64,000 bases of DNA. Source: Flavobacterium undicola (lineage in GTDB: Bacteria; Bacteroidota; Bacteroidia; Flavobacteriales; Flavobacteriaceae). Made by a program: the position numbers and the translations under genes. How positions within the stretch are numbered: the first letter of the stretch is position 1; each line of letters begins with the position of its first letter. Positions 1 through 64,000 of this stretch are shown here, piece by piece. The DNA is taken from the NCBI RefSeq assembly GCF_009909155.2, contig NZ_JAAAPM020000008.1, positions 62,001 to 126,000 of the forward strand. The letters run 5' to 3'. The notes beneath the pieces were generated by a model that ran no database searches, had not been told where the DNA came from, and saw only the letters and a list, made by a program, of their open reading frames with translations.

Positions 1-569
1 TTGGCTTTACTGTCTTTTAATCGGTTTACGGCTGTTGCCAATCCCATCCCAATTCCAGTTCCATCCTGTAAAACGTTATCGTATTTTATGCTTTCGATGG
101 CTTGCTCTACTACCGCTTTATCGCTGGTTACCGGTGTTTTAGTATAGGCTTCAGAAGCATAAACAACCAATCCGATTCTATCATTCGGTCTTTGCTCGAC
201 AAAATCAGCCGCCACTCTTTTCAAAGCTTCCATACGGTTGGGCTTCAAATCTTTGGCAAGCATACTTCCCGAAACGTCCACCGCCATCACAATATCAATC
301 CCTTTAGTCGTTTTAGTTTTATTGCTAATATCAACCGTTCTGGGTCTTGCCATAGCCACAATTAAAGAACTTAGCGCTAGTAATCGAAAGACATTCAAAT
401 AGGGTTTTAATTTTGCCAATAAAGAATTGGACGATTTAAAACCTTTAATCGAACTTACTTTTAAAGTCGCCGATTGCTGGTTTCTCTTTAAAACCAACCA
501 AATAATGGCTAGCGGAATCAAAAGAAACAACCAAAAAAACTCTGGATTTAAAAAAGTTATTTTTGCCAT
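1..569 (-). CDS. batA: BatA, von Willebrand A domain membrane protein (partial)
   Basis: Reading leftward from the ATG at 569 gives 189 codons without a stop, so the 3' end lies outside the window. Two hydrophobic segments (about residues 10-28 and 60-74) are followed by a von Willebrand A domain with the metal-binding motif DVSGS at 98-102. This is the usual start of BatA, an inner-membrane protein of the Bat (Bacteroides aerotolerance) system, thought to display its VWA domain to the periplasm. The start codon shares one base with the stop of the upstream BatD-like gene (TAATG), which points to translational coupling. The MoxR and DUF58 genes upstream in the same direction support the call. 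The exact cellular role of Bat proteins is still unclear. Confidence 0.9.
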   Translation of the reverse strand, partial: MAKITFLNPEFFWLFLLIPLAIIWLVLKRNQQSATLKVSSIKGFKSSNSLLAKLKPYLNVFRLLALSSLIVAMARPRTVDISNKTKTTKGIDIVMAVDVSGSMLAKDLKPNRMEALKRVAADFVEQRPNDRIGLVVYASEAYTKTPVTSDKAVVEQAIESIKYDNVLQDGTGIGMGLATAVNRLKDSKA

Positions 570-2194
570 TATCTACCTTCTTGTTTTAATTCAACTGAGC
601 TTAACACTCGTTCTGAAATTTCATTTGCATACTTATCTCCTTCTTGATGTAGAATTAAAATTTGTTGCAATCCTCCTTCTTGGCTAAACAACAGTACTTC
701 ATAATATATTCTTTCTTTATCATTTGTTGTTGCATTTATTCGTGAAAAAGTACCGTATGCTTTTAATCCTGTAATTCCTTCTTTGGTTTCATAATCTTCT
801 TGTTTCACAATCATATTTTGTGCGCCTTGAGATTCCATTGTTTGCAATGAAACTTCCATCGATTTCTTCAAATCAATTTGAGTTTCCTGCTTGAATTTCA
901 AAGTTGAAACCATCAAATAGAAATTGTCTATCAAACTACCGTAAGCAAAAGATTGCATTTCTTTAACCAATGCCAAACCTTCTTTTGGCAACGATTTTGT
1001 CAAATCAGTACGCTTAAGTACTTTAGGAGTTTCAATTTTTACAGCCGGATTTCCATACTCACTTTTCACCCATTCGCCTTCCAATAATTCCTTTGATGGA
1101 TGCCCGATGATATTGTCTTTTACATAATCAAATCCTTTGGTAACCATCAGGAAAATGGTTGTTGCCATTACTAAAAAAACAACCGTTGCAACCGCAGTAA
1201 TAATGCGTTGCTTTTTTTTCTTCTTTAACTGAATTGCAATTTGTTTTTGTCTTTGCGCTTCATTCAATAAAATATCCTCTTCAACTGGAACTTCAACAGG
1301 AATCGAACTGTCTAAGGTTAAAATCGCTTTTTGGATTTTATTTCTATCCTCAGTTATTTCATATTCCAGCGGTTTTGATTTGGCAAATTTTACTAAATCG
1401 GCTTGTTTTAAAACTCTTTCAAGGTTTCCAATAATTTCCTGAGAAACTGTCATTTTCTTTTTAACCGAAGCCGCTCTTAATCCCTCAATCAACTCCGAAG
1501 TAGTACTTTCCATCGCTGGAATTTCAATTGCTTCTTCGATATAATTTCGAGCAATATCAGTCAATTCACTATAGTATTCTTTTATTTCTCCTTTTTGCCA
1601 AAGCTCTTTCTTTTCTAAGTTATTCAATAAACTTGTAGCTTTTTCTATAGGTGTTTTATAGACTTCTTCTTCTATTTTTTTCTTTTGTCTATTTTTAAGA
1701 AACCAATACACTCCCGTACCAATTCCAAGAATCACAAGCAATCCTAAAAGGTATTTCCACCAATTGCCAATAGTATCATTAGCAGGCTGAATATCCTTAA
1801 TATCATACATTTTTTGTTGTAAAGTATCTACTTTAACATTAGCTACCTCAACAGAAATTGATTCTGTTTGATAGGCCTTGTTATTGATAAGTACCTTGAT
1901 ACTGGGAATTACATAACGTCCCGAATCAAATTGAGTCAAGCCATATCTTTTAATTAACTCATAACGGTCGTTATTTTTAACGGTATCAACAGGATAGGAT
2001 TGAATGACTTCGAGTGCACCGATGTTTTTTAAATTTGGAAAAACAACCTTCGACAAAGTATCTACCGATGTTTTTAAGGTTAATTTAAACTCGGCTCCAA
2101 TTTTATTTTTTGTAGTATCGATACTTGTTTCTACTCTTTTTTGTTGCGCAAAAATGGCTGTAGAAAGTAGCAGTAATAATATTATTTTTTTCAT
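569..2194 (-). CDS. BatD-like membrane protein of the Bat operon
   Basis: The 541-residue product has a signal peptide (residues 1-17), a beta-rich N-terminal part (about 20-120) resembling the BatD oxygen-tolerance domain, a membrane segment at about 145-167, a charged helical cytoplasmic stretch, a second membrane segment at about 331-352 after a lysine-rich run, and a C-terminal globular domain (about 370-541) that I cannot assign with confidence; it recalls PsbP/DUF1795-like folds. A protein of this type (BatD-like or DUF4381-like) usually sits between the DUF58 and BatA genes of flavobacteria. It overlaps batA by one base. The first half is a firm Bat-family resemblance; the function of the second half is unknown. 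Confidence 0.75.
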   Translation of the reverse strand: MKKIILLLLLSTAIFAQQKRVETSIDTTKNKIGAEFKLTLKTSVDTLSKVVFPNLKNIGALEVIQSYPVDTVKNNDRYELIKRYGLTQFDSGRYVIPSIKVLINNKAYQTESISVEVANVKVDTLQQKMYDIKDIQPANDTIGNWWKYLLGLLVILGIGTGVYWFLKNRQKKKIEEEVYKTPIEKATSLLNNLEKKELWQKGEIKEYYSELTDIARNYIEEAIEIPAMESTTSELIEGLRAASVKKKMTVSQEIIGNLERVLKQADLVKFAKSKPLEYEITEDRNKIQKAILTLDSSIPVEVPVEEDILLNEAQRQKQIAIQLKKKKKQRIITAVATVVFLVMATTIFLMVTKGFDYVKDNIIGHPSKELLEGEWVKSEYGNPAVKIETPKVLKRTDLTKSLPKEGLALVKEMQSFAYGSLIDNFYLMVSTLKFKQETQIDLKKSMEVSLQTMESQGAQNMIVKQEDYETKEGITGLKAYGTFSRINATTNDKERIYYEVLLFSQEGGLQQILILHQEGDKYANEISERVLSSVELKQEGR

Positions 2195-2221
2195 CCTTTA
2201 ATTGGGAACTTTTGATTTCAG

Positions 2222-2251
2222 ATTGAAGATTAACGATTCTTGATTTCAGAT
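2222..2251. repeat. Left arm of perfect 30-bp inverted repeat around the four-helix-bundle gene
   Basis: This 30-base segment is the exact reverse complement of 2703-2732. The match breaks at the next base on both sides. Together the arms enclose 451 bases containing one small gene. The 12-mer TTGATTTCAGAT ends this arm and also occurs just outside it at 2212-2223, so the arm is itself built of repeated words. Confidence 0.9.
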
Positions 2252-2287
2252 ATCTCACGAAACTGTTGAATCATTTTTATTTCAAAA

Positions 2288-2647
2288 TCATTTCATATTT
2301 GATTTAGCAGTCTTAATACTTGACACGAAAATAGAAATTAACTCATTGGCTTCTATTTTTGCAATCGATAAATTCTTCAAATCTGTTGTTAAATTCGCTT
2401 TTTCAATAATTTTTAAACAAACAAAACTTTCTCTTAATTCTTTTAAACAAATCCCCATTTTATGAACGAAATCTTTACTGCTTTCGGCACTTTGGGCTTC
2501 TCCATAATTTAAAGCTGGAGATGTTCCTGAACGAATAATTTGACCTGCTAAATGATTTCCTGCATAATTTTTTTCAAAATTACCTGCAACAATTATTATA
2601 GTTGCTGCAAAATCTATCAATCTATTCTCCAGTTCTTCTTTATTCAT
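2288..2647 (-). CDS. Four-helix-bundle protein (23S rRNA intervening-sequence / S23 family)
   Basis: The product is about 119 residues, all predicted helix. It matches the four-helix-bundle family first known from open reading frames inside 23S rRNA intervening sequences and related to the Avd accessory protein of diversity-generating retroelements. Family features visible are the early helix ending near FAATIIIVAGNF, the GQIIRSGTSPALNYGEAQ turn and the KELRES segment. I choose the ATG at 2647; a TTG nine bases upstream is less likely. The gene interrupts the Bat operon between DUF58 and the BatD-like gene, in the same direction, and is bracketed by perfect 30-bp inverted repeats. No reverse transcriptase or rRNA is nearby. 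Its molecular function is unknown. Confidence 0.85.
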   Translation of the reverse strand: MNKEELENRLIDFAATIIIVAGNFEKNYAGNHLAGQIIRSGTSPALNYGEAQSAESSKDFVHKMGICLKELRESFVCLKIIEKANLTTDLKNLSIAKIEANELISIFVSSIKTAKSNMK

Positions 2648-2702
2648 TTCTAACAATATTTTAGTTCAAAAAATCTAAATTCTAATTCTCTATTCCAACT
2701 AA

Positions 2703-2732
2703 ATCTGAAATCAAGAATCGTTAATCTTCAAT
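2703..2732. repeat. Right arm of perfect 30-bp inverted repeat
   Basis: Exact reverse complement of 2222-2251. It lies between the end of the DUF58 gene (2742) and the start of the four-helix-bundle gene (2647). In a Bat operon transcript the two arms would pair into a 30-bp stem with the small gene in the loop. Confidence 0.9.
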
Positions 2733-2741
2733 TTTAAATCT

Positions 2742-3605
2742 TTATCTCGATTTAAAATAGCCCAATAATTTAGTTACATAACTTTCGTCAACTCTGGTAT
2801 TTACTACACCAGAACCTGATTTACTAAAGGTTTCTTTGAAATAATTCAGTTGTTCATGATAGTATTTCTCATAATTCATTCGAACTGCTTTTGAACCTGT
2901 ATCTACTAATTGCGTCTCTCCTGTTTCGGCATCCAACATAGGAACCATTCCTAGATTTGGCATTTTCTCTTCACGAATATCATACACACGAATTCCAGTT
3001 ACATCGTGTTTTTTAGCGGCAATTTTCAAAGTTTGCTCGTAATCATCCGACATAAAATCAGAAATCATAAAAACAATGGCTTTCTTTTTTTGAGTACTCG
3101 ACAAAAATTTCAATGCCTGAGCAATATCCGTCTTATGACTTTGTGGTTCAAATTCGATCAATTCCCGAATGATACGCAAAACGTGAGACCTTCCTTTCTT
3201 AGGTGGAATATACAATTCGATTTGGTCCGAAAATAAAATCAATCCAATCTTATCATTGTTTTGTGTAGCCGAAAAAGCCATCGTTGCAGCAATTTCTGTT
3301 ACGATGTCTTTTTTAAATTGATTCTTAGAACCAAAACTCTCCGAACCTGAAATATCAACCATTAACATCATGGTTAACTCCCGTTCTTCTTCAAAAACTT
3401 TTACGTGGGCTTCATTATAACGAGCAGTAACGTTCCAATCAATATTTCGAATATCGTCTCCATATTGGTATTGACGTACCTCACTAAAAGTCATTCCACG
3501 CCCTTTGAAAGAAGTATGATATTCCCCTGAAAAGATGTGATCACTCAATCTTCGGGTTTTGATTTCTATTTTTCGTACTTTTTTTAAAAGCTCTTTTGTA
3601 TCCAT
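2742..3605 (-). CDS. DUF58 domain-containing protein of the Bat operon
   Basis: This 287-residue cytoplasmic protein carries the DUF58 signature (GRGMTFSEVRQY, then GDDIRNIDWNVTAR at about 49-62) followed by a VWA-like fold with a MIDAS-type DISGS at 84-88. It has no signal peptide or membrane segment. DUF58 proteins are nearly always encoded next to MoxR ATPases, and the pair is thought to act as a chaperone or metal-insertion module for the VWA partners BatA and BatB. It lies 79 bases downstream of moxR in the same direction. The spacer between them holds a repeat-word palindrome. The family call is firm; the biochemical role is inferred. Confidence 0.92.
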   Translation of the reverse strand: MDTKELLKKVRKIEIKTRRLSDHIFSGEYHTSFKGRGMTFSEVRQYQYGDDIRNIDWNVTARYNEAHVKVFEEERELTMMLMVDISGSESFGSKNQFKKDIVTEIAATMAFSATQNNDKIGLILFSDQIELYIPPKKGRSHVLRIIRELIEFEPQSHKTDIAQALKFLSSTQKKKAIVFMISDFMSDDYEQTLKIAAKKHDVTGIRVYDIREEKMPNLGMVPMLDAETGETQLVDTGSKAVRMNYEKYYHEQLNYFKETFSKSGSGVVNTRVDESYVTKLLGYFKSR

Positions 3606-3612
3606 TTGATTG

Positions 3613-3684
3613 TTGATTGTTGATTAACGATTGCTGATTTCAGATCTAAAATCTAAAATCAGTAATCTAAAATCTAAAATCTTT
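3613..3684. repeat. Imperfect palindromic repeat, related to the 30-bp arms
   Basis: The spacer between the moxR and DUF58 genes is made of repeated words (GATTGTTGATT, then CTAAAATCTAAAATC twice). Bases 3622-3645 match 2228-2251 of the cassette arm at 22 of 24 positions. The right half is a degenerate inverted partner. It looks like an empty, gene-less relative of the flanked four-helix-bundle cassette. Confidence 0.75.
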
Positions 3685-4689
3685 TTAAGGTACCTCTACT
3701 TCGTTTATAATTTTATTGATGATGTCAACCGAAGTGATATTTTCAGCTTCTGCCTCATAAGTAACACCAATTCTATGACGCAATACATCATGAACAACAG
3801 CGCGTACATCCTCAGGAATTACATAACCACGACGTTTGATAAACGCATAACATTTAGCCGCATTAGCTAAATTGATACTTCCACGTGGCGAAGAACCAAA
3901 ACTGATTAATGGTTTCAAATCAGCTAATTTGTATTTTTCTGGGTAACGAGTAGCAAAAATAATATCCAAGATGTATTTCTCGATTTTTTCGTCCATGTAC
4001 ACTTCACGAACCGCTTCTTGTGCACGTAAAATTTGCTCAACAGAAACTACTTGATTTACCTTGCTGTAACTTCCGCTTAGGTTTTGACGAATTACCAATC
4101 GCTCTTCATCCATTTTTGGATAATCGATTACCGTTTTCAACATAAAACGATCGACTTGCGCTTCTGGCAATTGATATGTTCCTTCTTGCTCGATTGGGTT
4201 TTGCGTAGCTAAAACCAAGAATGGTTTTTCTAATTTAAAAGTAGTATCACCAATAGTAACTTGCTTTTCCTGCATGGCCTCTAACAATGCCGATTGCACC
4301 TTAGCTGGCGCACGGTTAATCTCATCGGCAAGAACGAAATTAGCAAAAATAGGTCCTTTTTTAATCGAGAATTCATTTTGCTTGATGTTGTAAATCATTG
4401 TTCCTACAACATCAGCAGGTAATAAATCGGGTGTAAACTGGATTCTACTAAAAGATCCGTGAACTGCTTGCGAAAGTGTATTGATAGCTAATGTTTTTGC
4501 TAATCCTGGAACTCCCTCCAGCAAAATGTGTCCTTGTCCTAGTAATCCAATCAATAATCGTTCAATCATGTGCTTTTGACCCACAATCACCTTGTTCATT
4601 TCCATAGTAAGAAGGTCTATAAAAGCACTCTCTCTTTCTATCTTTTCATTGATTGCTCTAATGTCTAAAGTCGCTGTATTCTCTTCCAT
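3685..4689 (-). CDS. moxR: MoxR family AAA+ ATPase
   Basis: The 334-residue product is a standard-length MoxR ATPase. Walker A reads GVPGLAKT at 59-66, Walker B reads FVLADE at 118-123 followed by INRAP, and the sensor region ATQNPIEQEGTYQLPEAQ and a C-terminal lid domain follow. MoxR ATPases work as chaperone-like activators of VWA proteins, here presumably the BatA/BatB products encoded downstream. It is the first gene of the minus-strand run moxR, DUF58, four-helix bundle, BatD-like, batA. The start is the ATG at 4689; the upstream spacer is shared with the divergent SDR gene. Confidence 0.95.
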   Translation of the reverse strand: MEENTATLDIRAINEKIERESAFIDLLTMEMNKVIVGQKHMIERLLIGLLGQGHILLEGVPGLAKTLAINTLSQAVHGSFSRIQFTPDLLPADVVGTMIYNIKQNEFSIKKGPIFANFVLADEINRAPAKVQSALLEAMQEKQVTIGDTTFKLEKPFLVLATQNPIEQEGTYQLPEAQVDRFMLKTVIDYPKMDEERLVIRQNLSGSYSKVNQVVSVEQILRAQEAVREVYMDEKIEKYILDIIFATRYPEKYKLADLKPLISFGSSPRGSINLANAAKCYAFIKRRGYVIPEDVRAVVHDVLRHRIGVTYEAEAENITSVDIINKIINEVEVP

Positions 4690-5072
4690 AAAATTATTTT
4701 TAATACCTTGAATTTAATGCCTTAGTTTTGAGAGTGCAAATTGAATTTTTTTTTAAAGGTAAGATGTTAAAAAATGGTTAAAACTTCTGCCAATACTACA
4801 ATTTTAAGGACGAATTATGATACAATTTCCATAATTTTAAGAACTTTAAGAATTATCCTTTCAAAAGGAATAAAAATCGTTTTCGTTCTAAAAAAAGAAG
4901 CCTAAAGAAGCGTACAAACAACACCAATTATACGCATTAAAAATCACCTCATTTTAGAAGCAAAAGTACATTTTGAGTTAGCCTAAAAAAAAAAAACAAT
5001 TCTTTTTAGTTTAGGTTTGTCAGAAGTTTCAAGTCGTTTCAGAAATTAGATGTCACAACAGATTAAAAAAAC
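4690..5072. other. Divergent intergenic region between moxR and the SDR gene
   Basis: This 383-bp stretch is very AT-rich with long A and T runs and holds no credible gene. It must contain the promoters of both divergent units. Only one TAnnTTTG match (5012-5019, plus strand) is convincing. No strong hairpin or repeat was seen. Confidence 0.6.
5012..5019 (+). promoter_or_regulatory. Possible -7 promoter element for the SDR gene
   Basis: TAGGTTTG fits the Bacteroidetes TAnnTTTG -7 element, about 54 bases before the ATG at 5073. No well-spaced TTG -33 element was found. Confidence 0.35.
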
Positions 5073-5825
5073 ATGAATAAAACAGCATTAATAACCGGTG
5101 CCACCAGCGGAATTGGCAAAGCAACTGCTCAACTGTTAGTTCAAAATAATTATAATATTATTCTTTGCGGAAGACGTCAGGATCGATTGGAAGAACTCGA
5201 AAAAGAACTGAGTCCGTTTACCAATATTCACTGTCTTCAATTTGATGTTAGAGATAAGAAAGCCGTTTTCGAAAAAATCAATTCTTTGCCAGAAGCTTTT
5301 TCTAAAATTGATATTTTAATTAATAATGCTGGAAATGCACATGGTTTTGAACCCATTCAAGACGGTAACATAGATGATTGGGATGCCATGATTGACATTA
5401 ATCTAAAAGGACTTTTATATGTTTCGAAAGCAATAATTCCTAAAATGATTGCGCAAAAATCAGGACACATTATCAACATTGGCTCGACTGCAGCCAAGGA
5501 AGTTTATGCCAATGGAAATGTCTATTGTGCCACAAAACACGCCGTTGATGCCATCAATCAAAGTATGCGAATTGACTTAAACCCGCACGGAATTCGTGTA
5601 GGCGCTATTCATCCCGGTATGGTTGAAACTGAGTTTAGCCAAGTACGTTTTAAAGGAGACAATGAAAGAGCTTCGAATGTCTACAAAGGATTCACTCCTT
5701 TAAAAGCCGAGGATGTTGCTGATATTATTCACTTTGTAATTTCAAGACCGTATCATGTAAACATTGCCGATCTTGTGGTGATGTGTACCGCACAGGCTTC
5801 ATTTTCGATAGTGAAAAAAGACTGA
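5073..5825 (+). CDS. SDR family NAD(P)-dependent oxidoreductase (YdfG-like)
   Basis: The 250-residue product has the classical short-chain dehydrogenase layout: cofactor motif TGATSGIG at 8-15, NNAG at 84-87, and the catalytic set S138, Y151, K155 (YCATK). The overall sequence resembles YdfG-type dehydrogenases that act on 3-hydroxy acids such as serine or 3-hydroxypropionate with NADP. R34 and R35 just after the second beta strand favour NADP over NAD. It stands alone between a divergent promoter region and a bidirectional terminator. Substrate cannot be read from the sequence. Confidence 0.92.
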   Translation: MNKTALITGATSGIGKATAQLLVQNNYNIILCGRRQDRLEELEKELSPFTNIHCLQFDVRDKKAVFEKINSLPEAFSKIDILINNAGNAHGFEPIQDGNIDDWDAMIDINLKGLLYVSKAIIPKMIAQKSGHIINIGSTAAKEVYANGNVYCATKHAVDAINQSMRIDLNPHGIRVGAIHPGMVETEFSQVRFKGDNERASNVYKGFTPLKAEDVADIIHFVISRPYHVNIADLVVMCTAQASFSIVKKD

Positions 5826-5849
5826 TTTTAATTTAAAGCGGTTATTTAC

Positions 5850-5888
5850 AAACAAAAAAACAGCTGTAATTTAGCTGTTTTTTTGTTT
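5850..5888. terminator. Bidirectional rho-independent terminator
   Basis: A perfect 16-bp stem (5850-5865 with 5873-5888) and 7-base loop, with A-rich and T-rich outer arms, lies between the convergent SDR and DUF4382 genes and can serve both strands. Confidence 0.85.
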
Positions 5889-5906
5889 AAAAATCCAATT
5901 CTCAAA

Positions 5907-6734
5907 CTATGGGACTGGGATTGCATCTAAAGTGACACTACCTATGTCCTTTATTTCCCCATTTACTACCACTACTCCAGTAATTGTTTTTTCAGCTTTT
6001 CCTGAACCTACTGCTGGAGTTAATTTGACATCATAAGTTCCAGCGGGAATTCCGTTAAGTTGAAACGCACCAAATTCATCTGCATAAGCAGAAACAGTAG
6101 TAGTAGTTCCCACCTGAACTGAAGCTAGCACTTGGAAACCCTCCAAAACTGGGCTTATTCTTCCTTTTATCACCCCTGAAGTAGCCATCGTTGAAACTCT
6201 GATTACCGGGTGTAAATTATAATTTCCTGAGTTACCCGCCTTAACTACGGAATGTTCAACATCAAAATCCAATAAGAAATCATACATTACTCCTCCCACC
6301 AGGGTTTGATTAATTTTTAATTTCAATCCTGATTGTTGGGCACTTGGTGTTTTTAAAGGATAAGTCACACCATCTTTAACAACAGTATTATCATCTCCCA
6401 AAACCAATCTAACTTGGCCTAAAAAACCTGAAGGAACTATTTCGTCAGCTAACAAGACGTTTACTCCACCTGTTAAATCCAATAAATTATAGACTTTGGG
6501 AGTAACATCTCCTATACTAACCCAACCTTCGTCATCGTTATTATCTGTACCAGACTTTATTAAAACATCCTGTACATCAATATAAACAGCATCATAATCT
6601 CCAGGAGCATCAGTCATACGCACCGAAAGTCTTGAAGTTTGTTCCGAATCATCATTTGAATTACATCCAACTAACGACAAACATATAAATGCTATTAAAC
6701 TAAAACTTAACGCATAAAATTTAATCTTTTTCAT
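5907..6734 (-). CDS. DUF4382 domain-containing lipoprotein
   Basis: The 275-residue product begins with a lipoprotein signal peptide whose lipobox cysteine is C24 (LVGC), followed by an acidic N-S-N-D-D linker typical of surface-exposed lipoproteins. Residues about 36-183 match DUF4382 (LSVRMTDAPGDYDAVYIDV, then the YNLLDLTGG segment), a beta-sandwich domain common in Bacteroidota. The C-terminal about 80 residues form a carboxypeptidase-regulatory or CnaB-like beta-sandwich (GTYDVKLTP). The domain order is typical. It is monocistronic, ending at the bidirectional terminator. Function is unknown; a cell-surface binding or structural role is a guess. Confidence 0.85.
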   Translation of the reverse strand: MKKIKFYALSFSLIAFICLSLVGCNSNDDSEQTSRLSVRMTDAPGDYDAVYIDVQDVLIKSGTDNNDDEGWVSIGDVTPKVYNLLDLTGGVNVLLADEIVPSGFLGQVRLVLGDDNTVVKDGVTYPLKTPSAQQSGLKLKINQTLVGGVMYDFLLDFDVEHSVVKAGNSGNYNLHPVIRVSTMATSGVIKGRISPVLEGFQVLASVQVGTTTTVSAYADEFGAFQLNGIPAGTYDVKLTPAVGSGKAEKTITGVVVVNGEIKDIGSVTLDAIPVP

Positions 6735-6827
6735 ATCTTTCCGTTATTTAAATTAATTACATCTAGTATTAACGTTTAAAGTTACGGATTAGTATTTTTT
6801 TATAAAAAATCCTTGCCAATTTAACAC

Positions 6828-7967
6828 ATGATTAACAAGCGTCTATTAATAAAAAACCTATTAGCTCACAACGACGAAAATAGTTTTTACGACAAAAAAC
6901 GTCAGTTGAATTTGCATACAAAAGAGGGCAAAGCAAAGTTCTTAAAACACATCTGTGCTTTATCTAATTCTAATCCGGCCAATAATTCCTATATTGTTGT
7001 GGGCGTGGAAGATCAAGACAATGAAATTATAGGTGTCGATTTTTTTGACGACAGTCACATTCAAAATCTGATCAACGCTTACTTAGAAAACCCACCTAAA
7101 ATACAATACGAAAATGTTCCATTTCCAAACCTTTCTAAAGACAAGGTTATTGGATTAGTAACCATTAAACCAAAGAATAAAATCTCGTCTTTCAAAAAAG
7201 GAATTCACACCATTCCTGCTCATAGTGTTTTTGTTAGACGCGGAAGCAATACCACTCCTATTGAAGAAAAAATAGAAAAAAACTACCCAAATACCGAAAC
7301 TGTAATTGATCTGGAAAACAATTCGCGCAACAACATCAAGTATACCTTGGACGGCGTTTTTGATTTCATGAATTTCAGGCACAAAGACATGGCGCCAAAA
7401 TACAAGGTTTTCAAAGAATTGTTTATCATTTGTTGGGCAGGAATCCCTAAAACCGTACGAGATAAAACTTTTTTATCCCGTGTAGATATTGAGCTAATTA
7501 ACGAACACATCAAACTATTTTATTCGGCTCAAGACGTTATTACCATTTCTTTTAACGAAGATACTTTTACCATTATCGAATATGTTCCACTGGGTCTAAA
7601 TGATAAAACCAGTTATTATCCATTAGAACAACAAACCATTTATTTTTTCGAAAATGGTTATTACAAAATTGAAAGCAAGATGTTATTTGAACCTCCTGCA
7701 TTCAACAAAAAAATGCTTTTTCATATTTACAACAACAACGAAGCATTAATAAACAAGCTTAAAAAAGGAATTCAATTGACTCCCAGAGAACAAAAAGATC
7801 TCGAAAACCTACCTTCAACCTTTATGATTTGTTACCTCAACGGTTTTGAAGACGCCAAAAGAAAATTAATTGATGCCAAAGCACACTTAAAAGCATTTCC
7901 TTCCGTTTACTTATCTTTTAAAGAAGCCATGCGTATTTTACGAAAAATGAAATACGACATGCAATAA
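6828..7967 (+). CDS. ATP-binding protein with AlbA_2 (Schlafen-like) domain
   Basis: The 379-residue cytoplasmic protein has an N-terminal AlbA_2 / divergent AAA-4 domain (about residues 20-150) with the family features NLHTKEGK, IVVGVED, IGVDF and VFVRRGSNT. Related proteins are annotated as putative DNA-binding, ATP-binding or transcriptional regulators, and some sit in defence islands, but nothing around this gene suggests defence. The C-terminal about 220 residues carry no motif I recognise. It is the first of three co-directional genes, although 123 bases separate it from the next one. Flavobacterial genomes commonly have this protein as a single chromosomal copy. Confidence 0.8.
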   Translation: MINKRLLIKNLLAHNDENSFYDKKRQLNLHTKEGKAKFLKHICALSNSNPANNSYIVVGVEDQDNEIIGVDFFDDSHIQNLINAYLENPPKIQYENVPFPNLSKDKVIGLVTIKPKNKISSFKKGIHTIPAHSVFVRRGSNTTPIEEKIEKNYPNTETVIDLENNSRNNIKYTLDGVFDFMNFRHKDMAPKYKVFKELFIICWAGIPKTVRDKTFLSRVDIELINEHIKLFYSAQDVITISFNEDTFTIIEYVPLGLNDKTSYYPLEQQTIYFFENGYYKIESKMLFEPPAFNKKMLFHIYNNNEALINKLKKGIQLTPREQKDLENLPSTFMICYLNGFEDAKRKLIDAKAHLKAFPSVYLSFKEAMRILRKMKYDMQ

Positions 7968-8090
7968 GTACTTCAAGCTAAAAATCCTTTATTCACATTA
8001 TAAAAACAAAAAATAAAGAAAGCTGCTGCTTTTTTTCTATCTCTTTTAGCTATTTTTATTATATTAGAATCTAAAAGCAGATTTCAAAAA

Positions 8091-8816
8091 ATGAGAACAT
8101 TAGTTATAGGAGATATTCATGGTGGTTTACGTGCCTTGCATCAAATTATGGAAAGAGCCCAAGTTACCAAACAAGACAAGCTAATCTTTCTGGGCGATTA
8201 TGTTGATGGCTGGAGCCAATCGCCACAAGTACTCGATTATTTAATAGCATTGAACGCTAAAAATGATTGCGTTTTCATTAGAGGAAATCATGACGAATTA
8301 TTACTGCATTGGTTAAAAGACAGTACTGACAATCTTTTATGGTACAATCACGGCGGCGAAGCAACAGTAATAGCTTATGAAAAAGTAAACAACGAAACCA
8401 AGCAAGTCCATATTGCGTTTTTACAATCCTTACAAGATTATTATCTGGACGACCAACAACGCTTATTTATCCACGCTGGTTTTACTAATATGAACGGAGT
8501 TAACTTTGAATATTTCCCCAGATTATTTTATTGGGATCGAACCTTATGGGAAACGGCATTAGCTTTAGATAAAAACATGCTTGCTACCGATTTATTGTAT
8601 CCGAAAAGACTTACCTTGTACAACGAAATTTACATTGGTCACACTCCTGTTACCCGAATTGGGGAAACCGTTCCAGTAAACAAAGCTTGTATTTGGAATG
8701 TTGATACGGGAGCTGCTTTCAAAGGTCCACTAACCATAATGGATATTAACACCAAAGAATTCTGGCAAAGTGAGCCATTGAACAACTTATATTTCGAAGA
8801 AAAAGGAAGAAATTAA
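8091..8816 (+). CDS. Metallophosphoesterase, serine/threonine phosphatase type
   Basis: The 241-residue protein has the calcineurin-like metal site: GDIHG at 7-11, GDYVDG at 35-40, GNHDE at 65-69 and later HAGF and GHTPV histidine motifs. This is the layout of PrpE/PrpA-type bacterial PPP phosphatases, which use two metal ions to cleave phosphomonoesters or diadenosine polyphosphates. No signal peptide is present, so it acts in the cytoplasm. It is followed after 24 bases by the gene at 8841, probably on the same transcript. Substrate is not predictable from the sequence. Confidence 0.9.
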   Translation: MRTLVIGDIHGGLRALHQIMERAQVTKQDKLIFLGDYVDGWSQSPQVLDYLIALNAKNDCVFIRGNHDELLLHWLKDSTDNLLWYNHGGEATVIAYEKVNNETKQVHIAFLQSLQDYYLDDQQRLFIHAGFTNMNGVNFEYFPRLFYWDRTLWETALALDKNMLATDLLYPKRLTLYNEIYIGHTPVTRIGETVPVNKACIWNVDTGAAFKGPLTIMDINTKEFWQSEPLNNLYFEEKGRN

Positions 8817-8840
8817 ACACATTAACACTAAAAAATTATC

Positions 8841-9338
8841 ATGAAAAACGCATTCACATTAATTGTCTTGATTACAACAAGTTTCATTAACGCACAAGCT
8901 TTTAAGGGAAAAGAAGACATCAAATTTGATATAGCCGCTAACCTTCAAAACGGAGGTTCTGGAATTCGTCTTTCTAACGATTATGGATTAGGAGAAAATA
9001 TTTCTATTGGAATTGTTGGTTCCTATTTATTATCTGTAAGCAGAGACAAACTGGACAACAAACCTGATTTTGGAGACAGAGTAGACGTTAAAGCTAGATT
9101 TAATGCCAATTTAGGTAATGTTATCAATATTGACGAAAAAGTAGATATCTACCCAGGATTAGATTTAGGTTTAAGAAATTTTGGTGCACATTTGGGCGTT
9201 CGTTATTTCTTTACAGAGGGTTTTGGAATAGTGAGCGAAATAGGTGTTCCTATTGCCAAATACAAACCAGAAGCAACTGGATTTGAACGCTTAAACAACC
9301 AATTTACGTTTAATATTGGAGCTTCGTTTAATTTGTAA
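8841..9338 (+). CDS. Small outer-membrane-like protein (DUF6646-like)
   Basis: The 165-residue product has a signal peptide ending after INAQA and then alternating amphipathic beta strands with a terminal FNL, typical of small outer-membrane barrels. The AFKGKEDIKF start of the mature part and the GLGENISIGI segment match a family found in flavobacteria that I recall as DUF6646. It follows the phosphoesterase gene by 24 bases and precedes a strong terminator, so it ends that transcription unit. A barrel this small would have about eight strands. No specific function can be given. Confidence 0.65.
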   Translation: MKNAFTLIVLITTSFINAQAFKGKEDIKFDIAANLQNGGSGIRLSNDYGLGENISIGIVGSYLLSVSRDKLDNKPDFGDRVDVKARFNANLGNVINIDEKVDIYPGLDLGLRNFGAHLGVRYFFTEGFGIVSEIGVPIAKYKPEATGFERLNNQFTFNIGASFNL

Positions 9339-9357
9339 AATCAAGATTTTAGACATA

Positions 9358-9393
9358 AAAAAAGGCAATTGGATTGATTCAATTGCCTTTTTT
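9358..9393. terminator. Bidirectional terminator
   Basis: A perfect 14-bp stem (9358-9371 with 9380-9393) with 8-base loop, A-rich on the left and T-rich on the right, lies between convergent genes ending at 9338 and 9438. Confidence 0.85.
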
Positions 9394-9437
9394 GCTTTTA
9401 TAATCTATCTCCACAACTTTTAAGGCAAAAAACAATT

Positions 9438-9938
9438 TTACTTCAATGAAGAAATTTTAAAACTCCCATTTTCATCAACAACAGTAACTAGAATATCGGT
9501 TTTATGACCTGAATATTTATCGAGATATTGTACATGAAATTTATTTTCAGAACCTGCTATTTTATTTACGGTTAAAGTTTCTATCATATCTGACGATGCA
9601 TCTTGAGCTTTAATAAATGGATCGTAATCCAATTCATTATTTTCAAATTCATTCGAAATACCATCCAATAAAGATTTCGTACAATACTTAACTTTAATAG
9701 AATCTAACTTTTTCTCCGATTCTTTCAAGTTTTGATTTGAAAATTGTTCCAAATAAGATGTATAAAATGCAGTTAATATCTTTTCAATTTGCTCACCATT
9801 TTCAATACTATTATTTGATTCTTCAGTCTTTAATGCTCTTTTCGGCTCTAATGGTTCTTTTTTACAACTATATAAAAACAAAACCACTAACAAATTGATA
9901 CAAAAGAATATTTTATTATTCATGTGAGCTATTTTCAT
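9438..9938 (-). CDS. Lipoprotein, DUF3828-like
   Basis: The product of 161-166 residues begins with a lipoprotein signal peptide; if the second ATG (9923) is used, the lipobox cysteine is C20 (LYSC). The mature part has the pattern of DUF3828: an FYTSYL helix near the start, YCTKSLL in the middle, and DYDPFIKAQD followed by a beta-rich tail. DUF3828 proteins are small periplasmic or surface lipoproteins of unknown function. It lies 14 bases downstream of the aldehyde dehydrogenase gene in the same direction and may be co-transcribed, but I see no functional link. Confidence 0.6.
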   Translation of the reverse strand: MKIAHMNNKIFFCINLLVVLFLYSCKKEPLEPKRALKTEESNNSIENGEQIEKILTAFYTSYLEQFSNQNLKESEKKLDSIKVKYCTKSLLDGISNEFENNELDYDPFIKAQDASSDMIETLTVNKIAGSENKFHVQYLDKYSGHKTDILVTVVDENGSFKISSLK

Positions 9939-9952
9939 TGATTAACAACAAT

Positions 9953-11506
9953 TTACAAATCAAATTTTATTCCTTGTGCCAAAGGCAAAGTACTGCCGTA
10001 ATTAATAGTATTGGTTTGTCTTCGCATATAGACTTTCCATGCATCTGAACCTGATTCCCGACCACCGCCGGTTTCTTTTTCACCGCCAAAAGCACCGCCA
10101 ATTTCGGCACCGGAAGTTCCAATATTAACATTGGCAATTCCGCAATCAGAACCTGAAACCGACAGGAATAATTCGGCTTCACGCAAATTGGTTGTCATGA
10201 TTGCCGAAGACAATCCCTGTGTCACGCTGTTTTGAATAGCGATAGCATTTTCAACTGTTCCTGAATATTTTAACAAATACAAAATAGGAGCAAAAGTTTC
10301 GCATTGCACAATTTCAAAAGTATTTTCGGCTTCAACAATAGCAGGCTGTACATAACATCCGCTTTCGTAGCCGGCTCCCGAAAGCACTGCACCATTTACC
10401 AGAATTTTGGCTCCTTCGGAAACTGCTTTTTCTAAGGCTTTATTGTATTTTTCGACAGCATCGGTATCGATTAACGGACCAACATGGTTTTTTTCGTCCA
10501 AAGGATTTCCAATACGCAATTGTTGGTAAGCTGAAACCAAAGCATCTTTTACTTTGTCATACGCACTTTCGTGAATAATTAAACGACGAGTAGAAGTACA
10601 ACGTTGTCCGGCAGTTCCTACTGCGCCAAAAACAGCTCCAATAATGGTCATTTTAATATCGGCATCTGTAGTGACAATAATAGCGTTATTACCCCCTAAT
10701 TCCAACAAAGATTTCCCTAAACGGGCAGCAACGGTTTGCGCCACAATTTTTCCCATTCGGGTAGAACCAGTAGCCGAAATCAAAGGAACTCGGGAATCTT
10801 TAGTCAATAATTCACCCAATTGATAATTGCCATTGATTAAGCACGAAATTCCTTCCGGCAGCTTATTTTCTTGTAACACCTGCGCCAAAATATTTTGACA
10901 GGCGATACCGCACAACGGTGTTTTCTCTGATGGTTTCCAAACACAAACATCACCACAGACTAAAGCCAGTGCAGCATTCCAGGACCAAACTGCAACCGGA
11001 AAATTGAATGCAGAAATAATTCCAACCACCCCTAAAGAATGGTATTGTTCATACATTCGGTGATTGGGTCTTTCAGAGTGCATGGTCAAGCCGTGCAATT
11101 GTCGGGAAAGTCCAACGGCAAAATCACAAATATCAATCATTTCCTGAACCTCGCCATAGCCTTCTTGCAATGATTTCCCCATTTCGTAAGAAACCAATTT
11201 GCCCAAGGCTTCTTTATTCTGGCGCAATTTTTCTCCAAACTGACGAACGATTTCTCCACGCTGAGGCGCCGGAATTAATCGGAAAGACTGGAAAGCTTCA
11301 GTAGCCGCTTGCATTACTTTTTCGTAATCGGCTGCCGAAGTGGTTTTTACTTTTGCAATCAATTGACCATCCACTGGCGAATAACTTTCCAGGATTGCTC
11401 CGGTTGAAAAAGAGTTTGTTCCTGTTGATGTTCCTTCGTTTACATCATGGATTCCTAATTGTTCTAAAGCGGCTTTTATACCGAATTGTGCTGCTATTGT
11501 TGTCAT
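9953..11506 (-). CDS. Aldehyde dehydrogenase, ALDH7 / antiquitin type
   Basis: The 517-residue enzyme has all aldehyde dehydrogenase landmarks: FNFPVAVWSWN at about 167-177, NAD-binding GSTRMG at 247-252, general base E269 in LELGG, and catalytic C303 in GQRCTSTRR. The sequence is closest to the ALDH7 (antiquitin) group, which oxidises alpha-aminoadipate semialdehyde (L-piperideine-6-carboxylate) in lysine catabolism; amaB is a known example. Its neighbour is 3-hydroxyanthranilate dioxygenase, so a role in tryptophan breakdown on an aminomuconate semialdehyde is an alternative, although those enzymes usually belong to another ALDH branch. The dioxygenase gene lies 108 bases upstream across a hairpin repeat. 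Confidence 0.88.
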   Translation of the reverse strand: MTTIAAQFGIKAALEQLGIHDVNEGTSTGTNSFSTGAILESYSPVDGQLIAKVKTTSAADYEKVMQAATEAFQSFRLIPAPQRGEIVRQFGEKLRQNKEALGKLVSYEMGKSLQEGYGEVQEMIDICDFAVGLSRQLHGLTMHSERPNHRMYEQYHSLGVVGIISAFNFPVAVWSWNAALALVCGDVCVWKPSEKTPLCGIACQNILAQVLQENKLPEGISCLINGNYQLGELLTKDSRVPLISATGSTRMGKIVAQTVAARLGKSLLELGGNNAIIVTTDADIKMTIIGAVFGAVGTAGQRCTSTRRLIIHESAYDKVKDALVSAYQQLRIGNPLDEKNHVGPLIDTDAVEKYNKALEKAVSEGAKILVNGAVLSGAGYESGCYVQPAIVEAENTFEIVQCETFAPILYLLKYSGTVENAIAIQNSVTQGLSSAIMTTNLREAELFLSVSGSDCGIANVNIGTSGAEIGGAFGGEKETGGGRESGSDAWKVYMRRQTNTINYGSTLPLAQGIKFDL

Positions 11507-11530
11507 GATAATTAGTGCGTTTGTGTTTTA

Positions 11531-11606
11531 ACCCCGGTAGGAGCGGCATCCTTTATGTCCTTTCTTTAAGGACATAAAGATATAGCGGAAAACGGGAATG
11601 GCTCCT
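11531..11606. repeat. REP-like hairpin element, copy 1
   Basis: An inner perfect 12-bp stem (11551-11562 with 11568-11579) is enclosed by AGGAGC (11539-11544) and GCTCCT (11601-11606). The core words AGCGGCATCCTT and AAAGATATAGCG recur in the element at 45022-45122. It fills the spacer between the haaO and aldehyde dehydrogenase genes. Confidence 0.75.
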
Positions 11607-11614
11607 GAAAAAAA

Positions 11615-12154
11615 TTATTTTTTGGCTGTAAATCTGGTATCTGTTTCCATAACAGTTCCACATTTTTCGCAAGTTCGTAGTTTTTCTGAATTGTAAAAAT
11701 TCTCAAAATGGGGCAAGAAATCTTTTTCGATATCGTTGAGTTCAAAATAAACTTCGTGCAACTTGTGATTGCAGTTGTCGCAATACCACAACAAACCGTC
11801 AACAAAACCTTGTTTAGCCCTTTTTCGTTCGATAACCAAACCGATGGAACCTTCGGAACGAACAGGAGAATGCGGAATAGTCGCCGGATGCAGGTACATA
11901 TCACCGGCATTGAGTTCCAAAACATGACGCTCGCCATCTTCCTGAGTGATAATCTGGATTGAACCTTCCAGCTGATAGAATAACTCTTCGGTTTCGTTGT
12001 AATGAAAATCTTTTCGGGCATTTGGACCCGCCACAATCATCACAATATAATCACCTGAATCTACATATAAATTCTTGTTGCCAACAGGTGGTTTTAGCAA
12101 TTGACGATTTTCATCAATCCATTTGGTAAGGTTAAAAGGTCTTGAAATTGCCAT
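11615..12154 (-). CDS. haaO: 3-hydroxyanthranilate 3,4-dioxygenase
   Basis: The 179-residue cupin enzyme opens the ring of 3-hydroxyanthranilate with O2, giving 2-amino-3-carboxymuconate semialdehyde in the kynurenine pathway, which leads to quinolinate and NAD or to tryptophan catabolism. The catalytic iron ligands H51, E57 and H95 and the second, rubredoxin-like metal site C125, C128, C162, C165 are all present at the positions known from the bacterial enzyme of Cupriavidus (Ralstonia) metallidurans (from memory). Length and start fit the family. No other kynurenine pathway gene is visible in the window except possibly the downstream aldehyde dehydrogenase. The name nbaC is also used for this gene. 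Confidence 0.95.
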   Translation of the reverse strand: MAISRPFNLTKWIDENRQLLKPPVGNKNLYVDSGDYIVMIVAGPNARKDFHYNETEELFYQLEGSIQIITQEDGERHVLELNAGDMYLHPATIPHSPVRSEGSIGLVIERKRAKQGFVDGLLWYCDNCNHKLHEVYFELNDIEKDFLPHFENFYNSEKLRTCEKCGTVMETDTRFTAKK

Positions 12155-12218
12155 TTTGAGTTGTTTTAAAGAAAAGCTAAGGTACGAAAAAAAAGAATTT
12201 TAGTTTCAATTTTGGTTT

Positions 12219-12313
12219 CACGAAGATTCGCAAAGAAAACCGCAAAGACACACAAAGAAAAATCCTTTCAAAAATTTTAGCGGAACTTTGCGTTTTCTTT
12301 GCGAATCTTTGTG
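12219..12313. repeat. Inverted repeat of AAAG-rich words upstream of haaO
   Basis: Bases 12219-12247 and 12286-12313 are inverted copies about 28 bp long with one mismatch and one single-base gap, separated by 38 bases. The arms are made of TTCGCAAAGAAAA-like words. The element lies between the EEP gene stop (12341) and the haaO start (12154) and could act as a transcript-end hairpin for the minus strand. Confidence 0.75.
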
Positions 12314-12340
12314 TAACAAGCTAAAAAACAAACAAAAAAA

Positions 12341-13441
12341 TCATTTAGCTTCTTTAATCAGATAAATATAAACGGGAAAGTGATCACTAAAACCCACTTC
12401 GGTAGCCGAATGTCGTTTAGGATAGCCTTTATACTGCCCCGAACTCTGAATCAAATAACTCTTATTGAAAATGCCCGCTTTCCAATATTGATAAGTCGAA
12501 AAATCATTTTTAATCAGGGATTTAGTGACCATAATTTGGTCAAAAATATCCCAGGAATCTCTGAACGCAATAGTTCCCAAACCTTTTTTAGCCATTTCTT
12601 CAAAAGGATTGTAGATTCCAAATTCAGGTACATCTTGTTTTTGTGAGTTAGCCCCAAGTGCTTTTTTGATGCTGTTATTAAAAGGACTATCGTTTAAATC
12701 GCCCAGTGTAATTACCTTGGCATCGGGATTTATTTTTTGTAAAGAATCGATTATTTTTCGATTCAAAATTCCCGCCTCTTCCCGAAACGGACTTGATTTT
12801 TTCTCCCCTCCAGCACGCGACGGCCAGTGATTGACAATAATATTTATTTCTTCGCCATCTAAAAAACCGGTAACCAAAAGTTGATCACGTGTAAAAACCC
12901 GATTCTGAAAAGTACTCACGACCTCATCATCCTGTTCTTCTGAAGTTGAGGCCAACTCCTGATGTTGTGTTTTATTCTGATAGATATAAAGTGGGATATT
13001 AGCATAAGAAGTAGGCTTGAAATATTTTTTTTGAAACAACAAGGCCACATCTATTCCTCTTTTATCGGGTGAGTCAAAATGAATAATTCCATAATCCTGC
13101 ATTGCCATTTTAGGTTGTTGTATTAAATCTTCGAGTACGCCTCGATTTTCTATTTCGGAACAAGCAATAAAAGTGGGCGAATTAGCATTTTCAGCCGTAC
13201 CTATTTCGAGTACAACCCGGGCGAGATTTTCTAATTTTTGATGGTATTTTTTGGAAGTCCAACGTTGTGTTCCTTGTGGTGTCCACTCATCATCATTGGT
13301 ATCAGGATTATTGATGGTGTCAAAAAGATTTTCGAAATTATAAAATGCCAATGTATGAATCCGATAGCTTTTTTGCTGCGAAAATCCAATTCGAAACAAA
13401 AACAAAAAAGCAAACACTACAATCAATCTTAGCTTTCTCAT
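12341..13441 (-). CDS. Secreted endonuclease/exonuclease/phosphatase family protein
   Basis: The 366-residue product has a signal peptide (about residues 1-21, ending FSQ) and an EEP (DNase I-like) fold: the early FYNFENLFD asparagine, SEIENR metal-binding glutamate, NHWPSR, LGDLNDSP and a terminal SDHFPVYIY histidine. These are the active-site elements of magnesium-dependent phosphodiesterases. Secreted members in Bacteroidota are annotated as putative nucleases or phosphatases, and scavenging of extracellular nucleic acid is plausible. The gene is single, divergent from the LD-carboxypeptidase gene. The substrate is not determined. Confidence 0.88.
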   Translation of the reverse strand: MRKLRLIVVFAFLFLFRIGFSQQKSYRIHTLAFYNFENLFDTINNPDTNDDEWTPQGTQRWTSKKYHQKLENLARVVLEIGTAENANSPTFIACSEIENRGVLEDLIQQPKMAMQDYGIIHFDSPDKRGIDVALLFQKKYFKPTSYANIPLYIYQNKTQHQELASTSEEQDDEVVSTFQNRVFTRDQLLVTGFLDGEEINIIVNHWPSRAGGEKKSSPFREEAGILNRKIIDSLQKINPDAKVITLGDLNDSPFNNSIKKALGANSQKQDVPEFGIYNPFEEMAKKGLGTIAFRDSWDIFDQIMVTKSLIKNDFSTYQYWKAGIFNKSYLIQSSGQYKGYPKRHSATEVGFSDHFPVYIYLIKEAK

Positions 13442-13518
13442 AACTCACCAGATTTAAAGGACTTTAGTAAATTTAGTTCATTTTACACAACTATCTGTAG
13501 ATTTTTTTTGAATTTGGT

Positions 13519-13526
13519 TATCTTTG
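13519..13526 (+). promoter_or_regulatory. -7 promoter element for the LD-carboxypeptidase gene
   Basis: TATCTTTG matches TAnnTTTG exactly, 57 bases before the ATG at 13583. It lies inside the longest possible reading frame (TTG at 13508), which argues that the true start is downstream. Confidence 0.5.
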
Positions 13527-13582
13527 TTTTGATGTCTCACAAAGGCATTTTCAAATTTTATTTACCCAGGAAAAACACTAAC

Positions 13583-14581
13583 ATGCCTACTTCTCGATTT
13601 TTATTTACAAACCGAACGTTTAGCATATCCCTATTCCTGATTTCTATTTTTCAAACTTTCAATAGTCAAGCCCAACAACACATGATTACACCAGCCGCTT
13701 TACAAAAAGGAGACACCATTGCCATTGTAGCCACAGCCAGAAAATATACTGATAACAATCTACAACCCGCCATTGATTTGATGCATAGTTGGGGACTTGA
13801 AGTAGTTATTGGCAAAAGCATTGGACTAGACAACAATCAACTGGCAGGAACTGACGAAGAAAGAACTGCCGATTTTCAAGCACAACTGGACAACCCAAAC
13901 ATAAAAGCCATTTGGTGTGTAAAAGGCGGTTATGGAACGGTACGCATCATTGACACATTGGATTTTACCAAATTCAAACAAAACCCAAAATGGATTGTGG
14001 GCTTTAGCGACATTACCGTTTTGCACAATCACCTCAACACCTTAGGTTATAAAACCATTCATGGCATTATGCCTGTTACTGCTCCAAGAGCAACTCCGGA
14101 AGCCATCGAAACTTTAAGACAAGCTTTATTTGAAGAACCTTTAAGTTACGAAATCCCTTCTGACCCAATGAACCGCATGGGTAGCGCAACTGGCGAACTC
14201 GTAGGCGGAAATTTATCTATTCTGTATAGTTTGTTTGGCTCTCCATCGGCGATTGACTGTCATGATAAAATTTTATTCATCGAAGATTTAGACGAATATT
14301 TATATCATATCGACCGTATGATGATGAACTTAAAACGCAACGGCTGTCTGGAAAGCATTAAAGGAATTATTGTAGGTTCGATGACCAAGATGAAAGACAA
14401 CGAAATTCCATGGGGAAAAAATGCCGTTGAAATCATTGAAGATGTGACTAAAAAGTACAAAATCCCTGTTATTTATAATTTCCCGGCAGGACACATTCAG
14501 GACAATAGAGCGTTAATTTTAGGAAGCACGGTATCTATGGAAGTTACTCCGGAAAAAAGCACATTAAAATTTGAAGATTAA
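13583..14581 (+). CDS. LD-carboxypeptidase, peptidase S66 family
   Basis: From the ATG at 13583 the product is 332 residues with a signal peptide (to about residue 30, SQAQQ). The S66 catalytic triad is visible: nucleophile S142 in GFSD, E234 in FIEDLD, and H304 in PAGH. Family members cut the L,D bond of murein tetrapeptides, or process microcin C7-like peptides, during cell-wall recycling. The in-frame TTG at 13508 would lengthen the N-terminus, but a consensus -7 promoter element lies inside that extension and it would bury the signal peptide, so I reject it. The signal peptide suggests a periplasmic enzyme rather than the cytoplasmic LdcA of E. coli. Confidence 0.9.
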   Translation: MPTSRFLFTNRTFSISLFLISIFQTFNSQAQQHMITPAALQKGDTIAIVATARKYTDNNLQPAIDLMHSWGLEVVIGKSIGLDNNQLAGTDEERTADFQAQLDNPNIKAIWCVKGGYGTVRIIDTLDFTKFKQNPKWIVGFSDITVLHNHLNTLGYKTIHGIMPVTAPRATPEAIETLRQALFEEPLSYEIPSDPMNRMGSATGELVGGNLSILYSLFGSPSAIDCHDKILFIEDLDEYLYHIDRMMMNLKRNGCLESIKGIIVGSMTKMKDNEIPWGKNAVEIIEDVTKKYKIPVIYNFPAGHIQDNRALILGSTVSMEVTPEKSTLKFED

Positions 14582-14642
14582 TCGATTTCAATAGCAATGA
14601 CAATATCAATGGTAAAAATCAATTTAAATTTTAATTAAATAC

Positions 14643-14698
14643 TGAAACATCAATTCCGACTAAATAACTGAACACTAAATACTGACTACTGAACACTA
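14643..14698. repeat. Repeated-word spacer upstream of yraN
   Basis: The spacer holds direct repeats of the word ACTGAACACTAAAT-like units (ACTGAA, AACTGAACACT, TACTGAACACT). It belongs to the same style of low-complexity word repeats seen at 3613-3684, 38606-38670 and 42651-42712, but with different words. Confidence 0.5.
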
Positions 14699-14704
14699 TT
14701 TCTA

Positions 14705-15064
14705 ATGGCCGAACACAACGAATTAGGAAAACTAGGAGAAGAATTGGCTGTTGATTTTTTACAAAAGAACGGCTACACTATTTTAGAAACCAATTGGACT
14801 TTTCAAAAAGCCGAAGTGGACATTATTGCCCAAAAAGAAGACACTCTGGCTATTATCGAAGTAAAAACCCGTTCTTCGATTGAATTTGGTCTCCCTCAAG
14901 ACTTTGTAAATCCAAAAAAAATAAAACTACTTACGAAAGCCGTAGACAACTACGTAGTCGAAAAAGACCTCGATATCAACGTCCGTTTTGACATCATTGC
15001 CATCCAAAAAAAGGAGAAATCTTTTGTAATTGAACACCTTACAGATGCTTTTTATCACTTTTAA
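14705..15064 (+). CDS. yraN: YraN family protein (UPF0102), putative nuclease
   Basis: The 119-residue protein matches UPF0102/YraN in length and sequence: LGKLGEELAVDFLQKNGY at the start, then the endonuclease-like core EVDII...LAIIEVKTR with the D-E-K triad of the restriction-endonuclease fold. The biochemical role is still unproven; the fold suggests nucleic acid cleavage or Holliday-junction binding. No signal peptide. It begins 123 bases after the LD-carboxypeptidase gene across a word-repeat spacer. The ATG at 14705 gives the standard family start. Confidence 0.9.
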   Translation: MAEHNELGKLGEELAVDFLQKNGYTILETNWTFQKAEVDIIAQKEDTLAIIEVKTRSSIEFGLPQDFVNPKKIKLLTKAVDNYVVEKDLDINVRFDIIAIQKKEKSFVIEHLTDAFYHF

Positions 15065-15085
15065 CGATAATTTTTTATGTTATTT

Positions 15086-15116
15086 TTGTAACAAATTGTT
15101 TTTTTAATTATATTTG
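15086..15116 (+). promoter_or_regulatory. Consensus Bacteroidetes promoter for the ACT-domain gene
   Basis: A TTG -33 element (15086-15088) is followed after 20 bases by TATATTTG (15109-15116), an exact TAnnTTTG -7 element. The predicted start site is about 60 bases before the ATG at 15184. A second match, TATTTTTG, lies at 15081-15088. Confidence 0.65.
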
Positions 15117-15183
15117 CCCATATTTTTAACGATTTAACTAAGTAAATCGACGCAAAAAACTAAGTAAAAACACCTATTTGATT

Positions 15184-15840
15184 ATGAAAACTGTTTCTTC
15201 AATTGTCGAAAATTACATCAAAACAAAACCATTTTTATTAAATGCTTTGTCACTTGGGATCATCAATTTAACCTCTCTTTCCAGAAACATCATGTCGGAA
15301 TTAGAGAGTGAATTTGGAAAAGAAGTAAAACAGGGAGCTGTTGTAATGTCTTTAAAACGATTAACAGAAGAACTGGATTTTAGACTGAATCACAAAATCA
15401 ACAAAGTCATCAAAAATATAGGTGAAATTACCGTTCGTTCGGCTTTGACTGATTATACTTTTGCAGTTTCTGAAACTGTTTTAAACAAACAGGCTGAGTT
15501 AATTTCGGACATTAATGGTTTTCCGGATGTTTTTTATACTTCGTCAAGAGGAGTAAACGAAATCAACATTGTAGTAAGCAATACCGTTAACAAATTGGTA
15601 GACAAACATTTTTCTAACGAAAAACTGATTCAGAAATTAGACAATCTGGCTTCTATAACAGTTAAATTACCAAAAGAAAACATTGTAATTCCCGGAATTT
15701 ATTATTTCATTTTCCAACGTTTGGCTTGGGAAGGAATCATCATCAACGAGGTAATTTCTACTTCAAATGAATTCACCATTCTGGTTAGTGAGGAGCAGGT
15801 AGATGTTGCTTTCAAAGTAATCAAAGATTTGAAGAATTAA
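15184..15840 (+). CDS. ACT-domain protein, aspartate-kinase-like regulatory part
   Basis: The 218-residue protein (ATG at 15184; a TTG six bases upstream is an unlikely start) lacks any kinase catalytic domain. Its C-terminal about 65 residues, with PGIYYFIFQRLAWEGI and EVISTSNEFTILV, closely resemble the ACT regulatory domains of aspartate kinases that bind lysine or threonine. The N-terminal about 100 residues are helical with a possible winged-helix character (LSRNIMSELE, then KQGAVVMSLKRL). It may be an amino-acid sensor or regulator. It has its own consensus promoter and terminator, so it is monocistronic. Automatic annotation often names such proteins aspartate kinase, which would be wrong here. 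Confidence 0.75.
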   Translation: MKTVSSIVENYIKTKPFLLNALSLGIINLTSLSRNIMSELESEFGKEVKQGAVVMSLKRLTEELDFRLNHKINKVIKNIGEITVRSALTDYTFAVSETVLNKQAELISDINGFPDVFYTSSRGVNEINIVVSNTVNKLVDKHFSNEKLIQKLDNLASITVKLPKENIVIPGIYYFIFQRLAWEGIIINEVISTSNEFTILVSEEQVDVAFKVIKDLKN

Positions 15841-15858
15841 TTGAATTTTATAAATAAC

Positions 15859-15896
15859 AAAAACGGCTATCAACAATAATTTTGATAGCCGTTTTT
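15859..15896. terminator. Bidirectional terminator
   Basis: A perfect 15-bp stem (15859-15873 with 15882-15896) with 8-base loop, A-rich left and T-rich right, separates the convergent ACT-domain and porin-like genes. Confidence 0.85.
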
Positions 15897-15924
15897 TATT
15901 GCTCTTTACTCAGAGAAAAAGTGA

Positions 15925-16791
15925 TTAGTACCCAAAACTAATTCCTGCCACTAAGAAATCCTTACCGAAAAAGTCAGTGTTTTTTGTTGCAGCATTGTGA
16001 ATATAATTTAACGACAATGGCATTGCGATTCCGCTTCCCAAATCAAATTCTTTAGTTGCTTTTACTGCTAAGTTCACTAAAGACGGTTTATCATAGTTGG
16101 CAAAATTATAGTATTGGGCCTTGTTATTTAACACAACCCCTGCTGAAGGCGCTAATTCTATATTTTGAATTGCTTTATGAGTCGAATTTTCGAATAAATT
16201 AAAGGTATACCCCAGTTCTAAATAAGTGGTGTAATTGTGCTTTGGGATATCATTATTATCATAGCGATAGTCATTTCCAGCTATAAGCGTACTTATGGTT
16301 GCATTAAAAGGATATTTATAACCCTCTGAAAAATCAAAATAAAATATCACATCCACAGTTTGTGAACTTGTTGGGCCATATTCAAAAAATTTATTGCTCA
16401 CACCTTCTACCTTGGACACTGAAGGCCAATAGTAATCCCAAAGTTGGAATTGTAAAAAATCATTGATTTGATAAGTAGCATAAAAATCAATTTCCTGATA
16501 TCCCTTATAGAGAGTTTCACCATCAGCATAGAAATATTGATTTTTAAAATTTGTAGTTGCCCATGCACCTAATGACAATTTTGGCAAAACAGCATATTCA
16601 ATTGTAGGTTGAATTGCAGCATAATCGCCGCCCCAACATTGTCCTCGCCAGAGATAGCGACTCACAAAATCAATATTCAAACTGAGCTTTTTTTCTTCTA
16701 CTGTATCTTTAAGCTGTTCTTTTTCTTGTGAAAGAGAAACAAACGACACAAAACCTAAAATTAAAACTGAAATCCTTCTGTTAATTTTCAT
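15925..16791 (-). CDS. TorF-like outer-membrane protein
   Basis: The 288-residue product has a signal peptide (about residues 1-21) and a beta-barrel pattern with aromatic girdle residues, ending in FGY. The mature N-terminus carries DFVSRYLWRGQ, the typical opening of TorF-family putative porins. The transported substrate is unknown. It starts 15 bases after the hybrid histidine kinase gene, in the same direction, so the two are very likely co-transcribed. That pairing suggests the kinase senses something related to this porin or its cargo, which is inference only. Confidence 0.7.
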   Translation of the reverse strand: MKINRRISVLILGFVSFVSLSQEKEQLKDTVEEKKLSLNIDFVSRYLWRGQCWGGDYAAIQPTIEYAVLPKLSLGAWATTNFKNQYFYADGETLYKGYQEIDFYATYQINDFLQFQLWDYYWPSVSKVEGVSNKFFEYGPTSSQTVDVIFYFDFSEGYKYPFNATISTLIAGNDYRYDNNDIPKHNYTTYLELGYTFNLFENSTHKAIQNIELAPSAGVVLNNKAQYYNFANYDKPSLVNLAVKATKEFDLGSGIAMPLSLNYIHNAATKNTDFFGKDFLVAGISFGY

Positions 16792-16806
16792 GCAAATTAA
16801 TTTATT

Positions 16807-18900
16807 CTAAAATTTATCTATCAACTCAAACAAGCGTTCTCTATTCAAAGGCTTTGTTATATAATCATCAAATCCTGCTTTGGTAATTTTGACTTTATCA
16901 TCTGAAGAAGAATAAGCTGTTTGTGCTATAATAGGCAGCTGAGAACGAATAGGTCTTATCTGTTCAATAGCTTCAAAGCCATTCATAACAGGCATTTTAA
17001 TATCCATTAACACTAAATCGATATTCGAATTGTTGATGCAAATATCAACTGCCTCCTGACCATTAAAAGCTCTAATAATTTCATAATCTTTATTCTGCAT
17101 CATTTTTTGAAACAGCAAGAAATTGATATTATCATCTTCAGCAATCAAAATAACTTTGTTTTTTGATTTTACTAATTCTTTTTCCCGAATAGACTTTACT
17201 ACTATATGATCTACTTTAGCATATTTCAACGGAATTGAAAAATAAAAAGTGGAACCAACTCCAACTTCTGATTCTAAATCAATTTCACCTCCAAGGATTT
17301 CTATGTAGGCTTTTGAAATAGAAAGCCCTAATCCTAAACCACCGGCCTTTATTGTTTTATCATTTTCCACACGCTTAAACCGATCAAAAACATGTTTATG
17401 ATCATCTTCATCAATTCCCGAGCCTGTATCTTGAATTGTAAAATGAATTAAACCTTCCTTTTTATTAATCTCATAACTAAAAGTTACAAGACCTTCATCG
17501 GTATATTTGATTGCATTTGTCAATAAATTAATGATAACCTGTTTTAATTTAATTTCATCTGTAATAATATCATACTCAGCTGGAAGCGTACTTTTTATCA
17601 ACTTAATTTTTACAGGCTTGCTTTTTGGAATCGTTACTTTAACGGTTTTATAAAGCTCAACTATACAGGATTCTAGATTAATTTCGCTGAAATTTGGCGC
17701 AATCTGATTGGCATCTATTTTAGACATTTCTATTAAGTCATCAATAATAGAAACCAGATTTTTACCATTATTTTGTATCACATTAAGATACTCTACACGT
17801 TCCTTTTCGGTAAGTTCGGTATTCAAAATAAGTTCGGTAAAGCCATTTATAGCATTCATTGGCGTTCTAATTTCGTGAGATAGATTCGCCAAGAAAGAAG
17901 CTTTTAGCAAATCGCCTTCTTCCGCCTTGATTTTTGCCTTTATTAATGCTAATTTTTGATTGTTATTCTCTTCAAATAAATTCCCTATATAACTAAACTC
18001 TCCGCTTGACTTTTTTAACTCAGCTATAGCACATCCACTTCCTTTTTCGAGAACCCTTCTAACCAAATAAAGTGGCCTGTAAACTAGTTTTTGAGTATAC
18101 AAAACACTTACAATCAAATAGAGTATAAAAACTACAATTATAACATATAAAATGTTAATTGTATTTTCAAAATAAACTTCAAATTTTCTCTCAAACAGCA
18201 GTTCACCAATCCTTTTCCCCTGAAAATCTTTCAAAGGATAAACAGCACTTACAACGTGTCTTTGTTCAGGAACAACTTCTCTAATGCCTAGAATTTTAAT
18301 TTTAGAAGAAGTTATATTCTGTAAATTTTTGATGAATTTAGAATTGATTAATCGCGCAGCAAAGAAATAACCCGAAGTTTTAGTTTTATTCTTTAATGGA
18401 TCGTCAGAAGCGTGTATTCTTGCCCCGGTTACTTCTACAATTCCTTCCGGAATTTGAAGGTAGAATTTCCCAATACCTACTTTATCCAAATACTCCATAG
18501 CTTGTTTCGGGATAAAATCAAGCGTTTTAATTACTGGAGTTGGAGTTCGTGTTATAAATTGTTTATTACTATCATAAACCCCTAAATAATCAGCTGCATA
18601 TATCTTTAACTCATTACTAATGGTTTCATCGTACCAAGTTAAATTCTTTGTTGAAACGAAATCTACAAATTCATCCCAGTTGGTATCATTATTAATAGCT
18701 GTTAAAATTGGCTTTGATTCCAATAATAACAATTGATTGATTTTGCTTTCAAATAATTCAACGGAATTTTGATATGCTTCTTTTTCTGTCTTATTGATAT
18801 AATAAAACAAAGCTGCATACAGCAATAAAAAAACCACGCTAGAGGAAACTATTAAAAAAAGTATTTTTGGGGACGTTTTTTTTAATGTCATAAATTTCAA
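16807..18900 (-). CDS. Hybrid sensor histidine kinase/response regulator with CHASE4-like sensor
   Basis: The 697-residue membrane kinase has membrane segments at about 13-34 and 246-268 enclosing an extracytoplasmic sensor (about 35-245) with the INNDTNWDEFVDF motif typical of CHASE4 domains. The cytoplasmic part has the HisKA box with phospho-acceptor H342 (SHEIRTPMNA), the ATPase N box at N462, DTGSGI at 491-496 and GLGLGLSI, then a receiver domain (about 582-697) with acidic pocket E588, D589, D590, phospho-acceptor D633 and K683. No output domain follows, so the final response regulator is encoded elsewhere. An ATG three codons downstream (18891) is an equally possible start. Confidence 0.92.
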   Translation of the reverse strand: MKFMTLKKTSPKILFLIVSSSVVFLLLYAALFYYINKTEKEAYQNSVELFESKINQLLLLESKPILTAINNDTNWDEFVDFVSTKNLTWYDETISNELKIYAADYLGVYDSNKQFITRTPTPVIKTLDFIPKQAMEYLDKVGIGKFYLQIPEGIVEVTGARIHASDDPLKNKTKTSGYFFAARLINSKFIKNLQNITSSKIKILGIREVVPEQRHVVSAVYPLKDFQGKRIGELLFERKFEVYFENTINILYVIIVVFILYLIVSVLYTQKLVYRPLYLVRRVLEKGSGCAIAELKKSSGEFSYIGNLFEENNNQKLALIKAKIKAEEGDLLKASFLANLSHEIRTPMNAINGFTELILNTELTEKERVEYLNVIQNNGKNLVSIIDDLIEMSKIDANQIAPNFSEINLESCIVELYKTVKVTIPKSKPVKIKLIKSTLPAEYDIITDEIKLKQVIINLLTNAIKYTDEGLVTFSYEINKKEGLIHFTIQDTGSGIDEDDHKHVFDRFKRVENDKTIKAGGLGLGLSISKAYIEILGGEIDLESEVGVGSTFYFSIPLKYAKVDHIVVKSIREKELVKSKNKVILIAEDDNINFLLFQKMMQNKDYEIIRAFNGQEAVDICINNSNIDLVLMDIKMPVMNGFEAIEQIRPIRSQLPIIAQTAYSSSDDKVKITKAGFDDYITKPLNRERLFELIDKF

Positions 18901-19082
18901 TACAAAGTATCTAGGTTAAAAAGCAATTAAATTTATGAAAAAAATAAGTTGTCAAACTCGTTTAGGAATTATTTCATTTTTAACACTATAAATATATAAA
19001 ATGCAATAGAAATTCAAATAATTAATTCAAAAACAATCTGCAAATAAAAGAAAAATCACATTTCAATTGAAATACTACTTTT

Positions 19083-22000
19083 TTATCCTTCTTTCCCACC
19101 CAACATCTCCATCAACTCCAAAGCTCTTCTGGTTGATTTTACGTTGTCAAAAGTTAATAATAAACGCAAGCCGTTAGCGGTTTGTTTTTCTTTCATTTTA
19201 CAAAGCGAAGGATGTTTTTGCACAAACTGCAACACCTTATGAAAACGATTTGACTGGTAAAAATCGGACTGCTGATCAGACACGAAATAGCCAATCATCT
19301 TTCCTTGTTTCATTACTAATTTTTCGATTCCCACACGGGTTGCCACCCATTTAATTCGGATACTATTCATTAAAGCATTAGCTCGAGGAGGCAAAGGACC
19401 AAAACGGTCAATCAATTTATTTTGAAAAACCACCAATTCTTCTTCGTTTTTAATCGCACTCAATTCGTTATACAAATTCAAACGTTCCGAAATATTATTG
19501 ATGTATTCATCCGAAAACAACAACTCAAAATCGGTATCAATTTGTAAATCTTTTACGTATTCCTTGGTCTCAATATTGTTTTCTACAGGATACAAATCTT
19601 TGAATTCGTTTTCCTTTAATTCTTCGATAGCCTCGTTCATGATTTTTTGGTAGGTATCAAAACCAATTTCGTTGATAAAACCGGATTGTTCACCACCCAA
19701 TAAATCTCCGGCACCACGAATCTCCAAATCTTTCATTGCAATATTAAATCCGCTGCCCAACTCACTAAATTGTTCCAAAGCCTGAATACGTTTTCTAGCC
19801 TCTTCAGTCATGGACGAATAAGGCGGACATATAAAATAACAAAACGCTTTTTTATTACTTCGACCTACACGACCACGCATTTGGTGCAAATCAGACAAAC
19901 CAAAATTATTAGCGTTATTAATGAAAATCGTGTTCGCATTAGGTACATCCAATCCACTTTCGATAATGGTTGTCGCAACCAAAACATCAAATTCTCCATT
20001 CATGAAAGCCAACATCAGTTCTTCGAGTTTCTTACCGTCCATTTGTCCGTGACCAATTCCAACTTTGGCATTGGGTACCAAACGCTGAATCATTCCTGCC
20101 ACTTCCTTGATATTTTCAATTCGGTTATTGATAAAATAAACCTGACCGTTACGCTGAATTTCATACGAAATAGCGTCTCGAATCACTTCTTCGCTAAAAC
20201 CTACCACATTGGTTTCAATAGGATATCTGTTGGGCGGAGGCGTAGTAATTACAGATAAATCCCTCGCCGCCATCAACGAAAACTGTAAGGTTCTCGGAAT
20301 TGGCGTTGCCGTCAATGTCAAGGTGTCAACATTAGCCGCAATGGTTTTGAGTTTGTCTTTTACGTTCACTCCAAACTTTTGTTCTTCATCCACAATCAGC
20401 AAACCTAAATCTTTAAAAACCACATTCTTGTTCACCAATTGATGCGTTCCAATAACAATATCGAGTTTCCCCTCGGCTAATTGCTTTAAGGTTTCCGACT
20501 TTTGTTTGGCCGTTCTAAAACGATTCAAATAGCCAACAGAAACCGGCATGTCTTTTAGTCTTTCGGTAAAAGTTCTATAGTGTTGATAAGCCAAAATAGT
20601 TGTTGGCACCAAAATCGCTACCTGTTTACTATTGTCAACCGCTTTAAAAGCCGCACGAATAGCCACCTCAGTTTTTCCAAAACCTACATCTCCACAAACC
20701 AAACGATCCATCGGGCGATCGCTTTCCATATCGGCTTTTACTTCCTGAGTTGATTTGGTTTGATCTGGCGTATCTTCATAGATAAACGAACTTTCTAATT
20801 CGTTTTGCAAATAGCTGTCTGGCGCAAATTGAAAGCCTTTGTCCAATCGCCTTTTGGCATACAACTGAATCAAATTGAATGCGATATGCTTGACTCTCGC
20901 CTTGGTTTTTTGTTTTAAAACTTTCCAGGCATTCGAGCCTAATTTGTATATTTTAGGAGGTGTTCCGTCTTTTCCGTTGTATTTCGAAATCTTGTGCAGC
21001 GAATGGATACTCACATACACAATATCATTATCGGCATACACCAGCTTAATGGTTTCCTGGGTTTTTCCTTCGACTTGGATTTTTTGCAATCCGCCAAATT
21101 TCCCAATTCCGTGGTCAATGTGCGTTACATAATCGCCCACCGAAAGTGTAGTCAATTCTTTTAGTGTGATATTTTGCTTTTTCGAATAACCATTCTTGAT
21201 GCTGAATTTATGATAACGTTCAAAAATCTGGTGGTCGGTATAGCAGGAAATTTGGTTTTCTTCGTCAATAAAACCCTGATACAAAGGCAAAACTATGGTG
21301 TTGTATTGCTTGCGAATATTCTCCGAATTGGCTTCATCCAAAGTTTCAAAAATATCATGAAAACGCTTTGCCTGCGCTTCATTCGAACAAAACAAATAAT
21401 TTTTATAACCATTAAAATGATTCTCACTCAAATTATTCAACAACAAATCAAACTGTTTGTTGAACGAAGGCTGCGGCTGAATGTGAAATTCAAATTTCTT
21501 GGTTGTTCTGAAAATAGCTTTCGAACTCCATTCGACAATTGAAAAATCCAAAGCTCGTTTTACAAAAGCCTTTTGATCCAAGAATAATTGTTCCGGAGTA
21601 GCGTGTTTAATATCCTTAGACAATTTCTCGAAAGCTTCTTCGGCTCGAGCAAATTGCTTGTCTAATTGCGATAATAAATCTTCGGTATTCTGAATAAAAA
21701 TAACCGTTTGCTCCGAAATATAATCTAAGAAACTCTCTCTATTTTCCTGAAAAACCTTGTTTTCTACATTGGGAATAATCGTGATTTTCTTTTGTTGTGC
21801 CAATGACAATTGTGTGGCCACATCAAAAGTTCGAATACTTTCGACCTCATCACCAAAAAACTCAATTCGGTACGGATTATCATTCGAAAAAGAAAATACA
21901 TCGACAATTCCTCCACGAACCGAAAATTCTCCTGGTTCAGTAATAAAATCAACTCTTTTGAATTCATATTCGAATAAGACTTCATTTATAAAATCAATCG

Positions 22001-22457
22001 AAATCTTATCACCAACGCTTACTTTCAAAGTATTTTTATCCAAATCGCGACGCGTCACCACTTTTTCGAATAACGCTTCGGGATAACTAACAATTACAGC
22101 TGGTTTTTTACGGGAATTGATGCGGTTTAATACTTCGGCACGAAGCAAAACATTAGCATTATCGGTTTCTTCAATTTGGTACGGACGACGATAGGAACTT
22201 GGATAAAACAACACATCCTGCTCGCCTACCATCTGCTCCAAATCATTCAAATAATAAGCTGCCTCTTCTTTATTATTTAAAATGACCAAAAAAGGAAGTT
22301 CGGATTTTTTAAACAACGAACGAATAACAAAGGAAATCGACGAAGCAAGCAAACCGCTAAGATGCAATTTTGCTGTGTTTTTTTCCTGTAAAGCAGCCGT
22401 AATTTGTATAACTTTTGGCGAAGTATCGTAGATGGTATATAAGGCAGATTTACTCAA
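19083..22457 (-). CDS. mfd: Transcription-repair coupling factor Mfd
   Basis: The 1124-residue protein is full length for Mfd. It has the UvrB-like N-terminal module, the RNA polymerase interaction domain (about 435-510, GDYVTHIDHGIGKF), the RecG-like translocase with Walker A GFGKTE near 590 and DEEQ near 690, TRG-type motifs and the C-terminal TRCF domain. Mfd pushes RNA polymerase stalled at lesions off the template and recruits UvrA for nucleotide excision repair. The only start that gives the family N-terminus MSKSALY is a TTG at 22457, inside the last codons of the upstream lipoprotein gene (8-base overlap). A non-ATG start with overlap implies coupled translation. Confidence 0.96.
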   Translation of the reverse strand: MSKSALYTIYDTSPKVIQITAALQEKNTAKLHLSGLLASSISFVIRSLFKKSELPFLVILNNKEEAAYYLNDLEQMVGEQDVLFYPSSYRRPYQIEETDNANVLLRAEVLNRINSRKKPAVIVSYPEALFEKVVTRRDLDKNTLKVSVGDKISIDFINEVLFEYEFKRVDFITEPGEFSVRGGIVDVFSFSNDNPYRIEFFGDEVESIRTFDVATQLSLAQQKKITIIPNVENKVFQENRESFLDYISEQTVIFIQNTEDLLSQLDKQFARAEEAFEKLSKDIKHATPEQLFLDQKAFVKRALDFSIVEWSSKAIFRTTKKFEFHIQPQPSFNKQFDLLLNNLSENHFNGYKNYLFCSNEAQAKRFHDIFETLDEANSENIRKQYNTIVLPLYQGFIDEENQISCYTDHQIFERYHKFSIKNGYSKKQNITLKELTTLSVGDYVTHIDHGIGKFGGLQKIQVEGKTQETIKLVYADNDIVYVSIHSLHKISKYNGKDGTPPKIYKLGSNAWKVLKQKTKARVKHIAFNLIQLYAKRRLDKGFQFAPDSYLQNELESSFIYEDTPDQTKSTQEVKADMESDRPMDRLVCGDVGFGKTEVAIRAAFKAVDNSKQVAILVPTTILAYQHYRTFTERLKDMPVSVGYLNRFRTAKQKSETLKQLAEGKLDIVIGTHQLVNKNVVFKDLGLLIVDEEQKFGVNVKDKLKTIAANVDTLTLTATPIPRTLQFSLMAARDLSVITTPPPNRYPIETNVVGFSEEVIRDAISYEIQRNGQVYFINNRIENIKEVAGMIQRLVPNAKVGIGHGQMDGKKLEELMLAFMNGEFDVLVATTIIESGLDVPNANTIFINNANNFGLSDLHQMRGRVGRSNKKAFCYFICPPYSSMTEEARKRIQALEQFSELGSGFNIAMKDLEIRGAGDLLGGEQSGFINEIGFDTYQKIMNEAIEELKENEFKDLYPVENNIETKEYVKDLQIDTDFELLFSDEYINNISERLNLYNELSAIKNEEELVVFQNKLIDRFGPLPPRANALMNSIRIKWVATRVGIEKLVMKQGKMIGYFVSDQQSDFYQSNRFHKVLQFVQKHPSLCKMKEKQTANGLRLLLTFDNVKSTRRALELMEMLGGKEG

Positions 22458-23100
22458 CTCTTGCGTCGTTTGGGTTAATTATTGCTCTTGTACTAGCCGG
22501 AATAACCGTTTGATTGGGCATCATTGGATTATTAGGAATCGCTCTTGCCGAATCCAACAACATTTTTCTCATTTCGTCTTCCCCTTCCTCAACAGGAATC
22601 TTGCTTTTTTCGGTAAGAATATCCATTTGGCGTTGTAAAGTCGCTAATTCCTTGTTGATTTCTCCCACTAATTGCACCACTTTTTTATCAGGAATATTGT
22701 CCAAATGAATATACATATCGAACAATCTTACCTTAGTAATCAAGACAGAAACTCTGCTTTTTATTTGTGGTTTATTAAATAGCTCTGGAATATTGTTATT
22801 TAATGCCATCGCTTTTTTAGAAATAGCCGCTGCTTTTTGCTGAAAAGCACCAATTGTTTTCTTGGGCTTTTGCCCCAATTCCTGCATAAATGCACGCAAA
22901 TCGCTCCAAATTTTCACACTCTCCTCGGTAGCCTCATTAATAGGCTCGTCATAGAAATCCCAGCCTTTTTTGATATTGGCAAAAATAAGTTCCTTCTTTT
23001 GGGTGTCTTTTGCATTCTCGGCAATTCTTTTTTGATTGTCCTCTTTGCATGAAGCAAGCAGAACCAGCAAAAAAAGAAAGTATGTTATTTTATTTTTCAT
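22450..23100 (-). CDS. Helical lipoprotein of unknown function, upstream of mfd
   Basis: From the ATG at 23100 the product is 216 residues with a lipoprotein signal peptide (C18 in LLASC). The mature part is mostly helical and charged; it contains no motif that I recognise. An ATG four codons upstream (23112) is possible, but a -7 promoter element at 23120-23127 would leave almost no leader for it. Its last codons overlap the TTG start of mfd by eight bases, so the two are co-transcribed and probably translationally coupled. I see no obvious functional link between a surface or periplasmic lipoprotein and DNA repair. Confidence 0.75.
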   Translation of the reverse strand: MKNKITYFLFLLVLLASCKEDNQKRIAENAKDTQKKELIFANIKKGWDFYDEPINEATEESVKIWSDLRAFMQELGQKPKKTIGAFQQKAAAISKKAMALNNNIPELFNKPQIKSRVSVLITKVRLFDMYIHLDNIPDKKVVQLVGEINKELATLQRQMDILTEKSKIPVEEGEDEMRKMLLDSARAIPNNPMMPNQTVIPASTRAIINPNDARVE

Positions 23101-23119
23101 CCATTTTTTCATTAAAGCG

Positions 23120-23127
23120 CAAAGTTA
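23120..23127 (-). promoter_or_regulatory. -7 promoter element for the lipoprotein-mfd unit
   Basis: On the minus strand this reads TAACTTTG, an exact TAnnTTTG match. A start site about seven bases downstream would fall at about 23113, favouring the ATG at 23100. A second near-match (TTACTTTG) is at 23128-23135. Confidence 0.45.
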
Positions 23128-23317
23128 CAAAGTAAATCATATTCCTTATACTTCTTTAAGTAAAGAATAACAACAGATGTATGTAAGAAGTTTTTTATTA
23201 GATTTGTTGGAAAATATATTAATGAACAAAGGAATTCCGAAACTTTAGAAAGGCAATTAGATGAAAAAAAATAAAATCTCTTTATAAAGTTTACACTGTT
23301 TTATTCATCCTAAAATT

Positions 23318-24502
23318 ATGCTAATAAAATATTCTAAAATAGTAATAGTATTATTTATTATTAATACTGCAAAAGGACAAACTTTAAAAACAAAAAATAC
23401 GATTATTGACAGCAAAACAAAGACCCCTTTGGAATATGCCAATATCAGTAATAAAACAGACAATACAATAACAAATAAAGACGGTCAATTCCTCTTCTTT
23501 TCAAAAGAAAAAGATATTACTATTAGTTATGTTGGATATGAAACCATACATACCACTTTTGAAGAAATTGAAAAAAAAGACACTATTTTCATGATTGCAA
23601 ATGCAATAAATTTAGATGAAATTACAGTAAATAATCCCACAAGTTTTCTTAAAGAAGTCTATAAAAATGTATGGAAAATTTATCCTTTAGAGCCTTACAA
23701 TGAGGATTTTTTCTTAAGATGCCTGTTAAAAAAAGAAGATAAAATTGTAAGAGTACAGGATATTTCCGGAAAAATTTGGAGAAATACTTTTTATCCAAAA
23801 AAATCAATAGATGAAATCAAATATGGATTAGAAATTCTAAATTTAAGAAAAGTAGAACTTTCTGAGAGAAACAAAATTCCATACATTCAATTTCCAAGTT
23901 ACAAAACCTTATTCTTATGGTTTTCAGCTATCATCTTGAAGCCAAAAGAATATGTATTTACAGAAGTCCCATCAAACGATTTGCAATATCGAAAAATTGA
24001 ATTTGTAAAAAATGATGAGAATAAAGATTGTTTACCTGAAAAAGGTTATTATCTTATTGACAAAAATGAAAAAGCTATAAAAGAAGTAGCTTATGAAATC
24101 GTAGAATATTATAAGAATAGTCCCTATTCTCGAGGAGGTTCTTCTAAGTTGAAAACAACTGGCTTAACACTATTTATTATGTTTAATAAAGACATTCAAA
24201 AAAACAAATATTATATTGGGAATTCATATCTAAAAAACAGCTTTGAAATCGTTACTGACCAAGTAAAATCAAATTATGAAGCTACCTATGACTTGGTGAC
24301 TACCAATAGTTTTACTAATAAGATTGTCAAAAAAAATTTCCCAGAAAACAAAGATTTATTCAAAGCTAATTTTTCATATTCTGAAGAATTTTGGAGTAGT
24401 CAAAATCAATTACCACTAACTAATGAGTTGAAACAGTTTTTAAAATCAGTGGTAGAGAAAAAGAATAAAACAAAAGAGTATGTAATAATAGGTAATTTTT
24501 AA
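23318..24502 (+). CDS. Carboxypeptidase-regulatory-like domain protein, secreted
   Basis: The 394-residue product begins with a signal peptide (about residues 1-20, ending AKGQ). Residues about 27-100 form a CarboxypepD_reg-like beta-sandwich (DSKTKTPLEYANISN, then ISYVGYETI), the domain found at the N-terminus of SusC-type transporters and many Bacteroidota surface proteins. The remaining about 290 residues have no motif I recognise. The gene is noticeably more AT-rich and lysine/asparagine-rich than its neighbours, and it is bordered by repeat debris downstream, which hints at recent acquisition. Function is unknown. Confidence 0.7.
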   Translation: MLIKYSKIVIVLFIINTAKGQTLKTKNTIIDSKTKTPLEYANISNKTDNTITNKDGQFLFFSKEKDITISYVGYETIHTTFEEIEKKDTIFMIANAINLDEITVNNPTSFLKEVYKNVWKIYPLEPYNEDFFLRCLLKKEDKIVRVQDISGKIWRNTFYPKKSIDEIKYGLEILNLRKVELSERNKIPYIQFPSYKTLFLWFSAIILKPKEYVFTEVPSNDLQYRKIEFVKNDENKDCLPEKGYYLIDKNEKAIKEVAYEIVEYYKNSPYSRGGSSKLKTTGLTLFIMFNKDIQKNKYYIGNSYLKNSFEIVTDQVKSNYEATYDLVTTNSFTNKIVKKNFPENKDLFKANFSYSEEFWSSQNQLPLTNELKQFLKSVVEKKNKTKEYVIIGNF

Positions 24503-24596
24503 GATGATGCCACGATTTAATTCTTATATTAAAAATCTACTAATTTCGGATGTTTACAAAGCTATAATTTTGGATACCAATTTTATAAATAGCAAC

Positions 24597-24705
24597 CCTG
24601 ATGGTGCAGACTTCCCATTATCGTAGACTTTTAGAACCCGACCGCTCAGATATAGGCAAACTTTAGCGCAGGCATTTGCCTGTGCCCACAAAGAAATTCC
24701 AAAAA
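24597..24705. repeat. GC-richer repeat remnant
   Basis: The segment includes a CAGGCATTTGCCTG palindrome. Read on the minus strand one frame stays open for about 36 codons, but it has no start and no recognisable product. It resembles dispersed intergenic elements I recall from flavobacterial genomes; this is unverified. Confidence 0.4.
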
Positions 24706-24770
24706 AGTATAGTCATAAAAACAAACTACTTTTGGTTATCACACCTGTTGTCTTTAAGCAAATAATTAAC

Positions 24771-24805
24771 CACCCCGCCTTTCAGGCACCCCTCCAAAGG
24801 AGGGG
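24771..24805. repeat. CCCCTCC/GGAGGGG palindromic repeat
   Basis: A 7-bp GC-rich inverted repeat (24789-24795 with 24799-24805, 3-base loop) preceded by CACCCCGCC. Elements with this palindrome are, from memory, common between genes in Bacteroidota. Confidence 0.5.
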
Positions 24806-24843
24806 AAGTAATCAACGTTTCTAACATTACTGCATTTAGGATA

Positions 24844-24879
24844 AAAAACCCGACAACTTTCGAAAGCTGTCGGGTTTTT
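24844..24879. terminator. Bidirectional terminator
   Basis: An 18-bp stem with one mismatch (24844-24861 with 24862-24879), A-rich left and T-rich right arms, lies just after the M1 peptidase stop codon on the minus strand and can end transcripts on both strands. Confidence 0.85.
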
Positions 24880-24901
24880 GACTTAAAGTAAGAAATAAAA
24901 A

Positions 24902-26776
24902 CTATTTCACTTCATATGTATTATTCACTGGTTTTACATCAGCCATTAAACTACTTGGATCAATGGTTATTTTTTTGATCTTGTTTTTAGGTTTTGGAAT
25001 ACTGAATTCATATTTTGGATTTGCCCAAGCCCAATCTCCTAAAACCGTTCTTTTAACATCCGAATTTGGATTTTCTTTTTCAAAATACATCATTCGCAAC
25101 GGAATGTAAAAACTCTCCACTGTTCCATCCACATATTCCACTTGCAAATCAATAGGCATTGGCATTCTGCCCATTCGTTCTAAACTCACGGTCGTATTTT
25201 CTCCATTATCTTTAACCGCTGCAATTCCGTAATCAATGGTATTTGTGGTTTCGGTCCACTCGTTCAAATACCAATCGAGTTCCGCTCCCGAAATGCGTTC
25301 GGCAGTTCGCTTAATGTCATTTGGTGTAGGATGTTTGAATTTAAAATCCTGATAATACCTTTTAATGGTTTGGGCTACTTTATCCTGACCAATTAAATAC
25401 CCCAATTGCGACAAGAAAATACTTCCCTTGAGGTAAGACGAAACACTATACGAACGGTTCTCATCGTATCGATCGCTATGGGTGGTTTGCGGCTGTTCCT
25501 TACCTGTATTTACTAAATCAACGTAGGCTGTATAATTCAGCTTAAACGGATTTTCTACTTTTTTAACCGCCATTTCATTCTTAACCAAATTCTCAACATA
25601 GGTTGTAAAACCTTCATCCATCCAAGCGTGTTTCGACTCATTGGAAGCCAAAACATGCTGAAACCAGGAATGCCCCAACTCATGCGTTGCCGTACCGCAA
25701 ATCCCTTGAAGCGTTCCGTTTCCTAAAATCAGCGTACACATGGCATACTCCATTCCGCCATCGCCACCCTGAATAAAAGAATATTGTTTGTATGGATAAT
25801 TGCCAATATTTTTATTGTACAAATCCATTGCCTTAACCATTAAAGGTTGGACATTTTTCCAGTTTTCAAGTATTTTTGGATTGTTTTTATATAAAAAATG
25901 TAAATCGACATCATTTGGTCCTTTGACTACATCATGCAAATATTCTTTATCGGCAGCCCAGGTAAAATCATGAACTTTTGGCGCAACAAAATGCCAAGTT
26001 AGATTCTTCGTTTTTCTTGGATACACAATCTCAACTCCATTTTCCTGATAGCCATGACCTATTTCGTTAGGATTTTGCAAATAGCCTGTACCGCCAAGTG
26101 TATAGTCTTTATCAATCGTAATTTTTACATCAAAATTGCCCCAAACTCCATAAAATTCTCTGGCTATATACGGATCGGCATGCCAACCTTCAAAATCAAA
26201 TTCGGCTATTTTTGGATACCATTCCGCCATGGACAATGCCACTCCTTCTGAATTATTCCTGCCCGAACGACGAATTTGCACTGGAACCTGTCCGTCAAAA
26301 TCTAAGGTAAAAGTAGTTTTAGAATTGGGCAGAATTGGCTTTGCCAAAACAACTTCTAAAATAGTTCCAATCGTTTTTGTTCTTGCCTCAGCACCATCTT
26401 GCTTAAAATTGCTGATTTTTAAATAACCGATTTCGTTGGGTTTCAAATTTTGAATTCGGTTTTCTTTTACCTCTACGCCATCTACTTTGGTTTTTTTCAC
26501 CATTCTGGCATCAGGATCTTTAATGCTTTGCGATCTGGCATCCATCTCGCTACCCGGTTGAAAAGCATTATTATACAAATGATAATATACTTTCTTCAAA
26601 GTATCCAATGAGTTATTAGTATAAACCAACTCCTGTGTTCCTTTGTATTGAAAATGTTTAACATCCATAAACACTTCCATTTTATAATCAACTTCTTGTT
26701 GCCAATAAGAGGAACTTTGGGCAAATAGAAAAAAAGTGTTTGATAAAATCAACGACAGTAAAAGGATTTTTCTCAT
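24902..26776 (-). CDS. M1 family metallopeptidase (secreted aminopeptidase-like)
   Basis: The 624-residue protein has a signal peptide (about residues 1-20) and the M1 gluzincin core: GGMEY at 340-344 (a variant of the GAMEN exopeptidase motif), HELGH at 365-369 with catalytic E366, and the third zinc ligand E388 in MDEGFTTY. Such enzymes remove N-terminal residues from peptides, here in the periplasm or at the cell surface. The altered GAMEN motif (GGMEY) is common in Bacteroidota members and may shift specificity. It lies downstream of the S8 peptidase gene but is separated from it by a terminator hairpin, so the two are probably separate units. Confidence 0.93.
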   Translation of the reverse strand: MRKILLLSLILSNTFFLFAQSSSYWQQEVDYKMEVFMDVKHFQYKGTQELVYTNNSLDTLKKVYYHLYNNAFQPGSEMDARSQSIKDPDARMVKKTKVDGVEVKENRIQNLKPNEIGYLKISNFKQDGAEARTKTIGTILEVVLAKPILPNSKTTFTLDFDGQVPVQIRRSGRNNSEGVALSMAEWYPKIAEFDFEGWHADPYIAREFYGVWGNFDVKITIDKDYTLGGTGYLQNPNEIGHGYQENGVEIVYPRKTKNLTWHFVAPKVHDFTWAADKEYLHDVVKGPNDVDLHFLYKNNPKILENWKNVQPLMVKAMDLYNKNIGNYPYKQYSFIQGGDGGMEYAMCTLILGNGTLQGICGTATHELGHSWFQHVLASNESKHAWMDEGFTTYVENLVKNEMAVKKVENPFKLNYTAYVDLVNTGKEQPQTTHSDRYDENRSYSVSSYLKGSIFLSQLGYLIGQDKVAQTIKRYYQDFKFKHPTPNDIKRTAERISGAELDWYLNEWTETTNTIDYGIAAVKDNGENTTVSLERMGRMPMPIDLQVEYVDGTVESFYIPLRMMYFEKENPNSDVKRTVLGDWAWANPKYEFSIPKPKNKIKKITIDPSSLMADVKPVNNTYEVK

Positions 26777-26792
26777 TCGTTTATAATAAAAA

Positions 26793-26818
26793 AATGGAAG
26801 GATGTTTGTCCTTCCATT
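26793..26818 (-). terminator. Terminator after the S8 peptidase gene
   Basis: A perfect 10-bp stem (26793-26802 with 26809-26818), loop of 6, followed on the minus strand by a run of T, lies 20 bases after the S8 stop codon. Confidence 0.8.
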
Positions 26819-26837
26819 AGATTAATGACTTGTCAAA

Positions 26838-28463
26838 TTATTTTTTAGCCATTTTATTGGCCATCAAAATAGCATTGTAGGCGTTTACTATTTTTCCTGT
26901 TTTTGATAATTCGCTAAAAGCACGCATATCTTTCGGATTTCCTCCCACAACAACATCCATATTAATTGCTACTCCCGAATCCATCAAAATATGTTTTACT
27001 TGTGAAGCGGTTAATTTTGGATAATAGGAACGAATCAATGCTGCAACTCCAGCCACATTTGGCGCAGCCATAGAAGTTCCTTGCAAAAATCGATATTTAT
27101 TATCAGGAATAGAAGCATAAATTTTCACCCCAGGTGCAAAAACATCCACATTGATTTTACCAATGTTTGAAAAACGAGCGGCAATATTTTTGTCATACTC
27201 AAAATTCAGAGCACCAACAGTAATTAAATTATCTGAAATCTCTGTTTTCTTATCCTCTGAATCATTTGGAAAATTATCATAATAATCGATGTTTTTAGCA
27301 TCATTTCCTGCTGCATGAACGATTAGCACATCTTTTTTAGCGGCGTATTTAATGGCATCAAAAACCCAATTTTTATGTGGTGAAAATGCTTTTCCAAAAC
27401 TTCCATTAATTACTTTTGCTCCATTATCCACAGCATATCGAATAGCCAGAGCAATATCTTTGTCGTATTCGTCGCCATCAGGAACGGCACGAACGGTAAG
27501 AATAGCTACATTATCGGCAATCCCGTCACCCCCAATATTGTTATTTCTTAGCTGAGCAACAATTCCAGCCACGTGAGTTCCGTGAAGTGCCTCTTCCTTA
27601 TCTGGTCCTGTCACGTTATTGTTACCATAATTGGTAGCTGTAATATCGTTGGGATTATCGCCAAGAACTTTTCTATAATCAACATCAAACTTGTCCTGTT
27701 CTTTTAACAGTTCGTCTTTAGCATCTATTTGTTTTTGAACCTCATTTTTAAAATCGACAACAGGCATTCCATACGAGAACATTCTCTCTACAATTGCCTT
27801 ACTTTTTTGAACCAAAGTATCTTTAGATTCTACCGTTTTCAATTCGTCAACAGTATACACTCCTTTTCCTAATTGCTTCTGAATCGTTTTATCAGCATTA
27901 GTTACATCGGTAATCATTTTAGTAAAATAACTTTTTTCTCCCTCCGCATCGGCTATTTTCTTATCGTATTGTTTTTTTGCTTCCTGATAAGTAGCCTCGT
28001 CTACCAAACTCTTATCCTTAATAATTCTTTCGTATTCTAAATGCTCTTTAACAATATCACCCAGAAAATTCCAGCCATGAATATCATCTACATAGCCGTT
28101 TTTATCATCGTCAATTCCGTTTCCGGGAATTTCTTTAGGATTCGTCCAAATCACCGATTTCAAATCTTCGTGTTCTATATCTACTCCCGAATCAACAATT
28201 CCAACAATAACTTTCTTACTCTTTCTGTTTTTCAATAATTCAGCATAAGCCCTGTCCACACTCATCCCCGGAACCGTATCTTTAACAATATCGTATTGAT
28301 TCCAATGTTTCAATTGGGTTTCAGTCAAAGCCTTATTTTTCTTTATGTTTACCGGTGCTGTTATTTCCGTTAGCGATTTATAATTAGGCAGTTTTTGCGC
28401 TCCACATCCTGCTAAAACCAAAGCAGAGAAAACAGAAAGACAGATGGGTTTTATCGTATTCAT
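26838..28463 (-). CDS. S8 family serine peptidase, subtilisin-like lipoprotein
   Basis: From the ATG at 28463 the product is 541 residues, with a lipobox cysteine C20 (LAGC). The catalytic triad is complete: D91 in IVDSGVD, H294 in HGTHVAG, S464 in GTSMAAP, plus oxyanion N387. Between D91 and H294 there are about 200 residues instead of the about 30 of subtilisin; residues about 130-270 of that insert are highly charged and helical. This long insert is seen in some Bacteroidota S8 proteins and may be a lid or a coiled arm. The enzyme is anchored to a membrane, facing the periplasm or the outside. A consensus -7 element lies at 28488-28495. Confidence 0.92.
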   Translation of the reverse strand: MNTIKPICLSVFSALVLAGCGAQKLPNYKSLTEITAPVNIKKNKALTETQLKHWNQYDIVKDTVPGMSVDRAYAELLKNRKSKKVIVGIVDSGVDIEHEDLKSVIWTNPKEIPGNGIDDDKNGYVDDIHGWNFLGDIVKEHLEYERIIKDKSLVDEATYQEAKKQYDKKIADAEGEKSYFTKMITDVTNADKTIQKQLGKGVYTVDELKTVESKDTLVQKSKAIVERMFSYGMPVVDFKNEVQKQIDAKDELLKEQDKFDVDYRKVLGDNPNDITATNYGNNNVTGPDKEEALHGTHVAGIVAQLRNNNIGGDGIADNVAILTVRAVPDGDEYDKDIALAIRYAVDNGAKVINGSFGKAFSPHKNWVFDAIKYAAKKDVLIVHAAGNDAKNIDYYDNFPNDSEDKKTEISDNLITVGALNFEYDKNIAARFSNIGKINVDVFAPGVKIYASIPDNKYRFLQGTSMAAPNVAGVAALIRSYYPKLTASQVKHILMDSGVAINMDVVVGGNPKDMRAFSELSKTGKIVNAYNAILMANKMAKK

Positions 28464-28487
28464 GTACATTAATTATTTAGTCCATTT

Positions 28488-28495
28488 CAAATATA
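28488..28495 (-). promoter_or_regulatory. -7 promoter element for the S8 peptidase gene
   Basis: On the minus strand this reads TATATTTG, an exact TAnnTTTG match, giving a leader of about 18 bases to the ATG at 28463. No clear -33 TTG was found. Confidence 0.5.
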
Positions 28496-28760
28496 GATTA
28501 AAAATAATTTTTCTATTCGAAAAACATCAGGATTAACACTAGATTAAGATATCCTCACTTCTTTTTCGGTATGTTTCCAGGGTAATTGTGGGCTTATGTA
28601 TAATACTCACAGCCTCTATTTCTTTTTATAAAGTTTAATCAAATTAAAAAAGAATGAATTCTTACAAAAATTCATAGGAAAAGTAATATTTATTGTAATA
28701 TTGTGTAATAAAAAAATTACACGTATAATCAAAATCATAACAAGCTCTAAACCTTATAAT

Positions 28761-31700
28761 ATGAGGAAAATTTTACTATTAATTTGTATTTTACAATCTT
28801 TCATACTCCTTTCACAAAATCCTACGAATATTGAAAGCAAGTTTGGTCCATTTCCAGGATTTAGTAATGAAGATATTAAATCTATAGCTATTCAATCTGA
28901 TGGAAAAATAATAGTTGTTGGTAGCTTCCAATCATACAAGGGGGCTATAGAAAACGGGATAATCCGTTTAAATACTGACGGGAGCAAAGATACTACCTTT
29001 AATACAGGAACTGGATTTGATGCGAGTCTCTATGCAGTAGCCTTACAAGCTGACGGAAAAATATTAGTTGGCGGTTATTTTACTAAATTTCAAGGAGCTA
29101 ATCAAAATGGATTAATCCGATTAAATTCTGATGGCAGCAAAGATACATCTTTTAACATAGGAACTGGATTTATTGAGGATAAAGCAAATTTTCCTAGTGA
29201 CGCAACTGTTCGTTCAATAACAATACAAAGTGATGGGAAAATTATAGTAGGAGGCGACTTTATTGGTTTTCAGGGAGCCACTGAAAATCATCTGATTCGT
29301 TTAAATCCAGATGGAAGTAAAGATACCACATTTAATATAGGTAGTGGATTTAATAGCACTGTTTATACTGTTACCCTTCAAACCGATGGAAAAATATTAG
29401 TCGGTGGAGATTTTTCAAAATACCAAGGATTAGTTCAAAATTATATTATTCGTTTAAATCCAGATGGAAGTGAAGACACTTCCTTTAGGATTGGAATGGG
29501 ATTTGATTCTCGAGTCTTTACTATAACTCTACAAAATAATGGAAAAATATTGGTAGCAGGATGGTTTGATAATTATGATGGAAAAACTCAAGATAGTTTA
29601 ATCCGTTTAAATATAGATGGGAGCAAAGACACATCTTTTAATGTTTTTAAAAGTAACTTCTATCCTGGTGGAGTTGAAACAGTAGCTGTTCAATCTGATG
29701 GAAAAATACTTATAGGAGGGACATTTTTTCCATCTAATTTACTTCGTCTAAATGCTGATGGGAGCTTAGATTCAACCTTCGCCGCAGGAACTGGATTTGG
29801 TGGTTCAAATGGTATTCACGTAAATTCTATAGCCATCCAATCCGATGGAAAAATATTAGTTGGTGGAAATTTTGCTTTTTACCAAGAAATTATGGAAAGA
29901 TATTTCATTCGTATAAATCCCGATGGCAGCAAGGATACTACCTTTCACAAAGGAAGCGGATTTAACAACAAAGTTTATACTACTTCTCTTCAAACTGACG
30001 GAAAAATACTGGTTGGAGGAAAATTTACTACTTATCTAGAAAATCCTCAAAAACATTTAATTCGTTTTAATACTGATGGAAGCAAAGACAGCTCCTTTAA
30101 TATAGGAAAGGGATTTAATGATTCTGTTTATTCAACCGCTCAACAATCCGACGGAAAAATAGTTGTAGGAGGACTATTTACTACCTATCAAGATGTGACT
30201 CAAAATTATTTGACTCGTTTAAATGCCGATGGAGGCAGAGATGTCTCTTTTGACATAAAAACAGGATTTAACGGAAATGTTCGAGGTTTAACAATACAAT
30301 CCGATGATAAAATAATAGTAAATGGAGAATTTACTACCTATCAAGGGAGCAGCCAAAATCGTTTGATCCGCCTGAATAAGGATGGGAGTAAGGACAGTTC
30401 ATTTAATATAGGAACAGGGTTTGATGGTTCTGTTTTAGCAGTTGCCTTGCAGCCTGACGGAAGATTAATTGTAGGCGGAAACTTTAAAAACTATCAGGGC
30501 GCTAGTCAAAACTATTTGATTCGTTTAAATCCAGATGGCACCAAAGATACTTCCTTTAATATAGGAACTGGATTTGGTAGTCAATACACACTAGGAACCA
30601 TCCAAACTATTGTCTTACAGCCTGATGGAAAAATACTAGTTGGTGGGCAATTTAAATACTATCAGGGAAATAGCAACAATTACTTGATTCGTTTAAATTC
30701 AGATGGCAGCAAAGATACATCCTTTAACATCGGAACAGGATTTGATTATTATATTTATTCCATTGTTTTACAAGAAGACGGAAAAATAATAGTGGCTGGG
30801 GGCTTTGTCCGTTTCCAAGAAATTTACACTTATGATCGTTTAGCCCGATTGAATTCTGATGGAAGTAAAGATCTGTCATTTAATGTAGGTGCCCTGTTTA
30901 CTTTAAATTTTTTGGAAGAGTTTATTTATTCTGGTGACTATATTCCTGCAGTATATTCTCTAAATCTACAACCCGATGGCAAATTAATTGTGGGAGGAGG
31001 CTTTACTGGGTATAAAGGAGATAATAATTCTGCATTTTTAATACGTTTAAAAGGAGAATACAATGAGACAGCATTAAATGCAACAGCTACTCCGACAAAC
31101 ACATCTTGTCCTGACAGTTTTGACGGTTCAGCCTCAATCTCGGTTTCTAATGGCAAAAGTCCGTATTCTTATCTTTGGTCAAATGGGGCTACTACGGAAA
31201 CAATTACCGGATTAAGTACCGGCACTTATTCTTGCAAAGTAACAGATGCCAATTCAGCAACCATAAGCAAGAGTCTTATTGTAAGTACAAATACCGACAC
31301 TCAAAACCCTATTATCACTGCTCCTGCAGCAATAACAGTAAATACAACCTCAAATTGCTCAGCCACAGACGTTGTATTAGGAACTCCGGTAACCGCTGAT
31401 AACTGTTCCGTTGTTTCGGTAACTAATAACGCCCCAACAACTTACCCTGTAGGAAATACTACGGTAACCTGGACAGTAAAAGACGCAAATAATAACACCG
31501 CAACGGCTACTCAAATAGTTACTGTAAAAGATGTTACTTTGCCAACCATCACTGCTCCAGCAGACAAAATAGTGAATGCTGTTTCAGATTGTAAAGCCTA
31601 CGGAGTTGCATTGGGGACTCCAATTACTGCGGACAACTGTACAGTTTATTCAGTAAAGAATAATGCCCCTTCTAGTTACCCTATAGGAAACACCACCGTA

Positions 31701-33479
31701 ACTTGGACTGTAACAGATGCTAGCAACAACATCGCAACAGCTACACAAATAGTAACCGTAAAAGATATTACTTTACCAACTATCTCAACTCTGGCAACAA
31801 AAGCAGCATACACAAATTCAAACTGCACAGCAACAGGAGTCGTATTAGGTACACCAGTAACAGCGGATAATTGTTCCGTTGCTTCAATAAGCAATGACGC
31901 TCCAACGACTTTCCCTTTAGGAATCACCAAGGTGACCTGGACAGTAAAAGATACTAGTGGTAATACTGTAACAGCGATTCAAACAATTGTTGTATCAGAT
32001 GCAACTAAACCTACGATTACTGCTCCGCCAACTGTAATTATAAATGCAGATTCGAATGGTACAGCCACAGGAGTTATATTAGGAACACCTGTAACGGCTG
32101 ATAATTGTTCTGTAACTTCTGTAACTAATAATGCCCCAACCACTTTTCCACTAGGAAACACCTCTGTAACCTGGACTGTAAAAGATGCAAGCAACAATAT
32201 CGCAACAGCTACACAAATAGTAACCGTAAAAGATGCAACTCCACCAACACTAATCCCTGTAGCTAATTTTATGGCAGCAACCACTGCTGTAAACAGTAAT
32301 GGAAGCATTAATTTTAAAGACAATTCTACAAATACACCTACCTCTTGGGCTTGGGAAATTACCAGATCAGGTTCGACTACACTTACATCCTCCTTACAAA
32401 ACCCTACATTCACCTTTGTGGATGCTGGGACTTATACTGTAAAACTTACCGCTACAAACGGTGCGGGTAGTAATACAAAGACAGTTACTAATATGATTAC
32501 GGTGACTCCACCAACACTAATCCCTTTAGCCAATTTTACGGCATCTACCACTGCTATAAACACTAATGAAAGCATTAATTTTAAGGACAATTCTACAAAT
32601 ACACCTACCTCTTGGGCTTGGGAAATTACCAGAACAGGTTCTACTACACTTACATCATCCTTACAAAACCCTACATTCACCTTTGTGGATGCTGGAACTT
32701 ATACTGTAAAACTCACCGCTACAAACGGTGCGGGTAGCAATACAAAGACAGTTACCAATATGATTACTGTCTTTATATCACTTCCTTCAAACAACTTCAC
32801 CATCGAATCAAAAGGAGAAAGCTGTTTAAATCAAAACAACGGAGAAATAAACATTTCTGCCAAAGCCAGCTATAACTATGTAGCTAATATAAACGGAACG
32901 AAATATCCCTTAGTAAATAATAGTTTAAAAGTTTCCAGTTTGGCACCGGCTGTCTACAATGTATCCATTACAATTACGGGAGAACTTTTCGAACAAAATT
33001 TCACTGTTACAATTCCAAAAGGAGCTACTATTACAGCAAAATCAACTGTTTCTTCCCGCATGGCTGCTGTTGAAATAACAGAAGGTACAGCTCCTTATAC
33101 CGTTTTTGTAAATGGGGAAGAACAATTCGAAACCGCTTCGGATACTTTTTCGGTAGGAGTTAACAAAGGAGATTTTTTAGAAATAAAAACAGCTAAAGCC
33201 TGTGAAAGAATTTATTTAAAAGAAATAGATACCGATGTATTCGAATCCGTTTTGGCTCATCCAAATCCCACAAGCGGAAAGTTTGAGATTGAAATACCAA
33301 TTTCAATCAAAGAGATTGTTATCGATTTGTACACCATGGATTCTAAAATTATTTCGAAAGAAACCTATACTCCTGTTAATGGACGTGTTCTTCTCAATCT
33401 TGAAAATCAAGCTTCAGGAGTTTATATTGCAAAAATATACCTGACTCAACCCAAATATCTAAAAATCATAAAAAAATAA
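28761..33479 (+). CDS. Giant secreted delta-60 repeat protein with SprB, HYR, PKD and T9SS domains
   Basis: From the ATG at 28761 the product is 1572 residues; a TTG at 28701 would bury the signal peptide. After the signal peptide come about 15 delta-60 / DUF5122 repeats of roughly 40-50 residues (consensus DGKILVGG, YQG, LIRLN, DGSKDTSFN), which form beta-propellers, to about residue 770. Then a SprB-like repeat, four HYR domains (ADNCSV...TTVTWTVKD), two nearly identical PKD domains and, over the last about 85 residues, a type A T9SS sorting domain (NPTSGKFEI... GVYIAKI). The protein should cross the outer membrane through the gliding-associated T9SS and stay on the surface or be released; adhesion is a likely role. 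Confidence 0.9.
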   Translation: MRKILLLICILQSFILLSQNPTNIESKFGPFPGFSNEDIKSIAIQSDGKIIVVGSFQSYKGAIENGIIRLNTDGSKDTTFNTGTGFDASLYAVALQADGKILVGGYFTKFQGANQNGLIRLNSDGSKDTSFNIGTGFIEDKANFPSDATVRSITIQSDGKIIVGGDFIGFQGATENHLIRLNPDGSKDTTFNIGSGFNSTVYTVTLQTDGKILVGGDFSKYQGLVQNYIIRLNPDGSEDTSFRIGMGFDSRVFTITLQNNGKILVAGWFDNYDGKTQDSLIRLNIDGSKDTSFNVFKSNFYPGGVETVAVQSDGKILIGGTFFPSNLLRLNADGSLDSTFAAGTGFGGSNGIHVNSIAIQSDGKILVGGNFAFYQEIMERYFIRINPDGSKDTTFHKGSGFNNKVYTTSLQTDGKILVGGKFTTYLENPQKHLIRFNTDGSKDSSFNIGKGFNDSVYSTAQQSDGKIVVGGLFTTYQDVTQNYLTRLNADGGRDVSFDIKTGFNGNVRGLTIQSDDKIIVNGEFTTYQGSSQNRLIRLNKDGSKDSSFNIGTGFDGSVLAVALQPDGRLIVGGNFKNYQGASQNYLIRLNPDGTKDTSFNIGTGFGSQYTLGTIQTIVLQPDGKILVGGQFKYYQGNSNNYLIRLNSDGSKDTSFNIGTGFDYYIYSIVLQEDGKIIVAGGFVRFQEIYTYDRLARLNSDGSKDLSFNVGALFTLNFLEEFIYSGDYIPAVYSLNLQPDGKLIVGGGFTGYKGDNNSAFLIRLKGEYNETALNATATPTNTSCPDSFDGSASISVSNGKSPYSYLWSNGATTETITGLSTGTYSCKVTDANSATISKSLIVSTNTDTQNPIITAPAAITVNTTSNCSATDVVLGTPVTADNCSVVSVTNNAPTTYPVGNTTVTWTVKDANNNTATATQIVTVKDVTLPTITAPADKIVNAVSDCKAYGVALGTPITADNCTVYSVKNNAPSSYPIGNTTVTWTVTDASNNIATATQIVTVKDITLPTISTLATKAAYTNSNCTATGVVLGTPVTADNCSVASISNDAPTTFPLGITKVTWTVKDTSGNTVTAIQTIVVSDATKPTITAPPTVIINADSNGTATGVILGTPVTADNCSVTSVTNNAPTTFPLGNTSVTWTVKDASNNIATATQIVTVKDATPPTLIPVANFMAATTAVNSNGSINFKDNSTNTPTSWAWEITRSGSTTLTSSLQNPTFTFVDAGTYTVKLTATNGAGSNTKTVTNMITVTPPTLIPLANFTASTTAINTNESINFKDNSTNTPTSWAWEITRTGSTTLTSSLQNPTFTFVDAGTYTVKLTATNGAGSNTKTVTNMITVFISLPSNNFTIESKGESCLNQNNGEINISAKASYNYVANINGTKYPLVNNSLKVSSLAPAVYNVSITITGELFEQNFTVTIPKGATITAKSTVSSRMAAVEITEGTAPYTVFVNGEEQFETASDTFSVGVNKGDFLEIKTAKACERIYLKEIDTDVFESVLAHPNPTSGKFEIEIPISIKEIVIDLYTMDSKIISKETYTPVNGRVLLNLENQASGVYIAKIYLTQPKYLKIIKK
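32241..32768 (+). repeat. Tandem duplication of a 267-bp PKD-coding unit
   Basis: The unit beginning CCACCAACACTAATCCCT at 32241 recurs at 32508, a period of 267 bases (89 codons). By eye only a few percent of positions differ, mostly silent, so the duplication of the PKD domain is recent or kept homogeneous by recombination. Confidence 0.85.
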
Positions 33480-33481
33480 AA

Positions 33482-34162
33482 ATGAAGAATTTTATATACT
33501 ATACACTCATTAGTTTTTTATTCATTTCTTGCAGTAGCGGCGGTGATGATTCAACTGATACAGCACCAATAGCCCCTACTTTAATTGCTCCTGCAAATAA
33601 TATATTATGTATTGATAATTCGGTTAGCTTTCAGTGGAATATACCTGTAGATGCAAATAAAAATACCACAAGCTATCAAATACAGATTGCAAAAGACAGT
33701 CAATTTTCGCAAATTGTAAAAAGTGCTGAGGGAACTTCTAATTCGCAAACTATCGCATTAGAAAAAAATACTGCTTACTATTGGAGAATAAAAGCAACAG
33801 ATAATCAAAGTTTATTAAGCGAATATTCTACAACATTCAAATTTTACACTGCCGGCGAAGCGGTAATCAATCATTTGCCTTTTTTGCCAGAATTGGTACA
33901 ACCAACAATAAATTCCGTATTAAATACAACAACTGCAAAATTAAGCTGGACTGCCATTGATGTAGATAAAACCGACATTCTTACTTACGATGTTTATTTT
34001 GGTACCGCCAATCCTCCAACATCAAAAATAAGTGAAAATATTGCAGTAACATCAGTTGACGTAACTTTAAATCCTTCAAAAGAATATTTTTGGAAAGTAG
34101 TAGTTAAAGACAACAAAGGAGGGGAAACGATGGGACAAACATGGAAATTTAAAACAAATTAA
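33482..34162 (+). CDS. Lipoprotein with two fibronectin type III-like domains
   Basis: The 226-residue product has a lipobox cysteine C17 (FISC) followed by SSGGDDS, an acidic surface-export-like linker. Two beta-sandwich domains of about 90-95 residues follow (NTAYYWRIKATDNQ and SKEYFWKVVVKDNKGG), which look like fibronectin type III or related Ig-like folds. It starts two bases after the stop of the giant repeat protein, so the two are certainly co-transcribed. It may be a surface partner of that protein. The transcript ends at a strong hairpin at 34228-34278. Confidence 0.75.
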   Translation: MKNFIYYTLISFLFISCSSGGDDSTDTAPIAPTLIAPANNILCIDNSVSFQWNIPVDANKNTTSYQIQIAKDSQFSQIVKSAEGTSNSQTIALEKNTAYYWRIKATDNQSLLSEYSTTFKFYTAGEAVINHLPFLPELVQPTINSVLNTTTAKLSWTAIDVDKTDILTYDVYFGTANPPTSKISENIAVTSVDVTLNPSKEYFWKVVVKDNKGGETMGQTWKFKTN

Positions 34163-34227
34163 TACACAATCACTAACATAAATTTGCCTTTTTATTATAC
34201 GCTTTTTATGAAAAGTGAAACATCTAA

Positions 34228-34278
34228 AAACGAAAAAACTCCATTTTAAAATTAATATAAAATGGAGTTTTTTCGTTT
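34228..34278. terminator. Bidirectional terminator
   Basis: A perfect 21-bp stem (34228-34248 with 34258-34278) with 9-base loop separates the lipoprotein gene from the convergent MBL-fold hydrolase gene. Confidence 0.9.
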
Positions 34279-34292
34279 AAAATAACCACAGC

Positions 34293-35150
34293 TTACAAGA
34301 TATCCTCACAAGTAAAAACTTCATTCAAACGTACTCCTTTTTCAGTATGTTTCACAGTGATTATTGGATTGTGTGCATCGTGTTCCATAAACAAATAGTA
34401 ATTATTATCGGCAGCAGCATTCATGAATTTTGTTTTTTCATCTATTGTCAAAAGCGGTCTGGTATCATATCCCATGACATACGGAATAGGAATGTGTCCT
34501 GCTGTTGGCAATAAATCGGCACAAAAAACGATGGTTTTCCCCTTGTATTGAATATGCGGAATCATCTGTTTTTCGGTATGTCCATCGACAAAGAAAATTC
34601 CAAAATCCAATTCGGATTTTTCCAGAAAATCGGTTTCATTTCTTTTGATAAAATTGAGCTGACCGCTTTCTTGCATAGGCAAAATATTTTCCGACAGGAA
34701 AGAGGCTTTTTCACGGGAATTAGGCTTCGTAGCCCATTGCCAATGATTTTCATTCGACCAAAACTTAGCGTTTTTAAAAGCAGGTTCGTAGCCCGTTTTA
34801 TCGGCATTCCATTGAATAGAACCTCCACAATGATCAAAATGCAAGTGCGTTAGAAATACATCGGTAATATCATCACGATGAAAACCAAATTGTGCCAAGG
34901 ATTTATCCATAGAATGCGTTCCCCAAAGAGAATAATAACCAAAAAACTTCTCCGATTGCTTATTACCCATTCCGGTGTCAATTAAAATCAATCGATTGTC
35001 GCCTTCTATCAATAAACAACGGGCAGCAATATCAATTAAATTATTAGTGTCGGCAGGATTGGTTTTACTCCAAATCGTTTTTGGCACAACGCCAAACATA
35101 GCACCTCCGTCCAATTTAAAATTTCCTGTTTCTATGGGATATAACTTCAT
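34293..35150 (-). CDS. MBL-fold metallo-hydrolase
   Basis: The 285-residue cytoplasmic protein has the metallo-beta-lactamase metal motif HLHFDH (H102, H104, D106, H107), with later metal ligands in DGHTEKQMIPH and CADLLPTAGH. The sequence is of the AHL-lactonase / quorum-quenching-like branch, a group that also includes many enzymes of unknown substrate. Lactone hydrolysis is possible but cannot be stated from sequence. The gene is single, convergent with the lipoprotein gene and divergent from the SUF operon. Confidence 0.88.
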   Translation of the reverse strand: MKLYPIETGNFKLDGGAMFGVVPKTIWSKTNPADTNNLIDIAARCLLIEGDNRLILIDTGMGNKQSEKFFGYYSLWGTHSMDKSLAQFGFHRDDITDVFLTHLHFDHCGGSIQWNADKTGYEPAFKNAKFWSNENHWQWATKPNSREKASFLSENILPMQESGQLNFIKRNETDFLEKSELDFGIFFVDGHTEKQMIPHIQYKGKTIVFCADLLPTAGHIPIPYVMGYDTRPLLTIDEKTKFMNAAADNNYYLFMEHDAHNPIITVKHTEKGVRLNEVFTCEDIL

Positions 35151-35328
35151 ATTTTTTATTTAAAAATTCTAAAATAATTAGCAATGGCAATTTATGTAAA
35201 ATGAAAGTATTTGTAAAACAAAATAAATCATTTATTAACTAATAAATCAAAATAAGATATATTCATTCTAAATAAGTAGGATAAATAACTATTATCTATT
35301 TGCTTATTAGTTATAAAAATGTTATCTA

Positions 35329-35360
35329 TTGTGCATTACCGTTTTTATGCCTTATCTTTG
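35329..35360 (+). promoter_or_regulatory. Consensus promoter of the SUF operon
   Basis: TTG (35329-35331) and, after 21 bases, TATCTTTG (35353-35360) fit the Bacteroidetes -33/-7 pattern. The predicted start lies about 22 bases before the sufA ATG. No clear IscR- or Fur-like operator was recognised. Confidence 0.7.
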
Positions 35361-35388
35361 CAGTTAATTTAGACAAAATCAATACACA

Positions 35389-35718
35389 ATGATAAAGGTT
35401 TCTGATACTGCCAAAAAGAAAATCATCGACTTAATGAAAGATGATGGTTTTGATGCCGCCACAGATTATGTAAGAGTAGGTGTTAAAAGCGGTGGGTGCT
35501 CGGGCTTATCTTATGATTTAAAGTTCGACAAAAACAAAGGTGAAGACGATAAAATTTTCATAGACAACGACATAACTATTGCCGTAGAAAAAAAATCATT
35601 CTTATATTTAGCTGGAACTATTTTAGAATTCTCAGGCGGATTAAACGGAAAAGGATTTGTTTTCAATAACCCAAATGCAACTAGAACTTGTGGATGTGGA
35701 GAAAGTTTTTCTCTTTAA
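35389..35718 (+). CDS. sufA: Iron-sulfur assembly accessory protein, A-type (HesB/IscA/SufA)
   Basis: The 109-residue protein is a standard A-type carrier: GGCSGL with C37 and the C-terminal CGCG pair C101 and C103 bind the cluster or iron. It transfers Fe-S clusters from the SufBCD scaffold to client proteins. It is the first gene of the SUF region, with a consensus promoter 22-60 bases upstream, and is followed by sufB after 180 bases. The A-type family contains IscA, SufA and ErpA; its place at the head of a suf operon supports the SufA name. Confidence 0.93.
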   Translation: MIKVSDTAKKKIIDLMKDDGFDAATDYVRVGVKSGGCSGLSYDLKFDKNKGEDDKIFIDNDITIAVEKKSFLYLAGTILEFSGGLNGKGFVFNNPNATRTCGCGESFSL

Positions 35719-35898
35719 ATCTTTGATAAAAAACTAAATCTTTTTTAAGGAATTTGAAACCCATTATTAAAAGAATCAAATCCTGAAATTAGAATCGAAA
35801 ATAAATGATTAAAAAAATATTTAAAGAGGTTCTCAATCTTTAAATTTTTATCCCAAGCCTGATGGGCGGACGGACGAAGTAATCTTTAAATTAAAAAA
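35719..35898. other. sufA-sufB spacer with GC-rich insert
   Basis: The 180-bp spacer is AT-rich except for a GC-rich patch at about 35853-35876 (AAGCCTGATGGGCGGACGG). No clear promoter or terminator was seen, so sufB may be read from the sufA promoter. Confidence 0.4.
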
Positions 35899-37347
35899 AT
35901 GAGCAAATACACAGAAGACGATTTAAAAATCGAACTCGAAACGAAAGAGTACGAGTACGGATTTTACACCAATCTAGAATCGGAGACGTTTCCTATTGGG
36001 TTAAATGAAGACATTGTTCGTGCCATTTCACAGAAAAAAGGTGAACCACAATGGATGACCGATTGGCGTATCGAAGCTTTCAGAGCTTGGGAGGAAATGA
36101 TTGAGCCAAATTGGGCCAATGTAAAATATGAAAAACCGGATTTTCAAGCTATATCTTATTACTCAGCTCCAAAAAAAGCAGACCCAAACAAAACCTTGGA
36201 CGATGTAGATCCTGAACTTTTGGAAATGTACAAAAAGTTGGGTATCTCTGTCGATGAGCAAAAAATGATGAATAATGTGGCGATGGATATTGTAGTAGAC
36301 TCTGTTTCTGTAGCTACAACATTCAAAAAAACATTAGGCGAAAAAGGAATTATCTTTATGAGTATTTCTGAAGCCATCAAAGAACATCCTGAATTAGTTC
36401 GTAAATATCTCGGTACCGTTGTTCCTCAAAGAGACAACTTTTATGCCGCTTTAAATTCGGCTGTTTTCTCTGATGGTTCGTTTTGTTATATTCCAAAAGG
36501 CGTAAAATGTCCAATGGAATTATCTACTTATTTCCGTATTAATCAAGCAGGAACTGGACAGTTCGAAAGAACACTGGTTATTGCTGACGAAGGAAGTTAT
36601 GTATCATACTTAGAAGGTTGTACGGCTCCAAGTCGTGATGAAAACCAATTGCACGCTGCTGTAGTTGAGCTAATCGCTTTGGACAATGCCGAAATTAAAT
36701 ATTCTACCGTTCAAAACTGGTATCCTGGAAACAAGGAGGGTAAAGGTGGAGTTTTCAATTTTGTGACCAAAAGAGGATTCTGCGAAACTAACGCTAAAAT
36801 TTCCTGGACACAGGTTGAAACAGGATCTGCGATAACCTGGAAATATCCTTCTGTTATTTTAAAAGGAGACAACTCAATAGGAGAATTCTATTCGATTGCC
36901 GTTACAAATAATTATCAACAAGCCGATACAGGAACAAAAATGATTCATTTAGGTAAAAACACTAAATCGACCATTATTTCTAAAGGTATTTCGGCTGGGA
37001 AATCGCAAAACAGTTATAGAGGATTGGTACAAATTAGTCCAAGAGCTGATAACGCCCGTAACTTTTCTCAATGTGACTCATTATTGATGGGTAACAATTG
37101 TGGAGCACATACTTTCCCTTATATCGAAAGTAAAAATCCAACTGCTAAAATAGAACACGAAGCAACCACTTCTAAAATTGGTGAAGACCAAGTTTTCTAT
37201 TGCAACCAACGTGGAATACCAACTGAGAAAGCCATTGCCTTAATTGTAAACGGTTTCAGTAAAGATGTATTAAACAAGTTGCCAATGGAATTTGCTGTTG
37301 AAGCACAAAAATTATTAGAAATTTCTCTTGAAGGATCAGTAGGATAA
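35899..37347 (+). CDS. sufB: Fe-S cluster assembly scaffold protein SufB
   Basis: The 482-residue protein is full-length SufB. It has the typical N-terminus, the beta-helix core with [15 protein letters not shown], and the C-terminal conserved [13 protein letters not shown] with the cysteine and neighbouring residues used for cluster assembly. SufB pairs with SufD and the SufC ATPase to build clusters from sulfur delivered by SufS/SufE. The gene is followed after 19 bases by an antitoxin gene, which interrupts the usual sufB-sufC order. Confidence 0.97.
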
Positions 37348-37366
37348 TTTTTAAATCTGAATAGTC

Positions 37367-37573
37367 ATGGATCTTGTTTTAAAAAATGTAAAGAAAAAAG
37401 ATTTTCCAGTATTGAAATCACTGGCAAAATCGCTTGGATTTGAAATTACAATTGAAGAAGAAAAGCCATACAATGAAGAATTTGTGAAAGAAATTTTACA
37501 AGGTCAAAAAGATCTTCAGGAAGGAAGAGGTATAAAAATGACCCTGGAGGAAATACAAGCTTTATGCAAATAG
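37367..37573 (+). CDS. Antitoxin of a YoeB-type toxin-antitoxin pair
   Basis: The 68-residue protein is small, charged and helical and ends in a conserved-looking MTLEEIQALCK tail likely to wrap the toxin. It lacks the Phd/YefM DNA-binding domain, so it is not the classical YefM partner; it resembles DUF2683-type small antitoxins of Bacteroidota. The 3' end overlaps the toxin start by ten bases (37564-37573), the common arrangement of type II modules with antitoxin first. It sits 19 bases after sufB, so it should be transcribed with the SUF genes. Whether it regulates its own transcription is unclear. Confidence 0.8.
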   Translation: MDLVLKNVKKKDFPVLKSLAKSLGFEITIEEEKPYNEEFVKEILQGQKDLQEGRGIKMTLEEIQALCK

Positions 37574-37833
37574 TATTTACTCCAAAAGCTAAAAAAGATT
37601 TAGATTTTTGGGTCAAATCTGGTAATAAAACCATTTTACGAAAAATTAATACATTAATTGAAGATATACAACTTCATCCTTATGATGGAATTGGAAAGCC
37701 CGAAGCTTTAAAACACGAGCTTTCAGGAAAATGGTCAAGAAGAATTGATAAAGAACATAGAATTATATATGAAATTATAGACGAGAATACGATTGATATT
37801 TTAAGCATATTTTCATTAAAAGGACATTATTAA
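37564..37833 (+). CDS. Txe/YoeB family ribosome-dependent mRNA interferase toxin
   Basis: The 89-residue protein aligns along its length with E. coli YoeB. The catalytic residues known for YoeB (E46, R65, H83, Y84) have counterparts E47 in GKPEALKH, R66 in KEHRIIY and the C-terminal H88-Y89. YoeB-type toxins cut mRNA in the ribosomal A site and stop translation until the antitoxin is restored. It overlaps the antitoxin gene by ten bases and is 22 bases before sufC. All catalytic residues are present, so it should be active. Confidence 0.92.
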   Translation: MQIVFTPKAKKDLDFWVKSGNKTILRKINTLIEDIQLHPYDGIGKPEALKHELSGKWSRRIDKEHRIIYEIIDENTIDILSIFSLKGHY

Positions 37834-37855
37834 ATAAAGAAAAACACATTAAAGA

Positions 37856-38602
37856 ATGTTATCAATAAAAAATCTACACGCCTCAATAGGTGATAAAGAA
37901 ATTCTTAAAGGAATCGATTTAGAAGTAAAAGCAGGAGAAATCCATGCGATAATGGGACCAAATGGAGCTGGAAAAAGTACTCTTTCGGCAATTATTGCAG
38001 GAAACGAAAATTATGAGGTAACTCAAGGTGAAATCCTATTAGAAAACGAAGACATCTCTGAATTAGCTCCTGAAGAAAGAGCACACAAAGGAGTGTTTCT
38101 TTCATTCCAATACCCGGTTGAAATCCCTGGTGTTTCGGTAACAAACTTCATGAAAACTGCTATCAACGAAACACGTAAAGCTAACGGTCAGGAAGAGATG
38201 CCAGCTAACGAAATGCTGAAAGTAATTCGTGAAAAATCAGAATTATTAGAAATCGACCGTAAGTTTTTATCTCGTTCTCTTAACGAAGGTTTCTCTGGTG
38301 GAGAGAAAAAACGTAACGAGATTTTCCAAATGGCTATGTTGGAACCTAAATTAGCGATCCTTGACGAAACCGATTCTGGTTTAGATATCGATGCTTTAAG
38401 AATTGTTGCCAATGGTGTTAACAAATTGAAAAGCGACAAAAACGCTATCATCCTAATCACGCACTACCAAAGATTATTAGATTATATCGTTCCTGATTTT
38501 GTTCACGTATTATACAATGGGAAAATTGTAAAATCTGGTGGAGCTGAATTAGCACATGAGTTAGAAGATAAAGGATACGACTGGATTAAAGGAGAAAATT
38601 AA
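37856..38602 (+). CDS. sufC: Fe-S cluster assembly ATPase SufC
   Basis: The 248-residue ABC-type ATPase has Walker A GPNGAGKST, the signature FSGGEKKRNE, Walker B LAILDETDSGLD and the H-loop TH, as in all SufC proteins. It powers the SufBCD scaffold in the cytoplasm. It lies 22 bases after the YoeB-type toxin gene, which separates it from sufB. A word-repeat spacer precedes sufD. Confidence 0.97.
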   Translation: MLSIKNLHASIGDKEILKGIDLEVKAGEIHAIMGPNGAGKSTLSAIIAGNENYEVTQGEILLENEDISELAPEERAHKGVFLSFQYPVEIPGVSVTNFMKTAINETRKANGQEEMPANEMLKVIREKSELLEIDRKFLSRSLNEGFSGGEKKRNEIFQMAMLEPKLAILDETDSGLDIDALRIVANGVNKLKSDKNAIILITHYQRLLDYIVPDFVHVLYNGKIVKSGGAELAHELEDKGYDWIKGEN

Positions 38603-38605
38603 AAT

Positions 38606-38670
38606 TTGTTTATAGTTTATAGCTTGTTGTTCCTACTTGGGCAACAAACAAAAAACCGTAAACCATAAAC
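38606..38670. repeat. Palindromic word repeat in the sufC-sufD spacer
   Basis: The spacer is an imperfect inverted repeat: GTTTATAGTTTATAG near its start pairs with CCGTAAACCATAAAC near its end. Related words (GTTTATGGTTT and AAACTATAAAC) form a similar spacer at 42651-42712. Confidence 0.65.
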
Positions 38671-38679
38671 ATTATAAAA

Positions 38680-39996
38680 ATGGAATTAAAAGAAAAATTA
38701 TTATCGTCTTTTATGGCTTTTGAAGAGCGTGTTGATGTCCAATCACAACTTCATGACGTGAGAACTTCGGCAATAAAAAACTTTGAAAACAAAGGCTTCC
38801 CTACTAAAAAAGAGGAAGCTTGGAAATACACTTCGCTAAATGCCATTCTAAAAAATGACTTTACCGTTTTTCCTAAAAAAGACAGCGCTATAGAATTCAA
38901 CCAGGTAAAAAAATACTTTATTCACGAAATCGATACGTACAAAGTTGTTTTTATTGACGGCATTTTTAGCTCTCACCTATCTTCAACCACACACGATGGA
39001 ATCGATGTTTGTTTAATGTCTTCGGCATTGACAAAACCAAAATACAAAATGGTTATTGATAACTATTTTAACAAAATTGCGAGCAAAGACGACAGCCTGA
39101 CTTCATTAAATACGGCTTTCGCCAATGAAGGAGCTTACATCAATATTCCAAAAAGCAAGGTTGCAGACAAACCTATTGAGATTATGTATTTCTCAACAGG
39201 AAATGAATCAGCATTAATGGTTCAACCTAGAAACCTAGTTATTGTAGGTGAGAATTCTCATGTACAAATCATTGAGCGTCACCAAAGTTTAAGCGAGAAT
39301 CCAGTTTTAACTAATTCGGTTACAGAAATTTTTGCTCAAAAACGTGCTATTGTGGATTATTATAAAATCCAAAACGACAGTCTCGAAGCTAATTTAATTG
39401 ACAATACTTACGTTTCACAACAAAAAGAAAGTCATGTTTATGTTCATACTTTTTCTTTTGGTGGAAACCTAACAAGAAACAACTTGAATTTCTACCATTA
39501 CGGTGAAAGATTGACGAGTACGTTAAACGGAATTACGATTATTGGCGAAAACCAACACGTAGATCATTACACCTTAGTAAATCATGCTGAGCCAAATTGT
39601 GAGAGTTTTCAGGATTACAAAGGAATCTTCTCTGATCGTTCAACAGGTGTTTTCAACGGAAAAGTATATGTAGAGAAAGAAGCTCAAAAAACCAATGCTT
39701 TCCAAAAAAGCAACAACATTTTATTGAGTGATAAAGCTACCATCAACGCAAAACCACAATTGGAAATTTTTGCCGATGATGTAAAATGTTCTCACGGTTG
39801 TACCGTTGGACAATTAGACGAAACCGCTTTATTCTACATGCAACAAAGAGGTATTCCTAAAAAAGAAGCCAAAGCTTTGTTGATGTATGCTTTCTCTAAT
39901 GCCGTTATCGAAAACATCAAAATACCAGAATTAAAACAAAGAATCACTACTATTATCGCCAATAAATTAGGCGTGAAATTAGGATTTGACTTATAA
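38680..39996 (+). CDS. sufD: Fe-S cluster assembly protein SufD
   Basis: The 438-residue SufD has the N-terminal EEAWKYTSL motif and a beta-helix core ending in the conserved FADDVKCSHGCTVGQLD and QRGIPKKEA segments shared with SufB. It forms the SufBCD scaffold with SufB and SufC. The gene is followed by a terminator at 40021-40055, so sufA to sufD form the first SUF transcription unit. Confidence 0.95.
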   Translation: MELKEKLLSSFMAFEERVDVQSQLHDVRTSAIKNFENKGFPTKKEEAWKYTSLNAILKNDFTVFPKKDSAIEFNQVKKYFIHEIDTYKVVFIDGIFSSHLSSTTHDGIDVCLMSSALTKPKYKMVIDNYFNKIASKDDSLTSLNTAFANEGAYINIPKSKVADKPIEIMYFSTGNESALMVQPRNLVIVGENSHVQIIERHQSLSENPVLTNSVTEIFAQKRAIVDYYKIQNDSLEANLIDNTYVSQQKESHVYVHTFSFGGNLTRNNLNFYHYGERLTSTLNGITIIGENQHVDHYTLVNHAEPNCESFQDYKGIFSDRSTGVFNGKVYVEKEAQKTNAFQKSNNILLSDKATINAKPQLEIFADDVKCSHGCTVGQLDETALFYMQQRGIPKKEAKALLMYAFSNAVIENIKIPELKQRITTIIANKLGVKLGFDL

Positions 39997-40020
39997 TTGT
40001 TTTGAAAAAACAGACACAAC

Positions 40021-40055
40021 AAACGCAAAGTTTAATTTATTTAAGCTTTGCGTTT
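40021..40055 (+). terminator. Terminator after sufD
   Basis: A 10-bp stem (40021-40030 with 40046-40055) followed by a T run lies 25 bases after the sufD stop. It splits the SUF region in two. Confidence 0.8.
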
Positions 40056-40168
40056 TTTTTCATTAAAACTTAAAGCTAAAAAAAGACATCATTCTCTTGC
40101 TATAGATTTAAATGATACTACAATCAATCAAAACAAATAATTGCAGTAGAAAACAATTTTAGTTTTAG

Positions 40169-40176
40169 TACTTTTG
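40169..40176 (+). promoter_or_regulatory. -7 promoter element for sufS
   Basis: TACTTTTG fits TAnnTTTG with an 18-base leader to the sufS ATG. The nearest TTG is 25 bases upstream, further than ideal. Confidence 0.45.
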
Positions 40177-40200
40177 TATTAAGATTTTTTCTAAATAATT

Positions 40201-41415
40201 ATGTTAGACATTCAAAAAATAAGAGCTGATTTTCCCATCTTACAACAAAAAGTAAACGGAAAACCTTTAGTATATTTCGATAACGGAGCTACTTCGCAAA
40301 AACCTCAGGTGGTTATAGATGCCATTTCAAAATATTATCAGGAAATTAATGCCAATATTCACCGTGGCGTTCATACCTTAAGTCAGTTGGCAACTGATGC
40401 CTACGAAATTGCCCGTGGCAAAGTTCAAAATCACATTAATGCCAAACACGCTCATGAAGTACTTTTTACTTCAGGAACTACTTTTGGGATCAATTTGGTT
40501 GCCAATGGTTTTGCTTCGATTTTAAAACCAGGTGATGAAGTGATTGTTTCGCATTTAGAGCACCATAGTAATATTGTGCCTTGGCAAATGTTATGCGAGA
40601 AAACCGGAGCTACTCTAAAAGTCATTCCGATGAATGAAAACGGAGAGTTGGTTATGGCTGAATATGATAAATTGCTTTCGGATAAAACCAAAATTGTAAC
40701 GGTAAATCACATCTCGAACGCTTTGGGAACTATCAACCCAATCAAATACATGATTGATAAAGCGCACGAAGTAGGAGCTGCAATCTTGATAGACGGAGCA
40801 CAATCAGTGCCGCATTTAAAACCCGATGTTCAGGCTTTAGATTGCGATTTTTATGCTTTTTCGGGACACAAAATGTGTGGACCAACAGGAACCGGAATCT
40901 TGTACGGAAAAGAAGCTTGGTTAAATAAATTACCTCCTTATCAGGGTGGTGGCGAAATGATTAAGGAAGTTACTTTCGAGAAAACTACTTATGCCGAATT
41001 GCCTCATAAATTTGAAGCGGGAACACCACATATTGCAGGAGGAATTGTTTTGGGAACAGCAATTGATTATTTGAATGAAGTAGGTTTTGAAAACATTCAA
41101 CAACAAGAATTAGAATTATTAGCTTACGCAACCGAACGTTTGTCAGAAATTGAAGGCTTGCGTATTTACGGTAATTCCGAAGCAAAAACTTCGGTTATTT
41201 CATTTAATATCGAAGGAATTCACCCTTATGATATTGGTAGTATTATTGATAAATTAGGAATCGCAGTAAGAACAGGTCACCATTGTGCACAACCCATTAT
41301 GAATTTCTTTGGAATCCCAGGAACCATAAGAGCTTCTTTCTCGTTTTACAACACCAAAGAAGAAATTGATGCCTTAGTTGATGCCGTTAAAAAAGCCCAA
41401 TTAATGTTATCCTAA
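40201..41415 (+). CDS. sufS: Cysteine desulfurase SufS
   Basis: The 404-residue PLP enzyme is of the SufS/CsdA class II type: PLP lysine K224 in FSGHK, and catalytic C362 in RTGHHCAQP inside the short loop typical of SufS rather than the longer IscS loop. It takes sulfur from cysteine and passes the persulfide to SufE. It starts the second SUF unit, which continues through a lipoprotein gene to sufE, the sufT-like gene and DUF2480. Confidence 0.96.
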   Translation: MLDIQKIRADFPILQQKVNGKPLVYFDNGATSQKPQVVIDAISKYYQEINANIHRGVHTLSQLATDAYEIARGKVQNHINAKHAHEVLFTSGTTFGINLVANGFASILKPGDEVIVSHLEHHSNIVPWQMLCEKTGATLKVIPMNENGELVMAEYDKLLSDKTKIVTVNHISNALGTINPIKYMIDKAHEVGAAILIDGAQSVPHLKPDVQALDCDFYAFSGHKMCGPTGTGILYGKEAWLNKLPPYQGGGEMIKEVTFEKTTYAELPHKFEAGTPHIAGGIVLGTAIDYLNEVGFENIQQQELELLAYATERLSEIEGLRIYGNSEAKTSVISFNIEGIHPYDIGSIIDKLGIAVRTGHHCAQPIMNFFGIPGTIRASFSFYNTKEEIDALVDAVKKAQLMLS

Positions 41416-41424
41416 AACTAAAAT

Positions 41425-41862
41425 ATGAAATTACTATCGCTATTAATATTGACCATTTTTCTAGGGAAAGGCTGTGAAGATAATGTAAAACAAAATATTG
41501 CAACAGCAGAAATTATATACACAGCGAACACTAGAGGTTATTATCAGGAAATAATCATCAAAAATCATATTGCTAGCGTAAAAAACAATAGAAAAGGAAA
41601 AGCCGTTCAAACTAAAATATCAGATGCAGACTGGAAAGAGCTGGTTAAACTTTTTCAAGAAGTCGATTTAGAAGAAATAAAAGACCTAAAATCACCTACT
41701 GAAAAACGCTTTTATGATGGTGCGGCGATTGCTAATTTGAAAATAAATTACAAAGGAAAAAACTATGAATCACAAAGTTTTGACCATGGGTTCCCTCCTT
41801 ATGAAATAAAAAGAATAGTGACTAAAATAAATTCATTTGCAAAACAAAATAATGAAAATTAA
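41425..41862 (+). CDS. Small lipoprotein inside the SUF region
   Basis: The 145-residue product has a lipoprotein signal peptide (C17 in GKGC). The mature domain is a mixed alpha/beta fold with an ISDADWKELVKLFQEVDLEEI helix region and an FDHGFPPYEIKRIV end, a pattern seen in several small Bacteroidota lipoproteins of unknown function. Its stop codon lies inside sufE: the last 11 bases (41852-41862) overlap the sufE start. It lies nine bases after sufS. This is not a known SUF component, and its cell-envelope location is odd for a gene nested between two cytoplasmic partners. Confidence 0.75.
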   Translation: MKLLSLLILTIFLGKGCEDNVKQNIATAEIIYTANTRGYYQEIIIKNHIASVKNNRKGKAVQTKISDADWKELVKLFQEVDLEEIKDLKSPTEKRFYDGAAIANLKINYKGKNYESQSFDHGFPPYEIKRIVTKINSFAKQNNEN

Positions 41863-42271
41863 AGATATACAAGAAGAAATTGTTGACGAATTCTCGATGT
41901 TTGATGATTGGATGCAGCGTTATGAATACATCATCGAGTTAGGAAAAAATCTTCCGTTAATCAAAGAAGAATTCAAAGTTGATGAAAATTTAATTAAAGG
42001 TTGTCAATCAAAAGTTTGGTTACAAGGAGAACAAAATGAAGATAAAATAGTCTTCACTGCCGATAGTGATGCAATTTTAACCAAAGGAATAATTGCTATA
42101 TTAATTCGTGTTTTTTCAAATCAAACTCCAAAAGACATCATTGATGCCGAAATGGGTTTCATTGACGAAATAGGCTTAAAAGAACATTTATCACCTACAA
42201 GAGCAAATGGTCTTGTATCAATGATAAAGAATATTAAAATGTATGCTTTGGCATTCAACACTAGAGGATAA
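41852..42271 (+). CDS. sufE: Sulfur acceptor protein SufE
   Basis: From the ATG at 41852 the protein is 139 residues. The sulfur-accepting cysteine is C51 in LIKGCQSKVW, the hallmark of SufE. It accepts persulfide sulfur from SufS and hands it to SufBCD. An in-frame start 15 bases upstream (41837) is possible but gives a non-family N-terminus. It overlaps the lipoprotein gene by 11 bases, so translation is probably coupled. The sufT-like gene follows. Confidence 0.94.
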   Translation: MKIKDIQEEIVDEFSMFDDWMQRYEYIIELGKNLPLIKEEFKVDENLIKGCQSKVWLQGEQNEDKIVFTADSDAILTKGIIAILIRVFSNQTPKDIIDAEMGFIDEIGLKEHLSPTRANGLVSMIKNIKMYALAFNTRG

Positions 42272-42317
42272 AACAAAAACACAAATGAACTTATATGGTT
42301 CAAAAAATAGACATAAA

Positions 42318-42641
42318 ATGGAACAAGAAATAGACACCAACGAACTAGGGGAAGCAATTGTAAAGAAGTTAAAAACCATTTACGATCCTGAGATTCCTGT
42401 AGACATTTACGAACTAGGATTGATTTATGACGTAATGGTAAATACGGATTACGAAGTAAAAATCCTTATGACACTTACTTCTCCAAACTGTCCGGTAGCC
42501 GAGAGTTTACCTAGAGAAGTAGAAGAAAAAATAAAATCGATTGAGCATGTAAGAGGTGCCGAAGTAGAAATCACTTTCGATCCGCCTTGGAGCAAAGATT
42601 TAATGAGTGAAGAAGCGAAACTAGAACTAGGAATGCTATAA
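42318..42641 (+). CDS. SufT-like Fe-S assembly protein (MIP18 / DUF59)
   Basis: From the ATG at 42318 the product is 107 residues, the usual size; the longer frame starting at 42243 overlaps sufE and lacks family support. The MIP18/DUF59 features are present: YDPEIPVDIYELGLIYDV, LTSPNCPVAESLP with the conserved cysteine, and the final FDPPWSKDLMSEEAK. Members such as SufT and the eukaryotic CIA2 help deliver or mature Fe-S clusters on target proteins. Its place after sufE supports this role. Confidence 0.9.
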   Translation: MEQEIDTNELGEAIVKKLKTIYDPEIPVDIYELGLIYDVMVNTDYEVKILMTLTSPNCPVAESLPREVEEKIKSIEHVRGAEVEITFDPPWSKDLMSEEAKLELGML

Positions 42642-42650
42642 TCCGTTAAT

Positions 42651-42712
42651 TTGTTTTTTGTTTATGGTTTGTTGTTTTGAACCTCAAACTATAAACTACA
42701 AACTATAAACTT
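42651..42712. repeat. Palindromic word repeat before DUF2480
   Basis: GTTTATGGTTTGTTGTTTTG is answered by CAAACTATAAACTACAAAC in inverted orientation, with further AAACTATAAAC repeats. It resembles the sufC-sufD spacer at 38606-38670. Confidence 0.65.
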
Positions 42713-42717
42713 TTAAA

Positions 42718-43230
42718 ATGGAAGAGATCATTAACAAAGTGGCTAATAGTGCCTTGGAAGTATTCGATTTAGAAGATTACTATCCAAAGGGCATTCGTAC
42801 GCAAATTGATATTTCGCAATGGTTACTGGAAGGGTTTTTATTAAAAGAAAAAGATTTCAGAGAAGATTTAAAAAATCATGATTGGTCGCAATACCAAGAC
42901 CACTATGTTGCCATTTATTGCAGTACTGACGCTATAGTTCCGGCCTGGGCTTCCATCTTAGTTGCAATACAATTGGCTCCTTTTGCAAAAAAAATCATCA
43001 ATGGAAACAGCGAAGATTTGGACGCTGCCTTGTATGAAGAATTGCTTCCTAAACTGGATTATACCGCTTATGACAACAAATCGGTGATTATTAAAGGTTG
43101 TTCTAAAAAACCGGTGCCCATGCGTGCTTATGTTTTGGCAGCACATCATTTACAACCTTTTGCCAGAAGTATTATGTATGGAGAAGCCTGCTCGGCAGTT
43201 CCACTATACAAAGCGCCTAAAAAAGCCTAA
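42718..43230 (+). CDS. DUF2480 family protein
   Basis: The 170-residue soluble protein matches DUF2480, a family almost confined to Bacteroidota and regularly encoded at the end of suf operons. Conserved features seen are DYYPKGIRTQIDIS near the start, DHYVAIYCSTDAIVPAWA and IKGCSKKPVP with a conserved cysteine. The conserved gene neighbourhood suggests a role in Fe-S metabolism, but no biochemical function is known to me. A terminator follows at 43250-43274. Confidence 0.92.
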   Translation: MEEIINKVANSALEVFDLEDYYPKGIRTQIDISQWLLEGFLLKEKDFREDLKNHDWSQYQDHYVAIYCSTDAIVPAWASILVAIQLAPFAKKIINGNSEDLDAALYEELLPKLDYTAYDNKSVIIKGCSKKPVPMRAYVLAAHHLQPFARSIMYGEACSAVPLYKAPKKA

Positions 43231-43249
43231 ATACTATATTTATTGAATC

Positions 43250-43274
43250 AAATGCTACTTTACAAGTAGCATTT
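43250..43274 (+). terminator. Terminator after DUF2480
   Basis: A perfect 11-bp stem (43250-43260 with 43264-43274), 3-base loop and T run end the second SUF unit. Confidence 0.8.
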
Positions 43275-43308
43275 TTTTTATATTTACTATTCAAAAACTA
43301 CTTTAAAT

Positions 43309-44160
43309 ATGAAAAAGCTACTTCTAATATTCGTATTTACATTTTCTATTTTTTCGTTAAAAGCCCAAGAAGACCTAAAAGACACTACAAAAGTCTGGAC
43401 AAAAAAAGGCAATATGTCTCTATTATTAAGTCAATCGGCTTATAACAAAGAATGGCTTGGTGGCGGTACCTCAAACGTTGCCGGGAATTTTGGTTTAAAC
43501 TACGACTTCAATTATAAAAAAGGAGATGTGGTTTGGGACAACAAATTCATTCTAGCCTACGGATTAAGTAAAATAAAAGGCAACGAAAGAACAGCTAAAA
43601 CTGATGACCGCCTCGAATTGAACTCACTTTGGGGTAAACAATCTGGGACTAAAAACTGGTACTATTCGATGTATTTTAACTTCAAATCGCAAATGGATAC
43701 TGGTCTTGACAAAAACAATGTAAAAATATCTCATTTTTTCTCTCCTGCTTATTTCCAATTTGGCCCTGGTTTCTTATGGAAAAAAGACAATAATGCAAGT
43801 GTTAACTTTGCTCCTGCGGCAGCAAAATTAATTTTGGTTCACAAACATTTTACCGAATTAGTACCTTCTTTTGGAGTTTTACAAGGAGACAATTCTCGTG
43901 TGGAATTTGGAGCCAGCATTTCGGCCTATTATAAATTCAATGCCATTACTAATGTTTCTATCGAAAATATCTTGAATTTATATTCAAACTATTTAGATAA
44001 CCCACAAAATGTTGACGTCAATTACCAAATGAACGTGGTTATGAAAATCAACAAATACCTATCGGCAAACATTGCTGTACAAACCATCTACGATGACAAT
44101 TCAATAAAAGCCGTTCAGGTAAAAGAAGTTTTTGGATTAGGCATTAACTACGGTTTTTAG
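43309..44160 (+). CDS. DUF3078 domain-containing outer-membrane protein
   Basis: The 283-residue product has a signal peptide (residues 1-19, LKAQ) and then a DUF3078 domain: the SQSAYNKEWLGGGTSNVAGN motif directly after the signal region, followed by alternating beta strands ending in NYGF with a C-terminal aromatic residue. DUF3078 proteins are predicted outer-membrane beta-barrels of Bacteroidota with no known substrate. It is monocistronic, between two hairpins. Confidence 0.88.
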   Translation: MKKLLLIFVFTFSIFSLKAQEDLKDTTKVWTKKGNMSLLLSQSAYNKEWLGGGTSNVAGNFGLNYDFNYKKGDVVWDNKFILAYGLSKIKGNERTAKTDDRLELNSLWGKQSGTKNWYYSMYFNFKSQMDTGLDKNNVKISHFFSPAYFQFGPGFLWKKDNNASVNFAPAAAKLILVHKHFTELVPSFGVLQGDNSRVEFGASISAYYKFNAITNVSIENILNLYSNYLDNPQNVDVNYQMNVVMKINKYLSANIAVQTIYDDNSIKAVQVKEVFGLGINYGF

Positions 44161-44178
44161 TTTCCAATCTAATCACTT

Positions 44179-44216
44179 AAAAATCCCTTTTGAGAAATTT
44201 TTCAAAAGGGATTTTT
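44179..44216. terminator. Bidirectional terminator
   Basis: A perfect 15-bp stem (44179-44193 with 44202-44216) with 8-base loop separates the convergent DUF3078 gene and the lipoprotein gene ending at 44224. Confidence 0.85.
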
Positions 44217-44223
44217 TATAGTA

Positions 44224-44931
44224 TCAAATTACATTCTTTTTCTGTCCAAATACAAAACGAATACCAAAACCAACATTCAACGGATAAGTCCTTGCATTGG
44301 AATAAGGCGAAAGCGGATTATCCGTAAAATGAATAGGAAATCCTAGAAGAAAATCAAAACGAAAAGCCCTAGAACCTAAGCCCAACAGAAATCCAGGTTC
44401 TACTACAAAATATTCGGAATGAATACGATCTTTAGTTGTGTTTAAATGGTTTCCCTCATAAAACAAATAACTGTTTTTTAAGCAAAATATAGCATCTCCC
44501 TTGATTCCTCCAATAATTTCACCTCCACTGATACCTGCATTGAGCTGTACAAAAGGGCGGCGAAAGTTTCCTTCATATCGCTTAGCTACATGTGTAGTAT
44601 CTGTATAAGCAAAGTTAGAGCCAAAGCCAATTCCTCCTGATACATATACGTTTTTTGCAAAATATCCTGCGGCAACTTCCCCTTCATGAGAACGATAATT
44701 ATTCATCCCTCCAGCATTATACATTCCCATAACACCAAAATGTTCTGTAAGAGACACAGCCCCTTTGGAAGTGAAACCCGAAGAACTTACTTCAGCTGAC
44801 ACATGCACTTCACCTTTATTATTGAACAATACAGGATTCACTGTGGGTGCAAAATACTTATAATTAGACGATTTACAAGATGATAAAACAATAAGACTAA
44901 AAAGCAAAATAGATTGGGACAATTTTCTCAT
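44224..44931 (-). CDS. Lipoprotein with beta-barrel-like pattern, function unknown
   Basis: The 235-residue product has a lipobox cysteine C19 (LSSC) and a mature part rich in glycine and aromatic residues in an alternating pattern (VSGGIGFGSNFAY, FVQLNAGISGGE), ending in GFGIRFVFG. This looks like an outer-membrane beta-barrel with a lipid-anchored N-terminus, a type common in Bacteroidota. No family could be recalled with certainty. The gene stands alone, downstream of the hflX region on the same strand but separated by a repeat element. Confidence 0.65.
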   Translation of the reverse strand: MRKLSQSILLFSLIVLSSCKSSNYKYFAPTVNPVLFNNKGEVHVSAEVSSSGFTSKGAVSLTEHFGVMGMYNAGGMNNYRSHEGEVAAGYFAKNVYVSGGIGFGSNFAYTDTTHVAKRYEGNFRRPFVQLNAGISGGEIIGGIKGDAIFCLKNSYLFYEGNHLNTTKDRIHSEYFVVEPGFLLGLGSRAFRFDFLLGFPIHFTDNPLSPYSNARTYPLNVGFGIRFVFGQKKNVI

Positions 44932-45021
44932 AGTAGGTTTTTGAGTACGCCAAATATACGGCTGTTAATTAAATTTCAATAGCAATACTCAAGAAATCAA
45001 TTGCAACATTAAAACGACTGC

Positions 45022-45122
45022 ATGAGGGATGGTAGCGGTATCCTTTTGTGGAGTGCTAACGAAACAAAAGATAAAGCGAACAGCCCGACCCAGCTGGAAC
45101 GCAGTGGAAGCTGGGGCATGCC
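45022..45122. repeat. REP-like hairpin element, copy 2
   Basis: Two hairpins are visible: 45043-45049 with 45064-45070, and CCCAGCT at 45089-45095 with AGCTGGG at 45109-45115. The first hairpin is flanked by AGCGGTATCCTT and AAAGATAAAGCG, the same core words as in the element at 11531-11606. GC content is well above the surroundings. Confidence 0.75.
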
Positions 45123-45129
45123 AAAAAAA

Positions 45130-45158
45130 AATCCCTCCTGAAAAATTCAAAAGGGATT
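45130..45158 (-). terminator. Terminator after hflX
   Basis: A 7-bp stem (45130-45136 with 45152-45158) followed on the minus strand by a run of T lies 23 bases after the hflX stop codon. Confidence 0.65.
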
Positions 45159-45180
45159 AAGTAGTTTTATTTTGAGAAAA

Positions 45181-46413
45181 TTATTCTTTTTCTTCTTTTT
45201 CAATCGCATCCTTGTAATCAGGATACAGAAACTTATTGTATGGGAAACGGGTAATATGAATTTGCCTTACAGCTTCATAGACTCTTTCTCTAAATTCCTC
45301 AAAATTTTGTTTATTGGTTGCCGAAATAAACAAGGCATTCTCCTCACCTACACGACTCATCCAAGTAGATTTCCACTCTTCAAGTGTATAATGTTTGGTA
45401 GTTTTTTCGGTCATTAAATCGTCTTCGTCAATGGTCAAATATTGGTAAGCATCAATTTTATTAAAGACCATAATTACGGGTTTGTCCCCTGCTTTAATGT
45501 CTAATAAAATTTGGTTTACCGAAGCAATGTGATCTTCAAAATCAGGATGCGAAATATCAACCACATGCAACAACAAATCGGCTTCGCGAACCTCATCCAA
45601 AGTACTCTTGAATGAATCCACCAATTGTGTTGGTAGTTTTCGAATGAAACCTACGGTATCCGAAAGCAAGAAAGGCAAGTTCTTAATCACCACTTTTCGA
45701 ACGGTAGTATCCAGTGTAGCAAACAATTTGTTTTCAACAAAAACATCACTTTTCCCAATGGCGTTCATCAAAGTTGATTTTCCCACATTGGTATAACCTA
45801 CTAAAGCCACACGAACCATCGCACCTCGATTGCTGCGTTGGGTTCCCATTTGCTTATCGATAAGCTTGATTTTTTCTTTCAACAACGAAATTCTGTCCCG
45901 CACAATACGTCTATCGGTCTCAATCTCAGTTTCTCCGGGACCACGCATCCCAATACCCCCTTTTTGACGTTCTAAGTGTGTCCACAATCCTGAAAGTCTC
46001 GGCAATAAATAGATACATTGAGCCAATTCTACCTGAGTTCTTGCATAAGAAGTTTCGGCACGTTGTGCAAAAATATCCAAGATAAGATTGGTTCTATCCA
46101 GGATTTTACAATCGATAATTTTGGAGATATTTTTTTGTTGCGAAGGCGTTAATTCGTCATCAAATATGATGGTCGAAATTCCGTTTTCTTTCACATAAAG
46201 GTTTATCTCATCTATTTTTCCTGTTCCCAAAAAAGTTTTAGGATTGGGTTTATCTACTTTTTGAAAAAAACGTTTTACCACCTGACCACCTGCAGTAAAG
46301 GTCAAAAACTCTAATTCGTCAAGATACTCATTGAGTTTTTCTTCACTCTGATTTTGAGTAACAACACCAACAATGACCGTTTTTTCAAAATTTATTACTT
46401 CTTTTTCTAACAT
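45181..46413 (-). CDS. hflX: Ribosome-associated GTPase HflX
   Basis: The 410-residue GTPase has the HflX N-terminal domain (FLGTGKIDEI, IIFDDELTPSQQKN), the glycine-rich linker GGIGMRGPGETEIE, and the G domain with P-loop GYTNVGKS at 206-213, DTVGF and NKID. HflX binds the 50S subunit and splits stalled ribosomes, for example after heat or antibiotic stress. The length, with a short C-terminal tail rich in glutamate and lysine, is normal. It is monocistronic with a -7 element at 46430-46437 and a terminator downstream. Confidence 0.95.
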   Translation of the reverse strand: MLEKEVINFEKTVIVGVVTQNQSEEKLNEYLDELEFLTFTAGGQVVKRFFQKVDKPNPKTFLGTGKIDEINLYVKENGISTIIFDDELTPSQQKNISKIIDCKILDRTNLILDIFAQRAETSYARTQVELAQCIYLLPRLSGLWTHLERQKGGIGMRGPGETEIETDRRIVRDRISLLKEKIKLIDKQMGTQRSNRGAMVRVALVGYTNVGKSTLMNAIGKSDVFVENKLFATLDTTVRKVVIKNLPFLLSDTVGFIRKLPTQLVDSFKSTLDEVREADLLLHVVDISHPDFEDHIASVNQILLDIKAGDKPVIMVFNKIDAYQYLTIDEDDLMTEKTTKHYTLEEWKSTWMSRVGEENALFISATNKQNFEEFRERVYEAVRQIHITRFPYNKFLYPDYKDAIEKEEKE

Positions 46414-46429
46414 ATCATATAATAAGCTG

Positions 46430-46437
46430 CAAATTTA
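46430..46437 (-). promoter_or_regulatory. -7 promoter element for hflX
   Basis: On the minus strand this reads TAAATTTG, matching TAnnTTTG, about 16 bases from the hflX ATG. No convincing -33 element was found. Confidence 0.4.
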
Positions 46438-46557
46438 ATCATTTGCACGCTACTAATATCGATATCAGTTTATAAAATGAAAAACAGGAATAAGATTCGT
46501 GTTCTAAAAGTTCAAATGGATTTTTAATTATTTTTACAGGAACTAAATCCAAATAGA

Positions 46558-48201
46558 ATGAATCGATTTTTGACATTTATCGTCTTACTGTTTCCGCTAC
46601 TTCTTTTTGCCCAAAACACTATTGATTCCCTGTTGAATGATCTGGACAAAACTATTGACAATTACCAACTATATTCTAAAAAGAAAGAAAGCAAAATCAA
46701 TACATTCAAGGGACTGCTGAAATATACTTCGACAGATCTCCAAAAATATGAAATTTGCGGAAAGTTATATGAAGAGTACAAATTGTATCAATCGGATTCA
46801 GCATTAAATTATGCTAAAAGAAATTTACAAATTGCAGGCACACTAAAGGATATCTCAAAAATTAAATCTGCAAAATTAAATCTGGCTTCCATCATGGGAA
46901 CTTTAGGAATGTATAAGGAAGCTACGGATATCCTCCATAATATTGACATTGCATCTTCCCCCGAGCTTAAAGGTTTTTATTTTGGAGTAAACAGTACCAT
47001 CTATGATTTAATGTCTGATTATACTGCTTCGCTTCAAGAAAAAAAGAACTATATTTTACTTTGTAAACAATATCGGGATTCTTGCTTATTGTCTTTTCCT
47101 GCTTCATCCAAATCAAATCTCATTTTCCAATCCAGTAAACTTGTCGAAAGCGGAAAATATGATGAAACACTTAATTTATTGCTTGATTATTTCCCTGAAA
47201 TTGCCCCTGAAAATCCAGACCGGGCGATTATAGCTTATATTATTTCACTATCCTATCACGGAAAAAAAGACCGAAAAGAGGAAAAAAAATGGCTGACTAT
47301 TTCGGCTATATCCGACTTACAGTTAGCCAAAAAAGAATATATCTCTCTTCGTTCTCTAGCTTTTCTAATGTATGAAGAAGGAGATATAGACCGTGCCTAT
47401 AAATACATGAAACGATCTCTGGAAGACGCTATTTTCTGTAATGCCCGTCTGAGAACCTACGAAATTTCTAAGATGATTCCTATCATTAACGAAGCGTATG
47501 AAAAACAAAACGAGACCAATCGATTCCAACTGATCCTGTTTTTGGTAAGTACCAGTATCTTATCGCTGTTTCTGTTGTCAGTTTTATTGTTGCTTTTCAA
47601 ACAGATGAAAAAATTATCTAAAGCGAAACAGGAAATCAGCCAGGCCAATGGCCAGCTTTCTGAACTCAACAAAGAATTGCAGCTCATTAATGAGAAGTTG
47701 AATGCCGCCAACAACACCCTTACGGAAGCCAATCTGGTAAAAGAAATTTATATAGGCCGTTATATGGATCAGTGCTCTGACTATATAGGAAAATTAGAAG
47801 GCTACCGCCGGAAACTGAATCTTATGGCGACAACCGGGAAGATAAATGATCTGGTGAGTGCCGTAAAATCAAAAGAATTTATCGAGAATGAACTCAAGGA
47901 GTTTTACACTAATTTTGACAAAACGTTTTTATCCCTTTTTCCTGGCTTTATCAAAGAGTTTTCTGCTTTACTCGTAGATGATGAAGTAACCCAATTGAAG
48001 GAAGGGGAATTGCTTAATACCGAATTAAGAATCTTCGCATTGATCCGGTTAGGCATCAAAGACAGTGCTAAAATAGCTGTTTTTCTACGTTATTCTGTAT
48101 CGACAATCTATAACTATCGCTCCCAACTCAAAAATAAGGCTGTTGGATCCCGGGAAGAGTTTGAGGCCAGAGTAATGCAAATTGGAACCAATTTAAAATA
48201 A
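46558..48201 (+). CDS. DUF6377 / SusR-like membrane regulator
   Basis: The 547-residue protein has a signal peptide (1-19), a TPR-like helical sensor region in the periplasm (about 20-320), one membrane segment at 324-347, a coiled coil (about 348-395) and a cytoplasmic DUF6377 region ending in a helix-turn-helix at about 493-530 (AVFLRYSVSTIYNYRSQL) like LuxR-type DNA-binding helices. This is the layout of SusR from Bacteroides, a membrane-spanning activator that senses maltose or maltooligosaccharide and turns on the starch-utilisation genes. It precedes the GH13 and SusC/D/E genes, so it is the likely regulator of this locus. Confidence 0.85.
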   Translation: MNRFLTFIVLLFPLLLFAQNTIDSLLNDLDKTIDNYQLYSKKKESKINTFKGLLKYTSTDLQKYEICGKLYEEYKLYQSDSALNYAKRNLQIAGTLKDISKIKSAKLNLASIMGTLGMYKEATDILHNIDIASSPELKGFYFGVNSTIYDLMSDYTASLQEKKNYILLCKQYRDSCLLSFPASSKSNLIFQSSKLVESGKYDETLNLLLDYFPEIAPENPDRAIIAYIISLSYHGKKDRKEEKKWLTISAISDLQLAKKEYISLRSLAFLMYEEGDIDRAYKYMKRSLEDAIFCNARLRTYEISKMIPIINEAYEKQNETNRFQLILFLVSTSILSLFLLSVLLLLFKQMKKLSKAKQEISQANGQLSELNKELQLINEKLNAANNTLTEANLVKEIYIGRYMDQCSDYIGKLEGYRRKLNLMATTGKINDLVSAVKSKEFIENELKEFYTNFDKTFLSLFPGFIKEFSALLVDDEVTQLKEGELLNTELRIFALIRLGIKDSAKIAVFLRYSVSTIYNYRSQLKNKAVGSREEFEARVMQIGTNLK

Positions 48202-48490
48202 TAAAAATTACTTATAAATAAGGTCTTCAGGATAAAAATAAGCCTGAAGACCTTTTTTTGCGTTCTGAAACCACCACTTTTTTTTACCAACTATTTTTTT
48301 GTAACACATTGATTTACTTATGATTGTAGTTTAAATAACAGGGTTTTAATCTACTTTTTTATAATGAGAAAAATCTGGAGCATGTAAAGCCCCTAATTTT
48401 ACTTGTTCGAAATTGAAAAACATCACTAACCTGTTTTTTGTTTTTTTATGAATCGATTTCATTTAAAAACGAGAACTAAAAACCAACCAA
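48202..48490. other. Spacer upstream of the GH13 gene
   Basis: The 289-bp spacer holds the terminator at 48220-48254 and AT-rich sequence with no consensus TAnnTTTG promoter. Promoter use may need the SusR-like activator. A shared ACTAACCTG word lies at 48425-48433. Confidence 0.45.
48220..48254 (+). terminator. Terminator after the SusR-like gene
   Basis: A perfect 12-bp stem (48220-48231 with 48243-48254), 11-base loop and T run follow the stop codon by 18 bases. Confidence 0.85.
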
Positions 48491-50260
48491 ATGAAATTAC
48501 ATTTTCCAAAGTGCATTGCCCTCGCTTCTCTTTGCCTGGGATTACTGTTGACAAACTCAACCACAGCACAAGAAAACAAATCAACCATAGACCGTAAATG
48601 GTGGAAAGAAGCCGTAGTGTATCAAATCTATCCACGTAGTTTTAAAGACACCGATGGTGATGGCGTAGGAGATTTAAAGGGAATCATTCAGAAATTAGAT
48701 TATATCAAAAGTTTAGGGGTTGATGTCGTTTGGCTCAATCCTATTTATGGCTCTCCCAATGCTGACAATGGATATGATATTTCAGATTATAAAGCCATAA
48801 TGAAGGAGTTTGGAACCATGGAAGATTTTGATGCATTATTAAAAGGAATGCACGAAAGAGGGCTGAAACTGGTCATGGATTTGGTAGTCAATCACAGTAG
48901 TGATGAACACCAATGGTTTCAGGAAAGTAGAAAATCAAGGGATAATCCGTATAGAGATTATTACCATTGGTGGCCTGCCGAAAAGGGAAAACCGGCTTTT
49001 CGTCCAGGGTCTTTTGAAGCCGATGGAAGCGGTTGGCGTTATGATAAACAAACCGATTCTTATTACCTGCATTATTTCAACTTCAAACAACCGGACTTGA
49101 ACTGGGAAAACCCAAAATTGCGTCAGGAAATTTACAGTATGATGAATTGGTGGTTCCAAAAAGGAATCGACGGATTTAGAATGGACGTAATTCCGTTTAT
49201 TTCAAAAGACACTACTTTCCCGGTGATTACACAGGAAGAACTGAATAAAAACTACCATGGCAGTTGGGGTGTTTATATGGCCAGCGGGCCACATTTACAT
49301 GATTACCTTCAAGAAATGAATCGCGAAGTATTGAGCAAATACGATTGTATGTCATTGGCCGAAGGAGCCGGAATGCTGACTTCTACCGCTTTAAACTTTG
49401 TAGATGAAGACCGTAAAGAACTCAATATGGGGTATCATTTTGAAGGGACTGATTTGGGTTATGTCCCAGGTTATTTCAAAAAAATGGGTCCTTATTCATT
49501 AGTTAAGTTCAAAAAAATCTATTCTGATTGGGATAAAGTCTATGAAAAGAAAGGCTGGGGAACCATCTATTTAGGAAATCACGACCAGCCCCGAATGACT
49601 TCCCGTTGGGGAAATGACGTGCCGGAATTCAGAGCCGTTTCTTCAAAATTACTGACCACTTTTCTGCTTTCTATGAGAGGAACACCCTATTATTATAATG
49701 GTGACGAGATAGGAATGGTAAATGCTAAATTTAACCGAATCGAAGACTACCGTGACATTGAAACGCTGGCAGAATATGAAAAAGTAAAAATCGCCGGCGG
49801 AAACTTAAAAGAATTTATTGAAAATCAAAAAACAGGAGGAGCCAGAGATAACGGAAGAACTCCTTTTCAATGGAACAGCTCAAAAAATGGCGGATTTACA
49901 ACAGGGACTCCCTGGCTAAAAGTAAATGACAACCACGTTAACCTCAATGCCGAAGCGCAGGAAAAAGACCCTAATTCGGTTTTGAATTATTTTAGAAAAA
50001 TGACAAAATTGCGTAAAACAAATCCCATTCTGATTTATGGAAAATACAGCTTACTGGACAAAGACAATCCAAATATTTATGCGTATACCCGAGAATTAGA
50101 TGGTAAAAAAGTATTGGTCTTACTAAATTTTTCTGCCAAAAACGCCAAAGCCAATACCGGTTTCAATATCAAAAAGGCAAAAGTCTTAATTGACAATTAT
50201 GGAAGTGTTGCCAAAGATGGGTTTTTAAGACCCTATGAAGCTGTTATATACCAATTGTAA
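48491..50260 (+). CDS. GH13 alpha-glucosidase / oligo-1,6-glucosidase
   Basis: The 589-residue enzyme has a signal peptide (about residues 1-26) and the GH13 (beta/alpha)8 barrel: calcium-loop DTDGDGVGD, region I LVVNHSS, nucleophile D232 in GFRMDV, acid/base E291 in LAEGAG, and NHD with transition-state stabiliser D365. The overall sequence is nearest to alpha-glucosidases and oligo-1,6-glucosidases (GH13_31 group), which trim glucose from maltooligosaccharides or isomaltooligosaccharides. The signal peptide places it in the periplasm. It is followed by susC after 200 bases, and its 3' end is duplicated at 56394-56571. Confidence 0.93.
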   Translation: MKLHFPKCIALASLCLGLLLTNSTTAQENKSTIDRKWWKEAVVYQIYPRSFKDTDGDGVGDLKGIIQKLDYIKSLGVDVVWLNPIYGSPNADNGYDISDYKAIMKEFGTMEDFDALLKGMHERGLKLVMDLVVNHSSDEHQWFQESRKSRDNPYRDYYHWWPAEKGKPAFRPGSFEADGSGWRYDKQTDSYYLHYFNFKQPDLNWENPKLRQEIYSMMNWWFQKGIDGFRMDVIPFISKDTTFPVITQEELNKNYHGSWGVYMASGPHLHDYLQEMNREVLSKYDCMSLAEGAGMLTSTALNFVDEDRKELNMGYHFEGTDLGYVPGYFKKMGPYSLVKFKKIYSDWDKVYEKKGWGTIYLGNHDQPRMTSRWGNDVPEFRAVSSKLLTTFLLSMRGTPYYYNGDEIGMVNAKFNRIEDYRDIETLAEYEKVKIAGGNLKEFIENQKTGGARDNGRTPFQWNSSKNGGFTTGTPWLKVNDNHVNLNAEAQEKDPNSVLNYFRKMTKLRKTNPILIYGKYSLLDKDNPNIYAYTRELDGKKVLVLLNFSAKNAKANTGFNIKKAKVLIDNYGSVAKDGFLRPYEAVIYQL

Positions 50261-50271
50261 ATTCCACTGAA

Positions 50272-50289
50272 AAGAAGAAGAAGAAGAAG
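50272..50289 (+). repeat. (AAG)6 trinucleotide microsatellite
   Basis: Six tandem AAG units, 11 bases after the GH13 stop and 171 bases before the susC start. Confidence 0.9.
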
Positions 50290-50460
50290 TAACTTAATTA
50301 TCTAAGAAAAAGAAATAATAACACTACACCTGAGATTTGGTTTAGTATTATTTACATAATTGGTGTTTTCTTCCATAACAATCTGTTTTGTGTGTCCGTA
50401 ATTTCAGAACGGGACATATTTTAATATTGCTTTGAATTACTAACCAAAATTTTTATAAAA

Positions 50461-53433
50461 ATGAAATTAACAAAACTATTTTTTGTTTGTTTTTCATCAT
50501 TACTGTTTTCATTCTTGGCTCAAGCGCAAGATATAAGTGTTAATGGTTTGATAAAAGATGAAAGCGGAAAGTCCTTGCCAGGGGTAACCGTGTTACTTAA
50601 AAACACTACCAAAGGAACCATAACTGATTTTGATGGTAAATTCCAAATTAAAGCGCCTTCTAATGGTGTTTTGGTAATAAGCTATATTGGCTATGCCAAC
50701 ATTGAGACACCAATAAATGGAAAGAGTAGCATTACAATAACCTTAAAAGAAAGCCTTGAGGCTCTTGGTGAAGTTGTCGTAATTGGGTATGGAACACTTG
50801 ACAAAAAGGAGGTTACCAGCGCCATAACCCACATTGGTTCAAAGGATTTACTCCAGATTGCAGGCAATGGAGCGCTCAATGCCATCCAGGGAAAAGTTGC
50901 CGGGTTAAGTGTCGTGAATACAGCTCCTGCCGATCCAAATTCCAGCCCTAGTCTGCAGCTTCGTGGTGTTTCCTCGCGCAATGCAGGTTTAGGTCCCTTA
51001 TATGTAATTAATGGCATTCCCGGAGGAAATGTGGATAATATTAACCCAAGTGACATTGAATCAATAGATGTACTGAAAGGAGGCGCTGCCTCTGCTATTT
51101 ATGGAACCCGTGGTGGAAATGGGGTTATCATTATCACTACTAAAAAAGGATCCGCTCAGTCCAAAACTTTCTATGATGGATACTTTAGTATTGATACGCC
51201 AACTAACGAAATAAAAGTGCTAAGCCCTGACCAATTTGTTGCCCACAACAGGGGTACGGACTATGGTTATAAAACCGATTGGTTTAAAGAAGTAAGAAGA
51301 GACGTAGCCTATCAACACAAACATTTTTTGAGTTTCTCAGGTGGTAATGCAAAATCAAACTATTATGCTTCATTTGATTACCGGGATGCTAACGGCCTTG
51401 ACCTGCGCTCCACCAAACAAGAATATGGTGCCCGCATAAGCCTGAACCACACGTCAGCCAATGATTTGTATTCCGTATCTGTAAACATCGCTCCCCGGAA
51501 ACTCCTTTATAATAGTGCCAGCTGGGATGCCTTTAAACAGGCAATTACCCTGAATCCGACACTGCCCGTTAAAGACCCTGTAAATCCTAACAATTATTTA
51601 TATATTAATAATGGATTTGCCGGTGCTTATAATCCGGTTGAGGATCAGACAACAATTTTAAGTGGGGGTGAAGGCAGGTATGTTGACTGGAGCGGATCTT
51701 TCAAATTGAATATTCTTAAAAATTTGGATACCAAGGTTACTGTGGGTGAGCAGGCCAGTACATTCTATAATCATTATTTCAGACCCTCTTATAATTCCAA
51801 TGCCATCAATGGAAATAATGGGAGAAATTCTGCCAATCAAGATTATTATTATGGAGACCAGAGATTCTTCGACTGGATAGGCAATTATTCCTTGCGAATG
51901 GAAAAACATACCTTTAAATTATTGGGTGGATATACTTATAATTATTTTAATACTGCTGGTTTAAATGGTGGAAATCAGAATTTCCCTTCAGACGCACTAA
52001 CTTATAATAATTTGGGAACTGGCACCTATAATCTTCCTCTTCCCACAAACGGATCTTCTGGCGACTACACATTTAGAACGGTGGGCAGTTTTAAAAACGA
52101 TTCAAAATTGATTGCCTTCTTTAGTCGTGTAAACTATGATTTTGACGGTAAGTATTATTTTTCTGCCAGCATTCGTCATGAAGGTTCTTCAAAAATGGGT
52201 CCACATAATAAATGGGGTAATTTTCCAGCGGTATCTGCCGGATGGAGAATTTCAAATGAACAATTTTTATCAAATGTTAAATGGATTAATGATTTGAAGC
52301 TAAGGGTTGACTATGGTGAAACCGGCAACCAGGATTTTGCCAACTATCTTTCTTTAGCGGTTTATTCCGGTTTTGGATATTATTCCTATAATGGAACCAA
52401 TTATCAGGTTTGGGGCCCTAACCAAAATACAAACTATAATTTAAGATGGGAAAAAGCACAGAATTTCAATGCCGGTTTAGACTTTGAATTCTTCAATAAT
52501 AAAGTGGAGGGCAGCATTAACTATTATAACAGAACTAATAAAGATTTATTGGGTTATTATAATGTACCTATACCCCCTAACGTTCAGAATAGTACTTTTG
52601 TGAATGTGGGAACCATGAAAAATTCAGGGTTGGAGCTTCAATTGAATGCCACTATTTTAAGTACTAAAGATCTTAATTATAAGGTCAGTTTTGCAGGTGC
52701 TACCAATAACAACAAGTTTGTTTCCTTTTCCAACGATATTTACCAAGGGTTGAATTATAATGACCTAGTTGATATGCCTGGCCCCGGATCTCCAGGAACA
52801 GCACAAAGGCTTCAGGAAGGAAAGCGGGTAGGTAGTTTCTACATGCTGAAATCAGCAGGTATCGATGCCACCGGAAGATTGATGGTATATGATAAAACCG
52901 GAAATATCATTCCTGGGAATCAGGCTTCATCAGCGGACAAGCAATTTGTTGGAAATGGACTTCCTAAATTTACCGGAAGTTTAGGACATTCAGTTAATTA
53001 TAAAAACTTTGACCTGAGCGTATATTTTAGAGGCGCTTTTGGATATGATATATTTAATACCAAAGCATTTTATGCCGGCACGCCAGTTACCCAGGGAGGC
53101 GCTAATGTATTGGCCTCTGCTTATGGAAATGGGAAATATGCCGCACTTACTAATCCGGAAACTTATACACTTCTTTCAGATTACTTTTTGGAAAAAGGAG
53201 ATTTTGTTAAGTTAGATAATGTTTCACTGGGTTACACACTAAAATCCCCCATCAAGCAAATTGAAAGTACCCGATTTTATTTTATAGGAAGAAATTTGTA
53301 CACGTTTACAAAATGGACTACAGGTGACGTTGAATCTGTCAACCTAAACGGCATCACACCGGGTATCAACCCTTCTTTGTCCTACTATCCTTCCACAATA
53401 CAACTTATTGTTGGACTTCAAGTTAAATTTTAA
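50461..53433 (+). CDS. susC: SusC/RagA family TonB-linked outer-membrane transporter
   Basis: The 990-residue protein has a signal peptide (1-23), an N-terminal carboxypeptidase-regulatory-like domain (about 25-100, GKSLPGVTVLLKNTTKGT), a plug domain with VVVIGYGTLDKKEVTSA and GGAASAIYGTRGGNG, and a 22-strand barrel ending in aromatic-rich strands with final F. SusC-type barrels import oligosaccharides captured by their SusD lid, powered by TonB. The gene is followed after 19 bases by susD. The neighbouring GH13 enzyme and SusE/F-like binder suggest an alpha-glucan substrate. Confidence 0.96.
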   Translation: MKLTKLFFVCFSSLLFSFLAQAQDISVNGLIKDESGKSLPGVTVLLKNTTKGTITDFDGKFQIKAPSNGVLVISYIGYANIETPINGKSSITITLKESLEALGEVVVIGYGTLDKKEVTSAITHIGSKDLLQIAGNGALNAIQGKVAGLSVVNTAPADPNSSPSLQLRGVSSRNAGLGPLYVINGIPGGNVDNINPSDIESIDVLKGGAASAIYGTRGGNGVIIITTKKGSAQSKTFYDGYFSIDTPTNEIKVLSPDQFVAHNRGTDYGYKTDWFKEVRRDVAYQHKHFLSFSGGNAKSNYYASFDYRDANGLDLRSTKQEYGARISLNHTSANDLYSVSVNIAPRKLLYNSASWDAFKQAITLNPTLPVKDPVNPNNYLYINNGFAGAYNPVEDQTTILSGGEGRYVDWSGSFKLNILKNLDTKVTVGEQASTFYNHYFRPSYNSNAINGNNGRNSANQDYYYGDQRFFDWIGNYSLRMEKHTFKLLGGYTYNYFNTAGLNGGNQNFPSDALTYNNLGTGTYNLPLPTNGSSGDYTFRTVGSFKNDSKLIAFFSRVNYDFDGKYYFSASIRHEGSSKMGPHNKWGNFPAVSAGWRISNEQFLSNVKWINDLKLRVDYGETGNQDFANYLSLAVYSGFGYYSYNGTNYQVWGPNQNTNYNLRWEKAQNFNAGLDFEFFNNKVEGSINYYNRTNKDLLGYYNVPIPPNVQNSTFVNVGTMKNSGLELQLNATILSTKDLNYKVSFAGATNNNKFVSFSNDIYQGLNYNDLVDMPGPGSPGTAQRLQEGKRVGSFYMLKSAGIDATGRLMVYDKTGNIIPGNQASSADKQFVGNGLPKFTGSLGHSVNYKNFDLSVYFRGAFGYDIFNTKAFYAGTPVTQGGANVLASAYGNGKYAALTNPETYTLLSDYFLEKGDFVKLDNVSLGYTLKSPIKQIESTRFYFIGRNLYTFTKWTTGDVESVNLNGITPGINPSLSYYPSTIQLIVGLQVKF

Positions 53434-53452
53434 ATTCTAATCCGAAGAAAAA

Positions 53453-55174
53453 ATGAAATTCAAATATAAAAATAGAAGCAAAATAGCCATATGCAGTTTT
53501 ATTGTACTGCTCTTTACGGCTGGTTGTACCACGTTAGATGAAACTTTGTACGATCGTATTACAAACCAAAATTTTTTACAAACCAAAGAAGATGTAATCA
53601 GAGACTTTTTGCGTTCCTTCGAACATGCTTATTGGACTATTCAGGGTGGCGGATTATTCTTGGCACAGGAATTACCTACCGATGAACTAATGACCCCTAA
53701 CCGTAATGGTGACTGGTTTGATGGTGGTGTGTATCAACGTACTCATTATCATACCTGGACTATTCAGGATTTTTACACTAGTGATATGTGGAATGCATTA
53801 TTCCAGGGAGCAAGTCTGGCCACCAATTCCATGGAGGATATTGAAAAGATTGATGCCGCCAAGTTCAATTTGACAGAAGCTGAAAAAGCTGATTTTATTG
53901 CAGAATTGAAAACCCAGAGAGCCTGGTTTCATTTAAGGGCATTTGATTTATACAGAAATATTCCGCTAATTACCAAGGTTCAGGGCGAAAGTCTTACACC
54001 TACTCAATCCACACCTCAGGAAACTTTCGATTTTATTAAAAAGGAGCTCTTAGGTGCCATCCCCGATTTACCTACCAGAGAATCTCTGGGTAGCAATGCA
54101 ATCGGACGATGGACAAAAGGCGGTGCCGCAGCATTATTGGTGCGTTTGTATTTAAATGCCAAAGTATATATAGGTCAGGATAAATATACTGAATGTGCCG
54201 CTGTTTGCCAAGATATTATTGATGGTAAATATGGAACTTATGCATTAGAAAGCAGGTGGGATGCACCCTTTGATTATAACAATTCCAAGTCTGCTGAAGT
54301 TATTTTTGGCTTTCCTGGCACATTGTCACAAACACATTGGCAATATGACGGAGGTATGTATTTCTGGATGGCACCTCACCAAGCGCAAAACTTTTTTGGC
54401 TTTACCAATTTTGGCAATATGAATACCCGTTTTGCCATGCAACCCGGAAGAAATGTAGATGGTGTGGAATACACTTTCAATCTGGGGAAACCCTTTATTA
54501 AATTTCAAAAGTATCCTGACGATTTCCGTTTGAAAAAATATAAAAATTTGGGTAACAGTACCCGTGAAGGTATGTTTCTGTATGGTTATCTGCCATATCA
54601 CAGTGATCCAAATAAATTAGTGAAAAGTAACAGGGGCTACACCATTTTTGCCCGTGATCAGGTGGGTTGGTTTAAAGATCTACCTCCCGGGGAAGTCCTT
54701 GAAGATAAGGAATCAAATATGAATCATGCCGATGATAACTCCGGTATTTGGCCGGCAAAGTATCCTATCTATCCAACCGGCGACCCTGGTGCAATTGCAT
54801 CAGCCTATGCAGAAATTCGTTTGGCTGAAGTGTACTATTCTCTTGCAGAATGTAAGTATAGAGCCGGTGATAAACCTGGAGCCGCAACATTGTTAAATGC
54901 AGTACGAAAACGTAATTACCCAGTAGGCTCTCCAAGTTTATACGCACTCAGTGGAAGCCAATTAACCGATCAGGAAATGCTGGATGAGTGGGGAAGAGAG
55001 TTTTTAGTAGAAGGACGTCGTCGTACAGATTTAATCCGCTGGGGTGTATTCAATACAGGAACCTGGTGGGATAAGCAACCCGATGCTGATAATCATACTC
55101 AAATTTATCCCATTGGTCAGAATGTCATAAGAATATCCCCACAGTTGAACCAAAACCCTGGATATGATGATTAA
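53453..55174 (+). CDS. susD: SusD/RagB family nutrient-binding lipoprotein
   Basis: The 573-residue lipoprotein has lipobox cysteine C25 (TAGC) and the SusD pattern: an N-terminal TPR-like helical scaffold with AELKTQRAWFHLRAFDLY, and a C-terminal SusD region with AEIRLAEVYYSLAECKYRAGD and the final EFLVEGRRRTDLIRWG. SusD proteins act as the lid of SusC and bind glycan at the surface. It starts 19 bases after susC and its stop overlaps the longest possible SusE reading frame. Confidence 0.95.
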   Translation: MKFKYKNRSKIAICSFIVLLFTAGCTTLDETLYDRITNQNFLQTKEDVIRDFLRSFEHAYWTIQGGGLFLAQELPTDELMTPNRNGDWFDGGVYQRTHYHTWTIQDFYTSDMWNALFQGASLATNSMEDIEKIDAAKFNLTEAEKADFIAELKTQRAWFHLRAFDLYRNIPLITKVQGESLTPTQSTPQETFDFIKKELLGAIPDLPTRESLGSNAIGRWTKGGAAALLVRLYLNAKVYIGQDKYTECAAVCQDIIDGKYGTYALESRWDAPFDYNNSKSAEVIFGFPGTLSQTHWQYDGGMYFWMAPHQAQNFFGFTNFGNMNTRFAMQPGRNVDGVEYTFNLGKPFIKFQKYPDDFRLKKYKNLGNSTREGMFLYGYLPYHSDPNKLVKSNRGYTIFARDQVGWFKDLPPGEVLEDKESNMNHADDNSGIWPAKYPIYPTGDPGAIASAYAEIRLAEVYYSLAECKYRAGDKPGAATLLNAVRKRNYPVGSPSLYALSGSQLTDQEMLDEWGREFLVEGRRRTDLIRWGVFNTGTWWDKQPDADNHTQIYPIGQNVIRISPQLNQNPGYDD

Positions 55175-55247
55175 AATATTTAATAACAATCAAATTTTAA
55201 ATCAAATGCGCAAAGTAATCACATTTAGCATGAACTTAAAAAGAACT

Positions 55248-56381
55248 ATGAATACAAAGAACATCGTTTCTTGTTTCATGATTATTGCTTTATTCTGTTT
55301 AGCCTCGTGCGAAAAAGAATTAGACGCTCCTGTGCCTTTTGCCTTCGAATCAGGTGTTCTTTCCACTTCAAAAACGGAAGTAGTTATAAATGCAGCCGAC
55401 CCTACCGGAGAAGCTGTTACATATTCATGGAGTGCTTTTAAAAATTCATTGATAAACAATGTCCTAATTCTAACTGCTGACGGTAAGACAGACACTATAA
55501 ACAATATTGCAGCGAATACAGATAATAAATTATTGAAAAATTCTGAGCTAAATACCATACTTCTCGATAGCCTCGGTTTGACAGTTGGAGTGGCTACAGA
55601 TTTAAAAGCAGTCTTAGTTGCTACTAATACTACTACAGGGGAATCAGCAACTTCAAATGCGGTTACCATAAAAGTTACTCCTGCTGCTAAAGGCGCAGCT
55701 TATGCCAAGTTATGGATTGTAGGTGATGCCACACCAAGTGGTTGGGATGTGGGTAACCCAAGGGAATTTACGAAGGATGTGGATAATGATTTCCAATTTA
55801 AATACTATGAAGTGTTAACAGCTGGTGAATTTAAAATCGCTACAGCCCTAGGTAGCTGGGGAGTCGATTGGTTAATGCCACCAACCTCCCATCCGTCTAT
55901 AACCAGTACAGCAGTTACATTAATTCCTGGTGGAAACCCAGATAATAAATGGCTGATAACCAACTCTGGGCCATATAAAATTTTACTGAATATAAGTCCA
56001 AGCCCTTTTATTCACATTGTCCCATTCACTCCCTACCCAACTGTATCTATAGTAGGCGATGCAACTGCAGGCGGATGGGATATTAATAAAGCAAGAGTGA
56101 TGACTCAAGACGTAAATTCTCCATGGATATTTATCTGGACAGGGGCATTGGGTTCGTCAGGAGAAGGCGCGTTTAAATTCCCTCTCGACTATGGAAACTG
56201 GGGTGGTAGTTTCATCATGGCACCGGTAGCCAGTTCAAGGCTTACGACAACCAAAATTGTAATTAATGAAGCAGGCACATCATATCCTGATAATAAATTC
56301 GTAGTGAAACCAGGTGAGGAAGGTACTTACACAATTACTATCAATCAATTGTATGAAACAATAAGCATTGTAAAACAATAA
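55248..56381 (+). CDS. SusE/SusF-like starch-binding outer-membrane lipoprotein
   Basis: From the ATG at 55248 the product is 377 residues with lipobox C21 (LASC); ATGs at 55230 and 55164 are in frame, but the earlier starts give poor signal peptides. An N-terminal SusE domain (about 25-150) is followed by two related starch-binding domains, marked by WIVGDATPSGWD and SIVGDATAGGWD and by tryptophan residues that stack on glucose rings. The pair resembles the SusE/SusF repeats of Bacteroides, supporting starch or maltooligosaccharide as the substrate of this locus. Confidence 0.85.
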   Translation: MNTKNIVSCFMIIALFCLASCEKELDAPVPFAFESGVLSTSKTEVVINAADPTGEAVTYSWSAFKNSLINNVLILTADGKTDTINNIAANTDNKLLKNSELNTILLDSLGLTVGVATDLKAVLVATNTTTGESATSNAVTIKVTPAAKGAAYAKLWIVGDATPSGWDVGNPREFTKDVDNDFQFKYYEVLTAGEFKIATALGSWGVDWLMPPTSHPSITSTAVTLIPGGNPDNKWLITNSGPYKILLNISPSPFIHIVPFTPYPTVSIVGDATAGGWDINKARVMTQDVNSPWIFIWTGALGSSGEGAFKFPLDYGNWGGSFIMAPVASSRLTTTKIVINEAGTSYPDNKFVVKPGEEGTYTITINQLYETISIVKQ

Positions 56382-56393
56382 CAAGGTCAAATA

Positions 56394-56571
56394 GTATACC
56401 CGAGAATTAGACGGGAAAAAAGTATTGGTCTTGCTAAATTTTTCTGCCAAAAAAGCCAAAGCCAATACCGGTTTCAATATCAAAAAGGCAAAAGTGTTGA
56501 TTAACAATTATGGCAGTGTTGCCAAAGATGGGTTTTTAAGACCCTATGAAGCCGTTATATACCAATTGTAA
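56394..56571 (+). pseudogene. Duplicated 3' fragment of the GH13 gene
   Basis: These 178 bases align without gaps with 50083-50260, the end of the GH13 gene, including its stop codon. I count nine differences (about 95% identity); seven are silent and two change an amino acid (N to K, D to N). The fragment encodes about 58 C-terminal residues with no start and no catalytic part, so it is a remnant. It begins 12 bases after the susE-like stop. Similarity ends sharply at both ends. Confidence 0.92.
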
Positions 56572-56604
56572 TCATAATTGCACTAGACTTTTCTTTCCAT
56601 AAAA

Positions 56605-56639
56605 ATGCCCCCAAATAGTGTCTAACTTTTTGGGGGCAT
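56605..56639. terminator. Bidirectional terminator after the Sus locus
   Basis: A perfect 11-bp stem rich in G and C (56605-56615 with 56629-56639), 13-base loop. It follows the GH13 remnant and lies just before the convergent FKBP gene. Confidence 0.7.
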
Positions 56640-56670
56640 ACTAATTGTTTGTAGCTTTTTTAGCAAAAAA

Positions 56671-57147
56671 CTAATTTACCGATATCAATTTTACTTCAAA
56701 AATAAGTACTGAACCTCCGGGAATACTTGCATAATCACTTCCTCCATATCCTAACTTAGCAGGAATAACCAGTAAGGCACTACCTCCTTCTTTTAGATAC
56801 GAAATTCCTTCAGTCCAACCTTTGACAACCTGATTTAAACCAAAAGAAATTCCTTTTTCGTCACTTTGATCGAATACTTTTCCATCCATAAAATAACCTT
56901 TGTAAGCCACGGTTACATTAGACTCAGGTGTTGCTTGAGCTCCGGTTCCTGGATTATTGATTACATAGTACAATCCAGATTCACTTTTAGTTCCTTTTAA
57001 TCCTTTTTTAGCAACATATTCTTCAATTTGCTTTTCGTTTTTAGCAACATAAGGAATCTCGCTTGGTGCTTCGCTGGTATTGTTGCTTTCTTTTTTACAA
57101 GAAATAAAAAGAGTCATAATCAATAATGCCGATAATACATGTTTCAT
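56671..57147 (-). CDS. FKBP-type peptidyl-prolyl cis-trans isomerase, lipoprotein
   Basis: The 158-residue product has a lipobox cysteine C17 (FISC) and an FKBP domain over about residues 60-158: GKVFDQSDEKG, VVKGWTEGISYLKEGG and a final VLIFEVKLISV strand. It is a lipid-anchored periplasmic folding helper. The gene is monocistronic with a consensus -7 element at 57172-57179. It is a common Bacteroidota protein and has no special link with the Sus locus beside it. Confidence 0.93.
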   Translation of the reverse strand: MKHVLSALLIMTLFISCKKESNNTSEAPSEIPYVAKNEKQIEEYVAKKGLKGTKSESGLYYVINNPGTGAQATPESNVTVAYKGYFMDGKVFDQSDEKGISFGLNQVVKGWTEGISYLKEGGSALLVIPAKLGYGGSDYASIPGGSVLIFEVKLISVN

Positions 57148-57171
57148 AGTAAATTATATTTTAAGAGAAGC

Positions 57172-57179
57172 CAAATATA
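57172..57179 (-). promoter_or_regulatory. -7 promoter element for the FKBP gene
   Basis: On the minus strand this reads TATATTTG, an exact TAnnTTTG match, giving a leader of about 18 bases to the ATG at 57147. Confidence 0.5.
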
Positions 57180-57440
57180 GTAAAATCAAGCTTTTATTTT
57201 AAAAATTATCCGTCCTCAAAAAAAATACCATCATTAAACAAATCCGCATAAAAACCAAACCCTTACTTAAATGATGCATTCTTAAAGTCAAAACCAGAAA
57301 ATTTAAAACACCTTATTTTCTTACACCAAATACAACTAACCTGCTTTAATTTCAGGACAGCACAAGACACCACAGGATACTAATTGAGTGACAGCTAATT
57401 AAATTTACCTCCTGACTATTAACCAATAACCAAATTATTT

Positions 57441-60400
57441 ATGATTAGAAAAACTACTTTTTCTTCTCATCGACTGCGCCTTAAAATCAGCTTGTCGATG
57501 TGTTTTCTGTTCAGTTGCCTATCCTCTTTTGCCCAGCAATGGACAATACTTGGCAATGAACAAGCGATCTCTTCAGTGAGTTCCTCTTATACCAGCATTG
57601 CAGTGGTAAAAATCGGAACCAATTTTATTCCTTATGTTGCGTTTACAGAGAGTGGAGTGCCAAAGGTTAAAAAGCGTTTAACCGATGGAACTTGGGAGCA
57701 AGTCGGTGCAAACCTTGCTACTAATGCCTCTTACACTAAGATTTATTCCAACTCAATTGGCGAACTGTTCGTTGCTTACATCGATTTTTCGGCAGGTTCT
57801 AAATTAGCCTTAAAAAAGTATGACTATGTTACCAGAACCTGGAATGCTTTGAATGAAGACAACACCAACCTGTATGTTTCTACAGGAAATGCTAACGGTA
57901 TGAGTGCTGTGAGTCAGTATAGTTCAACCCACCGTTGTTCTATAGCATTTGATTCATTCAACGTCCCTTACGTTGCTTTTAGCGAGGCAGGGATGTTACC
58001 TTATGTTAAAAAATTCAATGGAACTGCATGGGAAACTGTTGGTTCCGGTGCTGTTCCGGGAGGATTTGGTGCAGCGGTTAGTTTAGCAATTGATGCAAAT
58101 GACAAGCCCTGGTTAACATACTTAAGCTTAACTGCGGCTAACTCCACTACAGGTACCGTTGCGCTTTATGGATACAATGGTACTGCCTGGACAGCGGTAA
58201 CTATTCCAACGCCTATGTCAGGCCGCCATACTAATATTGCAATTAAAGATGCTAATACGCTTTGTATCGCCTATTTCAATACTGGTAACACAAATAGAGC
58301 GACAGCTATTTTATACAACAAATCAACCAATACCTGGGGAACTGCCGCTACTCTTGCCTCTAGAGACTCCCCTAATATTAGCTTAATCAATGATAATGCA
58401 GGTAATGTATATTGTTCTTTTATTGATTATACTTCTACGACAAATGTATTTCCAACCCGAGTGCGTTTTCTGGCAGCAGGAAGCACAACGTGGACTGAAT
58501 TGAAAGACCCAGCTGTTATCAGAGGTATAGACGAACCAACAGGCTCGCCTTCGATTGCCATAGGTAACGCACCCTATCCTTATGTTGTTTATACTAAAAC
58601 AAATTCAAACAGTATAACTACTCCTATTGTTAGAATGTATACTCCGCCGCCGCCGCCCGCTGAACTTACTACTAACAACATAACTAATATAAGCACTACA
58701 ACAGCAGTAGCCGGAGGCAATATTACCTCTGATGGAGGAGCAGCAATAAGCCAAAGAGGAGTTGTCTATAGTAACTCTAATTCAAGTCCTACTACTGCAG
58801 ATACCAAAGTTGTAGCTACTACAACTGGCTCGGGTTCTTTTTCTGTAACTCTTACAGGACTTACTCCAGCAACTTTTTATTATGTAAGAGCTTATGCAAT
58901 TAATAGTGCTGGTACCTCTTATGGAAATACCGTTAGATTAAGCAGTCTACCAGTGGCTGATGCAGTAGTAACAACACCTAAACAGGTAGAATTTCTAACA
59001 AGAGGTCTTGTAGCAATACAAAAAACAAGTAGTTCTGTATTTCTGAGTTGGCGTTTACTAGGTAATGATCCTTCAAGTATTGCGTTTAATGTATATCGCA
59101 ATGGAGTAAAAGTTAATGCTACTCCAATTACAACCTCTACTAATTATTTAGATGCCACTACTACTCCAAACAACAATTATAGTATTACTACAATTATAAA
59201 CGGAGTTGAAAGTGAACAAACCAGCCCAACAAAAGTATGGGCACTCAATACTTTTAATAGTGGCCGTAATAATAAATTATCTATCCCTATTCAAATGCCT
59301 GCCGGAGGTACTTTACCTGATGGACAGAGCTATACTTATACCGCCAATGATTCCTCTGTTGGAGATGTTGATGGAGACGGAGTTTACGAAATTATTTTGA
59401 AATGGGATCCTACTGCGGTGAATGACAATGCAGGTGGTTATAGCGGAAAACAAATCTTCGATTGCTACAGACTAGATGGAACAAGACTTTGGCGCATTGA
59501 CCTTGGGATCAACGTAAACGCAGGGCCACATTACAACCAATTTATGGTATACGATTTTGATGGAGACGGAAAAGCTGAGATGATTCTAAAAACCGCTGAC
59601 GGTACCGTTGACGGCGTAGGAAACGTAATTGGTAATGCTGCTGTTGACTATCGTAATTCTGCTGGATGGGTACAACAAGGACCTGAATTCCTAACTGTTT
59701 TTAACGGATTAACAGGTGCTGCTATGGCAACGGTAAACTATCAACCCACTCGTGATAATGTAGCTGACTGGGGAGATACTTATGGAAACCGTCAGGATCG
59801 TTTTGTATCGGCTGTTGCCTATCTTGATGGTGCAAGACCAAGTATTATTGTTGGTCGTGGTTATTACAATCGATTAACACGTGCAGCCTACAATTGGAGA
59901 AATGGACAACTTACTATGCTATGGAAATTTGACAGTAAAGACCCTACTCATCCAGAATACAATTCTTATTCCGGTCAAGGTAATCACCAAATGACAATAG
60001 GCGATGTAGATGGAGATGGTAAAGACGAAATTATCAATGGTTCTAGCGCCATAAACGATGACGGAAAACCGCTTTGGACTTATGGTATGGGACATGGTGA
60101 TGCCTTACACATGACTGATATGGATTTAGATCGCCCTGGACAGGAAATCTGGATTAATTTAGAATCCCCTGGTTCTTATGATGGTTTGGGCTTAAGACAA
60201 TACGATGCCAAAACAGGACAAACGAATTGGGGAATTGCTACTACTGGCGACGTAGGTCGTTCTATGGCTGCTGATATTGATCCTTATTTTAAAGGTTATG
60301 AAATGTGGGGTTCTTCAGGTGATAACACCTATGATGTAAAAGGAAATCCTATCAGTACTAACAAACCATCTTACAACTTTGGAATTTGGTGGGATGGCGA

Positions 60401-62909
60401 TTTAGGTCGTGAATTATTAGATGGTAACGTAATGGACAAATGGAATCCTACAACAAAAAGTCAGAGCCGTTTGTTTACTATTTACCAAGCCTATCCTGTT
60501 TCTTCTAACAATAGTACTAAGAAAAACCCTTGCTTACAAGCAGATATATTAGGTGACTGGAGAGAAGAAATAATATTCCGTACATCGGACAATACTGAAC
60601 TTGTGATTTTTACCACAGACACACCTACTACATATCGTATCCCAACATTGATGCACGATCCACAATATCGTACTGCAATTGCTTGGCAAAATTCGGCTTA
60701 CAATCAGCCGCCTAATACGAGTTATTACATTGGGTATGATATGGATGTAAACAATATTCCAACAGCAAAAATTGCAGTGGTTGACGTTGTAGCTCCAAAG
60801 GTTACAGCTATTAACAGACTTACACCTACCTCTGAAAAAAATAATGCAACAACCGTTACGTATCGTGTTACTTTTTCTGAAAACGTGAGCGGAGTTGACG
60901 TTGCTGATTTTGCATTTAATACAACCGGAAATGTTGCTGGAACTATTGCATCAGTAAGTCCTGTTACTAATGCTTCATTTGATGTAACTGTAAATAACAT
61001 TAGTGGCGATGGTACACTTCGCTTAGATGTAAATAACAGCGGTACTGGAATTGCTGATGGAGCAAATAATGCTATAGCAGAAGGTTTTACAAACGGTGAA
61101 ATCTATACTTTCGACCATACCAATCCAACTTTAACTATTACAACTATTAGCTCAAGCAATGCTAAGCCTATTTTTGCAAAAGAAGCTGACACTGTTACAT
61201 TAAACTTTGAAGCTTCTGAAAGCATAACTAATTTAGAAGCAACAATTGCCGGACACGCTGTTACAACAACTGATCTTGGAAGCAATAAATTTAATGCCAC
61301 TTACCAATTGACAAATACGGATACTGAAGGTATAATTCCTTTTACTATTCAGTTTAAAGATCAAGTAGGCAATACAGGAATCCCGGTTAGCGCTACTACT
61401 GATGCAAAAACAATTGTATTCGACCGCACTGTACCAACATTGCCATCTGTTCAGTTATCGTCCAATAATATCAATTCTGCTTATGCAAAAGAAGGAGACG
61501 TTATTTCTTTGAGCTTTACTGCATCAGAAACTATTGAAACTCCAGCGGTAGTAATAGCTGGACATGCTGTCTCAATAACTGATCTTGGAAGTAATAATTA
61601 TATTGCTACTTACCAATTGACAAATACGGATACTGAAGGTTCAGTTGGTTTTACAATTGATTTCACGGATCCTGCTGGTAATATAGGTTCGAAAGTTACA
61701 ACTGCAACCAATAGTATTACTTATGATCGTACAAATCCATCTATCACTACTCCAACTGATCTTAACATTAGTTCAAATAATGGAAGTTGTGAAGCTACAA
61801 AAGTAGTTTTAGGTACTGCATCAACAAACGATACTAATACAGTTGAAACAACAAATGACGCACCAAGCATTTTCCCTGTAGGAACTACAACTGTTATCTG
61901 GATAGCTAAAGATGCAGCAGGCAACAGCAATACAGCTACTCAAAAAGTAACCATAATCGATTCACAAAAACCTTTGATTAGCAATTCATCGTCGCAATCG
62001 TTCTGTTATAACGGAAGTACGTATACCATTCCAACATTATCTGCTACAGACAATTGTGGTATTGCTTCGATTAGCTACATCATAAACGGAGCTACTTCAA
62101 GAAGCGGTAATGGCAATGATGCAAGCGGAATCTTTAATGTAGGAGTTTCTACAATTACATGGACCGTTTCGGATATTCATAACAATCAATCAACGGTTAA
62201 CAGCACTGTTACCGTTAATGCAGCTGTTTCTGTAACAATTAATGATATCTATGCCGTTAATCAGGCTACCGATAACAAGAATACGTTATACATTGGTTAC
62301 GGACCGTCGTCATTAAAACTGACAGCAAAACCTAATGGTGGTTCAGGCTCATTTGGCTTCAAATGGAGCACAGGAGAAACAACACCATCTATTAATGCAA
62401 GTACGGCAGGAACTTACAGCGTAGTCATTACTGATGCTCAAGGTTGTACCACAAACACTTCAGCAGCTATCAACGTAATAGATGTAAGCTGTGGTAACAA
62501 CAAAGACAAGGTGATGATTTGTCACAATGGAACTTCCATTTGCGTAGCTTCATCAGCTGTTCAAGCACACCTAAATCACGGTGATAACATAGGAGCTTGT
62601 GGAACATATAGTAAAGTAGCAAAATCTCCTATTCTTGAAACAACTAGCTCAGTTGAATCTGGACTTTCTGTTTATCCTAATCCAACTTCGGGCTCGTTCT
62701 CAATACAAATTAACAGTTTGACATCTGGAAAAGCGACAATAAATATTGTAACTATAAATGGGCAAATTGTAGAACAACGTGATGTTGTATTAACAGAAGG
62801 AATTCAATCCTTTTCGTTTAATATCTCTGGAAAAGCATCAGGAGTATACTTAATAAAAGTGAGTGGTATTGAAGGTGTTAATACACAGAATTTGATCCTT
62901 CAAAATTAA
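57441..62909 (+). CDS. Multidomain rhamnogalacturonan lyase (PL11) with T9SS sorting domain
   Basis: The 1822-residue protein has a signal peptide (about 1-31), an N-terminal propeller-like region (about 32-405) with repeats such as FNVPYVAFSEAG, a fibronectin-like domain (about 408-500), then the PL11 lyase (about 515-1103) recognised by RGLVAIQ, DVDGDG, DFDGDGKAEMILKTADGT and DPQYRTAIAWQN. PL11 enzymes cut the rhamnogalacturonan I backbone of pectin by beta-elimination with calcium. Ig-like and HYR domains (1110-1600), a cysteine/histidine motif (about 1687-1725) and a type A T9SS domain (last about 75 residues) follow. It should be secreted by the T9SS to attack pectin outside the cell. 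Confidence 0.92.
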   Translation: MIRKTTFSSHRLRLKISLSMCFLFSCLSSFAQQWTILGNEQAISSVSSSYTSIAVVKIGTNFIPYVAFTESGVPKVKKRLTDGTWEQVGANLATNASYTKIYSNSIGELFVAYIDFSAGSKLALKKYDYVTRTWNALNEDNTNLYVSTGNANGMSAVSQYSSTHRCSIAFDSFNVPYVAFSEAGMLPYVKKFNGTAWETVGSGAVPGGFGAAVSLAIDANDKPWLTYLSLTAANSTTGTVALYGYNGTAWTAVTIPTPMSGRHTNIAIKDANTLCIAYFNTGNTNRATAILYNKSTNTWGTAATLASRDSPNISLINDNAGNVYCSFIDYTSTTNVFPTRVRFLAAGSTTWTELKDPAVIRGIDEPTGSPSIAIGNAPYPYVVYTKTNSNSITTPIVRMYTPPPPPAELTTNNITNISTTTAVAGGNITSDGGAAISQRGVVYSNSNSSPTTADTKVVATTTGSGSFSVTLTGLTPATFYYVRAYAINSAGTSYGNTVRLSSLPVADAVVTTPKQVEFLTRGLVAIQKTSSSVFLSWRLLGNDPSSIAFNVYRNGVKVNATPITTSTNYLDATTTPNNNYSITTIINGVESEQTSPTKVWALNTFNSGRNNKLSIPIQMPAGGTLPDGQSYTYTANDSSVGDVDGDGVYEIILKWDPTAVNDNAGGYSGKQIFDCYRLDGTRLWRIDLGINVNAGPHYNQFMVYDFDGDGKAEMILKTADGTVDGVGNVIGNAAVDYRNSAGWVQQGPEFLTVFNGLTGAAMATVNYQPTRDNVADWGDTYGNRQDRFVSAVAYLDGARPSIIVGRGYYNRLTRAAYNWRNGQLTMLWKFDSKDPTHPEYNSYSGQGNHQMTIGDVDGDGKDEIINGSSAINDDGKPLWTYGMGHGDALHMTDMDLDRPGQEIWINLESPGSYDGLGLRQYDAKTGQTNWGIATTGDVGRSMAADIDPYFKGYEMWGSSGDNTYDVKGNPISTNKPSYNFGIWWDGDLGRELLDGNVMDKWNPTTKSQSRLFTIYQAYPVSSNNSTKKNPCLQADILGDWREEIIFRTSDNTELVIFTTDTPTTYRIPTLMHDPQYRTAIAWQNSAYNQPPNTSYYIGYDMDVNNIPTAKIAVVDVVAPKVTAINRLTPTSEKNNATTVTYRVTFSENVSGVDVADFAFNTTGNVAGTIASVSPVTNASFDVTVNNISGDGTLRLDVNNSGTGIADGANNAIAEGFTNGEIYTFDHTNPTLTITTISSSNAKPIFAKEADTVTLNFEASESITNLEATIAGHAVTTTDLGSNKFNATYQLTNTDTEGIIPFTIQFKDQVGNTGIPVSATTDAKTIVFDRTVPTLPSVQLSSNNINSAYAKEGDVISLSFTASETIETPAVVIAGHAVSITDLGSNNYIATYQLTNTDTEGSVGFTIDFTDPAGNIGSKVTTATNSITYDRTNPSITTPTDLNISSNNGSCEATKVVLGTASTNDTNTVETTNDAPSIFPVGTTTVIWIAKDAAGNSNTATQKVTIIDSQKPLISNSSSQSFCYNGSTYTIPTLSATDNCGIASISYIINGATSRSGNGNDASGIFNVGVSTITWTVSDIHNNQSTVNSTVTVNAAVSVTINDIYAVNQATDNKNTLYIGYGPSSLKLTAKPNGGSGSFGFKWSTGETTPSINASTAGTYSVVITDAQGCTTNTSAAINVIDVSCGNNKDKVMICHNGTSICVASSAVQAHLNHGDNIGACGTYSKVAKSPILETTSSVESGLSVYPNPTSGSFSIQINSLTSGKATINIVTINGQIVEQRDVVLTEGIQSFSFNISGKASGVYLIKVSGIEGVNTQNLILQN

Positions 62910-62928
62910 TTATTAATTTAGCAATAAG

Positions 62929-62957
62929 GCGGCTCGTAACATAAGTTTGCGAGCCGC
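62929..62957 (+). terminator. Terminator after the PL11 gene
   Basis: A perfect 8-bp GC-rich stem (62929-62936 with 62950-62957) followed by eight T lies 19 bases after the stop codon. Confidence 0.9.
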
Positions 62958-62974
62958 TTTTTTTTAATAAAACC

Positions 62975-64000
62975 ATGAAAAACAAGTCTTTAATTTTAGT
63001 TTTTATCATCGTCTTTTTTGTGTCTTCATTCACAAAATCTGGAGAGCTTTTGGCGCACATTGACAAGATACTTTACCTGCAAAGTAAAATTGGAGAAAGA
63101 ACATTAGTATTAAAAATCAAATGTTACGATGAGTCTACTGTTCGTTATATGAACTATTATTTTGAGGACGATAAAATGGACCATTATCTGGAAGGGAATC
63201 TTATTGGAAATGTCTGGCAATTCAATCCAATTGACAATCAAAATGGGGCAAGAAATTTAGTTATAAAGGAAGATAAAAATGGGAGTTGGAAAGGATTTTG
63301 GCGTGAAGGTTCCAATAAAAAAATAGATCTTATTCTCAATCCTATCTTTATTAATCCAGATTCAAAATATAATTCTTATTCCAAAAACAGAGAATTAGAT
63401 CCTTACGATGCTTATAAAATTTCAATACTAAATTTAGAAAAAATAAAAACCGAAAAAGTTTCTAAAAATTTCAACCTGGACTGGTATTTAGAAAAAGAAT
63501 CCGGAATTACTTTTTTTAGATTACACAATGAAAACAAAAAAACAAGCTGTGACAGTATCAACAATGTTTTGGAATCCTTGCAACTATCAATCATTCATGA
63601 CTACTATCGTTTTAACCCAAACAGAAACAGCCTAAACATTCAATCGGAAATTTTATATTTAAACGAAGCTTTAATCAGTTTTAAAATTATTTCAAATAGT
63701 ACTTTTAAAACTCAAACCCCAGTAAAAACACAGCAATTACTTTGCTTAAACCTTCAGAATGGGCAACAAATTGATTTGGAAAGCTTAGTTTGGTTTGACG
63801 AAAAAAATCCCAAACCAGATACAAACGATGTTGCGCAAACTTATGAATATCGAAAAAAAGTTTTTGCTCCTAAAGTCTTTTCGATATTAAACGAATTGTA
63901 TCTGCAACAAATGCAAACCAGTGATTGTAATATAAATAAGGAAGCCACATGGGCTTTGCCTAATTTTGCACTAACAAAACAAGGCATATTATTCTGTTTT
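62975..64000 (+). CDS. Secreted protein of unknown function (partial, DUF3298/RsiV-like end)
   Basis: An open frame runs from the ATG at 62975 to the window edge without a stop, 342 codons so far. It starts with a signal peptide (about residues 1-21, hydrophobic LILVFIIVFFVSSF). The middle has no motif I recognise. The last visible residues, with a Leu-rich NLQNGQQIDLESL segment and then WALPNFALTKQGILF, look like a DUF3298/RsiV-like domain, which usually ends in a further beta-rich segment now outside the window. The gene follows the PL11 terminator closely (17 bases) and needs its own promoter, which I could not identify. Confidence 0.7.
   Translation, partial: MKNKSLILVFIIVFFVSSFTKSGELLAHIDKILYLQSKIGERTLVLKIKCYDESTVRYMNYYFEDDKMDHYLEGNLIGNVWQFNPIDNQNGARNLVIKEDKNGSWKGFWREGSNKKIDLILNPIFINPDSKYNSYSKNRELDPYDAYKISILNLEKIKTEKVSKNFNLDWYLEKESGITFFRLHNENKKTSCDSINNVLESLQLSIIHDYYRFNPNRNSLNIQSEILYLNEALISFKIISNSTFKTQTPVKTQQLLCLNLQNGQQIDLESLVWFDEKNPKPDTNDVAQTYEYRKKVFAPKVFSILNELYLQQMQTSDCNINKEATWALPNFALTKQGILFCF

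Follow-up and report, generated by a model that had tools for sequence, protein, structure and literature searches.

An IVP/S23 four-helix-bundle gene between inverted word arrays in an operon spacer of Flavobacterium undicola

Introduction

Several rRNA intervening sequences (IVSs) carry an open reading frame (ORF) of the S23/IVP family, as PMC4990558 reports for Coxiella and, from the work cited there, for Leptospira and others. The Coxiella IVS has a 28-bp stem which, according to the same source, is cut by RNase III in vitro (PMC4990558). A different kind of pairing between a gene and its flanks is seen in the REPIN/RAYT systems, which PMC6006769 presents as a gene flanked by inverted repeats that recur as short inward hairpins, with the repeat type going with the gene lineage. 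A third relevant system is the diversity-generating retroelement protein Avd, whose structures 4dwl and 8ub8 come after those of S23 proteins in a fold comparison and which, to judge from the titles of these entries, acts in an RNA-protein complex.

The locus analyzed here, located in a 64,000-nt stretch of Flavobacterium undicola DNA (the window), shares features with all of these systems. Like the rRNA IVSs, it has a gene of the same protein family, an ORF bounded by terminal inverted repeats (of 28 bp in Coxiella according to PMC4990558, and of 38 nt here) and a sporadic presence, while it is unlike them in that the cassette lies between protein genes, its arms are arrays of a 7-8-nt word shared with gene-less hairpins, and its stem is a predicted one. 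Like the REPIN/RAYT pair as described in PMC6006769, it is a gene flanked by inverted repeats that recur as short inward hairpins, with repeat type following gene lineage here in some comparisons and not in others, while it is unlike that pair in that the window protein is a four-helix bundle rather than an HUH/Y1 transposase, the repeats are degenerate word arrays, and there are several gene copies per genome (eight here), each with its own word. The cassette thus works like both a REPIN/RAYT pair and an rRNA IVS but lacks a defining feature of each, namely the HUH transposase and the rRNA site. The window protein and Avd are about 11% identical, and no reverse transcriptase was seen among the four operon proteins that were scanned. 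Cassettes of a second family, GxxExxY, share the architecture, in that a small co-directional gene also lies between inverted word arrays, with a period that is mostly 9.

None of the titles and passages covered by a search of open-licence PubMed Central papers describes an IVP or GxxExxY gene enclosed by word arrays. Among the phage elements of two strains of F. columnare, PMC5524665 lists a four helix bundle gene whose neighbours encode guanylate kinase and a nicotinate-mononucleotide adenylyltransferase.

Results

The cassette and its operon

Positions 2222-2251 and 2703-2732 of the window are perfect reverse complements over 30 bp, and the inverted repeat in full comprises 2214-2251 and 2703-2740, which are 38 nt long and 95% complementary with 451 nt between them. 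The arms enclose a single minus-strand ORF (2288-2647; 119 aa from ATG, 122 aa from TTG), and its product exceeds the cut-offs of both PF05635, 23S_rRNA_IVP (42.3 bits, cut-off 33.8), which is its sole Pfam match, and TIGR02436, four helix bundle protein (74.5 bits, cut-off 24). The original prediction, made from the DNA letters and a list of ORFs, of an exact 30-bp inverted repeat around one small S23-family gene was therefore confirmed. The features of the locus are as follows.

569..2194, minus strand: gene for a 541-aa protein, an ORF without Pfam match, directly downstream of the cassette
2214..2251, plus strand: left arm, a GATTNNN word array read inward, lying 3' of the gene on its coding strand, with a perfect match at 2222-2251
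2288..2647, minus strand: IVP/S23 four-helix-bundle gene, 119 aa (PF05635, TIGR02436, AlphaFold model)
2703..2740, minus strand: right arm, a GATTNNN array on the other strand, inward, lying 5' of the gene on its coding strand, with a perfect match at 2703-2732
2742..3605, minus strand: DUF58 gene (PF01882, 285.8 bits), directly upstream of the cassette
3608..3681, no strand assigned: gene-less inward GATTNNN hairpin in the MoxR-DUF58 spacer, arms of 31-40 nt that are 75-77% complementary
3685..4689, minus strand: MoxR-type AAA ATPase gene (PF07726, 219.5 bits)

All four genes are on one strand and the order in transcription is the MoxR-type ATPase, DUF58, the IVP gene and the 541-aa protein. 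A Pfam search of the last of these (569-2194) gave zero matches at E of 0.001 or below, and "BatD-like" is the label that it was given in the original prediction. An Rfam search of the window found no rRNA, so the cassette is not inside a 16S or 23S rRNA gene, and its flanks are protein-coding. The proposal that the architecture of an rRNA IVS occurs here in an mRNA spacer was borne out, with gene and arms both lying within the MoxR-DUF58 operon. The inverted repeat is not a product of chance, since 12 inverted repeats scoring at least 18 occur in 320 kb of this genome, compared to none in a shuffled copy of that stretch, and the repeat in the window itself scores 33.

Inverted arms are linked to the IVP family

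The window's genome contains eight PF05635 genes by profile search and inverted arms are present at all eight (scores 13.5 to 33), each of them passing the 95% level of a swapped-flank null (score 12.0), with words that differ among the eight loci. The cassette is therefore not a one-off. From the genus, 118 IVP loci were fetched, three of which were dropped due to short flanks, and 91 of the 115 usable loci are above the swapped-flank 95% level and 37 above the 99% level, with a median arm score of 16 vs 9 in the null, although these are high-scoring family members that are not independent, 400 locus pairs sharing a homologous flank gene. By comparison, the 95% level is passed by five of 45 genes in the window, which include the IVP gene itself and DUF58, a gene that sits between two GATT-word repeats, leaving three of 43 others, and a score above 12 is reached by only one of 27 GNAT control loci (30 fetched, three dropped).

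A phylum-wide search provided 29 new IVP loci, of which 16 pass their own null, including 13 of the 25 from outside the window's family. In the named set, which is the best 80 of at least 586 relatives less seven with short flanks, and which includes some Flavobacterium, 43 of 73 loci pass (22 above the 99% level), among them one from a Gastranaerophilales MAG. The swapped-flank inverted-repeat test is failed by 24 of the 115 genus IVP loci and by 30 of the 73 named loci, and in 22 of those 24 failing genus loci there is still a periodic array on a flank. An array of 7-8 nt is found on at least one side in 104 of 115 IVP loci vs seven of 27 GNAT loci, and on both sides in 69 IVP loci vs one GNAT locus. 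The IVP family is truly linked to inverted word-array arms. As to the possibility, raised at the outset, that the arms are ordinary repeats with no tie to this family, they are indeed dispersed repeats, but the absence of a family link is contradicted by 8/8 resident and 91/115 genus loci.

Two loci deserve separate mention. Inverted arms (CTTAGCGAACTTTGCGG) also surround an unrelated ORF whose product resembles a 2Fe-2S ferredoxin (L174, 4182-4623; G000:C1:44182-44623), and the upstream flank of the IVP gene in L145 is a very long tandem array (AGTGATAAGTAATT plus AGTGATT units) that is an expanded arm.

The arms are word arrays that recur as gene-less hairpins

Each arm is a repetition of the 7-nt word GATTNNN, in the order GATTTCA, GATTGAA, GATTAAC, GATTCTT, GATTTCA and a final GAT. 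The search of the 4.27-Mb genome for arms with and without the gene, as had been suggested, located arm-like sequence at 14 further places (40 of 159 candidates scored), gene-less hairpins included, and a re-search showed that at seven of these 14 a plus copy is followed by a minus copy and the interval lacks an IVP gene. One of the recurrences is in the operon of the cassette itself, in the adjacent spacer (3608-3681). When loops of 15-45 nt are allowed, the inward GATT pattern has 145 matches in 34 of 101 genus genomes and the outward pattern has none, where 145 is the sum of forward matches of one pattern whose registers overlap. When the controls were read backward, inward TTAG words gave 24 matches and outward TTAG words gave none, which indicates a second word with the same polarity. 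The arms are thus not unique to the cassette and are dispersed word arrays that also occur as gene-less hairpins.

Of 184 inverted repeats in a 784-kb sample of the genome of the window, 36 are periodic. Six of the periodic repeats score at least 16 against IVP arms when the cassette is left out, and all six match one of the eight resident arms (L015 three times, L016 twice and L011 once), the places of the three L015 matches having been known before the contigs were chosen and those of the other three not. The same six had no match among 81 arms of other genomes. One of these own-word repeats has a 554-nt loop.

On a broader scale, 40 genomes with an unbroken IVP of at least 70% identity have a median of 11.5 GATT arrays per Mb and none is array-free, compared to 2.5 per Mb and 21% array-free in 326 genomes without an IVP of at least 50% identity (p 5e-11, uncorrected, with genome groups typed by hand). 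After correction for phylogeny, the association between GATT-array number and a cognate IVP was not significant (eight independent pairs: 3.1 same, 1.0 opposite, 3.9 equal), and many genomes that lack the cognate IVP are rich in GATT arrays, an example being G056 with 318.

Word length follows the enclosed family

In 89 genus loci scoring at least 13, letters repeat at a distance of 7 in 54% of arm positions, vs 31% in shuffled arms. A best period of 7 is seen in 53 of these loci and one of 8 in another 29 (7 or 8 in 82 of 89), and in the named IVP loci it is 7 in 34 and 8 in eight of 47. The arms have a median length of 30 nt (quartiles 25-37) and are strand-biased, the 5' arm having more G than C in 72 genus loci and less in 10 (40 vs 4 in the named loci), and AG occurring 321 times in the genus arms vs 104 for CT.

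The GxxExxY family (TIGR04256, PF13366), whose protein belongs to the PD-(D/E)XK superfamily, was encountered as a small gene inside an inverted repeat of a sampled contig. After four of 30 fetched loci had been dropped, 22 of the remaining 26 scored above 12 and 16 of 26 exceeded their own swapped null. Among 21 of these loci, 13 have a best period of 9 and two have one of 10 (9 or 10 in 15 of 21), and from the IVP period of 7-8 vs a GxxExxY period of mostly 9 it follows that word length depends on the enclosed family. A defence-system library gave no match for two IVPs and a weak Cas4-like match for one GxxExxY protein, and a passage of PMC8934634 considered for a published link of GxxExxY to reverse transcriptases proved to have no bearing on one. 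In the sampled contig the gene of L181 (18582-19077; G000:C1:198582-199077) lies within inverted arms (ACCATTAAGAAATTAAG), and a gene-less copy of the word from these arms is at C1:287738-287794.

Words are conserved better than pairing

In RNA of the minus strand, a terminal stem of about 33 bp is predicted to form around the gene, with a minimum free energy (MFE) of −123.1 kcal/mol and a z score of −4.1. In ten orthologous cassettes, the GATT columns and one AAC show little or no variation in either arm, and the majority of the other letters, those separating the words, mismatch in up to five of the ten and without compensation. Among 31 stem pairs 15 never vary and two change on both sides, a number that 186 of 500 shuffles reach, and so covariation lends the stem no support and was rejected as evidence for it. 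Pairing over the 31 positions is complete only in L084, with 30 in the window's own copy. Because the words are nearly invariant and the letters between them are uncompensated, word recognition explains the arms better than does stem pairing, and the better retention of words argues against a stem that is kept only as a substrate for RNase III.

A matched order of units between the two arms was found by unit permutation in 29 of 71 genus, 18 of 34 named and 7 of 7 GxxExxY loci, in a test that is biased toward matching as the arms had been picked by their match (the named set in this and the flank-array tests numbers 75 and includes two misplaced loci, L360 and L373). Pairing may therefore still matter, given the matched order in 29 of 71 loci. 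Our reading of these comparisons is that each pair of arms originates by inverted copying and diverges afterwards, with recognition probably holding the words.

One operon spacer in 30 species

The spacer that separates DUF58 from the gene for the 541-aa protein was classified by eye in the window's genome and in the 29 best matches from 398 genus genomes, 391 of which had a match. A full cassette is present in ten of the 30 (L082, L084, L087, L092, L093, L094, L098, L103, L105, L110), gene-less arm remnants on both sides in three (L091, L099, L101), a single arm in four (L083, L085, L086, L089), an empty spacer of about 32-34 nt with nothing else in four (L096, L100, L102, L111), and other repeats or an unrelated spacer in nine. 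Empty sites with clean junctions, which had been proposed as a check, were therefore found in close relatives at this very spacer. For example, in the empty L102, which belongs to the L094 group, the DUF58 stop codon is joined directly to GGGTTCAATAATAAAAG, and the right arm is followed by GAGGTTCAATAATAAAAG in L094 and by GGGTTCAATAATAAAAC in L103. Comparison of the site junctions by eye gave no clear target-site duplication, and the enclosed gene matches no transposase family.

On a tree of 29 of the species (L089 was omitted as its match was cut), presence of the cassette changes at least ten times. Sister species differ in state, L092 having the full cassette and L091 both arms without the gene, and L087 having the full cassette and L088 another hairpin. 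Divergence at fourfold sites is about the same for the IVP gene as for its flanks in most pairs, which makes loss look commoner than gain. The same measure led to horizontal transfer being rejected as the rule, with the exception of L094-L105, where the IVP genes differ at one of 37 fourfold sites and the flanking genes at 26 of 98 and 70 of 179. The history of the cassette at the DUF58 site, as read from these sequences, appears to be one of mostly vertical inheritance with frequent loss and rare movement.

In L088, L090, L097, L104, L107 and L109, the same spacer is filled by other families of palindromic repeats (for example CTCCCTCTCCTTTGGAGAGGG and ACCCTGACAGGGTT), as if it were a hot spot.

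Words and IVP lineages

Most closely related IVPs share one site in many species, and relocation is therefore rare. In three cases the word was kept after relocation, namely in L068 at a nuo site vs L063, L076 and L165 at a suf site, in L145 vs a nadD site, and at an enoyl-CoA-hydratase site (L257, L261, L265, L266), where IVPs that are 51-58% identical to the one in the window have arms that are GATTAAC arrays, these site names being readings of the flanking proteins. Against this, at a dut/nucleotidyltransferase site IVPs of 55-60% identity to the one in the window have another word (15 loci, by eye). All seven IVP pairs of at least 80% identity at sites scored as non-orthologous share their arms, but one of the seven, L081-L126, is actually a single site and the remainder rest on the two relocations of L068 and L145. 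At 40-50% identity, about 1% of the pairs at non-orthologous sites share arms. The original interpretation was supported in part, and movement is rare, with mostly vertical inheritance and frequent loss of the cassette at the DUF58 site.

Operon position and fold of the IVP protein

Both neighbours are co-directional with the IVP gene in 107 of 112 resolved loci (six unresolved), and with the GxxExxY gene in 21 of 25. In a sampled genome this is so for 350 of 605 genes and for 76 of 136 small genes, and the value for random insertion and orientation is 0.37. A median of 66.5 nt separates the stop codon of the upstream gene from the start of the IVP gene, and the ATG that follows the IVP stop codon lies at a median of 49 nt. 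This operon position fits a gene that would depend on the mRNA of its host. A search for an rRNA context at nine related loci, six of them picked as non-Bacteroidota, found no rRNA and one tRNA.

The AlphaFold model of the window IVP has four helices (pLDDT 96.3). The nearest solved folds are 2rld (Z 17.4, 111 residues, rmsd 2.0) and 2gsc (Z 16.8, 113 residues, rmsd 2.1), each of which has chains A to E, and the 2gsc protein, Xcc0516, is described in PMC4990558 as a toroid of five. Next by fold is Avd, alone (4dwl) and in an RNA-protein complex (8ub8), with Z of 13.7-13.8. Unrelated helical bundles such as TARP gamma-2 also reach about 13.7, and the match to Avd is weak on its own. The net charge of the IVPs is about +1, which provides no argument for binding of nucleic acid.

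Discussion

These results suggest, with a probability that we put at about one half, that the cassette in the window represents a REPIN/RAYT-like class found across the Bacteroidota sample in which the four-helix protein recognizes its own word. The cassette is a full-length member, in which an IVP/S23 gene lies between two inward arrays of a degenerate 7-8-nt word and is placed co-directionally in an operon spacer. A gene situated there, between a stop and a start codon, would be translated from the host mRNA and do little harm. The protein is envisaged as a ring that binds about four to five word copies per arm in RNA or single-stranded DNA. Such binding would on rare occasions promote copying, and would help to maintain the protein's own arms as well as, in trans, the gene-less hairpins, so that the IVP would be to its word arrays what the RAYT transposase is to REPINs, by means of a different protein. 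The two nearest solved structures are deposited with five chains each, and the arms, with a median of 30 nt, hold about four to five words, which would suit a ring of five. Its TRAP-like character is conjecture, prompted by related folds and the length of the arms. TRAP, which binds triplets, one per subunit, is the model for it. Against a role of the IVP in driving copying is the lack of any catalytic domain seen in the protein, which is not known to have one.

A wider and more tentative version, which we regard as possible though doubtful, is that IVP/S23 and GxxExxY cassettes are both word elements, each protein reading a private word and spreading its arrays as gene-less hairpins, that the IVP reader is a ring of five subunits with one mostly AG-containing word for each, and that the rRNA IVSs, known for decades, would be the special case in which such an element landed in rRNA.

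Several other explanations must be considered. The cassette might be an mRNA intervening sequence, the arms of which pair in the operon mRNA and are cut by RNase III with release of the IVP-coding piece. The predicted terminal stem around the gene, the presence of the same gene family and a terminal stem in the Coxiella IVS, the co-direction of the IVP genes with both neighbours and, in spite of the bias in that test, the matched unit order would all be explained, but only two of 31 stem pairs show two-sided change and GATT is retained while the letters between mismatch without compensation. In addition, an RNase III stem has no need for words whose length varies with the family enclosed, and cleavage would presumably break up an operon mRNA in a way that it does not break up rRNA, which together make this reading unlikely. 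Somewhat less probable still is that the IVP is an RNA-binding regulator of the host, with the arms serving autoregulation and the gene-less hairpins constituting its regulon, after the models of TRAP and of autoregulating ribosomal proteins. This would accommodate the mostly vertical inheritance, the resident words elsewhere in the genome, the suitability of repeated words for a ring protein, the operon position and the resemblance of the fold to Avd. It is difficult to reconcile with a presence that changes at least ten times among 29 species at a single site, with clean losses between near relatives and with the use of other words at other sites.

The least probable of the explanations weighed here is that slippage and template switching in AT-rich spacers generate the arrays and that IVP genes merely tolerate them. 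Such a by-product would be expected to turn up in gene-less form and next to some unrelated genes, as the arrays do, and to include a long tandem such as that in L145; template switching would also yield the matched unit order of some loci, and the corrected word-gene test was not significant. Yet the arrays are absent from GNAT genes and from most genes of the window, their period depends on the family enclosed, they have an inward polarity, and the words of the hairpins are predicted by those of the resident IVPs, all of which weaken this explanation.

Cassettes of this kind probably represent small elements, either selfish or regulatory, of a class that has received little attention. The IVP family thereby gains a consistent context, consisting of an operon cassette, inward word arrays and cognate hairpins, that makes its function directly testable, and GxxExxY is joined to the same architecture as a second small family. 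Some of the short repeats scattered through these genomes are accounted for in this way, and an origin for the rRNA IVSs is suggested.

The window contains some further repeats and RNA elements. A gene-less inverted repeat at 12215-12317 (26 nt, 92%) has words that resemble the GxxExxY arms (TTCGCAAAG), and the flanks of a 235-aa minus-strand ORF at 44224-44931 share an inverted repeat with a score of 21. Two matches to Flavo-1 RNA (RF01705), at 11526-11603 and 45018-45094, are above the gathering score.
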